A stretch of DNA of 64,000 nt, taken from contig NC_068569.1 of the NCBI RefSeq assembly GCF_025698545.1, forward strand, positions 6,200,001-6,264,000. Direction: 5' to 3'. Source of the DNA: Gossypium raimondii. Lineage: Eukaryota; Streptophyta; Magnoliopsida; Malvales; Malvaceae. Positions 1 through 64,000 of the stretch are shown here, piece by piece. Numbering within the stretch: position 1 is the stretch's first letter; the number at the start of each line of letters is the position of its first letter. Made by a program: the position numbers and the translations under genes. The notes under the pieces are model-generated. The model saw nothing but the letters and a program-made list of their open reading frames with translations, was not told where the DNA came from and searched no databases.

Positions 1-209
1 GTTAATTTAACCGATAAATGAGATATTAGATCTTATGTGACATAAGTTAAAATGAAAATTTTAAAGAAAAGTTTGACATAACATCAATAGTTTGGGGATG
101 TAATTAGAATGTTTTGAAGTTTAGGAACTAATTTAGAATAAAAGTAATAGTTAGTGTAATTAACTCTTCTTTTTATCTATAGTTGTATAGATTGGTTGAG
201 TTTTAAATA

Positions 210-659
210 GGCTAAATGCTAAAATTGGGGCCAAACCTTTTAGGGGTTACTCATATAAAGCTCAAGTCTTTCAAAATGGTCTACTTACCCTTTATAAAAG
301 TGCTCAAATAAAGGTAAAATCTTTCAAAACGGTCAAATAAGGACCTAACCTTTTTAAAAGCTATACAAATAAGGATCAAACATTTTCAGAAGTGCTTAAA
401 TAAGGGTTTCTCAAATATCGTATATCATGTTTCAAATTATATTCTAATTGCTTTCTTTTCTTTTTAAGCAATATTTGATGTGTTTTTATCCTAAACTCGT
501 TAACATTTACCTAATTTTTCTACAAATTGGGCTGACATACATGGAAAGCCCTTATTTGAGTGCTTTTATAAATGTTAAACCCTTATTTAACTTTTTAGAA
601 GGTTTAGTCCTTGTGTGAGTAATCTCTAAAATGTTGAGCCATAATTAGAGCATTTACCC
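210..659. mobile_element. MULE-type MITE, 450 bp, with 9-bp target duplication
   Basis: A non-coding inverted-repeat element. It begins GGCTAAATGCT and ends AGCATTTACCC, and the two arms stay complementary with mismatches for well over 100 bp inward. The 9-bp direct repeat TTTTAAATA flanks it at 201-209 and 660-668. A 9-bp duplication with long terminal inverted repeats is typical of Mutator-like elements. It has no open frame of note, so it would depend on a transposase made elsewhere. Confidence 0.75.
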
Positions 660-817
660 TTTTAAATAAATATATTTGTAATTTAAGTACTAATTTGACA
701 ATAAAAAAGATTTTAAATCTAAATTTAATTATAAAATATTAATAGTATATTAATAAATTTAAAATATTTTAATATTGTTGGAATAGTGATCTGGACTTAT
801 TGGTATCAAATAAATTA

Positions 818-1203
818 GGTTAAACACTTAAATTAAGGCCCAATCTTTAGGAATTGTTCACGTAAGGGTTAAACTTTTCAAAATACTCATATAATAACTT
901 AATTAACTTTTATAAAAAATATTCAAATAAAGACTTTTCACGCCATTTCAGCTCAATTTGAATGTATTCGAATAAAATTCATGACATTTGAATCAAGTTT
1001 TGCTTAAAATAAAAAAATTAATAAAACATAATTTAAGATATGATATACGATATTTGAGAAGCCTTTATTAATACATTTTTAAAAAATTTTAATCCTTATT
1101 TAAACACTTAAAACAATTAACTTTCATTTGAGTATTTTTGCATATATTAAATCGTAATGTCAACATTTTAAAAGATTTGGGCTTCTGTGAGCAGTCATAA
1201 AGG
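818..1203. mobile_element. Second, eroded copy of the same MITE family, opposite orientation
   Basis: The left arm (starting GGTTAAACACTT) and right arm resemble the arms of the element at 210-659. The inner stretch near 1036-1062 is the reverse complement of 406-432 (a shared sequence around TATCGTATATCAT), so the two copies lie in opposite orientation. The right terminus is worn and no clean target duplication is visible, so the ends are approximate. Confidence 0.55.
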
Positions 1204-2139
1204 ATAAATTAATAAACACTTTGGAAGGCCACCACATCCGGTGCTTGTAGAGACGTAAGTACTCCATAATCGGGGTTGTGTCCAGTTTTCGAAAATAATC
1301 CATATGCACAGTCCCGAATTTGATTTCACCTAATTCAACAATCTGGTTTTACTGTCTATATATAAAATATGATCAAATTTAAATAAAAATAATTGTTATT
1401 ATTTAATTTTAAATGTTGTAACTCCTTTTATATTATATCATCTCATGTTTTCTCACTCAGATTAAAATTTTTAATCACTATTTTGGATACCCTTATCATT
1501 GGTAAAGAAAACATTCATAATCGTGTATAAGAAAATATCAATGATCATCCCAGCAGCTGGTATCTCAATTTTTACTTAATGGTATAATTTCGATTATGTA
1601 CTAACGCTCAAATCTCAATTATTCAATTTAATCCTTATTTGACTTTTCTCCAAAGTTTAAAATTTAATTCAAATTATTTTAATACAATCTTTTTTTTTTT
1701 AATTTTGACTCCAAACTCTATCTCATAATCTTTTACTTGGCTCTTACTCATGGTTTAGCACCCTGGATTGCATTTCCTCAGGCTATCTATTCGTTTGCCT
1801 TCTTTCGCACCTTTCTTTCATTTTTTAAAATTTATTCTCAGATTATTTAATCCATCCCACCAATTTGTTCTCGGTGTTTCGAGAAGGTGCGGGGACGGAT
1901 TAGGGTTAGTATTAACTTTTGAAAATAAATTATATTAGTATCTACATATCAAAATGATTTTTAGAAAGAATCTACCACATCCATGTACTCGGTTTTTTTT
2001 ACTTTTTGTTTTTTTATCAAATCATTTTACTAACCATTTAACTTTAGAATGATAGTTTGATATTAGTTTTGAGGCTTTTTCTGAGTTGCAAGCACTGTGT
2101 TCAACCGCAGGAGAATGATATAGTTTGATAGCGCGGTTT
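1204..2139. other. Intergenic, AT-rich, no gene seen
   Basis: Low-complexity AT-rich DNA with no coding frame, no RNA gene and no clear repeat end. A moderately GC-richer patch near 1225-1330 and 1860-1910 carries no recognisable signal. Confidence 0.5.
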
Positions 2140-4235
2140 TGTATTGAGGAATTTAAGACAAGGCCCCAAGGCTGGAAGGGATGAACGTGGCATTTTGTCA
2201 GAGATTTTGGCCGACGATTGGTTCTGATGTGTTCAGTCAGTGTTGTGCTTGGCTAGAGACGCGTGACTTTCCTGCTTCAGTTAATAACTCTATTAGTTTT
2301 GATCCTGAAGATTGTTAACCCAAGTAACATGAAAGATTTGCACCCTATAGCTTTGTGCAATGTTTTGTATAAAGTCTTGGCCAAGGTTCTGGCAAATCGG
2401 CTAAAGGGTTTGCTCGCTCGGGTAATTTCAGCAATGCAGTCAACTTTTGTGCCAGAAAGACTAACGACTGATAATATTTTAGTTGCCTTTGAATTTTTTC
2501 ATCATATGAAGAACAAGGGATGGGGTCGTGTAGGAGAGCATGCTTTGAAGATCGATATTAGTAAGGCATACGACATTGTGGATTGGAATTTTTTGCGGTT
2601 TATGTTAGCTAAGCTGGGGTTCCATGACAATTGGATGGAGCTTGGGCCGAAACAGGGTTTAAGGCAAGAGGACCCGCTATCCCCGTACCTATTTATTATT
2701 TGCACCGAGGGTCTGAGTTTCTTGTTACGACAGGCGGAGCTGACAGGAGATCTTCATGGGTTACATGTCTGTCGGAGCAGTCTGGCGGTTTCTCATTTGT
2801 TCTTCGATGACGATAGTTTCTTTTTTTTCGTGCCACTGTTCAAGAGAGTGAGTGTATAAAACGTATCCTGGCTACTTATGAGGCAGCTTCTGGTCAAGCC
2901 ATCAATTTTAATAAGTCGGGTATCATGTTTTCTTCTAATACTAAGTTGCCTGATCCTTTGGCTGTTTGTGCTGTTTTGGGTGTTACTGCTTCCATTGGCC
3001 ATGGGCGTTATTTGGGGCTTCCATCGCTGGTTGGGCGAAATAAGAAGCAAATATTTTCGTTTGTTAGCGAGAGATCAAGAGAATTTTCAGTTGGAAGAAC
3101 AAATTGCTTTCGAAGCCGGGTAAGGAAATAGTCTTGAAGACAGTGGCCAGGCTTTACCGGCCTATTGTATGAGTGTGTTCCTACTCCCTTCTAACACATG
3201 AGATGCACTCCATAAAATGATGAATTTTTTTCTTGTGGGGTTCGGGGAGTAATGAGCGCAGGAAACTTCATTGGGTATCTTGGGAGAATCTATGTGTTCC
3301 GAAACGATTTGATGGTCTGGGTTTCCATAACTTGCACTGGTTTAATCTTGCTATGGTTGCTAAGCAGGGCTGGCGGTTTATTTCCAGTTCGAACTCTCTT
3401 CCGGCTCGGGTTTTCAACGCTAAATATTTTCCACAGTGCGACTTTCTAGATGCAGAAGAAGGAGTAATCCTTCGCTTATTTGGAAGAGTATTACTGCAAC
3501 CAAAAATTTTCTTTTGAAAGGGGTTCGATGGCATGTTGCTGACGGAAATTCGATTGTTGTTTTTAAAGATCCTTGGCTTAGGGGTGCTAATAATTTTTTT
3601 GTCGATTCAATTCCACTCGAAAGAATGGAAGAATCAAAGGTTTGTGATTTGTTTAGCGTTGATGGGTTGTCATGGGATCGGAATCTTATTGATGGTGTGC
3701 TATCTCCAAGTGATGCGGCTCGTGTATATCAGCAGCCTATTGCGCAAAACAAAGTTGCGGATAGCCTCGTTTGGCATTTTACTGCTGACGGGGTGTACTC
3801 TGTTAAGACGGGGAATCAGCTTGCTGTGGGTAGTGATCATGGTTATCTTAGTCGTTTTGTGGAGGGGCCTTGGTCCCGTATTTGGAAAAAGTCAGCTGCT
3901 CCCGAAAATTAACTTCACTTGGCGATGTTTGAAGGGTTTTCTCCAATGCAAAGCTCGTCTAAACGAAAAGGGCATCCCTATGGAGAGTTGCTCTAGGTGT
4001 GGGGATGTGGAGACGCTGGATCATGTCTTACTGAGATGACCAAAAGCGGCAAAAGCTTGGTGTTTAGCTGGTTTTGATATCGTAAACTCCACTGTTCCGT
4101 TGTTTATTGAGCACCTTTTATCATTGCAGAATAATACTATGGACAAAGGGCTTGCTATTATGTGGAGTTTGTGGTTCCACCGAAATCTGTTCTGTTTTAA
4201 AGATAAGGATATATCTGCAAGAAATATTGTATACT
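2140..4235 (+). mobile_element. Degenerate LINE (L1-type non-LTR retrotransposon), reverse transcriptase and zf-RVT part
   Basis: Translation in shifting frames gives plant L1-type reverse transcriptase: the block SNMKDLHPIALCNVLYKV near 2320, then KIDISKAYDIVDW near 2555 (the usual fingers/palm A motif), PLSPYLFII near 2675, and the catalytic YxDD region near 2805 reading FFDDD. Further on come a linker domain and a zinc-binding zf-RVT region (SLVWHFTADGVYSVK near 3765, then Cys residues near 3990-4010). The reading frame changes several times and stops occur (for example TAA codons near 2854 and 3127-3131), so it makes no full protein. The 5' part with ORF1 and endonuclease is missing. Its RNase H end reappears at 5091 after an insertion. 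Confidence 0.85.
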
Positions 4236-5090
4236 TTGCATTTAGGTTGCATTTGGTAGGATAGAAACCGATGACCTTTTCGAGAATTTAATTAATCGAG
4301 AAGTAATTCAAAAGTTTGGTATTTCAAATTTTCTTTTTACTTTGTAATTTAATTTTTATTGGGAGTTAAATTTTAATGAATATGACAATGTAATCCATGT
4401 GATAAAAAGTGAAAAAGTTAACTAGATTAAAAATTAAAAAAATATTGAGATAAAATTAACTATGTTTTATATTGGTTTAGAGTATTGGTATATTAATAAA
4501 GGTAAAAAAAATTACCTCTTTTCTCTCACTTCATTTTCTCCATTACATTTTTCAGAATTTTTTTCTAATTTTATTCATTTATATAGTATACAATTTACAT
4601 GTTATCTTTATTTTCTATTATTTTCTCTCTTTTTTTGATATATTAATTGAAAATTAAATTTTATTATAGTTTTTATGAGTATTTACAAGAAAAAAGGAAA
4701 CAAAAATTAAAGTTTAGATTTAACTTACTTATTTAATCATAACCTTTTACATAATTTACTTTTAAATTATTTATAATTTTGGTCACACTTGGAATCTATT
4801 TTTTATATTCCTATGTATTAACTTTTAGCTAAAGTAAAATATGATTTCAAGTATATTTTAAATTTATTTCAAAAATAAGTTTATATATGCATTATTATAT
4901 TTAGAAATATATATGCAAGATAAATTTGAAATAATTTTATTTTAATTAAAACTATAAATTAAAATATAATTTAAAAACTATCAAATAAATTTTATTATTA
5001 AATATTTAATCAAAATATTTTTTTTAAAAATAACTTTTTATTAAAAATATATAAGCTTTTATTTAATAAAGATAAACTCATAAATTATTA
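4236..5090. mobile_element. AT-rich insertion inside the LINE, class unclear
   Basis: About 850 bp of very AT-rich sequence separates the LINE zf-RVT/tail region from its RNase H domain, which normally follow one another within a few hundred bases. The left edge (TTGCATTTGGTAGGATAGAAA near 4250) looks like the end of a DNA transposon, but I cannot find a matching inverted repeat at the right edge or a target duplication. It could be one or more MITEs. Boundaries are estimated from where LINE similarity stops and resumes. Confidence 0.4.
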
Positions 5091-5510
5091 TTGCCAGTAA
5101 TCATATTTCAAGTTCCATCAGAGGAAAGCACCAAACCCCAGCTTAATGTGTTACAGGAATGGGCAGATTCGCAGACTGTTTTTGCTGCTATTGGTGGAAC
5201 GAATGGAGGTGCTGCCGCGGATGATCGTTGTTGGACAAGGCCGATGCTTCTATCTTTGAAGAACGGCGAGCGACAGGCTGGGCGGCTGTCATTAGGAATG
5301 CCGCGGGGCTTTATTGAGCTGCTGAACAAGACGTCGTGAGGGGTCTCTACCTCCTCACATTGCTGAAGTGGTCGCGATGAGAAAAGCATTGTCGTGGCTA
5401 CCTCATCTGGCCCATGATGGACTGATTATTGAATCGGATTGTTTAAAGGTAGTAAAGGCCATGGTGGAGGACTCCATGATATTTCGAAATTTGGTTGAAT
5501 AATTCAATAT
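5091..5510 (+). mobile_element. LINE RNase H domain (3' part of the element at 2140)
   Basis: In the appropriate frames the segment reads ASIFEERRATGWAAVIRNAAG near 5247, then HIAEVVAMRKALSWLPHLA near 5356 and LIIESDCLKVVKAMVEDS near 5420. These are the conserved strands of the RNase H fold (RVT_3) found at the C-terminus of plant L1-type elements. Frames shift between the blocks, so it is non-functional. Orientation and order match the reverse transcriptase part upstream, which supports a single interrupted element. Confidence 0.75.
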
Positions 5511-6050
5511 TACAGTATGTTAAAGGCTCAATTTCAATCTATACTCTTCGATTGAATTAAACGATCGGCGAATAAAACGGCTCATATAGATTTTAGAAAT
5601 AGGTGTATGAAATGAATATATTAACTCGATATTAAAATGATCTATATTTTATTTTAACTTGATTTTTTTAGCTTTATAAAATTTCTATTTAAAAAAAGAA
5701 AAACAACTTTAGAATAGATAATGATTTGAAAGATCTAGATAATGCAGTTTTTATTTAAAACAAGAAAGTTGAATACGCAAGGTCGGTTTTCAAAGATAAG
5801 TACAAGTCTGACTTGACTTGATTTCTTGAGATCAGGCCAACCTTAATATGTAATTCAAGGGGCTTTTCTTTTATGCTTTGCTTGCTTAAATGGCAACTCG
5901 GGCCAAGCATGACGATTGTGGGTGGCGAATAGGATAAAGACGAAGAAGAATAATATATCCGACTTTTCATAAAGGTGAAAATGATGCTTTCTTCTGGTAA
6001 ACTACTGGATGATTTATTCTATGCAAACCGACCGAAAACTACTTGACGCA
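5511..6050. other. Intergenic spacer upstream of the small secreted protein gene
   Basis: AT-rich sequence without a coding frame or repeat that I recognise. It holds whatever distal promoter the gene at 6130 has. Confidence 0.45.
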
Positions 6051-6072
6051 CAGTATATATATATATATTCGA
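6051..6072 (+). promoter_or_regulatory. TATA-like run of the small secreted protein gene
   Basis: A TATATATATATATATTC tract lies about 60-75 bp ahead of the ATG at 6130, a plausible core promoter with a short 5' leader. Simple TA repeats are also common by chance in this DNA, so the role is inferred. Confidence 0.4.
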
Positions 6073-6129
6073 TGAAACAGATAAATTTGCAGCGATTCAG
6101 ATGCATTGGTTTCATTTGGTAGAGTAGTG

Positions 6130-7329
6130 ATGATGATGATGGAAACTGGCTTCAATCACCTGAGATTCCCAGCAACTGTGCTATTTTTGCTGCTCTTCCT
6201 TCACCCTCACCGTCTTCTTGCACTTCCTCTAAATTCCATGGTTGCACATGGTATGACTGTTCAGTTGCTTTAGTTTTCATATCCAGTTTGTTTTTCCTGC
6301 TTTCATTCTGTTTCACTAGGAATTTATTTAGGTTACTGTTTTTGGTTATAAATTTATCAATTTAATTATTGAAACAGTTGGAAGATAATGTCCTTGTAAT
6401 TAATTTCATGCTTTTTTATTTTCTTTATTATAAAATAAGATAATCATGAATTATTTTTTCTTTTACTTACATAATTAAAATAAGATTCAGATTTAAAATT
6501 TCAAAATTAAAAATAAATTATGTTACTTCATTTATAATTTAATCTACATATAAATATTTAGCCTAACTTTCAATATGTTTGATGAATGGTTCAAAATGTG
6601 AAACTAGAAAATCTTTAATTAATTTATTGTCTCTCCAATAAAGTAAATAATATTCCTTGCAGTCTAGTGTAGCATGCCATTTGCAACATTTTATGTGCAT
6701 TTGTTTCTTTATTTTGGATGTATAAAGCAACTTTGCACAGTGTTTTTAAATATTATTTTTTATAAAGTTAAGATTAAATTAATTAAAATTTTATCTGTAA
6801 ATTCTCATTAAAAAATTATATTAATAACTAATTAAATATTAGTTCGGTTGGTATTGATATTATTGTTAGTATAAGAGGATATGAGTTCAAGTGCGTTTAT
6901 TCTATTATTTAAAGGTTATTATATTAAAAAATTATATTAATAACGATGTTGAATTTGAGAATAATGGGAGAGTATTGCATTTTTGTAGACCTCAATCATG
7001 AAAAACAAAATAGTAAAGACGCAATGGAGGTAAAGCAATTTTCAATCTCGGATGAAGCGATCGAAGTTGTAAAAAAGCGGGGTGGTGGGGCAGTAGCTGG
7101 TGCCCACGGTGGAGGAGAACATGGCAATGCAGGTAATGGTGGTGGGGATAATGGCAGAGGATCAGGAGGGCAGATTCCGGTTTATGCTGCCGGTGCCGGG
7201 AACCATAACCGTGACCATCTACACCATGGGTCTACGAGTGGCACCGTGAACTACATTGGCACGAGTTGCTTGCCTTTAATACCGTTTATGTTTTTTTTTA
7301 TTTGTTTGTTGTATGTAACATGTATTTAG
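6130..7329 (+). CDS. Small secreted Gly/His/Asn-rich protein, possibly GPI-anchored (153 aa)
   Basis: Two exons, 6130-6250 and 6989-7329, joined by a GTATG..TTTGTAG intron whose phase (one base, then two) keeps the frame open. The N-terminus starts with four Met codons, then a signal peptide with a hydrophobic core TVLFLLLFL and likely cleavage after RLLA (about residue 32). The middle has a short acidic/Lys segment (SDEAIEVVKKR), then a Gly-rich tract with repeated GGG, GNAGNGGG and HG motifs (about residues 70-110), His residues, and a C-terminal hydrophobic tail PLIPFMFFFICLLY that suits a GPI-attachment signal or membrane anchor. I do not recognise a named family; plant cell-wall glycine-rich proteins and small secreted peptides have this design. 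The stop codon falls at the start of a SINE-like sequence, so the C-terminus may have been altered by it. Exon calls rest on splice consensus and phase only. Confidence 0.6.
6838..6915 (+). repeat. tRNA-derived SINE-like fragment in the intron
   Basis: TTAGTTCGGTTGGTATTG resembles a Pol III A box and GAGTTCAAGTGC a B box, about 50 bp apart. A related pair follows at 7324, which suggests a dispersed family. Short and degraded, so tentative. Confidence 0.35.
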
Positions 7330-7410
7330 TTCGATTGGTATTGTACGTTGCAAATACAAAAAGACATGGATTTAAGCGTGATAAAGCAAATTTATTCTCT
7401 TGTTTAATAG
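7324..7410 (+). repeat. Second tRNA-derived SINE-like fragment
   Basis: TTTAGTTCGATTGGTATTG repeats the A-box-like start seen at 6838 and is followed by GGATTTAAGCGTG in the B-box position. It overlaps the stop codon of the upstream gene. Confidence 0.35.
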
Positions 7411-7751
7411 TTAAGAAGGGTTATATCTTATGCATTGTATAAAAAAACGATGTCATGATTTTTTCTCTAGTTAATGAATTAGGTGAATACTCACATGTAT
7501 TTGTACATAATGTATATTATATTATATTTCGTTAGACAAAAAAAGTATATCATATTTGTGATAAAGAAATTAAGAAAGATTAAGATAATTTGAAGTTATC
7601 TATACTTTTATTTAATATTTGACTGAGTTGGTGTCACGAGTCAATTGGACACCAATATCTTTCCATAATTAAAATAAGTAAAATTATTCCATTTTCTTTT
7701 TTCATTTTTAAATCGGATCCATACCTTCAATTGGTTATAGTATCTCATGAC

Positions 7752-8213
7752 TAGACCTGTCCATGGGCTGGGCTGGGTTCGGGCTGGGCCGGGCCCGGAA
7801 AAAATTTTCGACCCGACTCTTAGTCCCGGGCCTGGCCCGGCCCGAAATATGGGCCTGAAATTTTGCCCAGGCCCGACCCGGAAAAAAAATAATAAGCCCG
7901 AGCCCGGCCCGGCCAGGCTCGATTTTTAATAAACACAAAAAAAATGTTCTAAAAATAAGAAAATAAAAATAAAAATATTTTTAAAGTATTTTAAAATTTA
8001 AAAATAAAAATAAAAAAATATATTTATTATATTCGGGCCGGGCCGGGCCGGGCCCGGGCCAAAATAGTTGAGCCCGAGCCCGGCCCATTTTTTAAACGGG
8101 CCTCGTTTTTTTGCCCAAACCCATATTTCGAGCCTATATTTTTACCCAAACCCTCCCATATTTCGGGCGAGTCGTCGGGCCGGGCCGGGCCGCCCGACCC
8201 ATGGACAGGTCTA
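7752..8213. mobile_element. GC-rich hAT-type MITE, 462 bp, with 8-bp target duplication
   Basis: Starts TAGACCTGTCCATGGG and ends CCCATGGACAGGTCTA, a near-perfect terminal inverted repeat, flanked on both sides by CTCATGAC (7744-7751 and 8214-8221). An 8-bp duplication and a TAG/CTA terminus fit the hAT superfamily. Both ends are packed with GGGCCGGGCC-type runs, so the ends are strongly GC-rich around an AT-rich centre (7920-8030) and the single strand could fold into a very stable hairpin. It has no transposase; the open frames across it are artefacts of the G/C repeats. Confidence 0.88.
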
Positions 8214-8221
8214 CTCATGAC

Positions 8222-9840
8222 ACACAATATCTAAAAACTTTCCCTTTCTTTTTTATTGAAAAAGAAAATGTGGATTCTCAATTACAAAAGTCAAAATTTA
8301 GGACAAATAAATTGGAACCATTAACTATTGACTATAAATTTATAAACGATTCTTCTTCACTTGTCTTTTCTAATGGTATAAGAAAATAAAACTGGATACA
8401 TAACTAATCAGATCTGATTTTTTCAATAAAAAATTTCTGAATTTCAAGTATATTATAATAATATAACACAATTATGAGTCTATGTAAACCCGAGAGCATA
8501 AGTTGTTACACGTTATAGTTATCTAATGAGATATTTTATCTATCTAAATATGATGTCCATAGGGAATCAACAAGAAATAATGTGTTTCAATTTTTCATTG
8601 AATAGATTAAAATAAAAGAAAAATAGAATTTTGATAGAACACATGTGTCTTGTCTCCATTAGAAGCGTTATAATTGAATAAAAGAAAGACATATATAAAT
8701 AGAAATGCTATATATGCACACGTTTAATAAATATAAACCCCTTTCCGTACGCACTTCAATCATATTCTAAATATTCTACTAAAAATAAAAAACTAAAAAG
8801 TGGGTAAAAATATCTATCTTTTGTGCAAACCGTATTTTGAACAATGGAGTCCATGAAAATATTAAGCGCTAGAAAAATCAACTCTCTCCTGTATATATAT
8901 ATTAGGATTATTTTGTCTTTATCTCAATGAACATATCAAATCAGGAATTCTTTTCATTTTCTGATATTCAATTGGATTGGAATATGTAATATCATAATAA
9001 TGGTAGAAATTAAATTATTATTTTATATTCTATACAAAACAAAACTTCATGTGGCTAAATGGCATTTATCAATTCTTTTCTGTATCTATTTGTTATAAAT
9101 AAAAATAAAAATTTGAGTATAATTTTTCTTCTTCCATTCTTATGCATTTCATATTTCATACATTCCACGTATATTATATGGTATACGGAGTTAGATAAAA
9201 TTTCATGTGATTCAGTAAACAGAATAGAAATTTAATTCTATCATTATTAGATCGATTCGTAGAATTCGATGAAAAATGAGAAAAGAATGGGATTATTTTG
9301 AGAAATGGAAAATTCAAAATGCTCGAGGATGAAAATGGGGAAATGTCTACAATACCTGGGTTGAATCAGATACAATTTGAAGGATTTTGTGGGTTCATGG
9401 ATTTAACAAAAACCAATAAAAATTTGCATATGTTGATATTTCAACCCATACTAATTAGATTATTAAAATATTAAATTTACCATTCAATCAAAACTTCCTT
9501 TAAATATTTTTTATACAATTTTATTTTAATATGCACGATTTATTACCTTCATCAATTATATATATTAATAATGTATTTGATTGAGTTGATGTCATAAGTT
9601 ACCTCGACACGGACTCAAAATTGTATATATATATATTAATTTCATTTGTTATTATTAATTAGTTTCAAACTATGTATTTCATTATTTAGTATATGTTATT
9701 TTTCAAACACATTATGTTCTAAACTTGTGGATTCTACATGCGTGATAAGATTTATAATATAATTTAATTTTCCTAATTCTTGATTTAGAGTCAAACTTTA
9801 TATGTTATGAATTTTCTTTTAACAAATTATTATCTAATAA
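8222..9840. other. Intergenic AT-rich DNA, no gene seen
   Basis: No coding frame or RNA gene. A SINE-like motif (TTTGATTGAGTTGATGTCA) near 9577 resembles one near 7619 (TTTGACTGAGTTGGTGTCA), probably scraps of a common repeat. Confidence 0.45.
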
Positions 9841-9985
9841 GACCTTGGCTCAATTGGCAAAAGTGGAGGCCCTAAGTATTAAGTACCTAAGTTTGAAATC
9901 TACCATGCACAATTATATGTGTAAGACTCCGAGCCTCATTATGTGCAATTGCTTTAAGTGAGTTTTAGTCCAATCAATTTGTTGG
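9841..9985 (+). repeat. tRNA-derived SINE, partial
   Basis: GACCTTGGCTCAATTGGCAA holds a good Pol III A box (TGGCTCAATTGG) and AGTTTGAAATC lies 45 bp on as a B box, the spacing and order of a tRNA-derived SINE head. The rest is short body sequence without a clear tail or target duplication. It is not a tRNA gene: the arms do not pair into a cloverleaf. Confidence 0.5.
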
Positions 9986-10097
9986 CTTTAATATGAACTA
10001 TATCAATTTAATTCTATATTATGACCACTAAAACAGTTTATTTATATTTCTTACACTAAAAAAAAAAGTTAATTGGAAGGAACCTAAAACATTTAAG

Positions 10098-11318
10098 GGG
10101 TAAACTACAAAAATAGTCACTTTTGTTTGCCTCAGGTTATATTTTAGTCACTTATGTTTGAAATGTTACGTTTTAGTCACTTATGTTATTATTTTGTTAC
10201 GAAGTGATCACTCTTCCGTTAAGTTCCGTTATCTCCCTAACGGTAATCCTACGTGGCAGTCTAACTAGATTTTAAGTGCCAACTTTGATTTCCTAATGGG
10301 ATGAGAATAGATTTTTAATTAAATAAATTTAATTAATTAAAAATTTTAAACCCTAAATCTTAGTTAAAAACCGTTCGTTTCCCCCCTTTTTTTAGTTTTT
10401 TTGAGGGGTTTCTCTAAGACAAATTATGCACCTGTAAAAGACATCAAAGGAAACGGCAGCACGAGCATAGCCAAGGTGACTGAAATTATAGGCGGTGACA
10501 CATGAGACATACATGTGAACTTTTCCGGGGTTTTGGGCTTGAAAACCTCTTTTCTTTGAGTCATGGTATTGTAAACAACAAATTGGAATTCTTGGGTTTC
10601 CTTCCTAGCCATCGGTTTAAAAGCTTTTTTGGTTTGTTTCTTGCTTTGAGGATCCATTCGACCCTAAAAATTACCCATTTTCTAAAACTTAAATCACATG
10701 TAAATTAGTATGAATCTCCAAAACCCTACATCAATGGCAAAAAAAGAGTTCATAGCTTTTGAGACGCTTTAACAGTGAATTCATGCTTTAATAACTGGGA
10801 ACCTTTAAACAGTAAATTCCAACACCCTACATCAATGGCAAAAAAAAAGTTCAAGATTTAAAAAAAAATTGTTAACCCCAGTAAAGTTAAAAAAAATAAC
10901 TGGGAATTCAAGCTTTTAAGACACTTTAACAGTGAATTCAAAACTTACAATCCATGTATCTCTCATTCAAAGAATAGACCAAAGAATGAAAAGAACTCAC
11001 CAATTAATCAAGAAATTAAAGATGCAAAAACCCAAGTGGTGGAGATGAACGGTTTTTTAACTAAGATTTAGGGTTTTAATTTTTTAATTAATTAAATTTA
11101 TTTAATTAAAAATATATTCTCATCCCATCCAAGTTGGCACTTAAAATCTAGTTAGACTGCCACGTAGGATTACCGTTAGGGAGATAACGGAACTTAACGG
11201 AAGAGTGATCACTTCGTAACAAAATAATAACATAAGTGACGAAAACGTAACATTTCAAACATAAGTTACTAAAATGTAACCTGAGACAAACAAAAGTGAC
11301 TATTTTTGTAGTTTTCCC
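10098..11318. mobile_element. Pack-MULE, 1.2 kb, with captured CysRS exon
   Basis: Long terminal inverted repeats of roughly 240-260 bp. The left arm starts GGGTAAACTACAAAAATAG and the right arm ends CTATTTTTGTAGTTTTCCC, both running inward through TAACGGAACTTAACGG and TGCCACGTAGGATTACCG blocks. A 10-bp direct repeat AACATTTAAG flanks it (10088-10097 and 11319-11328). Long arms with a 9-10 bp duplication mark a Mutator-like element. There is no transposase. The centre carries a piece of a cellular gene (separate entry) and a degenerate duplication of a CCCTACATCAATGGCAAAAA segment (near 10722 and 10818). The arms still match closely, so the insertion is probably not very old. Confidence 0.88.
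10432..10657 (-). pseudogene. Captured first exon of cytosolic cysteinyl-tRNA synthetase inside the Pack-MULE
   Basis: On the minus strand an ATG at 10657 starts MDPQSKKQTKKAFKP, then EFQFVVYNTMTQRKEVFKPK and, after a one-base frame change near 10522-10530, HMYVSCVTAYNFSHLGYARA and AVSFDVFYR. This is the N-terminus of class I cysteinyl-tRNA synthetase with its HIGH signature (family form SHxGHARA; here SHLGYARA). The zinc-ligand Cys of the YVCGVT motif is Ser, and the HIGH-box second His is Tyr. The similarity stops at TTTTACAG|GTGCATAATT, which looks like the original exon 1 donor, so genomic DNA rather than cDNA was captured. A short leader upstream (to about 10700) may be captured too. Not expected to be functional; it could give antisense or small RNA against the parent gene. 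Confidence 0.8.
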
Positions 11319-11768
11319 AACATTTAAGCTAATGTTAATCCTTGTATCAAACCTAAAACAAAACGATTTAGAGTGTAAAAATCGAATTATTTTATCAAAA
11401 GGTATGAAAATGAAAATTAAACCAAGGTAACTAAAACAAAATATAAACAACTAAAATCCAAACATAAAGGTATGTCAACAGCTGTGAACAAAAGCACCAG
11501 CAGAGCAGAGCATATCATCGTTACCCTGATCACTAGGTTCAATATATAGAAACAATAAAATATTTTCTGTACAAAATTTGGGGATTTAAGTTTATCCAAT
11601 CCATACTGTAGCAATAGTCAAAATACAACTTCTACACAAATCTATGGATGATATGGATTTGTCTGGGACTCTCTATGGAATCAAAAATCCGCTTCTTCAA
11701 CCAAACGGCCCGATGGTTTCCTGCCTACCTAGCAACCAAACTGAAACCGGGCACACTCCCTGCAAATC

Positions 11769-11780
11769 CTATATATAATA
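11769..11780 (+). promoter_or_regulatory. TATA box of the IF1-like gene
   Basis: CTATATATAATA stands about 100 bp ahead of a probable first-exon donor (CTCG|GTAAGC at 11871/11872). The resulting 5' exon (about 11800-11871) would be non-coding and joined to the coding exon by an intron ending near 12284 or 12293. Confidence 0.5.
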
Positions 11781-12302
11781 ACTGCTGCCTACAAAATAAC
11801 ACCCAGCAACCACGTCTTGCTATTTCCCACAACATTCCAATTTCTTACTCATTCACCGCTTCAGCTGCTCGGTAAGCAATTGCTTTATGTTTGTCATTTA
11901 ATCTCACAAGTTGTTTCATTCTTGGTTTTAGTCGTTATTACCTTGCTTTAGGATTCAATGAAATGAATAGAAAACTGGAAATGGAAAAGAAAGTCCGGGT
12001 TTTAGTTTAAGATGATTATAGATGATATATTGGGCATTTAGAACATATTTGACTTCCGCTCTTACATGGTTTACTCACCGAACTCTTTGAAGTCTTTAGA
12101 GTTTTCTTTTTTATAGGACATGATGTTGATACTTGATAGCCTTAATTTGAAGCTGATATGAGTTTCAAGTTATATGAATCCGGGTTTTGCGGTTTGAAGT
12201 TGACCATATTCTGTCCTTGCTTTGAAAGCAATTGACTAGGCTTGATGGTTACCTGATTGATGGTTTCTGGTACGGTGGTTGTAGGTATTATAGTCAACTA
12301 CT

Positions 12303-13161
12303 ATGGCAACCAGGATGGGCTTTAGATACGTATCTCGCAGGATCTTGACTAGTGGGACTGGGAAGATACTCAGTGAGGAGGAAAGGGCTACAGAAAATGT
12401 TTTCATCAAGGTTGTTTTATTCATTTGTCAGTTGCTCATAAATATCATTGTTTTCCTCTCTTCCTCGTGTTCTTCATTCACCAAAATATCCTACACCATG
12501 ACTATTTGCTTTGGTTTTCTATGTTGTGACTGGTTATTACTGGACTAACAAAAAACTTGTATTATTGCAGAAAATGGAGCAAGAGAGATTGGAGAAACTT
12601 GCTCGCAAGGTGCCTTACGCTTCATTTTGTCTACTTCACTCTGTTTGCTCAAGTTGAATGCTGTTGGTGGCTTTGCTCCATGTCATGAAATGTATAATGT
12701 TTACATATGTGCTGTAGCTGTCCAATTAGTAGTGAATTCTCCGTGGAATAGTGTTTGGACTTGTTCATTGTGGTAATTTTTAGCTAGGTTATGCTGATTT
12801 ACAAGGTCATGTGATAGTTTAATGACTGAGGTGTTTGTTAATCCTTTCCCTTTTTTGATCATGATAATCTGCCTTGTGCAAACTACAAAATTCAAACTCT
12901 CTATAACAAATAGTGGTTAACTATTTGACGAATTGTTGAAATATTCAGGGACCCAAACCAGAGAAGCCTGATGCCGGTTCAGGGGGTAGTGTGACCGATG
13001 CTAAACCTAGTAGCTCTACCTCAACATCAGGAGCATTTACTGAGAAAGTGTCAACTGACAGGTATCGGAACTATGCAGTTTCTGCTGGTGTTTTTACATT
13101 TGGCTGTGGTCTGGGATGGTATCTCAGTTCTAAAGAAAAAAATCAAGAAGTACACGTCTGA
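12303..13161 (+). CDS. Mitochondrial ATPase-inhibitor (IF1)-like protein, 119 aa
   Basis: Three coding exons: 12303-12410, 12571-12609 and 12949-13161, all phase 0 with clean GT/AG borders. The N-terminus (MATRMGFRYVSRRILTSG) is a typical plant mitochondrial presequence rich in Arg and Ser. It is followed by GKILSEEERATENVFIK and KMEQERLEKLARK, the short charged helix that resembles the IF1 family (IATP) and the Arabidopsis mitochondrial protein At2g27730. A Ser/Thr/Gly-rich linker leads to a C-terminal hydrophobic helix NYAVSAGVFTFGCGLGWYL, so the protein may be held in the inner membrane. IF1 proteins restrain ATP hydrolysis by F1Fo-ATP synthase, but this extended membrane-tailed class is little studied and the inhibitor role here is inference. 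The gene is preceded by a 5' UTR intron and its own TATA box. Confidence 0.82.
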
Positions 13162-14233
13162 GGTTCAATGCAATCAGATTTGGGAAGTTGAACATGCCAT
13201 GTATAGTTTTCCCCATGCCCTGTCACGTAGGGGAGTCGAAAAATAAACCATACGTTTGTAAATAGTTTATGCTGTTTCCTGATCTGATAACAGCTGTATT
13301 TTATTCAATACTTAATAAAAAAATCCAGGCAGTGGGCATTCTAAATGGATTTTTAATGAATCCAAGGTATTAAATGATGTTTTTTAGGCATCCATTTTTA
13401 CATTTAGCGTATAGCTATCTTTGTTGTGATAAGATAATGGAAACATTGATAGGAACTAGAAAATACGTTGTGATATTAAACTATTATTAACATGATTAGC
13501 CTTTGTTCATGGTCAATATTTTGATAAATAACATAATAAACTATATTTTCCTATGAAACAGGAGGTGATGTTAAACTATTATTAAGATAAACAGCTTCTG
13601 ATAAGGTACGTAACAAAATAAACCCCGAATCCAAAAAACTCGACCCGAAGATGCTCGCTTGCCATCACTAGTAACTTCTGCTTTACACTATTCTTTCTTA
13701 AACTAAGGAAAATAGCTCCTTAATAAGTGATAAATCACTGTCGAACATCCAGAGATAGCTTTCAGGATCACCCCACAATCCAGAGATACAGTTACTGTCT
13801 ACTAAACTCAAAAAAGGTTACTGTCTACTGATTGGGATCCAAATTGGAGTTGATTTTGACTCTGTCTATTATATGTTATTTTCACTTACAAGAACAATTT
13901 ACTTACCTGGACTTCCTTTTCTGTCTAAATGCTTGCTTTCAGGATGCAGGAACCTGCTGAAGAGTTGGCACTGATCTTGGATTCTAAACGAAATCTCATG
14001 TCCTTGATGAAACAGGTTTGTGGAAAAGTGAATGCTTCATCAATTCAATATGATATAATTTGTTCATATGAAAGCGTAAATGTAAAGAACTGCGATCCAT
14101 GATTGTACAGAAGGTTAACCAAACCACTCATCACACCGAAAAGATACATTAAACGATTCACAAGTTCCAAACTGAACAGATGCACAGTAATTATTCAAAG
14201 TATCTTAGGCCCCAAATGATGTTAGAGTATCAT
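13162..14233. other. Spacer between convergent genes, with one orphan exon-like stretch
   Basis: Holds the 3' UTRs of the IF1-like gene (+) and the ROP GAP (-). At 13943-14013 (+) a 71-base stretch bounded by TTTCAG and GTTTGT is open and reads QEPAEELALILDSKRNLMSL, protein-like but unrecognised. It may be a leftover exon of a lost gene. Nothing else coding is seen. Confidence 0.35.
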
Positions 14234-17186
14234 TCAACGCCATGCTTCAACACGTTCTATCTTTGAATCTATGCAGCTTAAATTGCTTATTCCTTTGGTC
14301 TTCTCATCAAGTTTGGTTATCTGAGGTACAGATTGCTGCCCGCTGATTTTGTCAGTTTCCTTCTTGAGACTTGAATTACTTGATTGACCAATATTGTTCT
14401 CTCCAGTGTTAGCCACGGTACCAGGCCTCTGGCAGTTGGCTACGATGGCATCTGTTTCGCTCATGAAGGTTTCAACCGCGGCTGCAGTCTCATCTGAATG
14501 ATCTGCGTCAGGGACTAGACCTTTGACAGTCGGTGTTGAACTGTGATCTTCATTTTTCATCTCATTGTTCAGACTATATTTCCTGAAACTTTCACTTAAA
14601 GGTTCTTCAGCTATGAAGGACAGCTCTTTCTCTTCATTATCCTTTCCAGTATCTTGAATGCAGGAGATTGAAGGGCTCTGATCTCCATTATCATCAAAAG
14701 GCTCCAAATGGACGGCCGCAGCTGGCTCGACCACTGAATCCTCTCTTTCTCGCAGGGTCCTTACGATAAGTGTCTTGAGGAAGTTCATCACTTGGACCGC
14801 ATACATCAGTGCATTCAAGGGATCTGCCATCTGCAACCAAAATAAGCAATAAGCGGCAGCCAGCAGTCAGCACAATATATGCAAGTATGCATGTATGTGT
14901 GTGAAGATTAAAAGAAGCTCACCTGAGTCATGTTTGGTGCAAAAACCATAGCAATATTGCGTGCGTTCATCTTGTTTAGATGTTGTTGTTGAACGACATC
15001 AGCCATGAGATTGATGGCCCAATCGAGTAGAGCAAATTCTGTTGGGGGTATAAATCTTGCAAGCTCAGCACACTGCTCTTCAGTCTGGCATTCCATTACT
15101 TGCTCAGGAGATAAAGAATCCAAAACTCCTCTTGGAAGTTCTCTGAACCAAGCCTAAGCATAATCGACAGCAAATTAGTATATTAGGGTTTGAAGAACAT
15201 GAAAGTAACTTCAAAAAGCATAGCCATTTCTCCTCAGATGCATGTGGATTTGCAAGTGGGATTGAAGTGCCATTTTCGTACCTTGATTAATCCTGCCAAA
15301 CAATGTACGTCAATACCTTCTGGAACCACTCCGCCATTCAGTTGCTCTCTAACATATTCCTCCTGACTGTTTTCGGCATTAATTCGAAAAATCCCTTCTG
15401 CCTGCATGTATGAAGTCTATGGTAAGGACTTGGGGCTGAAAACTTAGAAACCTTCTTGAGAATTTCCAGTCATATAGATAAGAGAGAATGTTGAAGAATT
15501 GGATGTCCTCCTATGTTGAGCAATAGCAAAGAGAAGATGAAGTATGAAAATAAGAAAGAAAACCTGCAAGCCTCCTTGAGCATACAGACGTCTTTGCATT
15601 AGCAAAAGTATTGTTGGAACGATGTTCCCTCTGGAGTCATACGACAACTGCATGGATTCTGTGGAAACTCCAAAAACAGTTGTACTGCAAAAAGAAGGAA
15701 CAAAAACACGAATTAAGAGATATGCTGATCCCGGGTGTCTGTCTTTTTTTTTGGGGGGGGGGGGGTTTCCATTCTCTACATGCCATGAATGCCCTACAAG
15801 GCTACATGAAGAAACACTAAATGGAACTTCCAGTTTCATAACAATTGAATTTGAATATTCAATATATGGTGTGCAGATAGAGTTTCCGCGCAGCATCAGT
15901 GGAATATTGAACCCTTTTAACGCATCATACAATCAATTGTAATTAGGCCCTTTTTTACCCCGAAGATAGCCGTGAAAATTATCTATTCCCAATGGCCATA
16001 AATTTACCTAATCTTTTACTGCAGATTTTCCTTCTAGATTTATCTTGAATATGTAACTTTGAAAGAAGACACCAGAAAGGGAAAAAAAAACACGAGAGAA
16101 TCATCAAGAACTATAGGAAATGATTTCACCAGCAAGGCTTGAAAACAATGACTAAATGATGGGAAAAGGAATGGCAGGGAAAAATTTGTTCTCTTATAGC
16201 TCACCTAGTCACTTGGCTTGTTCCACCACCAAAAGCTATAATAGCTAAAAGTAGGAGGCCATAAATGTCTATGGGTCTAACAGGGTACACAATAAGAAAG
16301 GCCTCAACGCGATGGCATTTCGAATTTTGGTACCCATTAGAAAATAAGAGGCATTTGGAGAACAAATTGCATTCATTGATGAGGAAAAGTTGGGGCTCTG
16401 TTACTAGAAACAGAAGCTTCTGATTAGTTAACTTTCCAGAAGAAACTCAAATCCTCCTTAAAATTCTCATATCACATATAGCCGATGGAATTCCTTATCT
16501 ATATTATATCCTCCAAGGAAAGCATATGGTGAAAGCACAGAGCAAAGCTTATTAAGCAAAAAAAAGATGGAACAACATAACTGCGTCTCTTTCCAGATAC
16601 ATGCATTTACCTAAGCATTTCTAAGAACTTTATAAGCCAATACAGCAGCATTGCATAAAGCATCAGAAGAAGAAATGATAAAAGGCCAAAGGTACTATGA
16701 GAACACAAACTTTAGATATAAACATAAATGAAACGATCAGCTAGTAGCATTAAGCAGAAAGAATGGAAGTTGGATGTAGAGAAAGGGGAAAAGACAAAAC
16801 CTTGCACTAGGAGCTCTTCTGGGGACTTCAGGCTCAAACTCAACAGGCAAACCCAAGAAGCCATTGAACCTATCAAAAGTAACATGTGCTACATGTCTGA
16901 CATTGGTTGGCCAGCCGATCTCCATAGCACAAAGCTCTCTTCTTTCCATACTCTTACAAGCAGCCAATGATTTCCTGAAAAGGGTCACAACCAAAGCCAA
17001 CAAAGACAACTCTTCTTCCTCTTCCTCTCCTTCTCCTTCTGGGTCACCGCTTGTTATAGCATTGACAAAGTCATTTCTTTCCCCATGAGCGCAGGTTAAG
17101 GATGTCTGCGGTGCATAGGATAAAACAGGTTTAGAAGAGGAAGTGTTAGTGCTTTGAGGTGAAGGGAAATGAAGGACATCGGTCAT
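14234..17186 (-). CDS. ROP GTPase-activating protein with CRIB motif (484 aa)
   Basis: Five coding exons on the minus strand: 17186-16801, 15684-15564, 15401-15282, 15153-14923 and 14830-14234; phases agree throughout. After an acidic stretch comes the CRIB motif IGWPTNVRHVAHVTFDRFNG (about residues 90-110), which binds active ROP/RAC GTPase, then VFGVSTESMQLSYDSRGN and the RhoGAP domain. The arginine finger is in AEGIFRINAENS (Arg about 175), followed by HCLAGLIKAWFRELP and the helix LNKMNARNIAMVFAPNMTQ. The C-terminal exon (about 198 aa) is Ser/Glu-rich and disordered. The protein speeds GTP hydrolysis by ROPs at the plasma membrane, limiting polarity and stress signalling. ATG at 17186 was chosen because it is the first Met in the open frame; upstream in-frame codons lack ATG. 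Length matches the family (about 430-490 aa). Probably the counterpart of Arabidopsis At2g27440. Confidence 0.93.
15744..15765 (+). repeat. T9-G13 homopolymer tract in ROP GAP intron 1
   Basis: Nine T followed by thirteen G. On the transcribed gene it is C13A9. G13 could form intramolecular quadruplex structures; it may also be a sequencing-prone length. Confidence 0.8.
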
Positions 17187-17189
17187 GGT

Positions 17190-20100
17190 TGGCAATGACA
17201 GTTATGCTTATTTGGAATATTAAAAAAAAAATAGAGAAAATGAAAAATGATTTTGTTTTTTTTTTTTTAGAATCAGATTGCGAAGGGAGAGAAGGTGGAG
17301 TTGGATTGAAGTAAAAGGGTGGTTTCAAACGTGAGAATCATTAACTGAAATTCACGAATAAAATATTATAGTATTAGAAGTTTTCTTCCCTCCTCTTTTG
17401 TGTGTTTGGTTTATGGGATTTTGGAGCGTTGAAGAAGCCAAATTTGGTGGGAAATGAAGGAAAAAAGTAAATAATGATTATAAAAATGGCAGCTTGAGGT
17501 AGAAGAAGAAATTTCCTTTCTTTCCAGGAAAAAAATCCTATGTTTAAAAAAAGGTATATTGTGTATCTTAAAAGGCTGATTTATGGGCCGATTTATTGCC
17601 TTGATTTATTTGATTAAATAATGACCAGGAAATTGAATTCTAATAATAATGACCGGTAAAATCCCTGATATATTGGCTTTTGAGATTAATGAAGTGGTGG
17701 GGAAAGATTAAAACAACATCCTATCCACGACATTGAATTATTGAAGTTCTAAGAATGTGAACATGTTTTAGTGTTAAACATTTATTTGTTGTGCCTATTC
17801 TCATTATTTGTGTTAGATTTAAACCATTTCTTTTAACAATTTTAACAAATTTATGTTTTTGGGGTCATTATGATTATATATACCATATGATTTTTTTATT
17901 TAATAATAAAAGTTTGTTTTAACTCAACTTTATTATTTTTAAAAATATCAAGTATATTTTTATAATTTCGATTAAATCCATGAATAGTAAAATCTCATTG
18001 AAAATCGGAGATGTTTTTTATGTAAATGGAAAGCTGACTGTGGGATGAAAATAAAAATATATGAAATTTCTCAATTTTAAAATTCATATAAGATCAATCA
18101 ATTTGATTGCACCATATATGGATAATAAAAAGAAAAGAAAAGAGTTGGAGTGTCTTATTCAAAATGCTTAGTAGAATAAGTTGAGAGTGATTCTAGAATT
18201 AGATGGTCTTTTTCAAATTTAATTTAATGGTGGCTTACAATTTCAACTATCAACCAGTCAACCTACTTTTGATGCTTTCAATCCTCAAATTAATATTTAC
18301 CTACCTATGGGATATTGACATTCACCAAATATATAATCATTTAATTTATTCAAATATTATTACAGGACTAATTAAAACAAATGGTAAATAGTATTTTGTT
18401 ATATCATTAGGAGTCAATTTAATGATTAAGATTTATATATTTTTATTTTGTAGGTTGATCGTTAGAACAAGATTTTATACTAGCATATTTATTTTTGGAA
18501 AGAGAAATTTATTTATTTATTTTATAAATGAGATTATATAATTGAAAAAATAACAATTATATGTTGTAAGCAATATAATAAAAGTTTCAGCCTCAATATC
18601 ATTTAATACAACGAGGAAATTAATTCCAAATAATCTAAAATGATGAGTAAAATCGACAAAAGAATCGAGTATTCACTAAACTAGAAAAAACAATGACAAT
18701 ACCAATTCTAAAACTGCTTGCAAAATTAAGAGTATTTATTTATTTGTTGTATATGTTAACTTTTTAACTAAAAGTTACAATATATAGTGTAAAGAAAGAT
18801 TAACTAACGGATAAATTATTATTAAGTTAAAATTCAAGTGCCATTTTTTATGGGATTTTCTCATAATCACATGACTCTCATCAATTCCATTTCAACTTGT
18901 TTCTTCAATATATATATATATATATAATATTAAAAAATCCATTAATAAGAAATTAAATAACTGTATTTATGATTTTTTAAAGCAGCTAATGATATGATAT
19001 AATATTATTTTTAAATAATCGAATTACTATTATAACTTTATAGTTTTTTATGATTTTATTTTTAATTCACACCGATTCAATAAAATATTTATACTACTAT
19101 AGATAAATAAAACAGGAAATTTTTATTAAATTAATTTCTGACGTTCAAAAGATCATATTTTTCTTCTTTTTAAAAATATACTAGCCACTTAAATCTTTGC
19201 TTTGTTGGTCTATACTTTATAGTAGCAATAGCAACAATAAAATATACGAATAATAAATTTATTTAAAAGTCTATAGAACAAAAGGGGAGGAGGAAATAAT
19301 AAAGGAAATTTTATACAAAGCTACATATGAATCATCTACACACTCTCTTTTTTATTAATTAAATTTTGAAAAAAAATCCACCTTACATAAAATATCATAA
19401 ACAGTTATTATGAGTTGAGTTCCTTTTCCAAAAAAAAATAAAAATAGAGAATGATGAACAACATCAGTTTTGAGTTCATCGCGGCTTCTTCAGTAATATT
19501 TTCAAAATTTTCTTTTGTTTTTAATTTCAATCTACCGTATCGTGATATTTGTCCAAACATTTGTCCATATTTTTGTGTTTTTTATTTATAATTTTCTTTA
19601 AAAGCAGTAGTAATTTTAATTTTAATTTTCAATTTCTACTCACGTTTTTAACATACATCAAGGTAAAACTATTCTAAAAAAAAAAAAAAACTTATCATGA
19701 TAGGGCACAATGATAGTGTTTGTAAAATTGTATTTTTGAGATGCGGAGAAGGATAAGCCATTTGAGGCTTAGCATTTCATGTATTATTAATGTGGTGGGT
19801 CACTTGATAGTGTTCTCTTAGTTGACCAGAGTTCATGTAGGGTTAGGATGAAATGTTTAACGGTTTAATCAAGGTGATGCATTTTTAGTTTATTTTTAAA
19901 TTCTTCGAATATTGTGGTCACTATCAAATTATTTTTTTCCCCTTCAGGGATTATTAATTATTTTGCAAATATGACATTTGAGCATCAGTTTATAGTGTCT
20001 TATTTATCATCTGTACCATGTGTCAAAATATTTGCATTATTATCTTTCATGGTTCTTACTAATAAAAGTAATTGCTTAAAAAATTAAAATTGATATTACT

Positions 20101-21440
20101 CTTAAATCCAATTTTAACTTAGTGGATAATTTGCCAAAAGGCTTTTATTACAAAGTGATAAGTGTTATTTTAAGGATAAATTTATATTTTTATCAAAATT
20201 AAAAAAATTAAAAATGATGAAATTTAAACTAAAATTATTATTTTAATAAATAAATTGTTATTATTTCAATCAAAATTATATTTAATTATTATATTAAAAT
20301 TTTAAATTTTTTACCTGTAATATTGTTATATATTTTTTTATCGCCATATCATACGAGTTGAAATGCAAAAGGTTACTAATTAAGCGTGCTTGCCACCATT
20401 TGGCTTTAAGTTTGACGTGCACCCTAATTTTATGGATAAGTGTTTAATTAATGATGCCATGCCATCCCTTTAATTGATTTTGACAACCTAGTAGATTAGA
20501 TTACTAACCGCTCAAAATAATAATTAAAATCTAAAACTGTAATTTTCGGTATTTTTAGTTATAAATAAAATAAATAAAGAGAAAAAAAAATAACAAGAGA
20601 AAATGGGAGATAAAAAAATAGTATTTCTATTGACCAATAGGAATATTTATAATGTTTCTCCAAAATCTATACTTAATAATAAAATATTTATAACAAAACT
20701 ATATTCTTCGATGTATTACCGATGATTTATTTTAGTTTTATCAATAAATTTAATAAATCATCACATATATTATTTATCTTTTAATACATTAATTTTTTAT
20801 TTTTAAAATAAGAACTCTAAATTATTGTAAACAGCAGAAAACAAAAAGCAAAAATAGGAAAAATTAAAAAGAATGTATGAGACGAATTAGTGTTTGTCGA
20901 GCTAGAAAATCCAACAACCCCGAAGTTGCTTTTGAATATTTAATCGGTGACAACATTATTTATTTCTTTTAAATTTTGATAGTAAGTAAATTAATATTTT
21001 TAATAAAAATTGATTTTATTTAATCTCTATCAAATTAAAATAAATAATTAAAAATTAATATTTTCAAATAATCATACATAATTATTGATATAATAAAAAT
21101 TAAACTATTGGTGTTTACATATTTTATAATTTTATCTTGATTTAAAAAATTAAAATGTATAAAATTATAAAAATATATGTAAAATTCTAAAAGCATATAT
21201 TAAGAAAAAACTTTACTTTTAAATATATATAATCATAATATATAAACTTTGATGGAAATTTATTAATAAAGATTAATAAAAATTAAAAAATAAAGAAAAA
21301 GCACATGTTATTGTTCTCTTTTCACAACGCATTTATATAGTATAGGATAAGGTAGGAAGGGTTAATGGAAGCAAATCTGATTGCTACTTTATGACTTCCT
21401 TTCCCTTTTCATATCTTATACCTTAAATATGATACATCCA
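17190..21440. other. Gene-poor AT-rich region
   Basis: Begins with the promoter and 5' leader of the ROP GAP (to about 17500). The rest is very AT-rich with many A/T homopolymers and a TA microsatellite near 18908-18926. Six-frame reading shows only short spurious frames. I see no RNA gene and no element with clear ends. Confidence 0.5.
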
Positions 21441-21469
21441 AATATTTCATATATCAAAATTGCGTGAGA

Positions 21470-21770
21470 CAGTTAGGAAAGGTACTGTTATTAAGAAAGG
21501 TCGAGTTTTTAATAAAATCATTAAAGATTATAGCGAACATTTTAAGATTATTAAAAATACCAAGGTCTTTCATTCAGATTCGATGAATTATATGGTGACT
21601 TAAATAAATTCCCAGATTGATACCGAGCTTAATAAAGTTGTGACGGTTTCGGATAGCAAGCATCATAGTACTGGAACTGCTTCTAAGTAGCAGAGTTGTA
21701 ATGATAGTTTAGTTGTTTTTCTAATTGGTTTTATTGCAATGTATTTTTCGTTCACCAAAAAAAAAATCAA
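21470..21770 (+). mobile_element. 3' scrap of LINE ORF1, tentative
   Basis: Reads RKGTVIKKGRVFNKIIKDYS, then FHSDSMNYM, then a Glu/Lys-rich end ...DTELNKVVTVSDSKHHS, with stops at TAA and TAG, followed by an AT-rich tail and A10 at 21758. This resembles the C-terminal end of plant L1-type ORF1 (a basic region, a xxDSMxxM block and a polar end). Too short and decayed for a firm call. Confidence 0.35.
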
Positions 21771-22084
21771 TATCTTATAACTTTTGAGTTTTTTTTCCCT
21801 TTTTTTTTTTAAGGAAATCTCCACATTTTCATTAATTAATTATGCAATTCCTTTGTTTCTTAATTTAAAATAATTTATATTTGAAGTGATTGAATCAAAT
21901 CAAAGTGTTTGCTTAATAATGGGATCATTACCCTTTAGAGACTGGTAAGAAGAAGCAAGTTCATGTTGTTTAATTCTTAATTAAACAAAAGTTGAAAAGT
22001 GGAAGTTAGCAAAAGTTGAAGACTCATAGTCAGTCTATTTCCATATAATGTTAACCTTTTAAGCAAGCAAGCAAAGCAACATTT

Positions 22085-22450
22085 AAGAATATATAATAAG
22101 CAGAAAAATACCCACCAACTCATTGGAAAGCTACTTCACTTTCAACTCACCATCTCTTCATTTCTCATCTAAATCTGGTTTGTTATATTGCCATTGGTTC
22201 TGGTATTAGCTAAACAAATCCAATGGAGGGTCACTATTTTGGAGCTTTACTATTTGTTTATACCTTTTACTGCTAATCTAAACCTCAAAATTTATGAGTT
22301 TTTTTTTTTTTAAATCAAGCTGGTTGGACTTTCCTATGCATGCATCACTCTATGTATTTCTTATTTGGTTATGCAGGAAGGAACACAGGAGCCATCACTT
22401 CAATACATTCCATTTTCTCAGTTCAGATCTTAAATAGAGTCATTTATAAT
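22085..22450 (+). other. Possible small spliced transcript, no coding assignment
   Basis: A TATA-like ATATATAATAAGCAG at 22089 is followed by a CT-rich leader, a possible donor ATCTG|GTTTGTT near 22178, and a possible acceptor TTATGCAG|GAAGG near 22377. Frames after the acceptor are short and not recognised. This could be a non-coding RNA or a small-peptide gene; the evidence is only splice-like sites. Confidence 0.2.
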
Positions 22451-22708
22451 TTGAGCCCTCTCCTAATTAATATTTTAATAATTATTATATTTTAAAATTT
22501 TAATTACATAGATATGTATAAATATTAATATATAATATTTGTATATTACTTTTGGATTAATGAATATAAACTATTTAGCTGCATCAACATAAAATTGATA
22601 GGTTGTCGATGTATATCACTGTATTTAGAAGGAAACTAATTTTTCCCTCGATTATGTTTGTACTTTTTTGAAAGGAGATATGAAATTGTTGTGTATCTAA
22701 TAGATTTA

Positions 22709-23058
22709 CGGATAAATCTCAAAACTATAGATGAGCTATGATTTAATATGTAAATTTATACATGAATTTTGATTTTGTGTAATTTTATACATAAAATTTT
22801 GATTTGATTCAATTATTGTAAATTATTAACATCATTTTATATTTATAAATTACTTGCATAAATAAATATATTTATCCAGTATAAAAATAAATTAATGTAT
22901 TTATTTCTTTAAATATGCATGATTAAATCAAAATTAAAGTTTCAAATATACATTTGAACCACGACCAAAGTTTCACGTGTATAATTACACCAAATTAAAA
23001 TTCATATATATAATTACACATTAAATCAGAATTCATATATAACTTTTAGATTTATCCC
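22709..23058. mobile_element. Palindromic MITE, 350 bp, with 8-bp target duplication
   Basis: Starts CGGATAAATCT and ends AGATTTATCCC; the arms stay complementary for over 120 bp with mismatches (for example TATACATGAATTTTGATTT against its partner near 23000). The direct repeat TAGATTTA flanks it at 22701-22708 and 23059-23066. An 8-bp duplication would suit hAT; the long arms would suit a Mutator-type MITE, so the superfamily is open. Confidence 0.65.
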
Positions 23059-23066
23059 TAGATTTA

Positions 23067-24080
23067 GGGATTTGTATCTTCATGTTGTATTTATATCTTG
23101 TTTGAAATTTCTCTCTTTTGTAGATTTTTTTCATGGAATAATAAATTAAATTAAAAATAAACCAAGCTTATCCTTTACGAATGATAAAAACGTGGCAACT
23201 GGCGATTGGTAGAGCACGAAATATGGAGTCATTATAAGCACGAGAGAGGATCGAAACTTTGGTATATTTTATTAGATTATATAAAGATATTTTGAGTTGT
23301 CATTATGTTACTATTCCGCCATATATATGCATTCACGTTCAGGTTGAAATAGATTGCAAAACAATCAAAAGTTTTGCACATATTGATTCATAATTTTATT
23401 GTATTGGAAATTTGTAAAAATGCAGATGTTAAAGTAAAATGGTTAGTCTTTGTATACACTATCATGCATTAATTTGTACAAAATAAATATAAATAATTAA
23501 ATTTATTAGCAGGACATATTAAATATAACTAAAATTTATGTAAGTTTTGAACATAAAACATTTTAAATGTGCTTTTCTAAAATCTTATTCATTTTTTAAT
23601 TTATAAAATGAGTTACTTATGAATTTAATTAAATTTGAAGTCTTAATAAAATTAAAGTCCATGAAAATTAATTTTTAGGTTTACTTTCGACAATGTTATC
23701 TTTTAAGTTTGAACTCGATATACAATGTGATTGTTCATTATACCTAACATTTATTAAATAAATTATCATATTCTTGACAGATTTGGTTATTGATTAAATA
23801 ACATTTGCTAAACTAAAGCATTAGTTCCTTATAGTTTATTATAAAATAATAAACAGGATTAAGAGCTGTTCTAGTAAATTTAATGGTAAACAAAGTTACT
23901 GAACCGAGTTGTCGGATGTTTTATAATTAAGCATCAAGTACGTGAAATGTTTCACGCAATAAATGAGTCAACGCCCACCCAATCAACTATAAATATGATC
24001 CAAAATCCCCCTCATTCTTTGCCAACCATTGCCTTGATTTGCCTTCCTTGGTGTCTAGTAATTCAATAGTTTGCATTATT
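23067..24080. other. AT-rich spacer and promoter of the terpene synthase
   Basis: No coding frame. The last 120 bp contain ACTATAAATATGATC (near 23985), a TATA box about 105 bp ahead of the terpene synthase ATG. Confidence 0.45.
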
Positions 24081-24089
24081 GCTGTTTCA

Positions 24090-25206
24090 ATGGCAAACAC
24101 CAAGGGAGTCATGCGTCCATTAGTCAACTTTCCTGAAGACTTATGGTGTGATCGTTTCTTATCTCTTCCATTCAACAACTCGGTAATTATAATCATTGTA
24201 TTATCATTTTCCTTGTATCCTTTTTTTACAGGATTTGGGTATCTTCTTTCAAGTTGAGTTAAGGTTGTGGTTAACTTAATAATGTCTTGTTTTATCATTT
24301 TGTTTCATATATAGGAATTTGAATCATACACTAAACAAGTGGAAGCAATGAAAGAAACAGTGAAAGACATGCTCGTGGTTTCTACAACAGATCCAATAGA
24401 GAAAATGCATTTGGTTAATTCTCTATGTCGCCTCGGAGTTTCATACCATTTTGAGAATGAGATCGAAGAGCAACCAAATCATCTTTTCATCACATTACCT
24501 AAACTCCTCGATGATAACGACTATGACTTGCATATAGTTGCTTTAGTATTTCAAATTTTCAGGTTCAATGGTTACAAGTTGCCTTGTGGTAAGTACAATA
24601 TAAAATGCATGCGAATTGATGCCCAAGTTATTGATATAGTTAAATATGCGATTTGGCTTTGCAGATTTGAGATTTAAACCCAATCTCTGCGGGCCTTTTT
24701 GATATAAGAATAGATGGTTGATAAGTGGATATTAAAATATTACAGGTGTTTTTAGCAAATTCCAAGATGGTGATGGTAAGTTTAAGGAACAAGTAATGGG
24801 CGATGTGAAGGGAATGGTAAGCTTATATGAAGCGAGCCATTTCAGAACGAATGGGGAAGCAATTCTAGATGAAGCCCTTGATTTTACAACCAAGCACTTA
24901 AGGTCACTGGCAAACCAATCATCAACAAGTCCTCATCTCAGAGAATACACTGAAAATGCCTTGTTTCGGCCATACCACCATAGCATGCAAAGACTTGAAG
25001 CAAAGCTCTACATCTCTTTCTACGAAAAAGATGAATCCAGGAACGATATATTACTCAACTTTGCAAAATATGACTTCAATAGGGTACAGTTGCTGCTTCA
25101 ACAGGAGCTAACAGTCCTCTCCAGGTGAAGACCAATTGGACTATCCATAATCTTCCAATTTCGAAAGTAAAAAGATATTACGCAATTAATCACATTTGAA
25201 TTCATG

Positions 25207-25239
<33 letters not shown>

Positions 25240-26771
25240 TTGACATGCACGACAGTTATGAGTTAAGATTGATGAAAAACTAAAGTTGTATGCTTTGAAG
25301 GACAATTCACGTCTTAATTAAGTTTTTGAAATTATATATAATTTATTTGCAGGTGGTACAAAGAACACAAGACCTGAAATCAAAGTTTCCTTATGCAAGG
25401 CATAGAGTGGTGGAAGGGTTATTCTATGCGCTCGGTGTATATTTTGAACCACGTTATGCTGCTGGGCGCAACATGCTCGTTAAACAAACTTGTCTCGTGG
25501 GTTTCATAGATGATGCCTACGAGGCCTACGGTTTATATGAAGAACTTCAGTATTTCACAGATGCTATCGAAAGGTTTGCGTTATTAATTTCTTTGCTTTC
25601 TTTTTCTAGTGGAAAAGATGTTCATATGTATCTATACACACAAGTAAATTGATTGCATGGACGTGGATGGAGGTTTTTAATTGCACTATTAAGATACTTA
25701 ATCGATATTTAAAATATAAAAACATAAAAATTTGAATCGTTTATTGATTTTTTTTCTTTTTAAATGAAAGTTTTCGTAAAACATTTGCCTTCATATTCAG
25801 ATTTGATATTAGTTCCATGGATGAGCTGCCTACTGCAAACCAAAAAAAATTATACGACACACTTCTACATGTCATTGGTGAAGCAGAGTACCTGGTCCAA
25901 AAGGAAGGAAGATCTTACGCCATCCCTTACACCAAAGATGAGGTACGTAGTATTAATTTAAATATGTTGAAATGAATAAAAACTTTGTTTATTTATAATT
26001 TAAATAATAGATTTGACCTCAACCCATCAACCGGGACAAAAGATCAACCATGAAGAATCAGCTCTAATGAAATGTTTAAGGTTTCCATTAAAAAAAAGAA
26101 ATTTGACGTCAACCCGAACATAAATTTATTGGTGATTGATTAGTGGAAGAAATACGTGAAAGCGGCGCAAATTGAGTGTCGGCGGAAGCATGAAAAAGAT
26201 GTCCCAACATTCGATGAGTATATGGAAATTCCGGTGTGTACACGTGTGCAGCCCGTTTAGCTATGACTCAGATCTTAATAGGAATGGAAGAAGCCGACCA
26301 AAATGCATTCCATTGGATTTTAAACAGTAACAACAAGTTCCTAAAAGCTCTCCAAATTTGCTCTCGGCTCTACAATGACATCGTCACTAACGAGGTAATG
26401 ATACATCTCCAACATATTGACGTATGTATTTTTAGATTTGAATTTGAATTAAAAAATATGGAATATTATGGAAGGATGAGGAGAAGAGGGGATTCAAGAC
26501 GGCATCCATGTGCTACATGAAGCAGTATAACGTTTCAAGAAAAGAAGCGATTGAAGCTTTCCGAGCCAAAATTGGGGATGCATGGAAAGACATCAACGAG
26601 GGTTGCATGAGGCCGGCGATGGGTGTCCCCATGCAAGTGGTGAGGGCAACACTTAACTACCAACGCCTTCTGGATTTGGCATACAGAGACAATGATGGTT
26701 ACACCAAGCCCGACATTTCTTTCCAACAACTAATCACCAAAGTGCTTATTCAACCAATTCCCCTTGATTAA
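24090..26771 (+). pseudogene. Sesquiterpene synthase (TPS-a, cadinene-synthase-like), probably inactive
   Basis: Seven exons in the standard TPS-a layout: 24090-24182, 24315-24588, 24746-25124, 25353-25573, 25801-25942, 26144-26394, 26475-26771. The product starts MANTKGVMRPLVNFPEDLWC with no plastid transit peptide, so the ancestor was a cytosolic enzyme cyclising farnesyl diphosphate. The N-terminal TPS fold and metal-binding C-terminal domain are both present, and the NSE/DTE region reads NDIVTNE in exon 6. Two frame problems are visible. In exon 4, after the conserved RWYKEH, two extra bases put the family sequence (DLKSKFPYAR) out of frame; an AG 11 bp into the exon (25362-25363) could restore it by skipping RWYK. 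In exon 6 (251 bases, not a multiple of three in this phase) the frame changes near 26230, between FDEYMEI and YTCAARLAM. The DDxxD metal motif is FIDDAYEAYG (25509-25523), with Glu in the last position. Total length (about 552 codons) is normal. Confidence 0.85.
25214..25239. repeat. (AT)n microsatellite in terpene synthase intron 3
   Basis: An uninterrupted AT dinucleotide tract of about 26 bp, likely length-variable between individuals. Confidence 0.85.
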
Positions 26772-26990
26772 CAAATAACGTATTGCAAACAATAACAAAT
26801 AAATAACGTATGGCATGTTCTACTTTATGCATTAATAATTTATGGACTTGGTCCTGTTCACAGTTGGAAGAAAATTATGAAATGAGAGAATAAGATGTAC
26901 GTATCTACATGGTTTTATTTATAAATAAAATTATAACTTATGTTTTATGCATATATACACGCACGTGTGAATGATATATGAATGATATAT

Positions 26991-27348
26991 GGATAGTCTC
27001 TATACTTTAACAAAATTTTAGATTTATTCCATGTACTTAAAAATTAGAAATTAAGTCCTCTAACTGTTTGATTTGAAAATCTCAATCTAATAATTAAAAG
27101 TTTGTAGAAATTTGTCCATTTGGCATGTAGATTAAATTGCCCTAATGTGACATGTCATGATTGACGAAAAATATATATGTTAAGTTAATAAATTTTAATG
27201 GAAACTACTACGGCGATAATTATTGGACTATGATTATAGAATTGAAAAAGTAAGAGCTTGAATTTTTATTTTTATTTTTTACTTTTAAAGTATGGGGACT
27301 AAATGTCAAATTCTATAGAAAGATAGGGACTAATGACATATTTTAACC
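26991..27348. mobile_element. MITE-like inverted repeat
   Basis: The left side (AGTCTCTATACTTTAACAAA) and right side (CTATAGAAAGATAGGGACTA and AAAGTATGGGGACTAAATG) are imperfect inverted repeats of the 'fixed phrase' type common in plant MITEs. No coding frame; ends and target duplication are not sharp. Confidence 0.45.
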
Positions 27349-28236
27349 TTTTTGTTAATAAGCTCCACGGGGTCGAATGACCAAAAAAAAAAAAGCGAGC
27401 AACTTGTCAGTCGTCGATCAAAGCATATTCACAATTGAGCATCAAACATAACAAAGCAGAGAGCAAGGACTAACTCAATTTAAAATCAAACCATACCTCC
27501 ATAAGCAAACAAGTAGTAAGCTCTGTGAAACACAGCCGCTGACAATTTTGCGATTGAAGGTGATGTGATAATGGATGAGTTTGGATGGAGATGGAAGCAT
27601 GATCCCATTTCCCTTTTCTGTCTATGGTAACATTCCTGTTTTTTCAGATATTCTGCTTTGAGAGTTAGGGTTGCTTTGTGTTGTGAATTTACCACTGAAT
27701 TTTGTTTCTTCCATTATTTGGATGTTTGTGTGACGATTTGGCTTGAGTGATAGAAATGTTTCAATAATAAAAAAAATTCACTCAAATCATTTAATCCAAT
27801 TAATCGGTTAAATAAATTAAATCGGGTTTAACGTGTTTATAGTAAGAGGGTTTGTAAGAAAAATTATTATAAAATGTTTGTTGTTATATTATTTATCAAT
27901 TATGCACCATATATTTTGGCAAAAAAAACACTATATATTATTATAATATGGAAAATTTATGTAAAAATATATTTATTAAAGTGTATATAAAATTAAATGA
28001 AATTTTGATTAAATTAATAAAATAAAAATTATAAATTATAAATTATAAATTATAAATTATAAATTTAAATATTAATATATTACTATGTGTGAGTTTTTAT
28101 TGATTTATATAAAAATAAAAAAGATAAAAGAAAATAAACTCTTAAAATTATATAATTTATTTTGTAAAAGAAAATTTAAATAGCATAATTATAAAGTAGT
28201 ATTAAAGGTTTGATATTTCAAAAGCCAATATTTACA
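27349..28236. other. Intergenic, nothing firm
   Basis: A 210-base open frame on the minus strand (27695-27486) is unlike any family I know and looks like chance. From 28023 to 28060 there is a tandem AAATTAT heptamer, about five copies. The rest is AT-rich. Confidence 0.4.
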
Positions 28237-31200
28237 GTGTGTTTGGTTCGCTGTAATAGGTATACCATTACGCCCCGATTACGCGCCTATTACATTACCG
28301 ACCTATTCCTTTCCAGATTTCTACTTCTTCTTCTGGTACGGTACGCTTCTTTTCTTCTCACATTTCTTTTCTTTTCTCCATTTTCTTTTCTCCAGATTTC
28401 TGCTTCTTCTTCCAAATTTTTTCCCTATTTTTCTTTTCTTTTCTGTAGAATCGATTTTGATTTTGATTTTATTTATCTTTGTCGAATTTCGAAACACTTC
28501 TAATCGGGAATATCATATAAGTTGGATGCTTTTCATTCGTGTCTAGACACTCATCGTCTACTCTGAGAATCGATTTCATTTGTCAGGTAAAATTCCCATA
28601 TTTTGCCTATTATTTTTTCCCCTTTATTTGCATTCTTGCCTGTTGATTTCTCTGTTCTATTTTTCTTTCTTTATAATTTTTTTCTAATTCGAGTCTCTTT
28701 TTACTAGATCTATGTTTTTTCTGCTGTTATTTATAATCTCTTTGCATGCAATCTATTGTTTGGGGGGTGATTTTGGGTTCAAGTTATTAGGTTTGAAAAT
28801 ATTGTTGTTTCCTTTTTTCCTGGTCAATTTTAGAAAGCCATTTATATGTATGCTGTTCAAATTTTCTGGTTTGATTGTTTTCTTTTTCCTCATTACATGT
28901 TACATTAAGGATAGTTGATTAGAAGCGGGATTTTAGTTTGTTGTAGAATATAAATTTGTAGGTCGAAGTTGTAATTAGTAGGTTACATTGTGAATTTGTG
29001 TAGTTGAAATGCTAAGTTGTAGGAGGTGTTGAGTATTTATTTAATCGTATTGTTCAAAATAGTTTTACTATTTGCTTTCACTTTCTTGAATTTTCTGAAA
29101 AAATTAATGTCTTATGGTTGAATTATAGTACTTAAGTTAGAATTATATTCTGAATTTTATGGAAATAATTGGCAAAAACAAAGGGTGCAATTCATTTGTT
29201 TTATATGTATTGCTATTTAGAAAATAAAAAGGGGGGTTAAACATATACTTAGTTAATAATTTTTTTATGTTTTGAAAATGATTGCGAGGAGTTTGGCAAC
29301 TTAAAAAGCTGATTGTAATCTATTGTGATTGGGGAGGTAGTAGTAGGGGCATCAGGTATGATTTTAATCCTTCTGGTTTTTTCCACTTGTTAACTTTTAT
29401 ATAAACCTCTTGAGTATTATCTTCTAAACTTTTTGGCTTATATTATTTTTGGTATATTTGCTTGACACCTCTGGAGTAAAGTACTTTTTCGAAATCTCAA
29501 TGTTTGTTTCATTTCTCTTTTCAATTCCAACATTGCAATGTGTTTTTCTCGTCTTTGTTTGCCTAATAAAGCAGGTACCTTTTTGTTAAATGTTTTCTTG
29601 ATCAGTTGGCCAAGAGTTTGTGCTAAGATTTGCATTTCAACTTTAGGTATTATTCTTGTTTATGCTGTGGAGACTCGTATCTATATATAAACTAAACTAT
29701 TGAACCACTTCTGAGTAATTTGCAAATAATGAATGAATCAGCTTCTCAAGCTAGTATTAAGCTGTGTCACTTTCATCTGCGCATAATGTGATGATTTGAT
29801 AGTTGAAATTATGGATTATCTGAATCTAGCTGTAGGTGATTAAATATATGATCACCAAAGTAGTGACATCCATCTAAAGTAGTTTTCTACCTTCCTGGGC
29901 TGAGTTCAGTTAAGTCTATATCATCATCCTCCCCTTGGCATATTGCATTCATTTTAGCTATAGAGTTATTTGCACAATTGGGGATTATCGTTTGACATTT
30001 CTCAATCTTCTATAGTAGTCATTCTTCTCTCCTAACCTTTCTAATATGTGATCAACTGTATTGTTTTATTGCAGGCGCAGTCTCCTAACTAGTCTCCTAA
30101 CTACAATGCTACCCTGAAACAAATTTTCCCCAATATTCAGCAAATCGATTCTGAGGTATTTGCTTAAAAATTTTGGTAGGTTTTGGACTGTTGTAGTTGA
30201 ATGTTCATAAATTTGCAATCACGCGTGTAGTATGCCAACGGTAACATCTCCAGTCCCTTGTTGTTTGGAGCTTGTGAGTTTGCATATGTTGCTAGGGGAA
30301 AACAGGGTTCTGGAAGTGATCCCTAATTCTTTGAAGGGGATTAACCATGATATGTTTATTTATTAAATGCAATGTTGTTAATCATTGTTTTGAACATTCT
30401 TAATCTCTTGAATTGTTGACCTGTTTCCAACTTTTTAATAATATTTCAAGCTCTCTTGTAAACAATAATGTATGGCTTTCTATGTTGTGGGTCAGTCCAG
30501 AAATTCACATAAGATGCATGGTCATTTGTTAAAGAAGAAATGCAAATCCAAATTTTCATTTATAATTGTTGTACTAACCACATTTTACTTATCATTTCAG
30601 TAATGGCTTCCATTTAAGGCACTGTAACAATGTACTAAAATTACTTGTAATTCCAATGCCAGGAGATATAATCAATATCACACATTGCTCTAGCTCTAAG
30701 CAGCTCAAAGATGCAAGATGAAGTTCTAGAGAAGTTCATAAGCATACAATAAATCTCCTCACCTTTTTAAGTAACTATCAACGAACGAAAGGAAATGAGA
30801 AGAAGCAACTATCCTCTATAGATTATACCATTTCATGAAATGCAAATAGATGATCATGGGACAAGAAATCGACCAAATATAAAATAACAGAGAAATATGA
30901 TTATTTAAAAGTATACAAGGGAAAATAAAACAACATTCCACGTACCGAAGAGAGAAAATCTCACCCCAGATAGCTATTTCAGGGTTTAAGATTTCACTGG
31001 GCAACAAAGATGAGCAAATAAACAAGCTACAGAACCATGTATATTAATGTCCTCTTTCGAAATTAATGCGAGATCTATTAGATCCTCCGTCATAGCTATC
31101 TCGCATGGACGAACCTCTCAGTTTAATTCTTAAATATATGAATATTTATGTTTACGCAAAATTTAATTCTTAAGTTATTTATTACTTCTAATATTTTTTT

Positions 31201-31655
31201 AATTGTAGAATAATTAAATTATTTGTTTCATTAATGATATTTTAGCACATTAAATATGTATTGCGGTTTAAAATTAATAAAGTAAGTTATATATATTTTA
31301 TATTATTATATATCATGATTTTAGTAAATTCATATAAGAATAATTATATTAAGAATTTTATTAAATTATATATTTTTATTAAATGATATTTAATAATAAT
31401 TATGTTAAAATATGATTAAAATATTTATATTATTTTATTTTAATAATCTTATTAAAATCTTATAACAAAACAATAATCATCAACTTAAAAAAAATTCCGC
31501 TAAGGGTATTCTAGTTATTTTAGTTTTTTTCCCTTATGCTATTACACCTCTATTCCATTTAACCAAACACAAGGATACTATTACGCCTCTATTCCATTAC
31601 ATTCAACCAAACAATTGAATTGCTATTACGCCTCTATTCCATTACAGCGAACAAG
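28237..31655. mobile_element. 3.4 kb terminal-repeat DNA element with exon-like cargo, non-autonomous
   Basis: The left end reads GTGTTTGGTTCGCTGTAATAGG and the right end ATTCCATTACAGCGAAC, inverted copies sharing GTTCGCTGTAAT. The right end carries three nested copies of CTATTACGCCTCTATTCCAT (31539, 31578 and 31622) alternating with ACCAAAC boxes, a subterminal repeat array as expected for transposase binding. No transposase frame is found. The interior is less AT-rich, with gene-like structure: a CT-rich leader (28300-28445), a possible exon ending CATTTGTCAG|GTAAAA near 28587, and a possible exon 30076-30153 between TTGCAG and GTATTTG. No target duplication was found, so superfamily (hAT, Harbinger or Mutator) is left open. 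Confidence 0.6.
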
Positions 31656-31696
31656 ATTGTTAATGTAATCCCTTCCCTCAATTCTTTAATTTGTAA
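31656..31696. other. Short flank between two elements
   Basis: About 40 bp of unremarkable sequence separates the 3.4 kb element from the next inverted-repeat element. Confidence 0.4.
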
Positions 31697-32158
31697 TTTT
31701 TTTGCATTTCGTACTCCAATTTTATAAAAATGTTATTTTAGTTCTCTATTTAATTTTTGTATTTTTAGTTCTTAAGTTTGTAATTTTGTCGAATCACCTA
31801 AAAATGGAAGGAAAAATTAATGTTTGTTAACTTTCTTGATGTGGCATACACATGTATTGCCAAGTGAATGACATGTAAGCATTTATGTATTTTTAAATTT
31901 TAAAATTAAAAACATTTAAAAAATAAAAATCATTAAAATTATTTAAAATTATTTTTAATATTTTTAATTTTAAAATCAATTAAATGTTAATATGTCATCC
32001 ACGTGTATACCATGTCAAGAAAGTTAACAAACATTAACTTCTTTGTCAATTTTGGAACGTTTTGATAAAAAATCTAACTTCAAAGACTAAAAGAAGTGAA
32101 AATTTAAATGAACGAATAAAATGACCATTTTTTTTTGTAAAAGTGGAATGCCAAAAAA
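31697..32158. mobile_element. Long-armed MITE, about 460 bp
   Basis: The arms are imperfect inverted repeats of about 190 bp: TTAATGTTTGTTAACTTTCTTGATGTGG-type sequence near 31817 is mirrored by GTCAAGAAAGTTAACAAACA near 32010, and a shared TACACGT/ACACATG core follows. The outermost parts (TTTTTTGCATTTC on the left) pair more loosely. Non-coding; probably Mutator-like by arm length. Ends are approximate. Confidence 0.6.
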
Positions 32159-32368
32159 GTCGCTATACCATTTTTTACATTTACAATTAAAAAAATTGAA
32201 TATATGTGTTATAATTACATATGTCTAAGGACTAAGTTACTCGCTTAAGCTTGAAATGTGAGAAGATTTGAACAAGGATTTATAGTTCGAAAATTAGATT
32301 TGAAAAAAATATAGACCCATGTTCTAAATAAACCGAGCTTTGGGTAGAATTTTTTTAAACCCGTCCGG

Positions 32369-32371
<3 letters not shown>

Positions 32372-32410
<39 letters not shown>
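32372..32410. repeat. (AT)n microsatellite
   Basis: An uninterrupted AT tract of about 39 bp in the spacer upstream of the SEC23-like gene. Confidence 0.9.
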
Positions 32411-32413
<3 letters not shown>

Positions 32414-32640
32414 ATTTATAAAATTTTGAATTAAATTAAAGCGGTTTGAATTGGTATGTTTTAATTTTCATGTTTTCGCAACATCTTTGAATTTTTGTTT
32501 TATATAGTTGGCAGATATTTAAGCACTCGCTAAAGATAAAATTCATTTTTTTTGGTATTGTTTAAGCCTGATCGACCCCAAAACATTGCAGAGTAACTAA
32601 ATTAACCAATAAAAACTCAAAAACAAATTAAAAATAGGAG

Positions 32641-32787
32641 TAAATTCTTTACAGGAAAAGAAGAAGAAAAAAATCCTCCACGTCATTAACAAAATCCAAC
32701 GTGGTATATTCTAGTAAATTCTTTACAGGAAAAGAAGAAGAAAAAAATCCTCCACGTCATTAACAAAATCCAACGTGGTATATTCTA
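32641..32787. repeat. Exact 74-bp tandem duplication in the SEC23-like promoter
   Basis: The unit TAAATTCTTTACAGG...GGTATATTCTA occurs at 32641-32714 and again at 32715-32787 with essentially no differences, so it is recent. Each unit contains CCACGTCA and AACGTGG, two ACGT-core bZIP-type sites, and lies 140-290 bp ahead of the ATG, so the duplication doubles possible regulatory sites. Confidence 0.9.
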
Positions 32788-35700
32788 AGTTTCGATTTCC
32801 ACGAGTACCAAGTTCTGCTAACGTAGACGCACGCCCAGCACTGCTTCACCCTCTTACTAGCTTAGCCTACAGCCCTACACCAGCAAAAAGAATCACATTA
32901 CTTTCTGAGAAACACGAAGAAGGAAAAGTATGGCCGTTCGTGCAACGGTGTCGAGGTTCCCGATTGATCCCGACTCCCAAGAAGCTTCCGGCGTTCCGTG
33001 GGGTTTAACAGTAACACCGTTTGCCGCAAAAGATGAGAACGATCAAGCGCCGGCCTATGGATTGGACGGACATCTTTTGCCTCGATGCGAGAGTTGCTAT
33101 GCTTACTTCAACACTTATTGTGAACTCGACCAATGGGCCTGGAATTGTTCTCTTTGCGGCACACTCAACGGTCTCTCCGCTCAAGCCATTTCCAGATACT
33201 CTCATCCTCAGTCGTGTGCCGAAATGATGTCGTCCTTTATCGATCTCGAGTTGCCTTGTAAGTGTAATTTGGTTGCTGAGAGGAAAATGAGGAAGAAAGT
33301 GGGGCATACTGAACTGAAAATTTTATTGTTCTTATTTCTATGTAGTGGAAGGATAGGAGGACCAAATGTTGCACGCTCGTCCGGTGTATGTTGCTGCCGT
33401 TGATTTGTCGTGTGAGATCCTTGGTTACTTTACTAGATTTTCATTTTGGCGTTATTAATTTTAATTTTTTTTATACATGGCAATTATATTTATTTGAGTT
33501 TCAGTTAGATTTATAATTGGTACTGAATTCTAGGGCAAAATTGGATCTTTTGGTTGAGATTGCAGTTTTTTTTTTCTTCATGCAATTTTTTGTTTGGATG
33601 AAATTTCGTGAGTTTTATAATCTTGAATGATAAAAGTATTGCTTTTAAACTATTATAGTTAAGACCCAAGACCAATTTAGGACGAGAAAAATTCCAGATT
33701 TCTTATTCTGGTTCTTGACCCTTATACTTCACATGCGGAGTCTGTAGTAATTATGAATATGAGGATACTGAGTAGTTATGACAGTTTAGTAAGATCACCA
33801 TTTTGCTATCTCCTTTATTTTGCATTTGATGTGTGAGAAAATGTGTGAAAAATATGTGTTTATATAGCTCGTAGAAGGATGTTCAGAAGGAAAAAAAAGT
33901 TATAGAGTTAGTACCATAGTTTGACTTTAGCTCAGGTGTTCCCTTAAATGTTTTGGCAGTTGTAATGCACGACCATCACCTCTTTATGTTCATGTTTCTA
34001 GATTTCAACCTACATAAACGGGGCAAGCTCAGCCATCCTTATCACAGGTTATAATACTATTTCTTTTCTATCTGCAGCTTCAGAAGAATTTTTGGAGCTT
34101 ACTAAAAGTGCATTGCAGGCAGCATTGGAAGGTTCTTTTTTGGTGGATAAAATGATTCATTGATTCTGTTTCTCCTGCTTTTTTCCCCTTTGAAGGTTGA
34201 TTATTTTCTTCATATTCTTTTCTTCATATTCTTCATATTCTTTTCTATTGCAGCTCTAAATAGGGTTATATGATGTTCAAGGACCTATACCTGTTGTAAA
34301 AAATGTTTTTGTCCATCAGGATACAGAGGGCATCTTACCAATCGAGCTTGAAGATGTCATGCCTTTGTTACAATTTTTGGCTCCAGTATGTATTCTTAAT
34401 TTCTAGATTCCTTCATTTTTCTTCTCAGCCATTGCCTTAGGTAGAACATACGTTGTGTTTTGATTTGCTGAATGGGATACTGAGGAAATGGAATGGTTAT
34501 TTTGTAAGAATAGAATTAGGAAGGGACCATGCATATGTTTGTATGTGGTATAACCTTTGCTGTTTGAGTCTTTCACTTAGAATAGTGTTGTTTATCCTCG
34601 TTTATACTAATCAAATCATGTAATTTTGCAATCACTATGTACTAGTCTTCTAAAATCAAAAACCTATGCTGGTTGAAACTTGTAAGGATCGTATTACATC
34701 AGCCCTTGAAACTCTCAGACCAATTACTTCATGGGAGAGAACCCCTGGGGCAGGTCAAGTGTTAGATGGTGTGTTGATGGGTGGTCGTGGTTTTGGTGCA
34801 GCAATGGAAGCACTTTGCAATTACCTTGGATCAGAATATGGAAATACATTTGCATTAGGTGTGAAAGAAACCATAAAATTTTTCTGATTTGCAGGCGCCT
34901 TTAATCTCATTTATTCTTTTCATCACATATGTCTAAAAAATGCGGTACATGCTATTGTCTTCTCTGAACGCAACTGCAGCTAGAGTCTTTGCCTGTCTAT
35001 CTGGACCTCCCGATTATGGACCTGGGCAACTAGATACAAGAAGGTATGGTGAGCAATATGCTAGTAAAGGAGAAGATGCAGACTGTGCTTTGCTTCCTGA
35101 GCAGACACCGTTCTACAAAGATCTGGTATCTTTCATTTGAATTTTGTATTATCTCATCTTAGTCATGTGGATTGGGAAAATGTAGCATTGACAAATGTTA
35201 CAGGCTGCTGTGGCTGTTCAAGCAGGTGTATGTGTGGACATTTTTGCTGTTACAAATGAGTATACAGATTTGGCATCTCTTAAATTTCTTAGCATAGAAA
35301 GTGGTGGCTCTTTGTTCTTATATGCAAATACAGATGATTCAACACTTCCTCAGGACATGTTAGTACCATAAGTTCCTCTAATTTATTCTTTTTTAAAGAT
35401 GACAAAGTATATGTTTATATGGATACTTCATATCTACTTGAGTTAATTATATGGATATTCCATTTGAGTTCTGTTATTGATCTTACTTTGCAGGTACCGA
35501 ATGCTAAGTCGACCATATGCTTTTAATTGCGTACTAAGATTGAGGACATCTACTGAATTCAAGCCTGGCCATTCTGTAAGTTTTCCTCTTTCTACTTTCA
35601 AATTTTCTTACTGGGGAAATATCATCTAATAATTTTTTATTTCTCACTTCTTCCCAGATCCAGAATATGAAAATGTTCAGCACATCATTTGTTGTGATTC

Positions 35701-36283
35701 TTTTGCAACATATGCTTATGATTTTGATTTCGCTAATAATGTTGGATTTTCCAGGTAATTACTCATTACAATTTCTTTCTTTGGCTGCCACAGTCAATAT
35801 TACTAGTATTTTTTATTGTTGAATCTGATGGACATACATTCTGGACTATTTTGCTCTAGAATGCAGGGACTTCATCTGGCATAGAATCTTATAGCTTAGT
35901 ATTCTACTTTCTTTGAGTTCTCTTGATTCAATAAAATATATTCATTATGCTCAGATTCGTAATATGTAAATTGCTACAGATTATACAATGTTATTATGAT
36001 TATATTTTTTTTCTCATTGTATTAGTTTCTTGCCTGCACCAGATGGGCCCACCTAAATGCTTGAAACATGCTCCCTTTAAGTGTTTTGTGGTTGTGCTAC
36101 TTTTTTTGTTGATAGCAATTTGTGGAGCGTTACTGTTATATTATTTCGATATTTTAATCTCCTTTTTCCTTTGCAGACATTCTTCTGAACTACCTATAGT
36201 GCAGATTGCATTTCAGTACACTGTTGTTGTGCCCCGAGGAACTCTCGAGTTTAGGATTGGTGTCTTCTAGTAGGTATATTGGA

Positions 36284-36649
36284 TATTCTGTTCTTAAATT
36301 ACTCTTGCCAGATTTGAGCTTTACAATCAAACTGTGAACTGTTTCATTCCTGATGACATGGATATAAGCTCATCTGCATGATCAAGGACTGTGACTGGTT
36401 TATTATCATTCATATCTAAATCTTCTTGAAGTCCAAATTATTGAGCTTTACAATCAAACTGTGAACTGTTTCATTCCTGATGACATGGATATAGGCTCAT
36501 TCTGTTCTTAAATTACTCTTGCCAGATTTGAGCTTTACAATCAAACTGTGAACTGTTTCATTCCTGATGTCATGGATATAGGCTCATCTGCATGATCAAG
36601 GACTGTGACTGGTTTATTATCATTCATGTCTAAATCTTCTTGAAGTCCA
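36284..36649 (+). repeat. Nested duplication in intron 10 of the SEC23-like gene
   Basis: A block of about 151 bp (36284-36435, starting ATTCTGTTCTTAAATTACTC) is repeated at 36499-36649, and a 57-bp part of it (GAGCTTTACAATCAAACTG...) stands between them at 36443-36499. The copies differ at only a few positions. Confidence 0.9.
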
Positions 36650-37220
36650 TAATCGACATATTTTCTACTGGGAGCTATTTTTGGGCTGATATGATATATT
36701 TTTATTCAGAGGCAAGCATTCTCTTAAACGACAACTTAGAATACGAACCCTGCAGTATGGAACAGCTCAAAATCTTAATGACCTTTATGATAGTGTTGAT
36801 CCTGAACCGGTTCTATCTTTACTTGTTCACACGGTCTGCCTTCTTTCTTTCCATCTCTTCCAGACGTGTATGCTTATGCATTTTATTTCCAAGTACCATC
36901 TCTAATTATTTATATGCATAATGTTCTAAAGGTTATATTAGCCTCTTTGGAGCAAGGAGTTAGAGAGGGCAGGATGTTGCCTCACGATTGGCTAGTAATC
37001 CTCACAGCTAAATATAATGAAGCTTTTAAACATATCCAATACAAGAATGGAAGTAGTTCAATCACTGCTCTGATGGATGTTACATTCTCACAATGCCCAC
37101 AACTACAACCTTTGGCTCGCTTGGTTTTTGCCTTGCTTAGAAATCCCCTTCTGCGCTTCCATGAAGAAGGTGTTCACCCTGACTACCGAATTTACCTGCA
37201 ATGTCTTTTCAGGTATATGC

Positions 37221-40200
37221 TGTAACAGCTCGATTTTGGGTCTAGTCGGAATAGTGGTTTCGGGACCACAAATCCAACGAGGAAAAATTTATTTTAAAAT
37301 TATGACATGGGTTGCATTATGATAGGAAGGTTGCATGAAAATACTGATATGAAAATTTTATCGATTTTGTGATTAATTAAGTAAAGGACCTATTTGTATA
37401 AAATGTAGAAATTGAACTCTAGAAGTTAGAAGGGTTAAATAGTTATGAAATTCAAAACTAGAGGTCCTTATATGGTAAATAGACTATCAATCAAAAGATG
37501 ATAGATTTTATGGATGAATCATCCATGGAATTTGAGAAAAGAAAAGGACTAAATTGAAATTTGGGGAAATTAAAAGATGATAATTAATTACATGGACATA
37601 TCATCTTTTCTATCATCTTCTTCCCCAAAATTTACATGGAAACCCTAGGAGAGAGAGAAGAAACTTTCTTGGCATAAATTGGTAACTAATCATGTCCCAT
37701 TTTAATAATTTTATATTTTTAGATCGAGATAACATGTTCTCTTTATTTTGACGATTTATTTGAAAATTTATCAAGGTATGGAAATTGTGTCATGGATGAA
37801 CATGCTGAAAATTGAAAATTTATGATAGAAAATGAAAGGTTGTTAGTAAATAAACAACTTTTACAAAGTGATTTTGGGTGAAATTGAGATTTAGGAACTA
37901 AATGGTAAACTTGTGAAATTCAAAAGAAAATTTTGATTTTTGTGAAATCTATGAACTGTTATAAATACATATGAACTTCGTTTAGGCTTGAAAAGGGGAT
38001 TGAATTTCATGAATTTCATTTTTCGAGCCTAAGGACAAAATATGAATTAATGAAAAGTTTAGGGGCGAAAATGTAATTTTTCCAAATAATGATTTTTGAA
38101 CTAAATTGAATAATGTGAGTGTTAAATAAATTAAATGTATTGTTATAAATCAAGAAAGACAAGAAATTAACCTTAATCGATAAAAAGAAAAGTGAGAAAA
38201 AATGAAATTATGAAAGAGTACATTTAGCAACAAAACAGTTTAGACAACAACAACTGTGTGACTTTAAAAATTCACCAAAAATGGTGGAAATTAAATTAGA
38301 GGCTGAATAATATATGAAATTGAAGCTGAATGAGTCTATTTTCACATAAAAGAAACAGAGCAAGCAAAAGAGTTATATATTTTGAGATATTTGAAGTTTA
38401 GTTAGACAGAATCAGAATGAGTTTGGAAAATTGTAAAAAATTTACAAAAATAATTATGGGATAAAGTTTATATGTTTAGAATCCTCAGTGAATCTATTTT
38501 CAAGAGAAACAAACGGAAACAATATCCAAAATTTGTACAATGAGATAATTAATTTTTAGTAAAGAGAGGTTAGAGCTGTCGAGCAGTGAAACAAGGGAAA
38601 CTTTAAAAAATAAGCTGTACTACTTGGATAAACCAAAAATTCTGAAAATTTTATGGTAAGAAGATATGTGAATCTAGTTTTAGGAAAAATTAACGGATCT
38701 TAATTTGAAACTCTGTAGCTCGAGATATAAATAAATTAGTAACTTTGACTCAGATAGACAACTTGAATTTACATATAGGAAAATAATGATAGTATGGAAA
38801 ATGTTGTTTAAATGTGTTATACACATTAAGGATATGAAATGGAGAGGAGGAGGTGGAAAATTGGGAAAATATATGAATGATTTGTGTATAATTGGTCATA
38901 TGCTTGATTATAATTGATAAACGATGAAATAGAAATGATGCTTATATTTGTGCATTATTGGTCATGGTTTAAGCTCATGTGTGAAAATAAAGTTTCATAA
39001 TATGTATGTATGGTATATTCGGTATATGATTTGACATGAAGTAATGTCATGAATGGTTCATGAATTAACACATGTTGATAAGTATGATACATGAATAAAT
39101 GTTGTGCTCATCCATGCTTATAATGCTTATATTATATGTGTATTAGGCTTTGGCCAAGTAGTGGTTGGATTATGCCACGTTAAATTTATAAGTTATGCAT
39201 TGAAATGGTAAGTGCCTAATTGGAAATATGCTTGTAATCATAAAAAAAAGGTGGTAAGGTTTAAATTATATAATCTCTAGTGAAATGGTTTATCATGTGG
39301 TTAGTTCCAAAAAGAGTTATGTTTAAATACACTAACTTGCGATTATGGTCGAATGATATGTTCATATCTTGTGTGATATGCATAGGAAACGAGTGTAGAA
39401 AGGTAATAAAATATTAAGTTTATATGGTTGAAATTTAATGATTATATGTTAATTTCATGAATTATATATTGTATGATGAGATATATTTGTTGATGAATTG
39501 AGAATAAAATAACAATGCGAAAACCAAATAAATAATCAAATTGAGCGGAACGTCGGATTTGAGTACTTCTAATCAGTGACAAGTGATAAGTGGTAGTTTA
39601 GCTACATTTATCTGATCAGTGATAAGTGGTAGCTTTAGCTGCACTTATCTGATCAGTGATAACTGACAAGTGATAAGTGGTAGCTTTAGTTGCACTTATT
39701 TGATCAGTGATAAGTGGTGGCTTAGCTGCACTTATCTGATCGGTGACAAGTGACAAGTGATAAGTGGTAGCTTTACCTACACTTATCTAATCAGTGACAA
39801 CTGATAAATGTGATCCGTGTAAGACCATGGCAGGGCTATGGCTTCGGAAAATGCTAAGTGATCATACGTAAGACTATAGTTATACTATGGCAAAGTGGAA
39901 GTGAAATACTCAATTTTCCGTAACCGTTCCCTACTTTGATTAAGGATGATAAGTGACAAAAGGGCCCAAAAGAATTATAGTAAATGGATAGTGGTAGTGA
40001 ATTTATACTAGGATGATGAGTTGAATTGATATTGTTATTTAAGCTAAATTGATATTTTCATTGTAAAATTGAGAATTTCATAAATGTGTAAATGAATGGT
40101 ACAATCGATAAAGGTTGAGTTAAATGGTAAATACGTATTAAAATTGAACTTAATGTTTTGAATTGTGAACATGAGAAATTTGTGAATTGAATGAAATGGA

Positions 40201-40445
40201 AATGAAGCATTGAATTATTAAGACTTGTAAACTGCATGAATATGTATCGGGTCTTGTAGGTCCTATTTATTATGAATATAATATTTTAAGGATATATTAT
40301 GAAGAATTTTAAAAGCATGTTAATAATTTGAAAGTTTTAATTTAGATGAAGTTTTATAACTCGGTTAAATACATTTACAAGTGTATGTATTCTAATAATG
40401 CCTCGTACCCTATTCCGGTGTTGAATACGGGTAAGGGGTGTTACA
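37221..40445. mobile_element. Solo LTR of a Ty3/gypsy-type retrotransposon, 3.2 kb
   Basis: Begins TGTAACAGCTCG and ends GGGGTGTTACA, the inverted TG..CA boundary of an LTR, and is flanked by the 5-bp duplication TATGC (37216-37220 and 40446-40450). No internal domain or second LTR is present, so this is what is left after recombination between the two LTRs. The length and end sequence suit a long-LTR Ty3/gypsy lineage (Tekay/Del-like is a guess). It sits in intron 12 of the SEC23-like gene. With one LTR its age cannot be estimated from LTR divergence. Confidence 0.85.
39565..39810 (+). repeat. Minisatellite inside the solo LTR
   Basis: About six imperfect units built on GATCAGTGATAAGTGGTAGC followed by TTTAGCTGCACTTATCT, with extra GTGACAAGTGATAAGTG insertions. 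Internal tandem arrays like this are common in long plant LTRs. Confidence 0.85.
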
Positions 40446-41270
40446 TATGCCCTTCACTGCATCCACTTTCAATGGTGCTGTTGAATCTTTTGGAGGCACA
40501 AGCTTTTGAGCCTTTAAATTCACTTAACTAATGGAAGATTTAGTCTTGAAGCTATCTTTAGTATCAATATCATATTGTAAACACATCCTAGCAGATTACT
40601 TGGGAGTTTCACTGACCTCATGTTTTAATGTCCGTCCTTGTTAATTTATATTTGATTATCGCATAAAAATCTTATGGATTTTATCCCGATAATTAACAAT
40701 GAAATATTCTCCCATATACCTGGTGCAGTGCACTGGAACCAAGTTCTCTTCACCGTGCTATCTATCCAATGCTAACATCGTATTCGACACCAGATAAACC
40801 TGCTTATCCTCGGCACTCACTCAGTCGTGCTGCTTTGATCTCGAGCGGGAGTCCAATATTTTTCCTTGATGCATTTGCAACTCTAATTGTCTTCTACTCA
40901 TCTACCGCAGACCCTAGCCTTCCTTTTCCTCCACCCCATGACTGTAAGTTATTTTATCATTTGTTAGTGCTTTCCCACTTACTTAGAAGTTGATTCTTAA
41001 GAGTTGAACTGGAAGTTTATCAGCTGTGATTTCTTCTGAGGCAAATAATTCTTATCGGGTTTGTTGCGGTCTACGATTAACAAATTGAAACAAGACCGCT
41101 GTATTACACCCAAACTTGTTTTTATCTGGGGAGGGCAGGATGATGCCACAGTGTTTGAGAACTATCTTATCGAGGAGCAGGATGTGGATGGAAGTGGCCT
41201 AACCAGTGTCATGGGCTTTGTTTCCTTCCTTGAAGATATCCCCCAAAGCGTGTTGGAGTACATGAAATAG

Positions 41271-42500
41271 AAGATTTTGACCGGTTCTGTAATTTGATCC
41301 CTGTGCAAATAGAAATATACAATTGGCTAGAGGCAGATGAATCAGCAGACAAGGAATGGCTAAATGCTGACATGGACTTTTTTTTGTAGTTCAGCTCTCT
41401 TTGGTTAAAGAAGATAGAGGTGTCTCGTACACCATTTTTGAAATGAGCGGTTGTTGTCATTGTTTATACAGGTATGTTCATTTTTTTTCTTCAAAGTCCT
41501 CGTTTTTATGTTCTAATACCTATCGAATATAGGTGTCAACATGAGTACTTAACAAAAAGTCCGGGTTACATGGATCATTGTACTTATTCCCTTGTTCATT
41601 ACCAAATTCTAGTACTCCCCAAACCTAATGGCTGGAGTTGGTATTAGAGTTTAATTTGTAAAACATAGATAGATGTAGGCATTGAGAAACCATTTTTTTG
41701 GTTAGAACATCAAATACATATGAACCAAGCGGTGGTAGTTGGTGTGGCATTTTTGTTCATGTTGATTGAGAATCAAAGGCAATTGGAGTTTTTAATTTGT
41801 AATTTCCATGGAACCCCCGCTTCAAATTTCTAGTGAACTGCTTGTATTCTTTGTAAGTAGGATATTGGATTATTAGATTAGATATTGTATTAAAATGACA
41901 CAATATAAATATAAGAATATGTAAAAATCTATAATTACAAATTGCAAATATATCTGAACTTAGACAGAATCTACTTATAAAAGTTGCATGAAGACAATAT
42001 GTACACATAATTTGTCAAATATTCTATCAATAAAATTCGTACAATTTTCTTTTTCAAGTATGGAAATCTGAATGATTTAAGATATGCGATTGCATATTAA
42101 ATCTTGGTTCAAATTAATTAATAAACTTTTACATGTTTTATTGTTTTATGCGTGAAAAGTTCCAGTTGTTATAATCATATCTCTGAAATTTTGACCAAAA
42201 GAAGATTCCGCTTATAGTAAATATGAATAATTTCTCAAAGTTCTCAACCGCTAAAATCCCTTTAGTTTTATCAAGAGGAGATCGTAACATTAAAAAGATA
42301 TGATTAAATTAAACCTTAACAATTACATATTTTATTTTTTTTAAATAATATTTTTCTTTCAAAAAAAAAAATCATGTCACACATGTAATTGTTTATTTTA
42401 CAAAAGCAGCTTAAACAAATTCATACGTGAGACTGAACCAACGAAAACAGGACGCTGGACTAATCGGCCTTAAAAAGAGAGAAAAAAACAAACAAACAAA
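41271..42500. other. 3' flank of the SEC23-like gene and upstream spacer
   Basis: The first few hundred bases look like the old 3' UTR. The rest is AT-rich with no gene. The promoter of the hnRNP gene lies in the last part. Confidence 0.45.
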
Positions 42501-44300
42501 CGGCCTTTCCAATTATTTCAATTGCATCCATAAAGCTCAGGCCTTTTCTCTCTCAACTATCGAAGGTTTCTTACTTTCTTAGATATTTTTCCCTCCATCT
42601 ACAGCTCTGGTATTTTTTTCTCTCTCCAAACCCATTTATTGAACTGTTCCTATTTTTTGCTTCTTTCTCGACATAAATAATGTTTCCATTTTGGGTTTAT
42701 CTTTTTCGCTCTTTTCGTTTAATGCATGACCGATTATATTGTTGAACTCCAATGGCGTTGTCAATATTTTGAACTTTTAGTGGGATAAAGTGTTCTATAT
42801 TCGATTAATTTAATATTTTGGTTGTTTAAAATTTTTTCTCAAAATGAGGAATTCTGCATATTACGTGTAAAAAGAACTGGGTTTAGTTGCAAAAGAGTTT
42901 GCTAGTTGAGGCTTTGTATCCATTTACATTCTTTTCTACAAAGATCTGTTGAAATATGCAACAATTTTTCTTCAAATGACAGTTTTTGCTAGGGAAGAGA
43001 ATGTATGTAGGGCTAAGTTCTTAATTAGCATACTGGAAACAGATTCTTAGATTTCAGTTTTGTTTATTTTTCCCTCTTCTATTTTGTTCAGAAATTCATT
43101 TTTTTTCTCTTGAATTCAGTAAGAGTACTGTAATAAATAAATAGATAAATCCTAAACTAGTTATAAGATAATCCTTAATCAGTGATTAAAGGCACCGCTT
43201 ACATGACCCATTATCTGTTTCCTGGTAACCTTGAAGAGTGGGAGTTGGTGTTTCTTCAGTTTGTTGAATGGCATCCACTCTATTTTTGTTGAGTTATGAA
43301 TAGGTGTTGATTTTGTGGGTCAAAACATGGAAATATGGACCACGAGCTGTCTGGTTGTCTTATGGCCATGTGAAGATGATTTGTAAATTGGGTGTCAGAA
43401 ACCTAAAATATTGTTTAATGCAACATTTTGATACTAGTTTTGTGTTAAGGCAGAATTACATTCTAGAGAATAAGTATGAACTGTCATAGACCTTTTGAAT
43501 AGACTGTGGCATCTTAGTTATAATCGGAGTGGAAGAATGGTGTATTTTATTCCGAAACTTTTATTACTTTTGGTCCATGGTTAATGTTGTTTTACGACAG
43601 GATGTTTGGGGTTGATAGTTTAGTTCATCAAAAAGGAGATTGAAATCTTAAGACTTGTTAGAGAGACCCAAATCTCTTCATGGTTTTTTTATAGAAATAC
43701 TACTTATTCTAGAAACCAATAAAACTACTGAAATAAAAGCACAGCATTAACTAAGGAAAGAAATAAAATCACAACCGAAGCCTTAATTAGAGAATCAAAA
43801 TTAGCAGCCTTTCCTAACATAGATGCACCCCATAACATGTTGCTTGATTTTCCTTGGCATGTTAACCTCTTCTTTTTTTATTTTGTATATCGGAATGAAT
43901 CATGTCTGCTTATATATTTTGGTTTTGTTTTGTCATTTTACTCTACATTTTTATTGAAGCTGGATTAAGCTTAAATATGTCAATATTTTATTTTTGGACA
44001 GCAGCCCTGTCACTCTTTTTCTGATTTGAGCGATTTCATTCCTTGATAGCTTGCACCACTTCTGAAGCCTCTTAATTTTCTTTCTGAAATTTCTTTTGCC
44101 TTCCTTTTCAAATATACTGCTTAATTATTCCTTTGGTGAAAATATTTTAACCTAGCAACTACCTTTGAGACACGGATTCAATTGAGATACATTATCTGAA
44201 ACTCCTTGTAGCTATCATTTTCCTCCCCTCAGTATATGTATACTTCTAGCCTCTGTGCTTTCTTCAGAGTTGCCTTGCAAGCCTGTTTAAATAGATTCAT
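42500..44300 (+). promoter_or_regulatory. 5' leader of the hnRNP-like gene with a long 5' UTR intron
   Basis: CT-rich leader sequence around 42530-42608 ends at a possible donor (CTCTG|GTATTT, 42609/42610). The acceptor TTTCTTCAG at 44267 stands 33 bp ahead of the ATG. A 1.7 kb intron in the 5' UTR is common for plant RNA-binding protein genes and can raise expression. The first exon is inferred. Confidence 0.45.
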
Positions 44301-47300
44301 ATGATGCCAAAGCCTAAGGCACTTACCGCTGCTCAGTCAATGGAATCTAAAGGACCAAGTGAGCCCGAACAGCTTGTTGAGTCTGATGAGAGGGTTGATC
44401 TTGATGAAGACAGTGATCCTGAGGAGACCATGGAAGAAGAGGTGGAGTATGAAGAAGTGGAGGTAGAAGAAGAAGGAGAGGAAGAAATAGAAGAAGAAGA
44501 GGAAGAAGAAGACCTGGATGTCGAAAACGCCAATGGGGCTGATGTTTTTGAGACTAAAGTTGAAGATGGAGATGAAAAGAGGAAGCATGCTGAGCTTCTT
44601 GCTCGTCCTCCTCATGGTTCTGAAGTTTATATTGGAGGCATTCCACATGACGTTTCTCAGGAGGATTTGAAAGGCTTTTGTGAATCGGTTGGAGTAGTTA
44701 CTGAGGTGCTTTTTTATGCTATTTGTGAAGAATATTTAGTTTTTTTTCTTGAGATAAAGACTTACATATCATACTCTATGGCAACAGGTTCGCATTATGA
44801 AAGGTAAAGATTCAACTGAAAACAAGGGATTTGCATTTGTGACCTTTAGAAGTGTAGAATTGGCCTCTAATGCCATTGATGAGCTAAATAATGCGGATTT
44901 TAAGGTAACAAGTCTTCTTGTACATTATGTATATGTTAACATTGTCCAAACTAAAAGTGCTGCATAGCCCTCTTAACCTGAAAGGAACTTACAGATTATT
45001 AGCTGTGATGTATTAACTGTAAAATCTGAGATGAGTAACAATCTCTTATGTTGCACGCATACTATTTTCTCTCTTTTTCTGATAGGTTTGATATTTTCCA
45101 ATTATGTTTCTCTGGTTGCTAATATCTCTCACAGGGTAGAAAAATTAAATGTTCAATGTCCCAGTCAAAGAATCGATTGTTTATTGGTAATATACCTAGA
45201 AGCTGGAAAGAGGAACACCTAAGGAAGGCTTTGTCGGAGGTTGGACCCGGAGTTACTGGTTTGGAATTGGTAAAGGTTAGTTTAATGAACTTGTGTTTTT
45301 CATGGAAGGCTACTGTTTTCTGTTGGTCTCAAAAGGGCTTTTTAGTGGTAATGTATCCTGGCGTATCCATTTTTGTGCTTTCAGGATATGAAGAACTTAA
45401 GTAATAACAGGGGCTTTGCCTTTGTTGAGTATTATAACAATGCATGTGCTGAGTATTCAAGGCAGAAGATGATGAGCCAAGAATTCAGGCTTGGTGATAA
45501 TGCTCCAAATGTGAGCTGGGCTGATCCCAAAAATGCCGATTCTTCTGCTGCTTCTCAGGTATCATTAAGTTGCTCTTTTTCCCTTCCTGGCTTCCTTCAG
45601 TCTTCTTTTCAAGTTTATGGATCCATCCATGGCTGACTGGGTACCATTTTATTCCATATCCCACTCTTTTAAGTTTGAAGCACACACGCTTGCATTTTTG
45701 CGTATCATCTGCATTGTTAACTTAGAAACATCTCATATAAAGTAATCACCTTCTCTATTAGCTCTTCCTAACTGAGGGCCATTGGCCGTTTCTTTCTGTG
45801 CAAGGAGAAAAGGTGTGTGTCTGTTAGGGGAGGCATGGGGAAAATTGACTAAATAGTTGTTTATCTCATATCTTTTGCTAGAGGTGAGCGATGGCAGTTG
45901 GCACAAATTAGGTTACTTCATTTTGACCTGGATTTCATGGGTTCAAGTAACAGAAACAGCCTCTTCACAAGTGACTGTAAGCTGTGTACATCTGGCCCTC
46001 TCCAAACCCCATAATGCGGGACTCTCTCACACTGGGCTGTCCCTTGTCTTTGATAGCTTTAGAAACTGTTAATTTCTTTGTCCTGTTCTATGTCATTGCA
46101 TGATCATTTCCTATGCCAAGTATTTCCTCCACATAGGTGAATCACTTTTCCTTTCTGGTGGTCATTACCTTGATTGGAATTTATTTTTTTGTGTCTTCCT
46201 AATCATATTTTGGAATTGTTAATCTGAAGTTAGCCTACCTTAAGCAGGTGAAAGCAATTTATGTAAAGAACTTGCCAAAGGATGTCACACAAGATCAGTT
46301 AAAGAAGCTATTTGAACATCATGGGAAGATCACGAAAGTGGTTCTACCTCCTGCAAAACCTGGACAAGAGAGAAATAGAATCGCTTTTGTTCATTTTGCA
46401 GAGAGAACTTGTGCCATGAAAGCTCTGAACGACTCAGAAAAATATGAACTGGATGGTGATTACTGAATTCTTATCCTTTTCGCACTTGTATTTTCTAAAT
46501 CTAATCTTGAGTTTTATTATTCTGTTTTTCAGGTCAAGTTGTGGAATGTTCTCTTGCAAAGCCACTAACAGATCAAAAGACTCCTGGGGGTTCAAGTTCT
46601 CAGAATTCACGTTTTCTTCCTAATTATCCACCTCACGTTGGGTATGGTCTTGTCGGGGGTGCCTATGGTACTCTAGGTCCAGGATATGGTGTTGCAGGCC
46701 TTGCACAGGTGAGAGATTTTTCTCTGCATGTACCAATGCATGTATGACTGCTTCTATATCTTCATTATTTTTTCTCAATACCCTGCATGTGATAATTAAT
46801 TTTCATTTTCAACCTCTGCATTTGACCTATGCATGTCGATTATATCCTTGTTAGTTATTCAATCTTGCCCCGTGGCTTATCACTGTGTTTTTTTTTGTTG
46901 CTGTGCTTTGGTCTGAACCCAATCTTTATCTAGTTTAGTTTAAAAGAATCATCATCATTACAGTTACAGTCTCAGTGAAGTAGGTTCTTTGGATGATATA
47001 TTGGATGTGGTCCTACATTTGGCATTTATTGTTAAAAGCTCTATGTTTTTGAAGTCTTGATCTTGTTTTAGATCGGTTTTGCTTTTGTATACAAGGGTTT
47101 TTGCCTCCAGAGAGAAAATACATTTAAAAATCTTTACCTGCATCTTGTTTCCAATTGGATGGCTATAATTGCTTGAAGAAACGGGGAAAGAGTTAGATTG
47201 ACCTTTTACCTCCAATTCCCACATGATGGATGTATTTAATTGTTTTCATGTTAATTTTCATCGTTGAACATAGTTATAGATGTAATGAACAGCGTGTTTT

Positions 47301-48115
47301 GTGGTGCCTGTCAAGATCAACACAATGTTAGATAATAGAATGCTCTCAATCTCCTTAGCATCATTATGTTTACTCGTTTCATGAGTTACCAAGATTTAAT
47401 CTGATATAAGAATTTATGTCACCTACAGCCATTAATCTATGGAAGTGGACCAAGTCCAACTGGCATGTCAATGATGCCAATGCTTCTACCTGATGGCCGC
47501 ATTGGATATGTTCTGTAAGTTCAATATGACTGTTTTCTTTTCAATATTATGAACTTTTAAAAGCTATTTCCATAAATGTTTGGTCAATGTCATATAAAAT
47601 GACCATGAGTGGACTTGCCTATTGGTTTCTGAAAGCGAAGAGCCAATTGGCAATGGATTTGTATTTGTTGAGGAACATACCTAGATTGAATTGGTTAGCA
47701 TTTTCTTTAGGGGTCTTTAACTGATGCAGGGAACATTGATGAAAAAGAAAAAGAAAAAGAAAAATCCAATGTAAAAGAACTAAACACTTTGTCTCATCTG
47801 AATGTCTAAACATGATTTATCATAATCAGTAAACAGAAAAGGAGTTTTATTTCCTTTTCTTCTGGTTTTTTATTCTCTTTGTTTTTTTGGTAATTTTCAT
47901 GCCGAAAAAGATTATACTTCAGTGACATTTTATTGTTGTAATCTTATAGTAGGATATACCTAATGATTTTAAACCATTTATCGTCCTATTAACGCAGGCA
48001 ACAACCAGAAGCTCAACTTCGAAGCCCACCTCCACATCAGAGAAATAGTAAAGATAGTGGGAGTTCAAACAGGGGGAAACACAGCAACGATGGCCGGTGG
48101 TATCGCCCCTATTGA
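44301..48115 (+). CDS. hnRNP R/Q-like RNA-binding protein with three RRMs (474 aa, LIF2-type)
   Basis: Eight coding exons: 44301-44705, 44788-44904, 45135-45275, 45385-45558, 46248-46455, 46533-46708, 47429-47514, 47998-48115, all in phase. Order of parts: an acidic N-terminus (Glu/Asp-rich, about residues 23-75), RRM1 (RNP2 VYIGGI at 109, RNP1 KGFAFVTF at about 148), RRM2 (LFIGNI at about 189, RGFAFVEY at about 230), RRM3 (IYVKNL at about 283, NRIAFVHF at about 322), a Gly/Tyr/Pro-rich part and a C-terminus ending GRWYRPY. This matches plant hnRNP R/Q proteins such as LHP1-INTERACTING FACTOR 2 in domain order and length. These are nuclear RNA-binding proteins that act in RNA processing and in chromatin control with the Polycomb partner LHP1. 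The gene has strong splice sites and no disruption. Confidence 0.92.
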
Positions 48116-48829
48116 GTGTTTATTATATTAGGTTGCTTCTGTGGTAGATGGAGGGTGTATTTAAGCATTCCCCGGCAGTGATCAGTGACTGTTATAAACC
48201 AAACTATGATTGTCAATGAAAAAAATACACTTCATTTGATGATTCTGTCATATTTGGTATCTTTATTAATGAGTCAAGCAAGAACATTTAGCTCTGAGGC
48301 TTAATATTTTATTCCGATATAGTAATTATGTTATTTTTTGTGCAATCTGGTACCGTATTTAATAAAAATTAAATGTTTTGGTATCCAAATATAATGGAAC
48401 TAATAATTTTAGTATTCAACTGAAGTTTTTAAGGTTGATTTGAAGAAAATTAATTATTAATATTATTATTTAATTATGAATTTTTCATCATATATAACTT
48501 AAATTCAAATTAAACATTAAAAATTAACTTGGTTATGTGTAATTTTTATCAAATAGTGTACCATAAACTTAAATTCCAAGTTATGTAATATGTATTAAGA
48601 TTTTTTTTTTTTTTTTTGCCCTTGAAGAATTGGGTTTAATTTGAGGGGAAAAAACAGGAGTACCAAACGAACCATGAAATCCATTGAAGTTAGCTAAGGT
48701 AACTCAAAAAGAGAAAGGTTGCGATCCAAACATGGATTTACAGCAATCTCAAAGGGAAATGAAAAATATATGGAAACACTAAATGGGGATTACAATTCCC
48801 ATTTTACCAACAATATTATTCTTGATTAA
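48116..48829. other. Spacer between convergent genes
   Basis: 3' UTRs of the hnRNP gene (+) and the histone-fold gene (-), with a T18 tract near 48601-48618. Nothing coding. Confidence 0.5.
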
Positions 48830-49538
48830 TCACTCACTTCCATGATTTTCCTCTTCTTCATTATCTTCTTCTTCGTCTTGCTCTTGTTCTCCTTCGACTT
48901 GTTCTTCTTCTTTATGATTATCCTCTTTCTTTTGCTTGGTTTTTGTTCCATTTTTGGCAGATGAATACTCTATTTTCCTCTTCTTTTTGACCTCATTTTC
49001 CTTGGCTGCTCCACCCTTTTTCCCAGCATTCTTCTTCCTGAACTCTGCAACAAATTAATAAACCCAACCCACCCATCAATCGTTTCCCATTGTTCATTTA
49101 CCCTAAACCCCAAACAAAATCATTTCCAGAGAAACTAACCAGCAAGCGAAGCCCTCAGAGGTTTAACAAATTCCGAGAATTCAATTTCTTCAAGTGCTTT
49201 AAACACATCCTCCGCATTCATTGTTTGCCTCTTCGATTCCTTGCATATGTCATTTGCCCTGCCAACACATAATCAAATCAAATAAATTCACCAGAAAGGT
49301 TTTTCTGTTGTTGTTATAAACCCTAAATCAATCATCAAACATTTTGGGTATTTTATTTTAAAACTTACGTAGCGGAAAGGTAATGGATGAAGATGCGAGC
49401 GCTTTCGGTGAAAGCGAGGTGGGCGTCTTTGTGAACGTTAAAGTCGTAATCTGGTGAACACTCAGAGAGCTTCTCCTTCACCACCCGTCGCACGATCGCC
49501 TTCGGCAGCTCTTCCGCCTCCGATACCACTTTCTCCAT
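48830..49538 (-). CDS. NF-YB/DPB3-type histone-fold protein (167 aa)
   Basis: Three exons on the minus strand: 49538-49369, 49258-49140 and 49044-48830, phases consistent. The start MEKVVSEAEELPKAIVRRVVKEKL opens the histone fold; HKDAHLAFTESARIFIHYLSAT and NDICKESKRQTMNAEDVFKALEEIEF complete it. The C-terminal exon is basic (KKNAGKKGG, VKKKRK) then strongly acidic (EEEQVEGEQEQDEEE). This is the architecture of NF-YB11 / DNA polymerase epsilon subunit 3 (Dpb3/CHRAC15-like), which pairs with an NF-YC-like partner; the acidic tail distinguishes it from the CCAAT-binding NF-YBs. Probably the counterpart of Arabidopsis At2g27470. ATG at 49538 is preferred over the open frame extending upstream because the histone fold starts here and the upstream residues are basic and unlike the family. 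Confidence 0.88.
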
Positions 49539-52500
49539 TTCCCTCTCTCTTTTTCTTTTTTTCTCTTTCCTTTCCCCGAGAAAATTTGTTTTGGGGGCAA
49601 ATTGTTTGCAATTTGCAAAGCCAGTGACAATTGACAAAGACAAAAAAAGAGGGTTTTGGTTTCGGGCATTTTAGGCTGTTGTTAATGGATCCAACCCACT
49701 TTACTCTGGCCTGCCCCTTGGGTTAGCCCTCGTAGTTTTTTATTAATTACCTAATTTTTTTACTTTACCAAATTACTCATTTCAAATTCTAAAATCCGAA
49801 ATCATAACACGTATTTTACATTAATCGAGACTAAAACTTCTATATGACCACATATAATGAGTGTCCAATTTAAATACACAAAGTTTAAGGTTTTAACCAG
49901 CTAATTCTATAGTCATCTCAGTTTAAAAAAGAAGAAGAAAGAGTCTATTTACTGTAAAAGAAGATTATGAATATTTTATGGAGGATTTAGAAATGACACA
50001 TTTCACAAGAAAAATGTTTGTAATTTCCAAGAGGTCGGTCCATGTGAAATTAATTACCCAATATAATAATATCTCCCGTTTTAGAACTTTGCAAAACTAC
50101 TGCTTCAAATATTAAAACAAAATATAACTAAACAATCCTTACTTGGTGTTTATAAACAAACATCAATACTGTATCATCAACTTTTGCATTTAATTACTCA
50201 ATTATTACTATAATGGCACATGAATCACATCGACTTTCATTTATCATTTAAAAAAATAAAACTTTCTTTTTGCATTTAATTAGTGATGTCTTAATTATAC
50301 TTTTTCCTTAATCAATACATTAATTAAAAATTCCCATAAAAACACTCCTTTTTTTAAGTACACCTTCAATAACATGATTAATTTAACATCGTTATCACCC
50401 AAATAATAAAATCTCGAGCATCTGATTTTGCTTGGATTGGCTCAAGGATTTGGGGATTCAACCCTTCGAGATGGGGACTTCATAACCACGACATTTTATT
50501 AAATATAATAATTCTCAATTTTATCATTTTAATATAATATGATTTTGTATTCCATCTTAAATAATCCATTACTTGCTTTCAGTTGTTAAAAAATTAAAAA
50601 TAATCCATCATCCATCCATGCATGTATACCATACGAATTGCATTGCTTTCTTATTTTTGTATCGTATTGAAAAGAAAAGGGAAAAACAAATAGTGAATTC
50701 AATTAAACTTGGACCCAGATATAGGAATTGTCTCTCCATCAAGTACATAAATTTGAAATTTTAATTACTAATGTACAAAGTGAAATAAAAGTATCAGATT
50801 AAGTGAAGACAAGTAAGTTCTTAATGTTGCTTATATAACAATACTAAATACAATCTGTTTTGGTATACAAATACATTTCCAACCACTGTAGTGTAGACAA
50901 CAACATCAAAACCATTTTTTTATTAAGAATTTTTGTTAAAGAATCTATATATATTTGACTTAAATTCAACTATCAACTGTTAGTGATTTTCACTGTCTTG
51001 GCAATAGTCTCCTGGAAATTATTCATCCCCTGCTGACAAATCAACCAACCAACCAACCATCAATCATATGTTATAATGAAAAGAAAAAAAACAAACATCA
51101 AATCAAAAGTTTTTTGTTGTTTACATTAATTCAGTTATTGTCTCATCATGGATCTTTTGTCTTTAGGATGTAGATTGATGTTGTTTCAGTATCATAATTT
51201 TTACATGATCTCTGCAGAACAAAAGCATAATTTATGTCCATCTTTCGATTGCAAATTCTAAACATTGACAACATGGATGCGTGATTAATGTTGACAGAAG
51301 GCTAAATCTAGTTTTGTTCTACCTCTATCGGATATAAACATATATATATATATATCTGACATGAGAAAAAGAAGAAAAATTAAGGGAGTGTAACATTAAA
51401 TTTTCAGGTTGGCTAAACAATTGTATTTGAACATTTTCAGGTAAGATTATCCAACCAAACCAAGGATCAAAAGTTTGATGTTGTTGCCAGGTTGGTCGGT
51501 AGGTTGAATGGTCAAGAAAATGGGCCCATCTGTCCATCTTATCCATTGGCTACGCTGATGCAAGATTTACATAATTCAAAAAGACGTGGTCCATGAAGTT
51601 GAAAACCACCACGCTACGTCTATTTTATTTGATGATCACTGTTAAAACAAATTTATCTTCAAACATCTATTTTATATTTCTTCATCTAACCTAACAATGT
51701 AGTACAGTAATTATGTGATTTGGAATGTTTCGTATGAGAGCTTAAATGAATCCTAATTTTTGCCTTGTATGAAAAGACCCACAATTTGATTGAAAATGGC
51801 ATGGATTTAGACACTGATACAAACAAAAGCTGATGCCATTATTTCTCCTTTTGGGAAAAAAAGTAGAGAGAAACAGACAATGAAGAAATCGTGTTTAGAG
51901 ATAGAGCTCAACCGCCTCAGATTTTAAGTTTTGGATGTTTTCAGGTGAGAAAAAGGAAGGGGAAAAAAATAAAGGGGATAATGCGAGTAATGGCTGGCTG
52001 CCACTAAACAGATCCTAATGGCTCGTCTTTTATTTTCTCCCTGATGGAAGCCAATTTGGACTTTATTGTAGCTGCAAACGAAAGAGTTTGCTACCATATT
52101 GAATCACATGCATGATTTAAACCTTTGCAACTTGACATAAGAAAGATGGAGACCCGTTACCATATTATAAATGAACAATATATATGTGTGTGCGTGTGTT
52201 AGGAATTGGAGTTTTTCACACCAGCCGGTTGGTGCATATGTGGAGTTGACACCACTATCTAAAGGGATCTTGTTTATGGATACCATGGGGGTTGAAACCT
52301 TACAAGAAAATGCTTCCAAATTCTATTCTTTAATTTTTGGACCCAACTAACCCTGAAATCTAAATACTTAAACTTCAACTACTCCAAATCCCAAGTGTGA
52401 TGAGTTCAAAGGGTTAGAAAGAGGGTCAACAGCATGAAAAACACACACTTTGCCAGCACATCATATGAGGAGGCTGTTGCGGTCCAAGTTCATGAAAGAG

Positions 52501-52816
52501 ATATGAGTTGGCAGAAATCAACTAATACAAGGCCTAGACTCTAGCGCAGCGTACAACCATCCATCCATCCATCCATTCTCACATGGAATGGATCATAGAG
52601 TCATGGCCTCACATGTATGTGCACATGGATCACTTTGCTACTTAAAGAAATAGGGATGAATAACATTGATAATTATTAATTAACGTGTGCTGTAATAGTT
52701 AAAAAAGGCATTGAATATCTCACCTGAAAGTTTCATCTTCTCTGTAATTTGAATTACCACCAGCAATACTGTTTTCCCTTAGGGATACCCTATTAACTAG
52801 CCAAATTCAAATCTTT
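49539..52816. other. Intergenic AT-rich region
   Basis: No gene seen. It contains a CCAT tetranucleotide tract (52557-52576), poly-A/T runs and scattered short spurious frames. The first part is the promoter of the histone-fold gene; the last 100 bp are the 3' flank of the glucanase. Confidence 0.5.
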
Positions 52817-54673
52817 TCAAGAGGAGATTAAGTATGCTATAGCCAAGACCAGAAGACTGCAGATAGAGAATCCCTGCAAAAAAAGAAAAGAAAGATCAAA
52901 GCTAAAAGAGATTTAATGGAGATGTCATCATTTAAATAACATGCTCTAGTTATTGTCAAACCAAGAAATGCTTTCCTTACATTATTTGTGGTAGCTGATG
53001 AATATATCAACTCAGGAAGATAACCCTGAACTCCAATGTTGTAAACTGGGGTACCATCAGGATAGAAGAGACCATAGTTCCTTTCTGATGTTGGACCAGG
53101 CTTTTGATTCTCATTGAAAAGAGCAAAAACATATATGTCAATTGGGACATTGGGTTTCGCCGGTGTGCCTTGTTTCTCTTCTATCCTTCTTAATAAATTA
53201 CCGTTGTACAACCCAGCATTCTCTGGTGTAGCTCCTACTTCATTTTCATCCCCTCTGGAAGGCCAACCTGTTTCGGAAATCCGGACTTCAATATCCGTAT
53301 GCCCCATTGCTTTGATAGCTGAATAAACAGCATCAATTTGAGCAAACAGCATATTATCATATTTCAGATTGGTACTTGGATCCATTGTCCCTTGGTTCGG
53401 TTGGAAAAGCACATAGTTTAATGGCACCTCATTTGGTTTATCCTTGTAGGCGAAATACGGATACGCATTGATCAAGAATGGCGACTTGACCTGAGCATGA
53501 AAGTTCAAAATACCATGTAGATATTCTCCGAGATCTTGTCTAAAAGCCCCGACCGAAGGAGGGAACGACAAGCTTAAGATATCGAGCGAATGCGCGGTAG
53601 TAACGGTTACTTGTTTATCAAGGCCAAGATTAACAAGGGTATTATAAACTGTTTGCATTGCTGGAAGGAGATTAGACCATAGCTGATGATCATAGGTTTT
53701 GTAGACCTCATTCCCCACAGTGATGCAAGTGATCTTGGTGCGAGTAAGGTAGGGTTGAACTCGCTGTTGAATCCAGTTTTGGGCTTTTATAGGATCAGTC
53801 ATGTTTTGAAGGTACTCATTCCCTAATCCAATAATGAATTCAACATTTGTGTTGGCGAAAGCAAGAAGAACATTTGGATCTGCATCATAGAGTTTAACTC
53901 TGCTAATATTGAGGGATCTGAGGAGGTATGAGACACGGGCTGGAGATGGAAGATTGTTTGCAATTTGGCCATAGTTGATTCCAACTTCAAGACCAAGGGT
54001 TTGTACTGATGAATCTGGAAACCAGAGAAATAAAAGTGAATCAAAAGGTACTATAAAGAAAAAGGAAACTTCAAATTTTGAAAAAGAAAAAAGAATACCC
54101 AGAAAGAAATAGAAGAAACGGGTAAGAAATGAGTAATTAAAAAAAGTAAGAAATTAGTATCAAGTTAAAGAATATGATAATTCATTTAAAAATAAGTGAA
54201 GACGGCTGAAATAAAATTTTCAGATTAAAAAGAAAATCCCATCTAACTCATGCATTAGAGCATAGTTTATTGGAATGGAAACATTTATTACCTGTAAATG
54301 ATCACATCTTATATGCAAATGAATTGCACTAAGCTCAAACAATAATTGAAGAAACAATCATGCATGATTTATTTTGCATGAAAATTGAAAAAAAATAAAA
54401 TTTAAGATATTGAGATGTCATGATTATGAAACTGAAAACAGAAACTTGGTTTTCATTCCTCTGTAAACGAAAAAGATAATGGCCATAAACTTAAAAGCTA
54501 AACCAAAAAAAAAAACTCTGAAACATTAACAAAAGCTCTCCACCATTTTTTTTAAACAAGAGAAAAATGAAATCGGACAACAATTGGAAGTTGAAATTTG
54601 AAGAATAATAGAGACCTGAGAAAGTGAGAAGAACCAAAAGCAGTGTAAAGAGAAGAGAAGAAGAGGCAGCCAT
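52817..54673 (-). CDS. GH17 glucan endo-1,3-beta-glucosidase, GPI-anchored type (382 aa)
   Basis: Three exons on the minus strand: 54673-54616 (signal peptide), 54014-52981 and 52873-52817. Exon 1 encodes MAASSSLLFTLLLVLLTFS, a clear signal peptide; exon 2 starts the mature GH17 barrel (GLEVGINYGQIANNLPSP). Catalytic residues are visible: the acid/base Glu in ITVGNEV (about 122) and the nucleophile Glu in ISETGWPSRG (about 267). Exon 3 adds FSICSLLVLAIAYLISS, a short hydrophobic tail suited to a GPI-attachment signal, after a Ser/Thr-rich stretch. No X8/CBM43 domain is present. The enzyme cleaves beta-1,3-glucan (callose) at the cell wall or plasmodesmata. It probably corresponds to Arabidopsis At2g27500, consistent with local gene order. 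A frame running past the 52981 donor exists but lacks the family-type end. Confidence 0.92.
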
Positions 54674-54776
54674 AACTAATCAAATCTTGGCTTAAACCAA
54701 GACCTTAGCCAACACTTTCAGTGACGACGTATCATCCGCCATTAAAACGCTGTCTCTCGCTCTCCCTCTGTTTCTG

Positions 54777-54897
54777 TTTATAAATGCAGAATCACCAACG
54801 TACTCTGTTTTCCAAATAAGAAAACGTGAAATCCAAAACTGCTGCTCCCCATTCCATATCCCTACCGGTCCCCATCTCTCAAAACAAGCCACGTGTC
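54777..54897 (-). promoter_or_regulatory. Glucanase core promoter with TATA and ABRE/G-box
   Basis: On the minus strand a TTTATAAA TATA box (54777-54785) lies about 105 bp ahead of the ATG, and a CACGTG-centred site (GACACGTGG) lies at 54889-54897, about 105 bp further up. This suggests bZIP or bHLH control such as abscisic-acid response, by motif only. Confidence 0.5.
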
Positions 54898-54899
54898 AG

Positions 54900-57800
54900 T
54901 TTTATTTCATGTTCCCTCTTGATTTACGTTAACGCAATGATGGAAATATAATTACGAATAATAATTTTACATATGAAAATATATATCTTTTTAGTCGTAT
55001 TAGTTGAAAGAAAATACTTATATGATAATTTTTTACCTCGTATTTAATAGTATAATTATATAATTATATCATTTTAAATTTTAAAATATTAATTATTATA
55101 AAAAAACATCAGAAGCGAAAAAATTGAGTAATAAAATTTTAAATTGTATGTAATAGTTAGTTTAAAATTTTGACAATACGATTAATAATAATAAAATTTA
55201 ATTGCTCTAGCATTTTATATTTGATGGTCACTAAACAATTATAAATAATTAATAATAGATATTATGTAATTTAATTAAAGATTTAGCTGTCAAAATGAAA
55301 ATTTATTATAGTTCATAAAAATTTTAGATTATTTTAATAATATTATAACATATACTTATATTTTAGAAAATCAAGTATTAAAATATATCCTAAAATTAAA
55401 ATACTACTGTTGTATAAAAATATTTTTATATTTAAATCATGTACAAATGTTTTTGGAAATGCATAATATAATTAAATTTGAGTGTAACTATTTATCATTA
55501 TTTATTTAATTATTTTAATTTTACTCTTCCCTATATATTTGAGAGTGTCATTGAGATTTTCCAATTAAATTAAATTCAATAAATTTCACTAATTGTAATT
55601 ATTACTAAAATATGTGAAATATATAATTACAAATAATTATACTCAAAATAAAAAATCTGTTTAATTTTTTAAAGCGAACGGAAATTTTAATAAATGATAT
55701 TTTTACTTAATCCGTTTTATCTTTTATAACTTTTAAAATATTTTATTTATTATTTATTAATTTATAATACTAGATTTTTTTATACACGTGAGTAACAATT
55801 CTGTTTTAATATTTCACCCTATCATATAAAAGAAAAAGAAAATTGTTGTTAGTTTTAAAGTGGAATACTTTTTCAAAAGGAAGGTGTAGTTATTTATTTA
55901 ATTTTTTCAACTTCTCAATGTATTTATTAGAGGGAGTTCAGTAATTAATTATTTACATTTTGTAAGTCCATTAAGGGATAGATATTGGTAATGAATTTTA
56001 AAATTGTTTTATACCCAAATCAATTATCGAACTTTCCAGTTCCACCATTAATTAAGGTAGAAAAAATATTTACCATTTCACCTAACTCCAATAGATTTTT
56101 TTTATTTTTATTTTTTAGTTATATTCTAGGTAGATTAATTTAGTTGCTGATTGCATGATAAAAATGTCCAAAAAAATGGGAGCCCTGAGTTGCAGCAGTT
56201 CGAGATCCCTTATCTCCTGATTAATTTTTGCTACATTTGCACTCTTTTATTCTTAAAAAAAAATTATATTTTTTATATTTTTATTTTTAACAGAGTTAAT
56301 ATTCCACTCCATTAATTCAATTAACAGTTTAAATATAATAAATTTTAACACTTGCAGATTTTTTAGGGTAATAGATAGTTGGCAGATTTCAGTATTTATA
56401 TTTAAAGGACAATGATTTAATGCATTGACAGTTGACACTGAAAGTTTTAATTTCAATATTGGGTTAGAAACCACCATCTCTCTATAATTGATATTTAATA
56501 AAAATATGATAATTTTTAATTTTATTTATAAAGTTATATTATTTTTAATCTTAATGTATTGAATAATAATCTATATTTAAATATATTAGTATTGTATTGA
56601 TAATGTAATAAAAAGGGTCTATGAAAAAAAGAGATAATTATTGATAAAATTTGTACACAGTTAAGGGTTTTAATATCATGAAATTTATATTAATATAAAT
56701 ATTTACAATAACCTCTGAAAACATATTACAAGAAAAAAGTGAAGCAACGTAAAGCGGATATAAACATTATAAAAGCAAATGTTTTTAATGTCCGCAAACA
56801 ATTGAGTGAAGAGAAATTATGTAAATAAATGGCACGTGACTTTTGTTTTGGGAGATGAGGCGCCTTTGGAGTTTGGATAAAAAAAAGGGCAACTATTTTT
56901 TTAATAATAAAAAAATTTTAAGGGTTTTAGTGGGTAGTAGATTCCAATTCCCATACACGCATTACCGACATATCTACTTGATTTTACATATTTATCCCTC
57001 TTCTTATATTTTTAAAAAAATTAGAAAATGGCATTAGCTAGCTGTTCTGGTCTGTATAGGGCTTCAATTCTCTTAGGTATAATAACTAGAGAGGTCTGTA
57101 TTTATTTTATTTAAATATTTTTATATCAACTTTTTGTTATGTCTTATTACTATTCAGACTGTCGTAATAAAAGATGAAATGTATTTAAATGCATTTAAAC
57201 TTACATTATATTAATTATTACAATAACAATATCAATTGAATTAAAGTTCATTCGATATTTTTATATTAATATTTTTACACAAAGCATATTTCTACACATA
57301 ACCCCTCCTTTATTATTTTTAGAATTGAATCAAATCAACTAATAGGATCAAGAACCGATCGAGGAAGTAGTTCAAAAAAATAGTGTTGGATGGGTTAAAT
57401 TGCAAATCAATACTAACTAGTTAAACCAAACTAAAAAATCAATTGAACCGACGGTTGTTTTTTATCATTTTATCCTTTCTTAATCGCCCGGTTTAATTTT
57501 AAAAAACGTTGCACTCTCTTCTTTTTAAATAGAAAAAAAATTACATTTTGGTATACTCATATCTATGCATTCTTGGTTGTTAAAATAATAACAATATTAT
57601 AGTACATCATTCTTAAGTATACTCATATATATGCTAATTATCTTTAATATTTTTAATTTTTAAATTTAAGTTAATATTTAAATATAAAATATATAATTTT
57701 TATATTATATTATTATATTATTATCTTTTAATAATTTATATATACAAAAATAAAATAAAATTTTGACATAATGGAGTCATATCTACTATAAAAAAAGTTC

Positions 57801-59940
57801 ACCAACCTCGTGTACATCCACTTTTCAAAACAAACAAAAAAATTACTAGAACAAATCAATTTAAAATCCATCGAATTTTGCAACCTCTAATACATATTCA
57901 TTACATTATTTTGAAGCTAATATAAATTACTAAATATTTTGTTTTCGAAAGTCAAAAGTATCAAAATAATAATATAATGATGCGTTTACGTGTAAAACTT
58001 AACTGGTACGAGTATTCATATTACAAGCACACAAATCACGATCTCCCTGTTTTAGTTATTATGTATTTTTCTTCTCTACATAATCATACAAAAACAGTGC
58101 GACCTTTATAAGAAATCAAGACTGGGAATATTAATGTCTCACGTTCTTGATAATTAATGAACAATTTATTTTGCTAATGAATAATTTATTACAGATCCAA
58201 TCAGACCCACACACGTGGCAGATCATTTACAGGTGTCAGATAGGGAATCTTTCATTGGATTGGAGGAGATTGGCTGGCAAACAGCAAAAAGAAAAAAAAG
58301 AAAGAAAGAAGGAAAAGTGACATTTCCCAGGGGTCTAAAAAGTGATACGGGCAAGGCAGGCTAGCGAGGTCGGACTCGGATTTGAAAACCAAATTGTTAG
58401 ATTACCCTTGCTTTTGTAAAACATTTTCAAAATAAAATATTACCTGTGCTGACGCGAATCTTAAGTAGATCGCACGCGTTAACCACCGCCATCCTCAAGC
58501 TGGTCGGCTGACACCTAAGCATTTGCACGTGTCCAGTTTGTTTCCTTGGTTTTTCTCCAAAATTACCCTTCACATTAGAAGGTTTTTTTTTGCCCTTCTT
58601 TATTTTTAACATTTTAATTTATTCTCAAAAAAATGTTTTATTTTACTAATTTCACAATAACTTTAAAATATTTATTGATAGCGAGACATTATTATATTTA
58701 TTTGAGAATTAGGTAATACTTAATTTAAACAAAAATAAACTAAAAAAAGGCAAAGTATATAGTTTTCAAAGCAAAATCATTAGTTTAATTATTATTCTTT
58801 CCTGTACTTAAAAACAAGTGAATATTAAAGTATATTCCTAAAGAGCATAATCAAAACGCGAACTACTTGTCCTAAAATTTTTTTAAATTTTATGGAGAAG
58901 ACAAGAAAAAAGTGTTTCTATCCCTTAAAATCATTTCTAATCTAATTCAGTAAGATAGTTTTATATTATCCAAAATAAAAAGTGAAAAAGGTGATATAAA
59001 GTCATATGTATCTCTTTCCATGAATTAATTTTGGATTGAAATATTTAGGATAGGATCCCTGTCCATCTCTTTTCTGCTGCAAAAGATGTAAGAGATCTGA
59101 TATGGCTAAATTCTAAAAAGATATTGTGGCCTTTTATATAACCCAAGAATTATTTTGTTTAATTATTTAAACAAGTTGAAATTATTTTATACATTGTTCT
59201 TTAATCTTGTATTATTAGGTGATCTGAACCCTAAAGTTTAGCCTTTTTCAAGACTTTGGATGAAATAAATTTTATATATGAATCAATATAACAATGCTAA
59301 AATGACAGTATTGTAGCTACACCATATTTCACCTAAGCAAAAGACGCATATATTTTTGCTGTTGAAAAGCCTAAGGTATAGCCAACTTTTTCCTTTTCTT
59401 TCCTAGATATACATTTTTTAGTACCAGATTCATAGTAAATTAGAAGATACCATTTCATTAAAAATTAAAAATATAAATTATTATTATTAAAAATGTATAA
59501 TCAGTATATCAAAATAAATCCAAATTTTTTATATGAGAAATTGATAGAAGATAAAGTGGAAATAAAATGGTATGACCCACACTCGAAAAAAGCGTGTTTA
59601 GCTCACTCATTGTGAGAGAAAGTGATAAGCCGTTCATTATGCTTTTCATTGAGCACTCATTTGATTCTAAGCCCATCATCCACTTTCCTTCGCTTTCTTT
59701 TATGTTGCTTTGTATGTAATTTTTCAATCCATTTTGTTTAGAAAAGGGCAAGAGTTAAATTAAGTATCCAAATGTCAACTATCAATAGCCAATAGGTGTT
59801 ATTTTCAAGTGTCATAATGATCAGCCTTAAGATGTTATATATTTATATAAAAAAAATAACACATTAATAATTTAATTATCTGTACATTCTCTCTCTATAT
59901 TTTGTAGAAACAAATAGCATTAAACGAAAACAATGAAATC
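54900..59940. other. Long AT-rich gene-poor region
   Basis: Only short frames without family character, and A/T-rich microsatellite-like runs. A less AT-rich patch at 58200-58520 contains ACACGTGGCAG (near 58213), a G-box, but no gene follows within reach. No transposon ends were identified. Confidence 0.5.
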
Positions 59941-59956
59941 ACATAACTCTACTAGA

Positions 59957-60200
59957 AAATCACCATCAGATTGTAAAATCTCTTGAATTGAAATTAGGGG
60001 ATCCTCAAAAAGCTTCAACCCAAACTGATTATCATAAGTACATTTTGCCATTCGATCAACAGCCATATTTTGAGATCTAGGAATGTAACGGATTCTTGTC
60101 TTCCAACTCCTCTTAAAGTAAACATTGATTAAACGTAATTTAGCTAGGTTATAATACGTAAAACTTCAAGAATAGCTCGAGCTTCTATGCGAAGGTCCTT
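59957..60200 (-). mobile_element. Orphan RNase H domain scrap of a LINE
   Basis: Minus-strand reading gives SWKTRIRYIPRSQNMAVDRM, then AKCTYDNQFGLKLFEDPL and SIQEILQSD, preceded by EARAILEV. This is the C-terminal half of the RNase H fold (RVT_3) of plant L1-type elements. Frames shift between blocks and no RT part is adjacent. Confidence 0.65.
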
Positions 60201-60740
60201 ACTGACTTTCAAGGAGTACCCGCATATACATTCTATATATATTCATTTAAAATATGTTGAATTTAGTTATTATATCGTTGTTTATTTCTTAAAAAAAAAC
60301 CCTTACAATTAAAGTTGAATTTCGAAAATATACAAGCGGTGGTGATAGCCCAAAAAGCCTAGAAGGAGAAAGATAACTTTTTAGGACCTTTTTGTATCAT
60401 ATTTAGTGAGATTGAGATAAACGAAAAGGTGATTTTATCACTCCTTCTACATCTTCTTCCTTCTTATATAAAAGTTGAGCAAAAACTTTGGTCCACATCC
60501 TCAACTTTGTCTCATACTCTTTTTCTTTTTGTTAGCTTATAATAATTTGAGGTTTTCTGCTTTTGATTATTTTTTTCTTTTAATACAAAAGAAACAGTAA
60601 TCTCAAAACAAAAGATTCGATGTTGAAAACAGACTAGAAAAATAGAATGGAGACGTTCCAATCCAATCGTAAATGTCTATACAAGTTTTGCTTATTTTAC
60701 TCGCCTTTCGTATAAGCCCAATATGGAAATTTGCTTTTCA
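60201..60740. other. Spacer, nothing firm
   Basis: AT-rich, no coding frame of note. Confidence 0.4.
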
Positions 60741-60744
60741 TTTT

Positions 60745-60947
60745 TCAACGGTTAGGAACTAAGGGCCTTTTAGCAACAAGCCCAAGTCCTTTTCTTTTCT
60801 CTTCAGCATCACCAGCCTCAAATAGGCCGACTAAACTTCCTCTCTGCTTTATCCCTGTATATTTCCCCCATTCTATAAACCACTGGTTCAGGATTTCTGC
60901 AAAGGTTGCCTCTAACAAATTCAGCTTGGCCGAGAAATATTTTATTT
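60745..60947 (-). pseudogene. Unidentified protein-like open stretch, possibly a relic exon
   Basis: On the minus strand a frame of about 67 codons with no ATG reads NLLEATFAEILNQWFIEWGK and then LFEAGDAEEKRKGLGLVAKR before a stop. Its amino-acid make-up (Trp-Phe, Glu/Lys mix) is far more protein-like than most chance frames here. I do not recognise a family. A TTTGCAG inside it could be an acceptor. It lies just downstream of ferredoxin on the same strand; it may be a relic exon or chance. Confidence 0.25.
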
Positions 60948-61179
60948 GAATGTACTCAATTTGATTGACCGAATTGAATTTTGTTTTTATTTCATTTTGG
61001 GTCCTGTAACCTGTTAATAGAGATAATATTGGCAGGTCCAGAGGTCGTCAAGTCGTCTTCAACCATGGCAATCCAGACATTCAGCACAAATTAAAAAGCT
61101 TTATATCCTCATTGGTAGCAAGTTTAGATGAGTCCATAGACAACAACTGAGACCGTAATCATTTCAGACCACAAACTAC

Positions 61180-61632
61180 TTAGAAAAGATCGGTTTCCTT
61201 GTGGGTGTGAATTTCACAGTCTGAAGTTGGGTACGCAACACAAGTCAGCAGATAACCTTCCTCCATTTGTTTATCGTCAAGGAAAGAACCATCAGATTGA
61301 TCCACAGAACCTGAAATCATCTTCCCGGCACATGTGCAGCAAGCTCCAGCTCTGCAAGAATATGGTAGCTCAACCCCTGCTTCCTCAGCTGCATCTAGAA
61401 TGTACTTATCATCGGGGGCCTCAAACTCGTTCACCTCACCTTTTGTTCCTACAAGCTTAATCTTGTAAGTTGCCATTGAGGTTCTGAAATTGGAGGAACA
61501 TTTCAAGCCAAAAGACTTGGAGATGCTTTTAACAGATCCAAGAGATGTTGGGGCTTTGACAATAGCACTTGAAAATCGTTCGGGAATTGCAACTTTAACA
61601 ATGCAAGGGGAAGTAAGGCTCAAAGTAGTCAT
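61180..61632 (-). CDS. Ferredoxin 3-like, plastid [2Fe-2S] ferredoxin (150 aa)
   Basis: One coding exon on the minus strand. About 53 residues form a plastid transit peptide (Ser/Thr-rich, ending FRTSM); the mature protein starts [18 protein letters not shown]. Four cluster ligands are visible as C-x4-C-x2-C in [13 protein letters not shown] (Cys93, Cys98, Cys101) and Cys131 in LLTCVAYP. The C-terminus ends HKETDLF. The cluster accepts electrons from photosystem I or, in root-type ferredoxins, from ferredoxin-NADP reductase to supply nitrite and sulfite reduction; the sequence is closest in memory to the root-type FD3 (Arabidopsis At2g27510). ATG at 61632 is used because a splice acceptor (TTGGATTCAG) lies just upstream; the open frame continues 6 codons further only because the intron happens to lack a stop. 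Confidence 0.93.
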
Positions 61633-63075
61633 CTTCACTCCTGAATCCAAGTAATATTTCAGATTCTTTAACCTTACAGATGATTATATCTATATTCAGA
61701 CAATTACAGTCATACAAGAGTCAACCAGGATGACCCTGCCACCAAATGACAAAGACGAAAAGATGGAAACAAAACCAGAAAAAAGCTAAACAAATGACAT
61801 TAACTAAAAAAGGGTGAACTAGACCAGTCAGCTAATGTTTATACTGTCAATTTCGAGACAACGACATTAAATATAATTGCTTAATAGCAATAATGAAAAT
61901 TTGTTTTTGTTTTTGTTTAGACACTGTTCTTTAGAGACTTTTAAATGCCAGAAAATTCTTAAGGACACGATCAAACTTGTACCTTGTTAATGCTATAAAT
62001 GAAAAAGGAATCATATCATCCATTTCTGTATTAACAAGACAATTAATGTCTGGAGCGCTATGAGAAGAGACTAGCTAAGGGCTCCCTGCTCTTCACTCGA
62101 GGCTCCATACTTCGAACAAATTGACAAAATATTCTTAGAAATGAATTTATCTGACATGAATGTTTTATGCTGCACCTTCACAATAAGACCAAAACCAAAC
62201 CAACATCGGGTGAGCTACAAGAACCAGGATGGAGAAATATTTACATTTGGGTACACGAATCATACTCATTCAATCATTCTATTCCATCACTATTCGTATA
62301 ATTATTTATCTCCTTTATCAATGAAGGTTTTGGTCTCCCTTTCAACCTATTATTTCGATGCACAGTCGATTTGCTCTAGAAGAACAATCAAAAGCCAAGA
62401 GTCTTTACAACAAAGATTAAAGAAACTGAAATGCACTGAAAGCAAACCAAAGTAGGCCGTTGTTAAATGCTTAGTCTACTTATAACCCCAAAATTTTCTT
62501 CTCTCTCCATTTCAATTTAAGAAGTCAATATCAAGGGCCGCATTTTAAGAATCATCAAAAGGCAGAAAAACAATAATTAACATGAAAGACAAAACAAACT
62601 AGGAAAGTCACCAAGTTGCACTAATGACTTAACCTACAAAAATTGTTTCTTGAACTTTCCTCAGGTTTCTACCAATATCATGTCGGAAGAGCCCCTTTTA
62701 CTCTCTTTGAGTTTAAAGTTTAAAACTTTTTTCCAAAATGAAAAATAGAAAACTTTCATTGGAGCCTATAAAAGGAAAGACAATGCCATACATCTATTTT
62801 ACATCTTTCCAGAAAAATAGATCGCAATTCAACCAATATACCCAAACTTTAAAAAGACAAAAGAAGAAGAAGACAGAGACATCAGAAACAATACCTCAAA
62901 AGTATTGGGGGTAAATAGATCGCAAACAAAAAGATGAGAGATGTAGTCGCGAATATTAAAAAAGAGAAAGAGGGCTTACTGAGGGAATTCGGGCAGCGGA
63001 GAAAATGAGGAGGATCCAAGTTCTGACTTCTGAGTCTTAAAACCTAATAATAGTGATTATATCTATATATTGAGA
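61633..63075 (-). promoter_or_regulatory. Ferredoxin gene 5' UTR exon, leader intron and TATA box
   Basis: A non-coding first exon runs from about 63045 to 62980, ending CCCTCA|GTAAGCC on the minus strand; the intron (62979 to about 61643) ends TTGGATTCAG ahead of the ATG. A TATA-like AATATATAGAT (63062-63072) lies just upstream. Long leader introns are common in plastid ferredoxin genes. The exact transcription start is not known. Confidence 0.5.
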
Positions 63076-63079
63076 AAGT

Positions 63080-64000
63080 TGGCGGCTTCGGCTATAGGCA
63101 TGTGGGGGTTGATTTTGGCAGGCAAAGGGCTTTTCTAAATCAGCTAAAAAGGGCGCCCCTAAGTTCCAAAACCAGCCTAAACCCTAGCCCATGGTTTATT
63201 TTCAGAATTTTGAATGCAACCATTTGAAATTTTATTACGCCTAAATAAAATGGATATATAATTATGGATTCGATTCATGGAATTTTATTAACCTAAAAAA
63301 TTGGTTAAAATGTTTTATACTTTTCGTAAATTTTAAATTTATTTTTATAATTTTATTTTTAAGAATTTAATCTTTCAAATTTAGTCCAACTATTAACATT
63401 TTAAAATTATTTTATTAAATTAACATCATTTTTCAGTTACATTGCTATCAAGTGAGTATTTTTTATTTCAAATTATTTCACTAACAAATTTAACAAAAAT
63501 ATTTAACAATGTTAACAATTAGATTTAAATTTTAAAATTGAAAAGTATAAAATTAAATTCTTAAAATAAAAGCATATAGATTAAATCTCAAAATTGTGAA
63601 GAGCATAGGACCTTTACATATTTTAACTTTAATATTTTTATTAAAGTTAACAATGTGTTAATCATATTTTAATTATGCTAACAAGTGTTGGATTTAATGG
63701 TAAGACATATTACATTTCGAATATGAGATGCAAATTCGAACCTTAGAGACAACATTCTTGAGAGAGATAACCATGAATTTTATAACATGGACCATAAAAT
63801 GTATATGTAAGATAAAAAAATACTTTAATGAAAAGTTAAGAAATGATCATTTAACTATTTGATTTACCCATAACATTTATAAACGTGACAATTTAGTCTT
63901 AATTCTAAAAAAACTACCCTTCAGCATTTACAATTTAACCCAAATTCAAGTCTAACAATTTTTGCCATTGAAAAAAATGTATTTGGAAATTATCCCGTTT
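63080..64000. other. Upstream flank of ferredoxin and AT-rich DNA
   Basis: No gene. The first 120 bp hold the distal ferredoxin promoter; the rest is AT-rich. Confidence 0.4.
63684..63760 (+). repeat. tRNA-derived SINE-like fragment
   Basis: GTTGGATTTAATGGTAAG resembles an A box and CAAATTCGAACC a B box about 40 bp on. No full cloverleaf, so not a tRNA gene. Confidence 0.4.

Follow-up and report, generated by a model that had tools for sequence, protein, structure and literature searches.

The window analysed here is a 64,000-nt stretch of the Gossypium raimondii genome (NC_068569.1, positions 6,200,001 to 6,264,000, forward strand), and positions given without a prefix refer to it. A complete non-autonomous Mutator-like element occupied positions 10098-11318, with the same start and end coordinates as in the preliminary description of this DNA. 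That description had proposed the anatomy of a Pack-MULE, which was borne out: inverted arms and a perfect 10-bp target duplication were found together with a gene-derived cargo. The features of the element are listed below.

10088-10097, no strand: target-site duplication, left copy, AACATTTAAG, 10 bp (direct reading; ends checked by script)
10098-10403, plus strand: left terminal inverted repeat, starting with GGGTAAACTACA; this arm is also present in transposase-bearing relatives
10404-10431, minus strand: first ~28 bp of intron 1 of the C12 cysteinyl-tRNA synthetase (CysRS) gene, minus-strand start GTGCATAATTT (alignment with C12:53690488-53691203)
10432-10657, minus strand: CysRS exon 1, from the ATG at 10655-10657 (complement) to the splice donor at 10431/10432
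10658-11035, minus strand: 5' flank of the C12 CysRS gene, 378 bp, a stretch that itself belongs to a dispersed repeat
10982-10986, no strand: site of a ~74-bp deletion at a 5-bp repeat, in the window copy only
11036-11318, minus strand: right terminal inverted repeat, ending with GTAGTTTTCCC
11319-11328, no strand: target-site duplication, right copy, AACATTTAAG

The arms were ~283-306 bp long and 96-97% identical across the aligned blocks (10098-10289/11127-11318, 192 nt, 97%; 10296-10370/11054-11128, 75 nt, 96%). Between them, the minus-strand order from right to left was gene flank, CysRS exon 1 and the start of intron 1. In the profile search, PF01406 matched C5:6210425-6210541 on the minus strand with an E-value of 2.2e-4, and the exon-1 translation of the donor matched the same profile at 3.3e-11. 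Together with the alignment to the C12 gene, this match confirmed that exon 1 of a CysRS gene had been captured on the minus strand. The statement that the similarity ends exactly at a splice-donor-like site was correct for the exon, which ends at 10432, but not for the capture, which runs on ~28 bp into intron 1, to ~10404. Similarly, exon 1 was present as described, but the 5' flank and the start of intron 1 had been captured with it. Exon 1 measured 226 nt in the window compared to 230 nt in the donor, and its frame was shifted. The ~74-bp sequence deleted in the window copy was present in the donor and in the 11 other copies. The longest open reading frame lying wholly within the element was CysRS-derived and encoded 77 aa, and there was no transposase inside. 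Elsewhere in the window, an open reading frame at 2263-2859 encoded a reverse transcriptase (RVT_1, 3e-17), of the non-LTR type by its look, and one at 16737-17195 on the minus strand, ~5.4 kb from the element and possibly part of a host gene, contained a P21-Rho-binding domain (PBD, 1.4e-5).

The 751-Mb genome (281 contigs) was searched with the cargo, and all 24 candidates were scored. At least 12 elements with this CysRS cargo were found, the window element included; the suggested search for same-armed relatives thus yielded eleven more copies with the same arms and cargo. Perfect target duplications of 9-10 bp flanked every one of the 12, and all of them differed in sequence. The duplication scores were 8.5-10, with no shift of the ends in 10 copies and a 1-base shift at one or both ends in the other two. 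When random placements were made at the same loci, with the ends free to shift by up to 3 bases as for the copies and a few tries skipped (points within 50 bases), 9 of 5000 tries reached a score of at least 7.5. The duplication was also perfect in 13 of 14 additional elements with the same arms and had one mismatch in the remaining one, L064. The left arm of the C2 copy at 8.36 Mb had an insertion of ~1.25 kb at its inner end. A 23-bp end motif, allowing at most 2 mismatches, matched the genome at 890 forward and 867 reverse sites, 1757 in all, compared to 0 for the reversed control, which indicates that the arm family is large. A chance inverted repeat next to an ordinary CysRS pseudogene or segmental duplication is hardly conceivable as an explanation of the locus. 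It would have to account for 12 copies of arms plus cargo, for perfect and differing duplications at all of them where control placements almost never gave one, and for the excess of end-motif matches; we regarded it as refuted.

The cargo was collinear with C12:53690488-53691203, the 5' end of the CysRS gene C12a. This is the parent gene whose existence had been predicted: its exon 1 matches and it lacks the arms, no match to which was found within the 10 kb fetched around the gene (L052). The paralogues C12b (C12:53655981) and C6 (C6:28250912) matched only the exon-1/intron part of the cargo and diverged at the ATG. The C12a flank belongs to a dispersed repeat that occurs at seven other places (L023-L025, L028, L030-L032), and beyond the ATG position those places contained other, mutually similar sequence. 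The upstream region of C12a (L052, C12:53690259-53690947) consists of this dispersed repeat joined at the ATG, and the paralogues differ there. The junction of flank repeat and exon at the ATG indicates that the donor was C12a or a near-identical lost allele. The short elements with this cargo (class A) shared three fixed states that are absent from the C12 gene and lie outside the poly-A run; given these states, an allele similar to the C12 gene and since lost may have been the actual donor. The genome contained at least four CysRS loci, two on C12 and one each on C6 and C10, so the donor was not the sole CysRS copy. Since both flank and intron are present in the cargo, the capture was made from DNA and not from mRNA, in agreement with the preliminary description.

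The window element is non-autonomous and of a Mutator-type family, with long arms, a target duplication and a gene fragment whose parent is armless. These are the features of Pack-MULEs, whose arms are typically 100-500 bp according to PMC3310237, and the element is a good but ordinary example of this known kind. We consider it very probable that the DNA at 10098-11318 is a Pack-MULE, a non-autonomous Mutator-like DNA transposon, whose ancestor took up the CysRS piece as DNA and then multiplied. The ancestor would have acquired a ~715-bp DNA piece of C12:53690488-53691203, directly or via a larger element, and the short form would then have spread by transposition to at least 12 copies.

The close match between the two arms had been taken as a sign of recent insertion, a claim that the comparison among copies contradicted. 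The left-right arm identity within single elements lay between 91.3 and 97.2% in the 12 copies and was 96.0% in the window element. The left arm of the window element shared on average 96.1% (best 97.6%) with the other left arms, and its right arm 95.8% (best 97.5%) with the other right arms. In all 12 copies the left-right identity was lower than the best same-side identity, although the latter is a maximum taken over as many as 11 comparisons, which gives the means more weight. Compared to the mean left-left identity, the left-right value was lower in 10 copies, equal in one and higher in one; compared to the mean right-right identity, it was lower in six of the 12. The two arms of one copy were thus no closer to each other than same-side arms of different copies, and the arm differences largely predate the insertions. 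The arms do not date the insertion, and dating by arm divergence was rejected for this reason. The nearest copy was 95.8% identical to the window copy over the cargo, and the terminal branch of the window copy was 0.024; on both counts this copy bears no marks of youth. Its private substitutions numbered 9 in 631 sites.

The coding state of the cargo was then compared across the copies. The CysRS frame was intact from the ATG to the donor site in one of the 12 (C10:45989772), while the copy at C1:837621 kept the frame and had lost the ATG; a GT stood at the donor position in all 12. Counted in the frame of the donor with majority states, the exon carried 45 distinct nonsynonymous changes (0.248 per site) and 18 synonymous changes (0.388 per site), a ratio of 0.64 per site by simple counting on few changes. 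An earlier count was discarded, as its majority sequence was out of frame in the poly-A run. The captured 5' flank showed 0.175 changes per site, all changes taken together, and seven copy-level changes created a stop codon. We read these values as showing no clear constraint: the ratio is below 1, yet the nonsynonymous rate is not below that of the flank. With the frame kept from the ATG in a single copy, the cargo looks unconstrained. That it is retained as a coding exon giving a chimeric protein is very improbable. The C10 copy and the invariant GT would suit such a function, but in the remaining 11 copies the frame is broken or, in one, the ATG is gone, and nonsynonymous changes are no rarer per site than changes in the flank. 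The cargo is not maintained as coding sequence, and in its present state is likely decaying passenger DNA.

The same arms also enclosed other cargo. Eleven elements without CysRS were compared (L055-L065), and seven of them (L055, L056, L061-L065) had a common inner piece. In L056 this piece corresponded to the N-terminal part of a phosphate:H+ symporter (TIGR00887, 1.1e-45, with a bit score below the whole-protein cut-off of the model), and in L065 it matched Sugar_tr. L057 and L058 held only part of the inner piece, while L059 and L060 carried other sequence. The presence of several inner pieces under the same arms indicates that the MULE family packages several sequences. The elements with the symporter piece form a second Pack-MULE set, and in L065 this piece is interrupted by a ~2.5-kb insertion.

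Larger relatives with the same arms fell into two classes. Class B comprised C13:40858024-40869391 (11,368 bp; L047 and L048) and C7:1520288-1527326 (7,039 bp). Both were bounded by these arms and flanked by perfect target duplications, and both contained MuDR-type transposase sequence besides a longer, gapped 5' part of the CysRS gene. A SWIM domain was detected in the C13 element (1.5e-9). The arms of that element are 659 bp long and 92.9% identical, and both contain ~250 bp that match sequence upstream of the C12 CysRS gene. The class C element at C2:7587078-7593575 (L067) measured 6,498 bp, with arms 92% identical to the window arm and a perfect 9-bp duplication. It contained a stop-free transposase exon of 388 aa (DBD_Tnp_Mut, 7.2e-6; MULE, 7.9e-10) and carried the 3' half of a CysRS gene. 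Six copies of class C were found, two of them split by later insertions. The junction between CysRS and arm was continuous in all six, and that on the transposase side was continuous in three (C2, C5 and C13 at 7.17 Mb), partial in two and not found in one. These three copies had transposase matches within 5 kb among the best 106 of 1994 candidates. Among the same best 106 of 1994 candidates, three of the five stop-free 388-aa transposase exons listed had no CysRS match nearby, and CysRS is therefore not a constant component of the MULE family. In L053 (C6:28246001-28256000), remnants of the arms reach to within ~0.7 kb of the ATG of the C6 CysRS gene on its upstream side, and transposase remnants lie farther upstream; an element of the same family is thus lodged beside a CysRS gene that was captured.

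The donors of classes B and C were compared at sites where one of the host genes C12a, C12b and C6 differs from the other two, using one copy per class. The C13 class B copy agreed with C12a at 24 sites and with C12b and C6 at 2 each, whereas the C2 class C copy agreed with C6 at 54 sites and with neither C12 gene at any. C12a was also the closest match to the short C7 class B piece (96.3% vs 94.3 and 92.7%), and the class C ends were 97% and 98% identical to the C6 gene compared to 95-96% and 74-77% to the others. Since the class B sites favour C12a and the class C sites C6, CysRS DNA was captured at least twice, from two paralogues. It is unlikely, in our judgement, that the MULE family keeps returning to CysRS genes by targeted capture, in which a resident piece or an adjoining element, as at C6, would prime homology-based uptake in gap repair.

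The short class A elements may have arisen by way of a larger form. According to this route, which we give a slightly better than even chance, the 5' part of the C12 gene was acquired by a large transposase-bearing class B element, from an early form of which class A descends through an internal deletion. Two derived states at cargo positions 444 and 602 are common to class A and the C13 class B copy and are absent from the donor and the compared outgroups; A and B group apart from the donor with 86% ultrafast bootstrap; and the C13 class B copy also derives from C12a at the informative sites (24 vs 2 and 2). On the other hand, the AU test keeps the trees that place B or A with the donor (p 0.077-0.101), with a bp-RELL of 0.03 for B with the donor. 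B is nested inside A at 75% support, a position that neither scheme readily explains. Moreover, some of the flank present in A is missing from both surviving B elements, and B in its observed form is therefore not the direct ancestor of A. The shared states and the 86% support favour a single capture behind A and B, while the AU values are compatible with two. In the final tree the four dispersed-repeat rows were dropped, and the short C7 class B row was left out of both trees. The tree with the four dispersed-repeat outgroup rows was set aside, as those rows and the C12b and C6 rows cover different columns.

Whether uptake was direct or by way of a class B form, the transposase would have been supplied in trans by same-armed full-size elements, as the shared arms, and the arms only, suggest. 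The capture itself would have taken place during gap repair, a usual proposal for MULEs. The element may exert promoter, antisense or small-RNA effects. That the copies are a source of antisense or hairpin small RNA lowering CysRS expression is doubtful; the 12 copies share 90-97% exon-1 identity with the CysRS gene, but how strongly a donor gene is silenced is described as depending on how important that gene is, and no sign of transcription of the element was found.

Among described cases, the closest we saw is tomato PM-ZIBP. Like the window family, PM-ZIBP is non-autonomous, with long arms, target duplications of 9-11 bp, a host gene fragment with a parental gene and about a dozen copies (PMC3310237). 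The arms of PM-ZIBP are tandem in 13 of 14 copies (PMC3310237), whereas those of the window family are single; the cargo here is CysRS, unlike that of PM-ZIBP, and larger same-armed relatives contain other pieces of the CysRS family. Acquired sequence built into extended arms is also described in PMC3310237, and the same was seen in the C13 element, a transposase-bearing relative, but not in the window element. Classes B and C, with a captured host piece beside the element's own genes, are comparable to the Ulp1-carrying Kaonashi (KIU) MULEs of PMC13317346, where KIU is one of three coding genes. However, the KIU elements are described as non-TIR MULEs with a conserved Ulp1 domain (PMC13317346), whereas long arms are present in classes B and C, of which CysRS is no constant part. 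Gossypium did not occur in the main text of PMC8903248. In the open-licence literature searched, no description of a MULE capturing CysRS sequence was found. Among the coding genes of Kaonashi is also a transposase.

The window family offers a clean, bounded case, as the donor, the two breakpoints, the 12 copies with their duplications and the transposase-bearing relatives with the same arms can all be seen in one genome. The repeated capture by the larger relatives is the part that deserves the attention of specialists. How MULEs take up genes is yet to be understood, according to PMC3310237, and if the recapture of CysRS from two paralogues truly exceeds chance, this family would be a place to ask that question.
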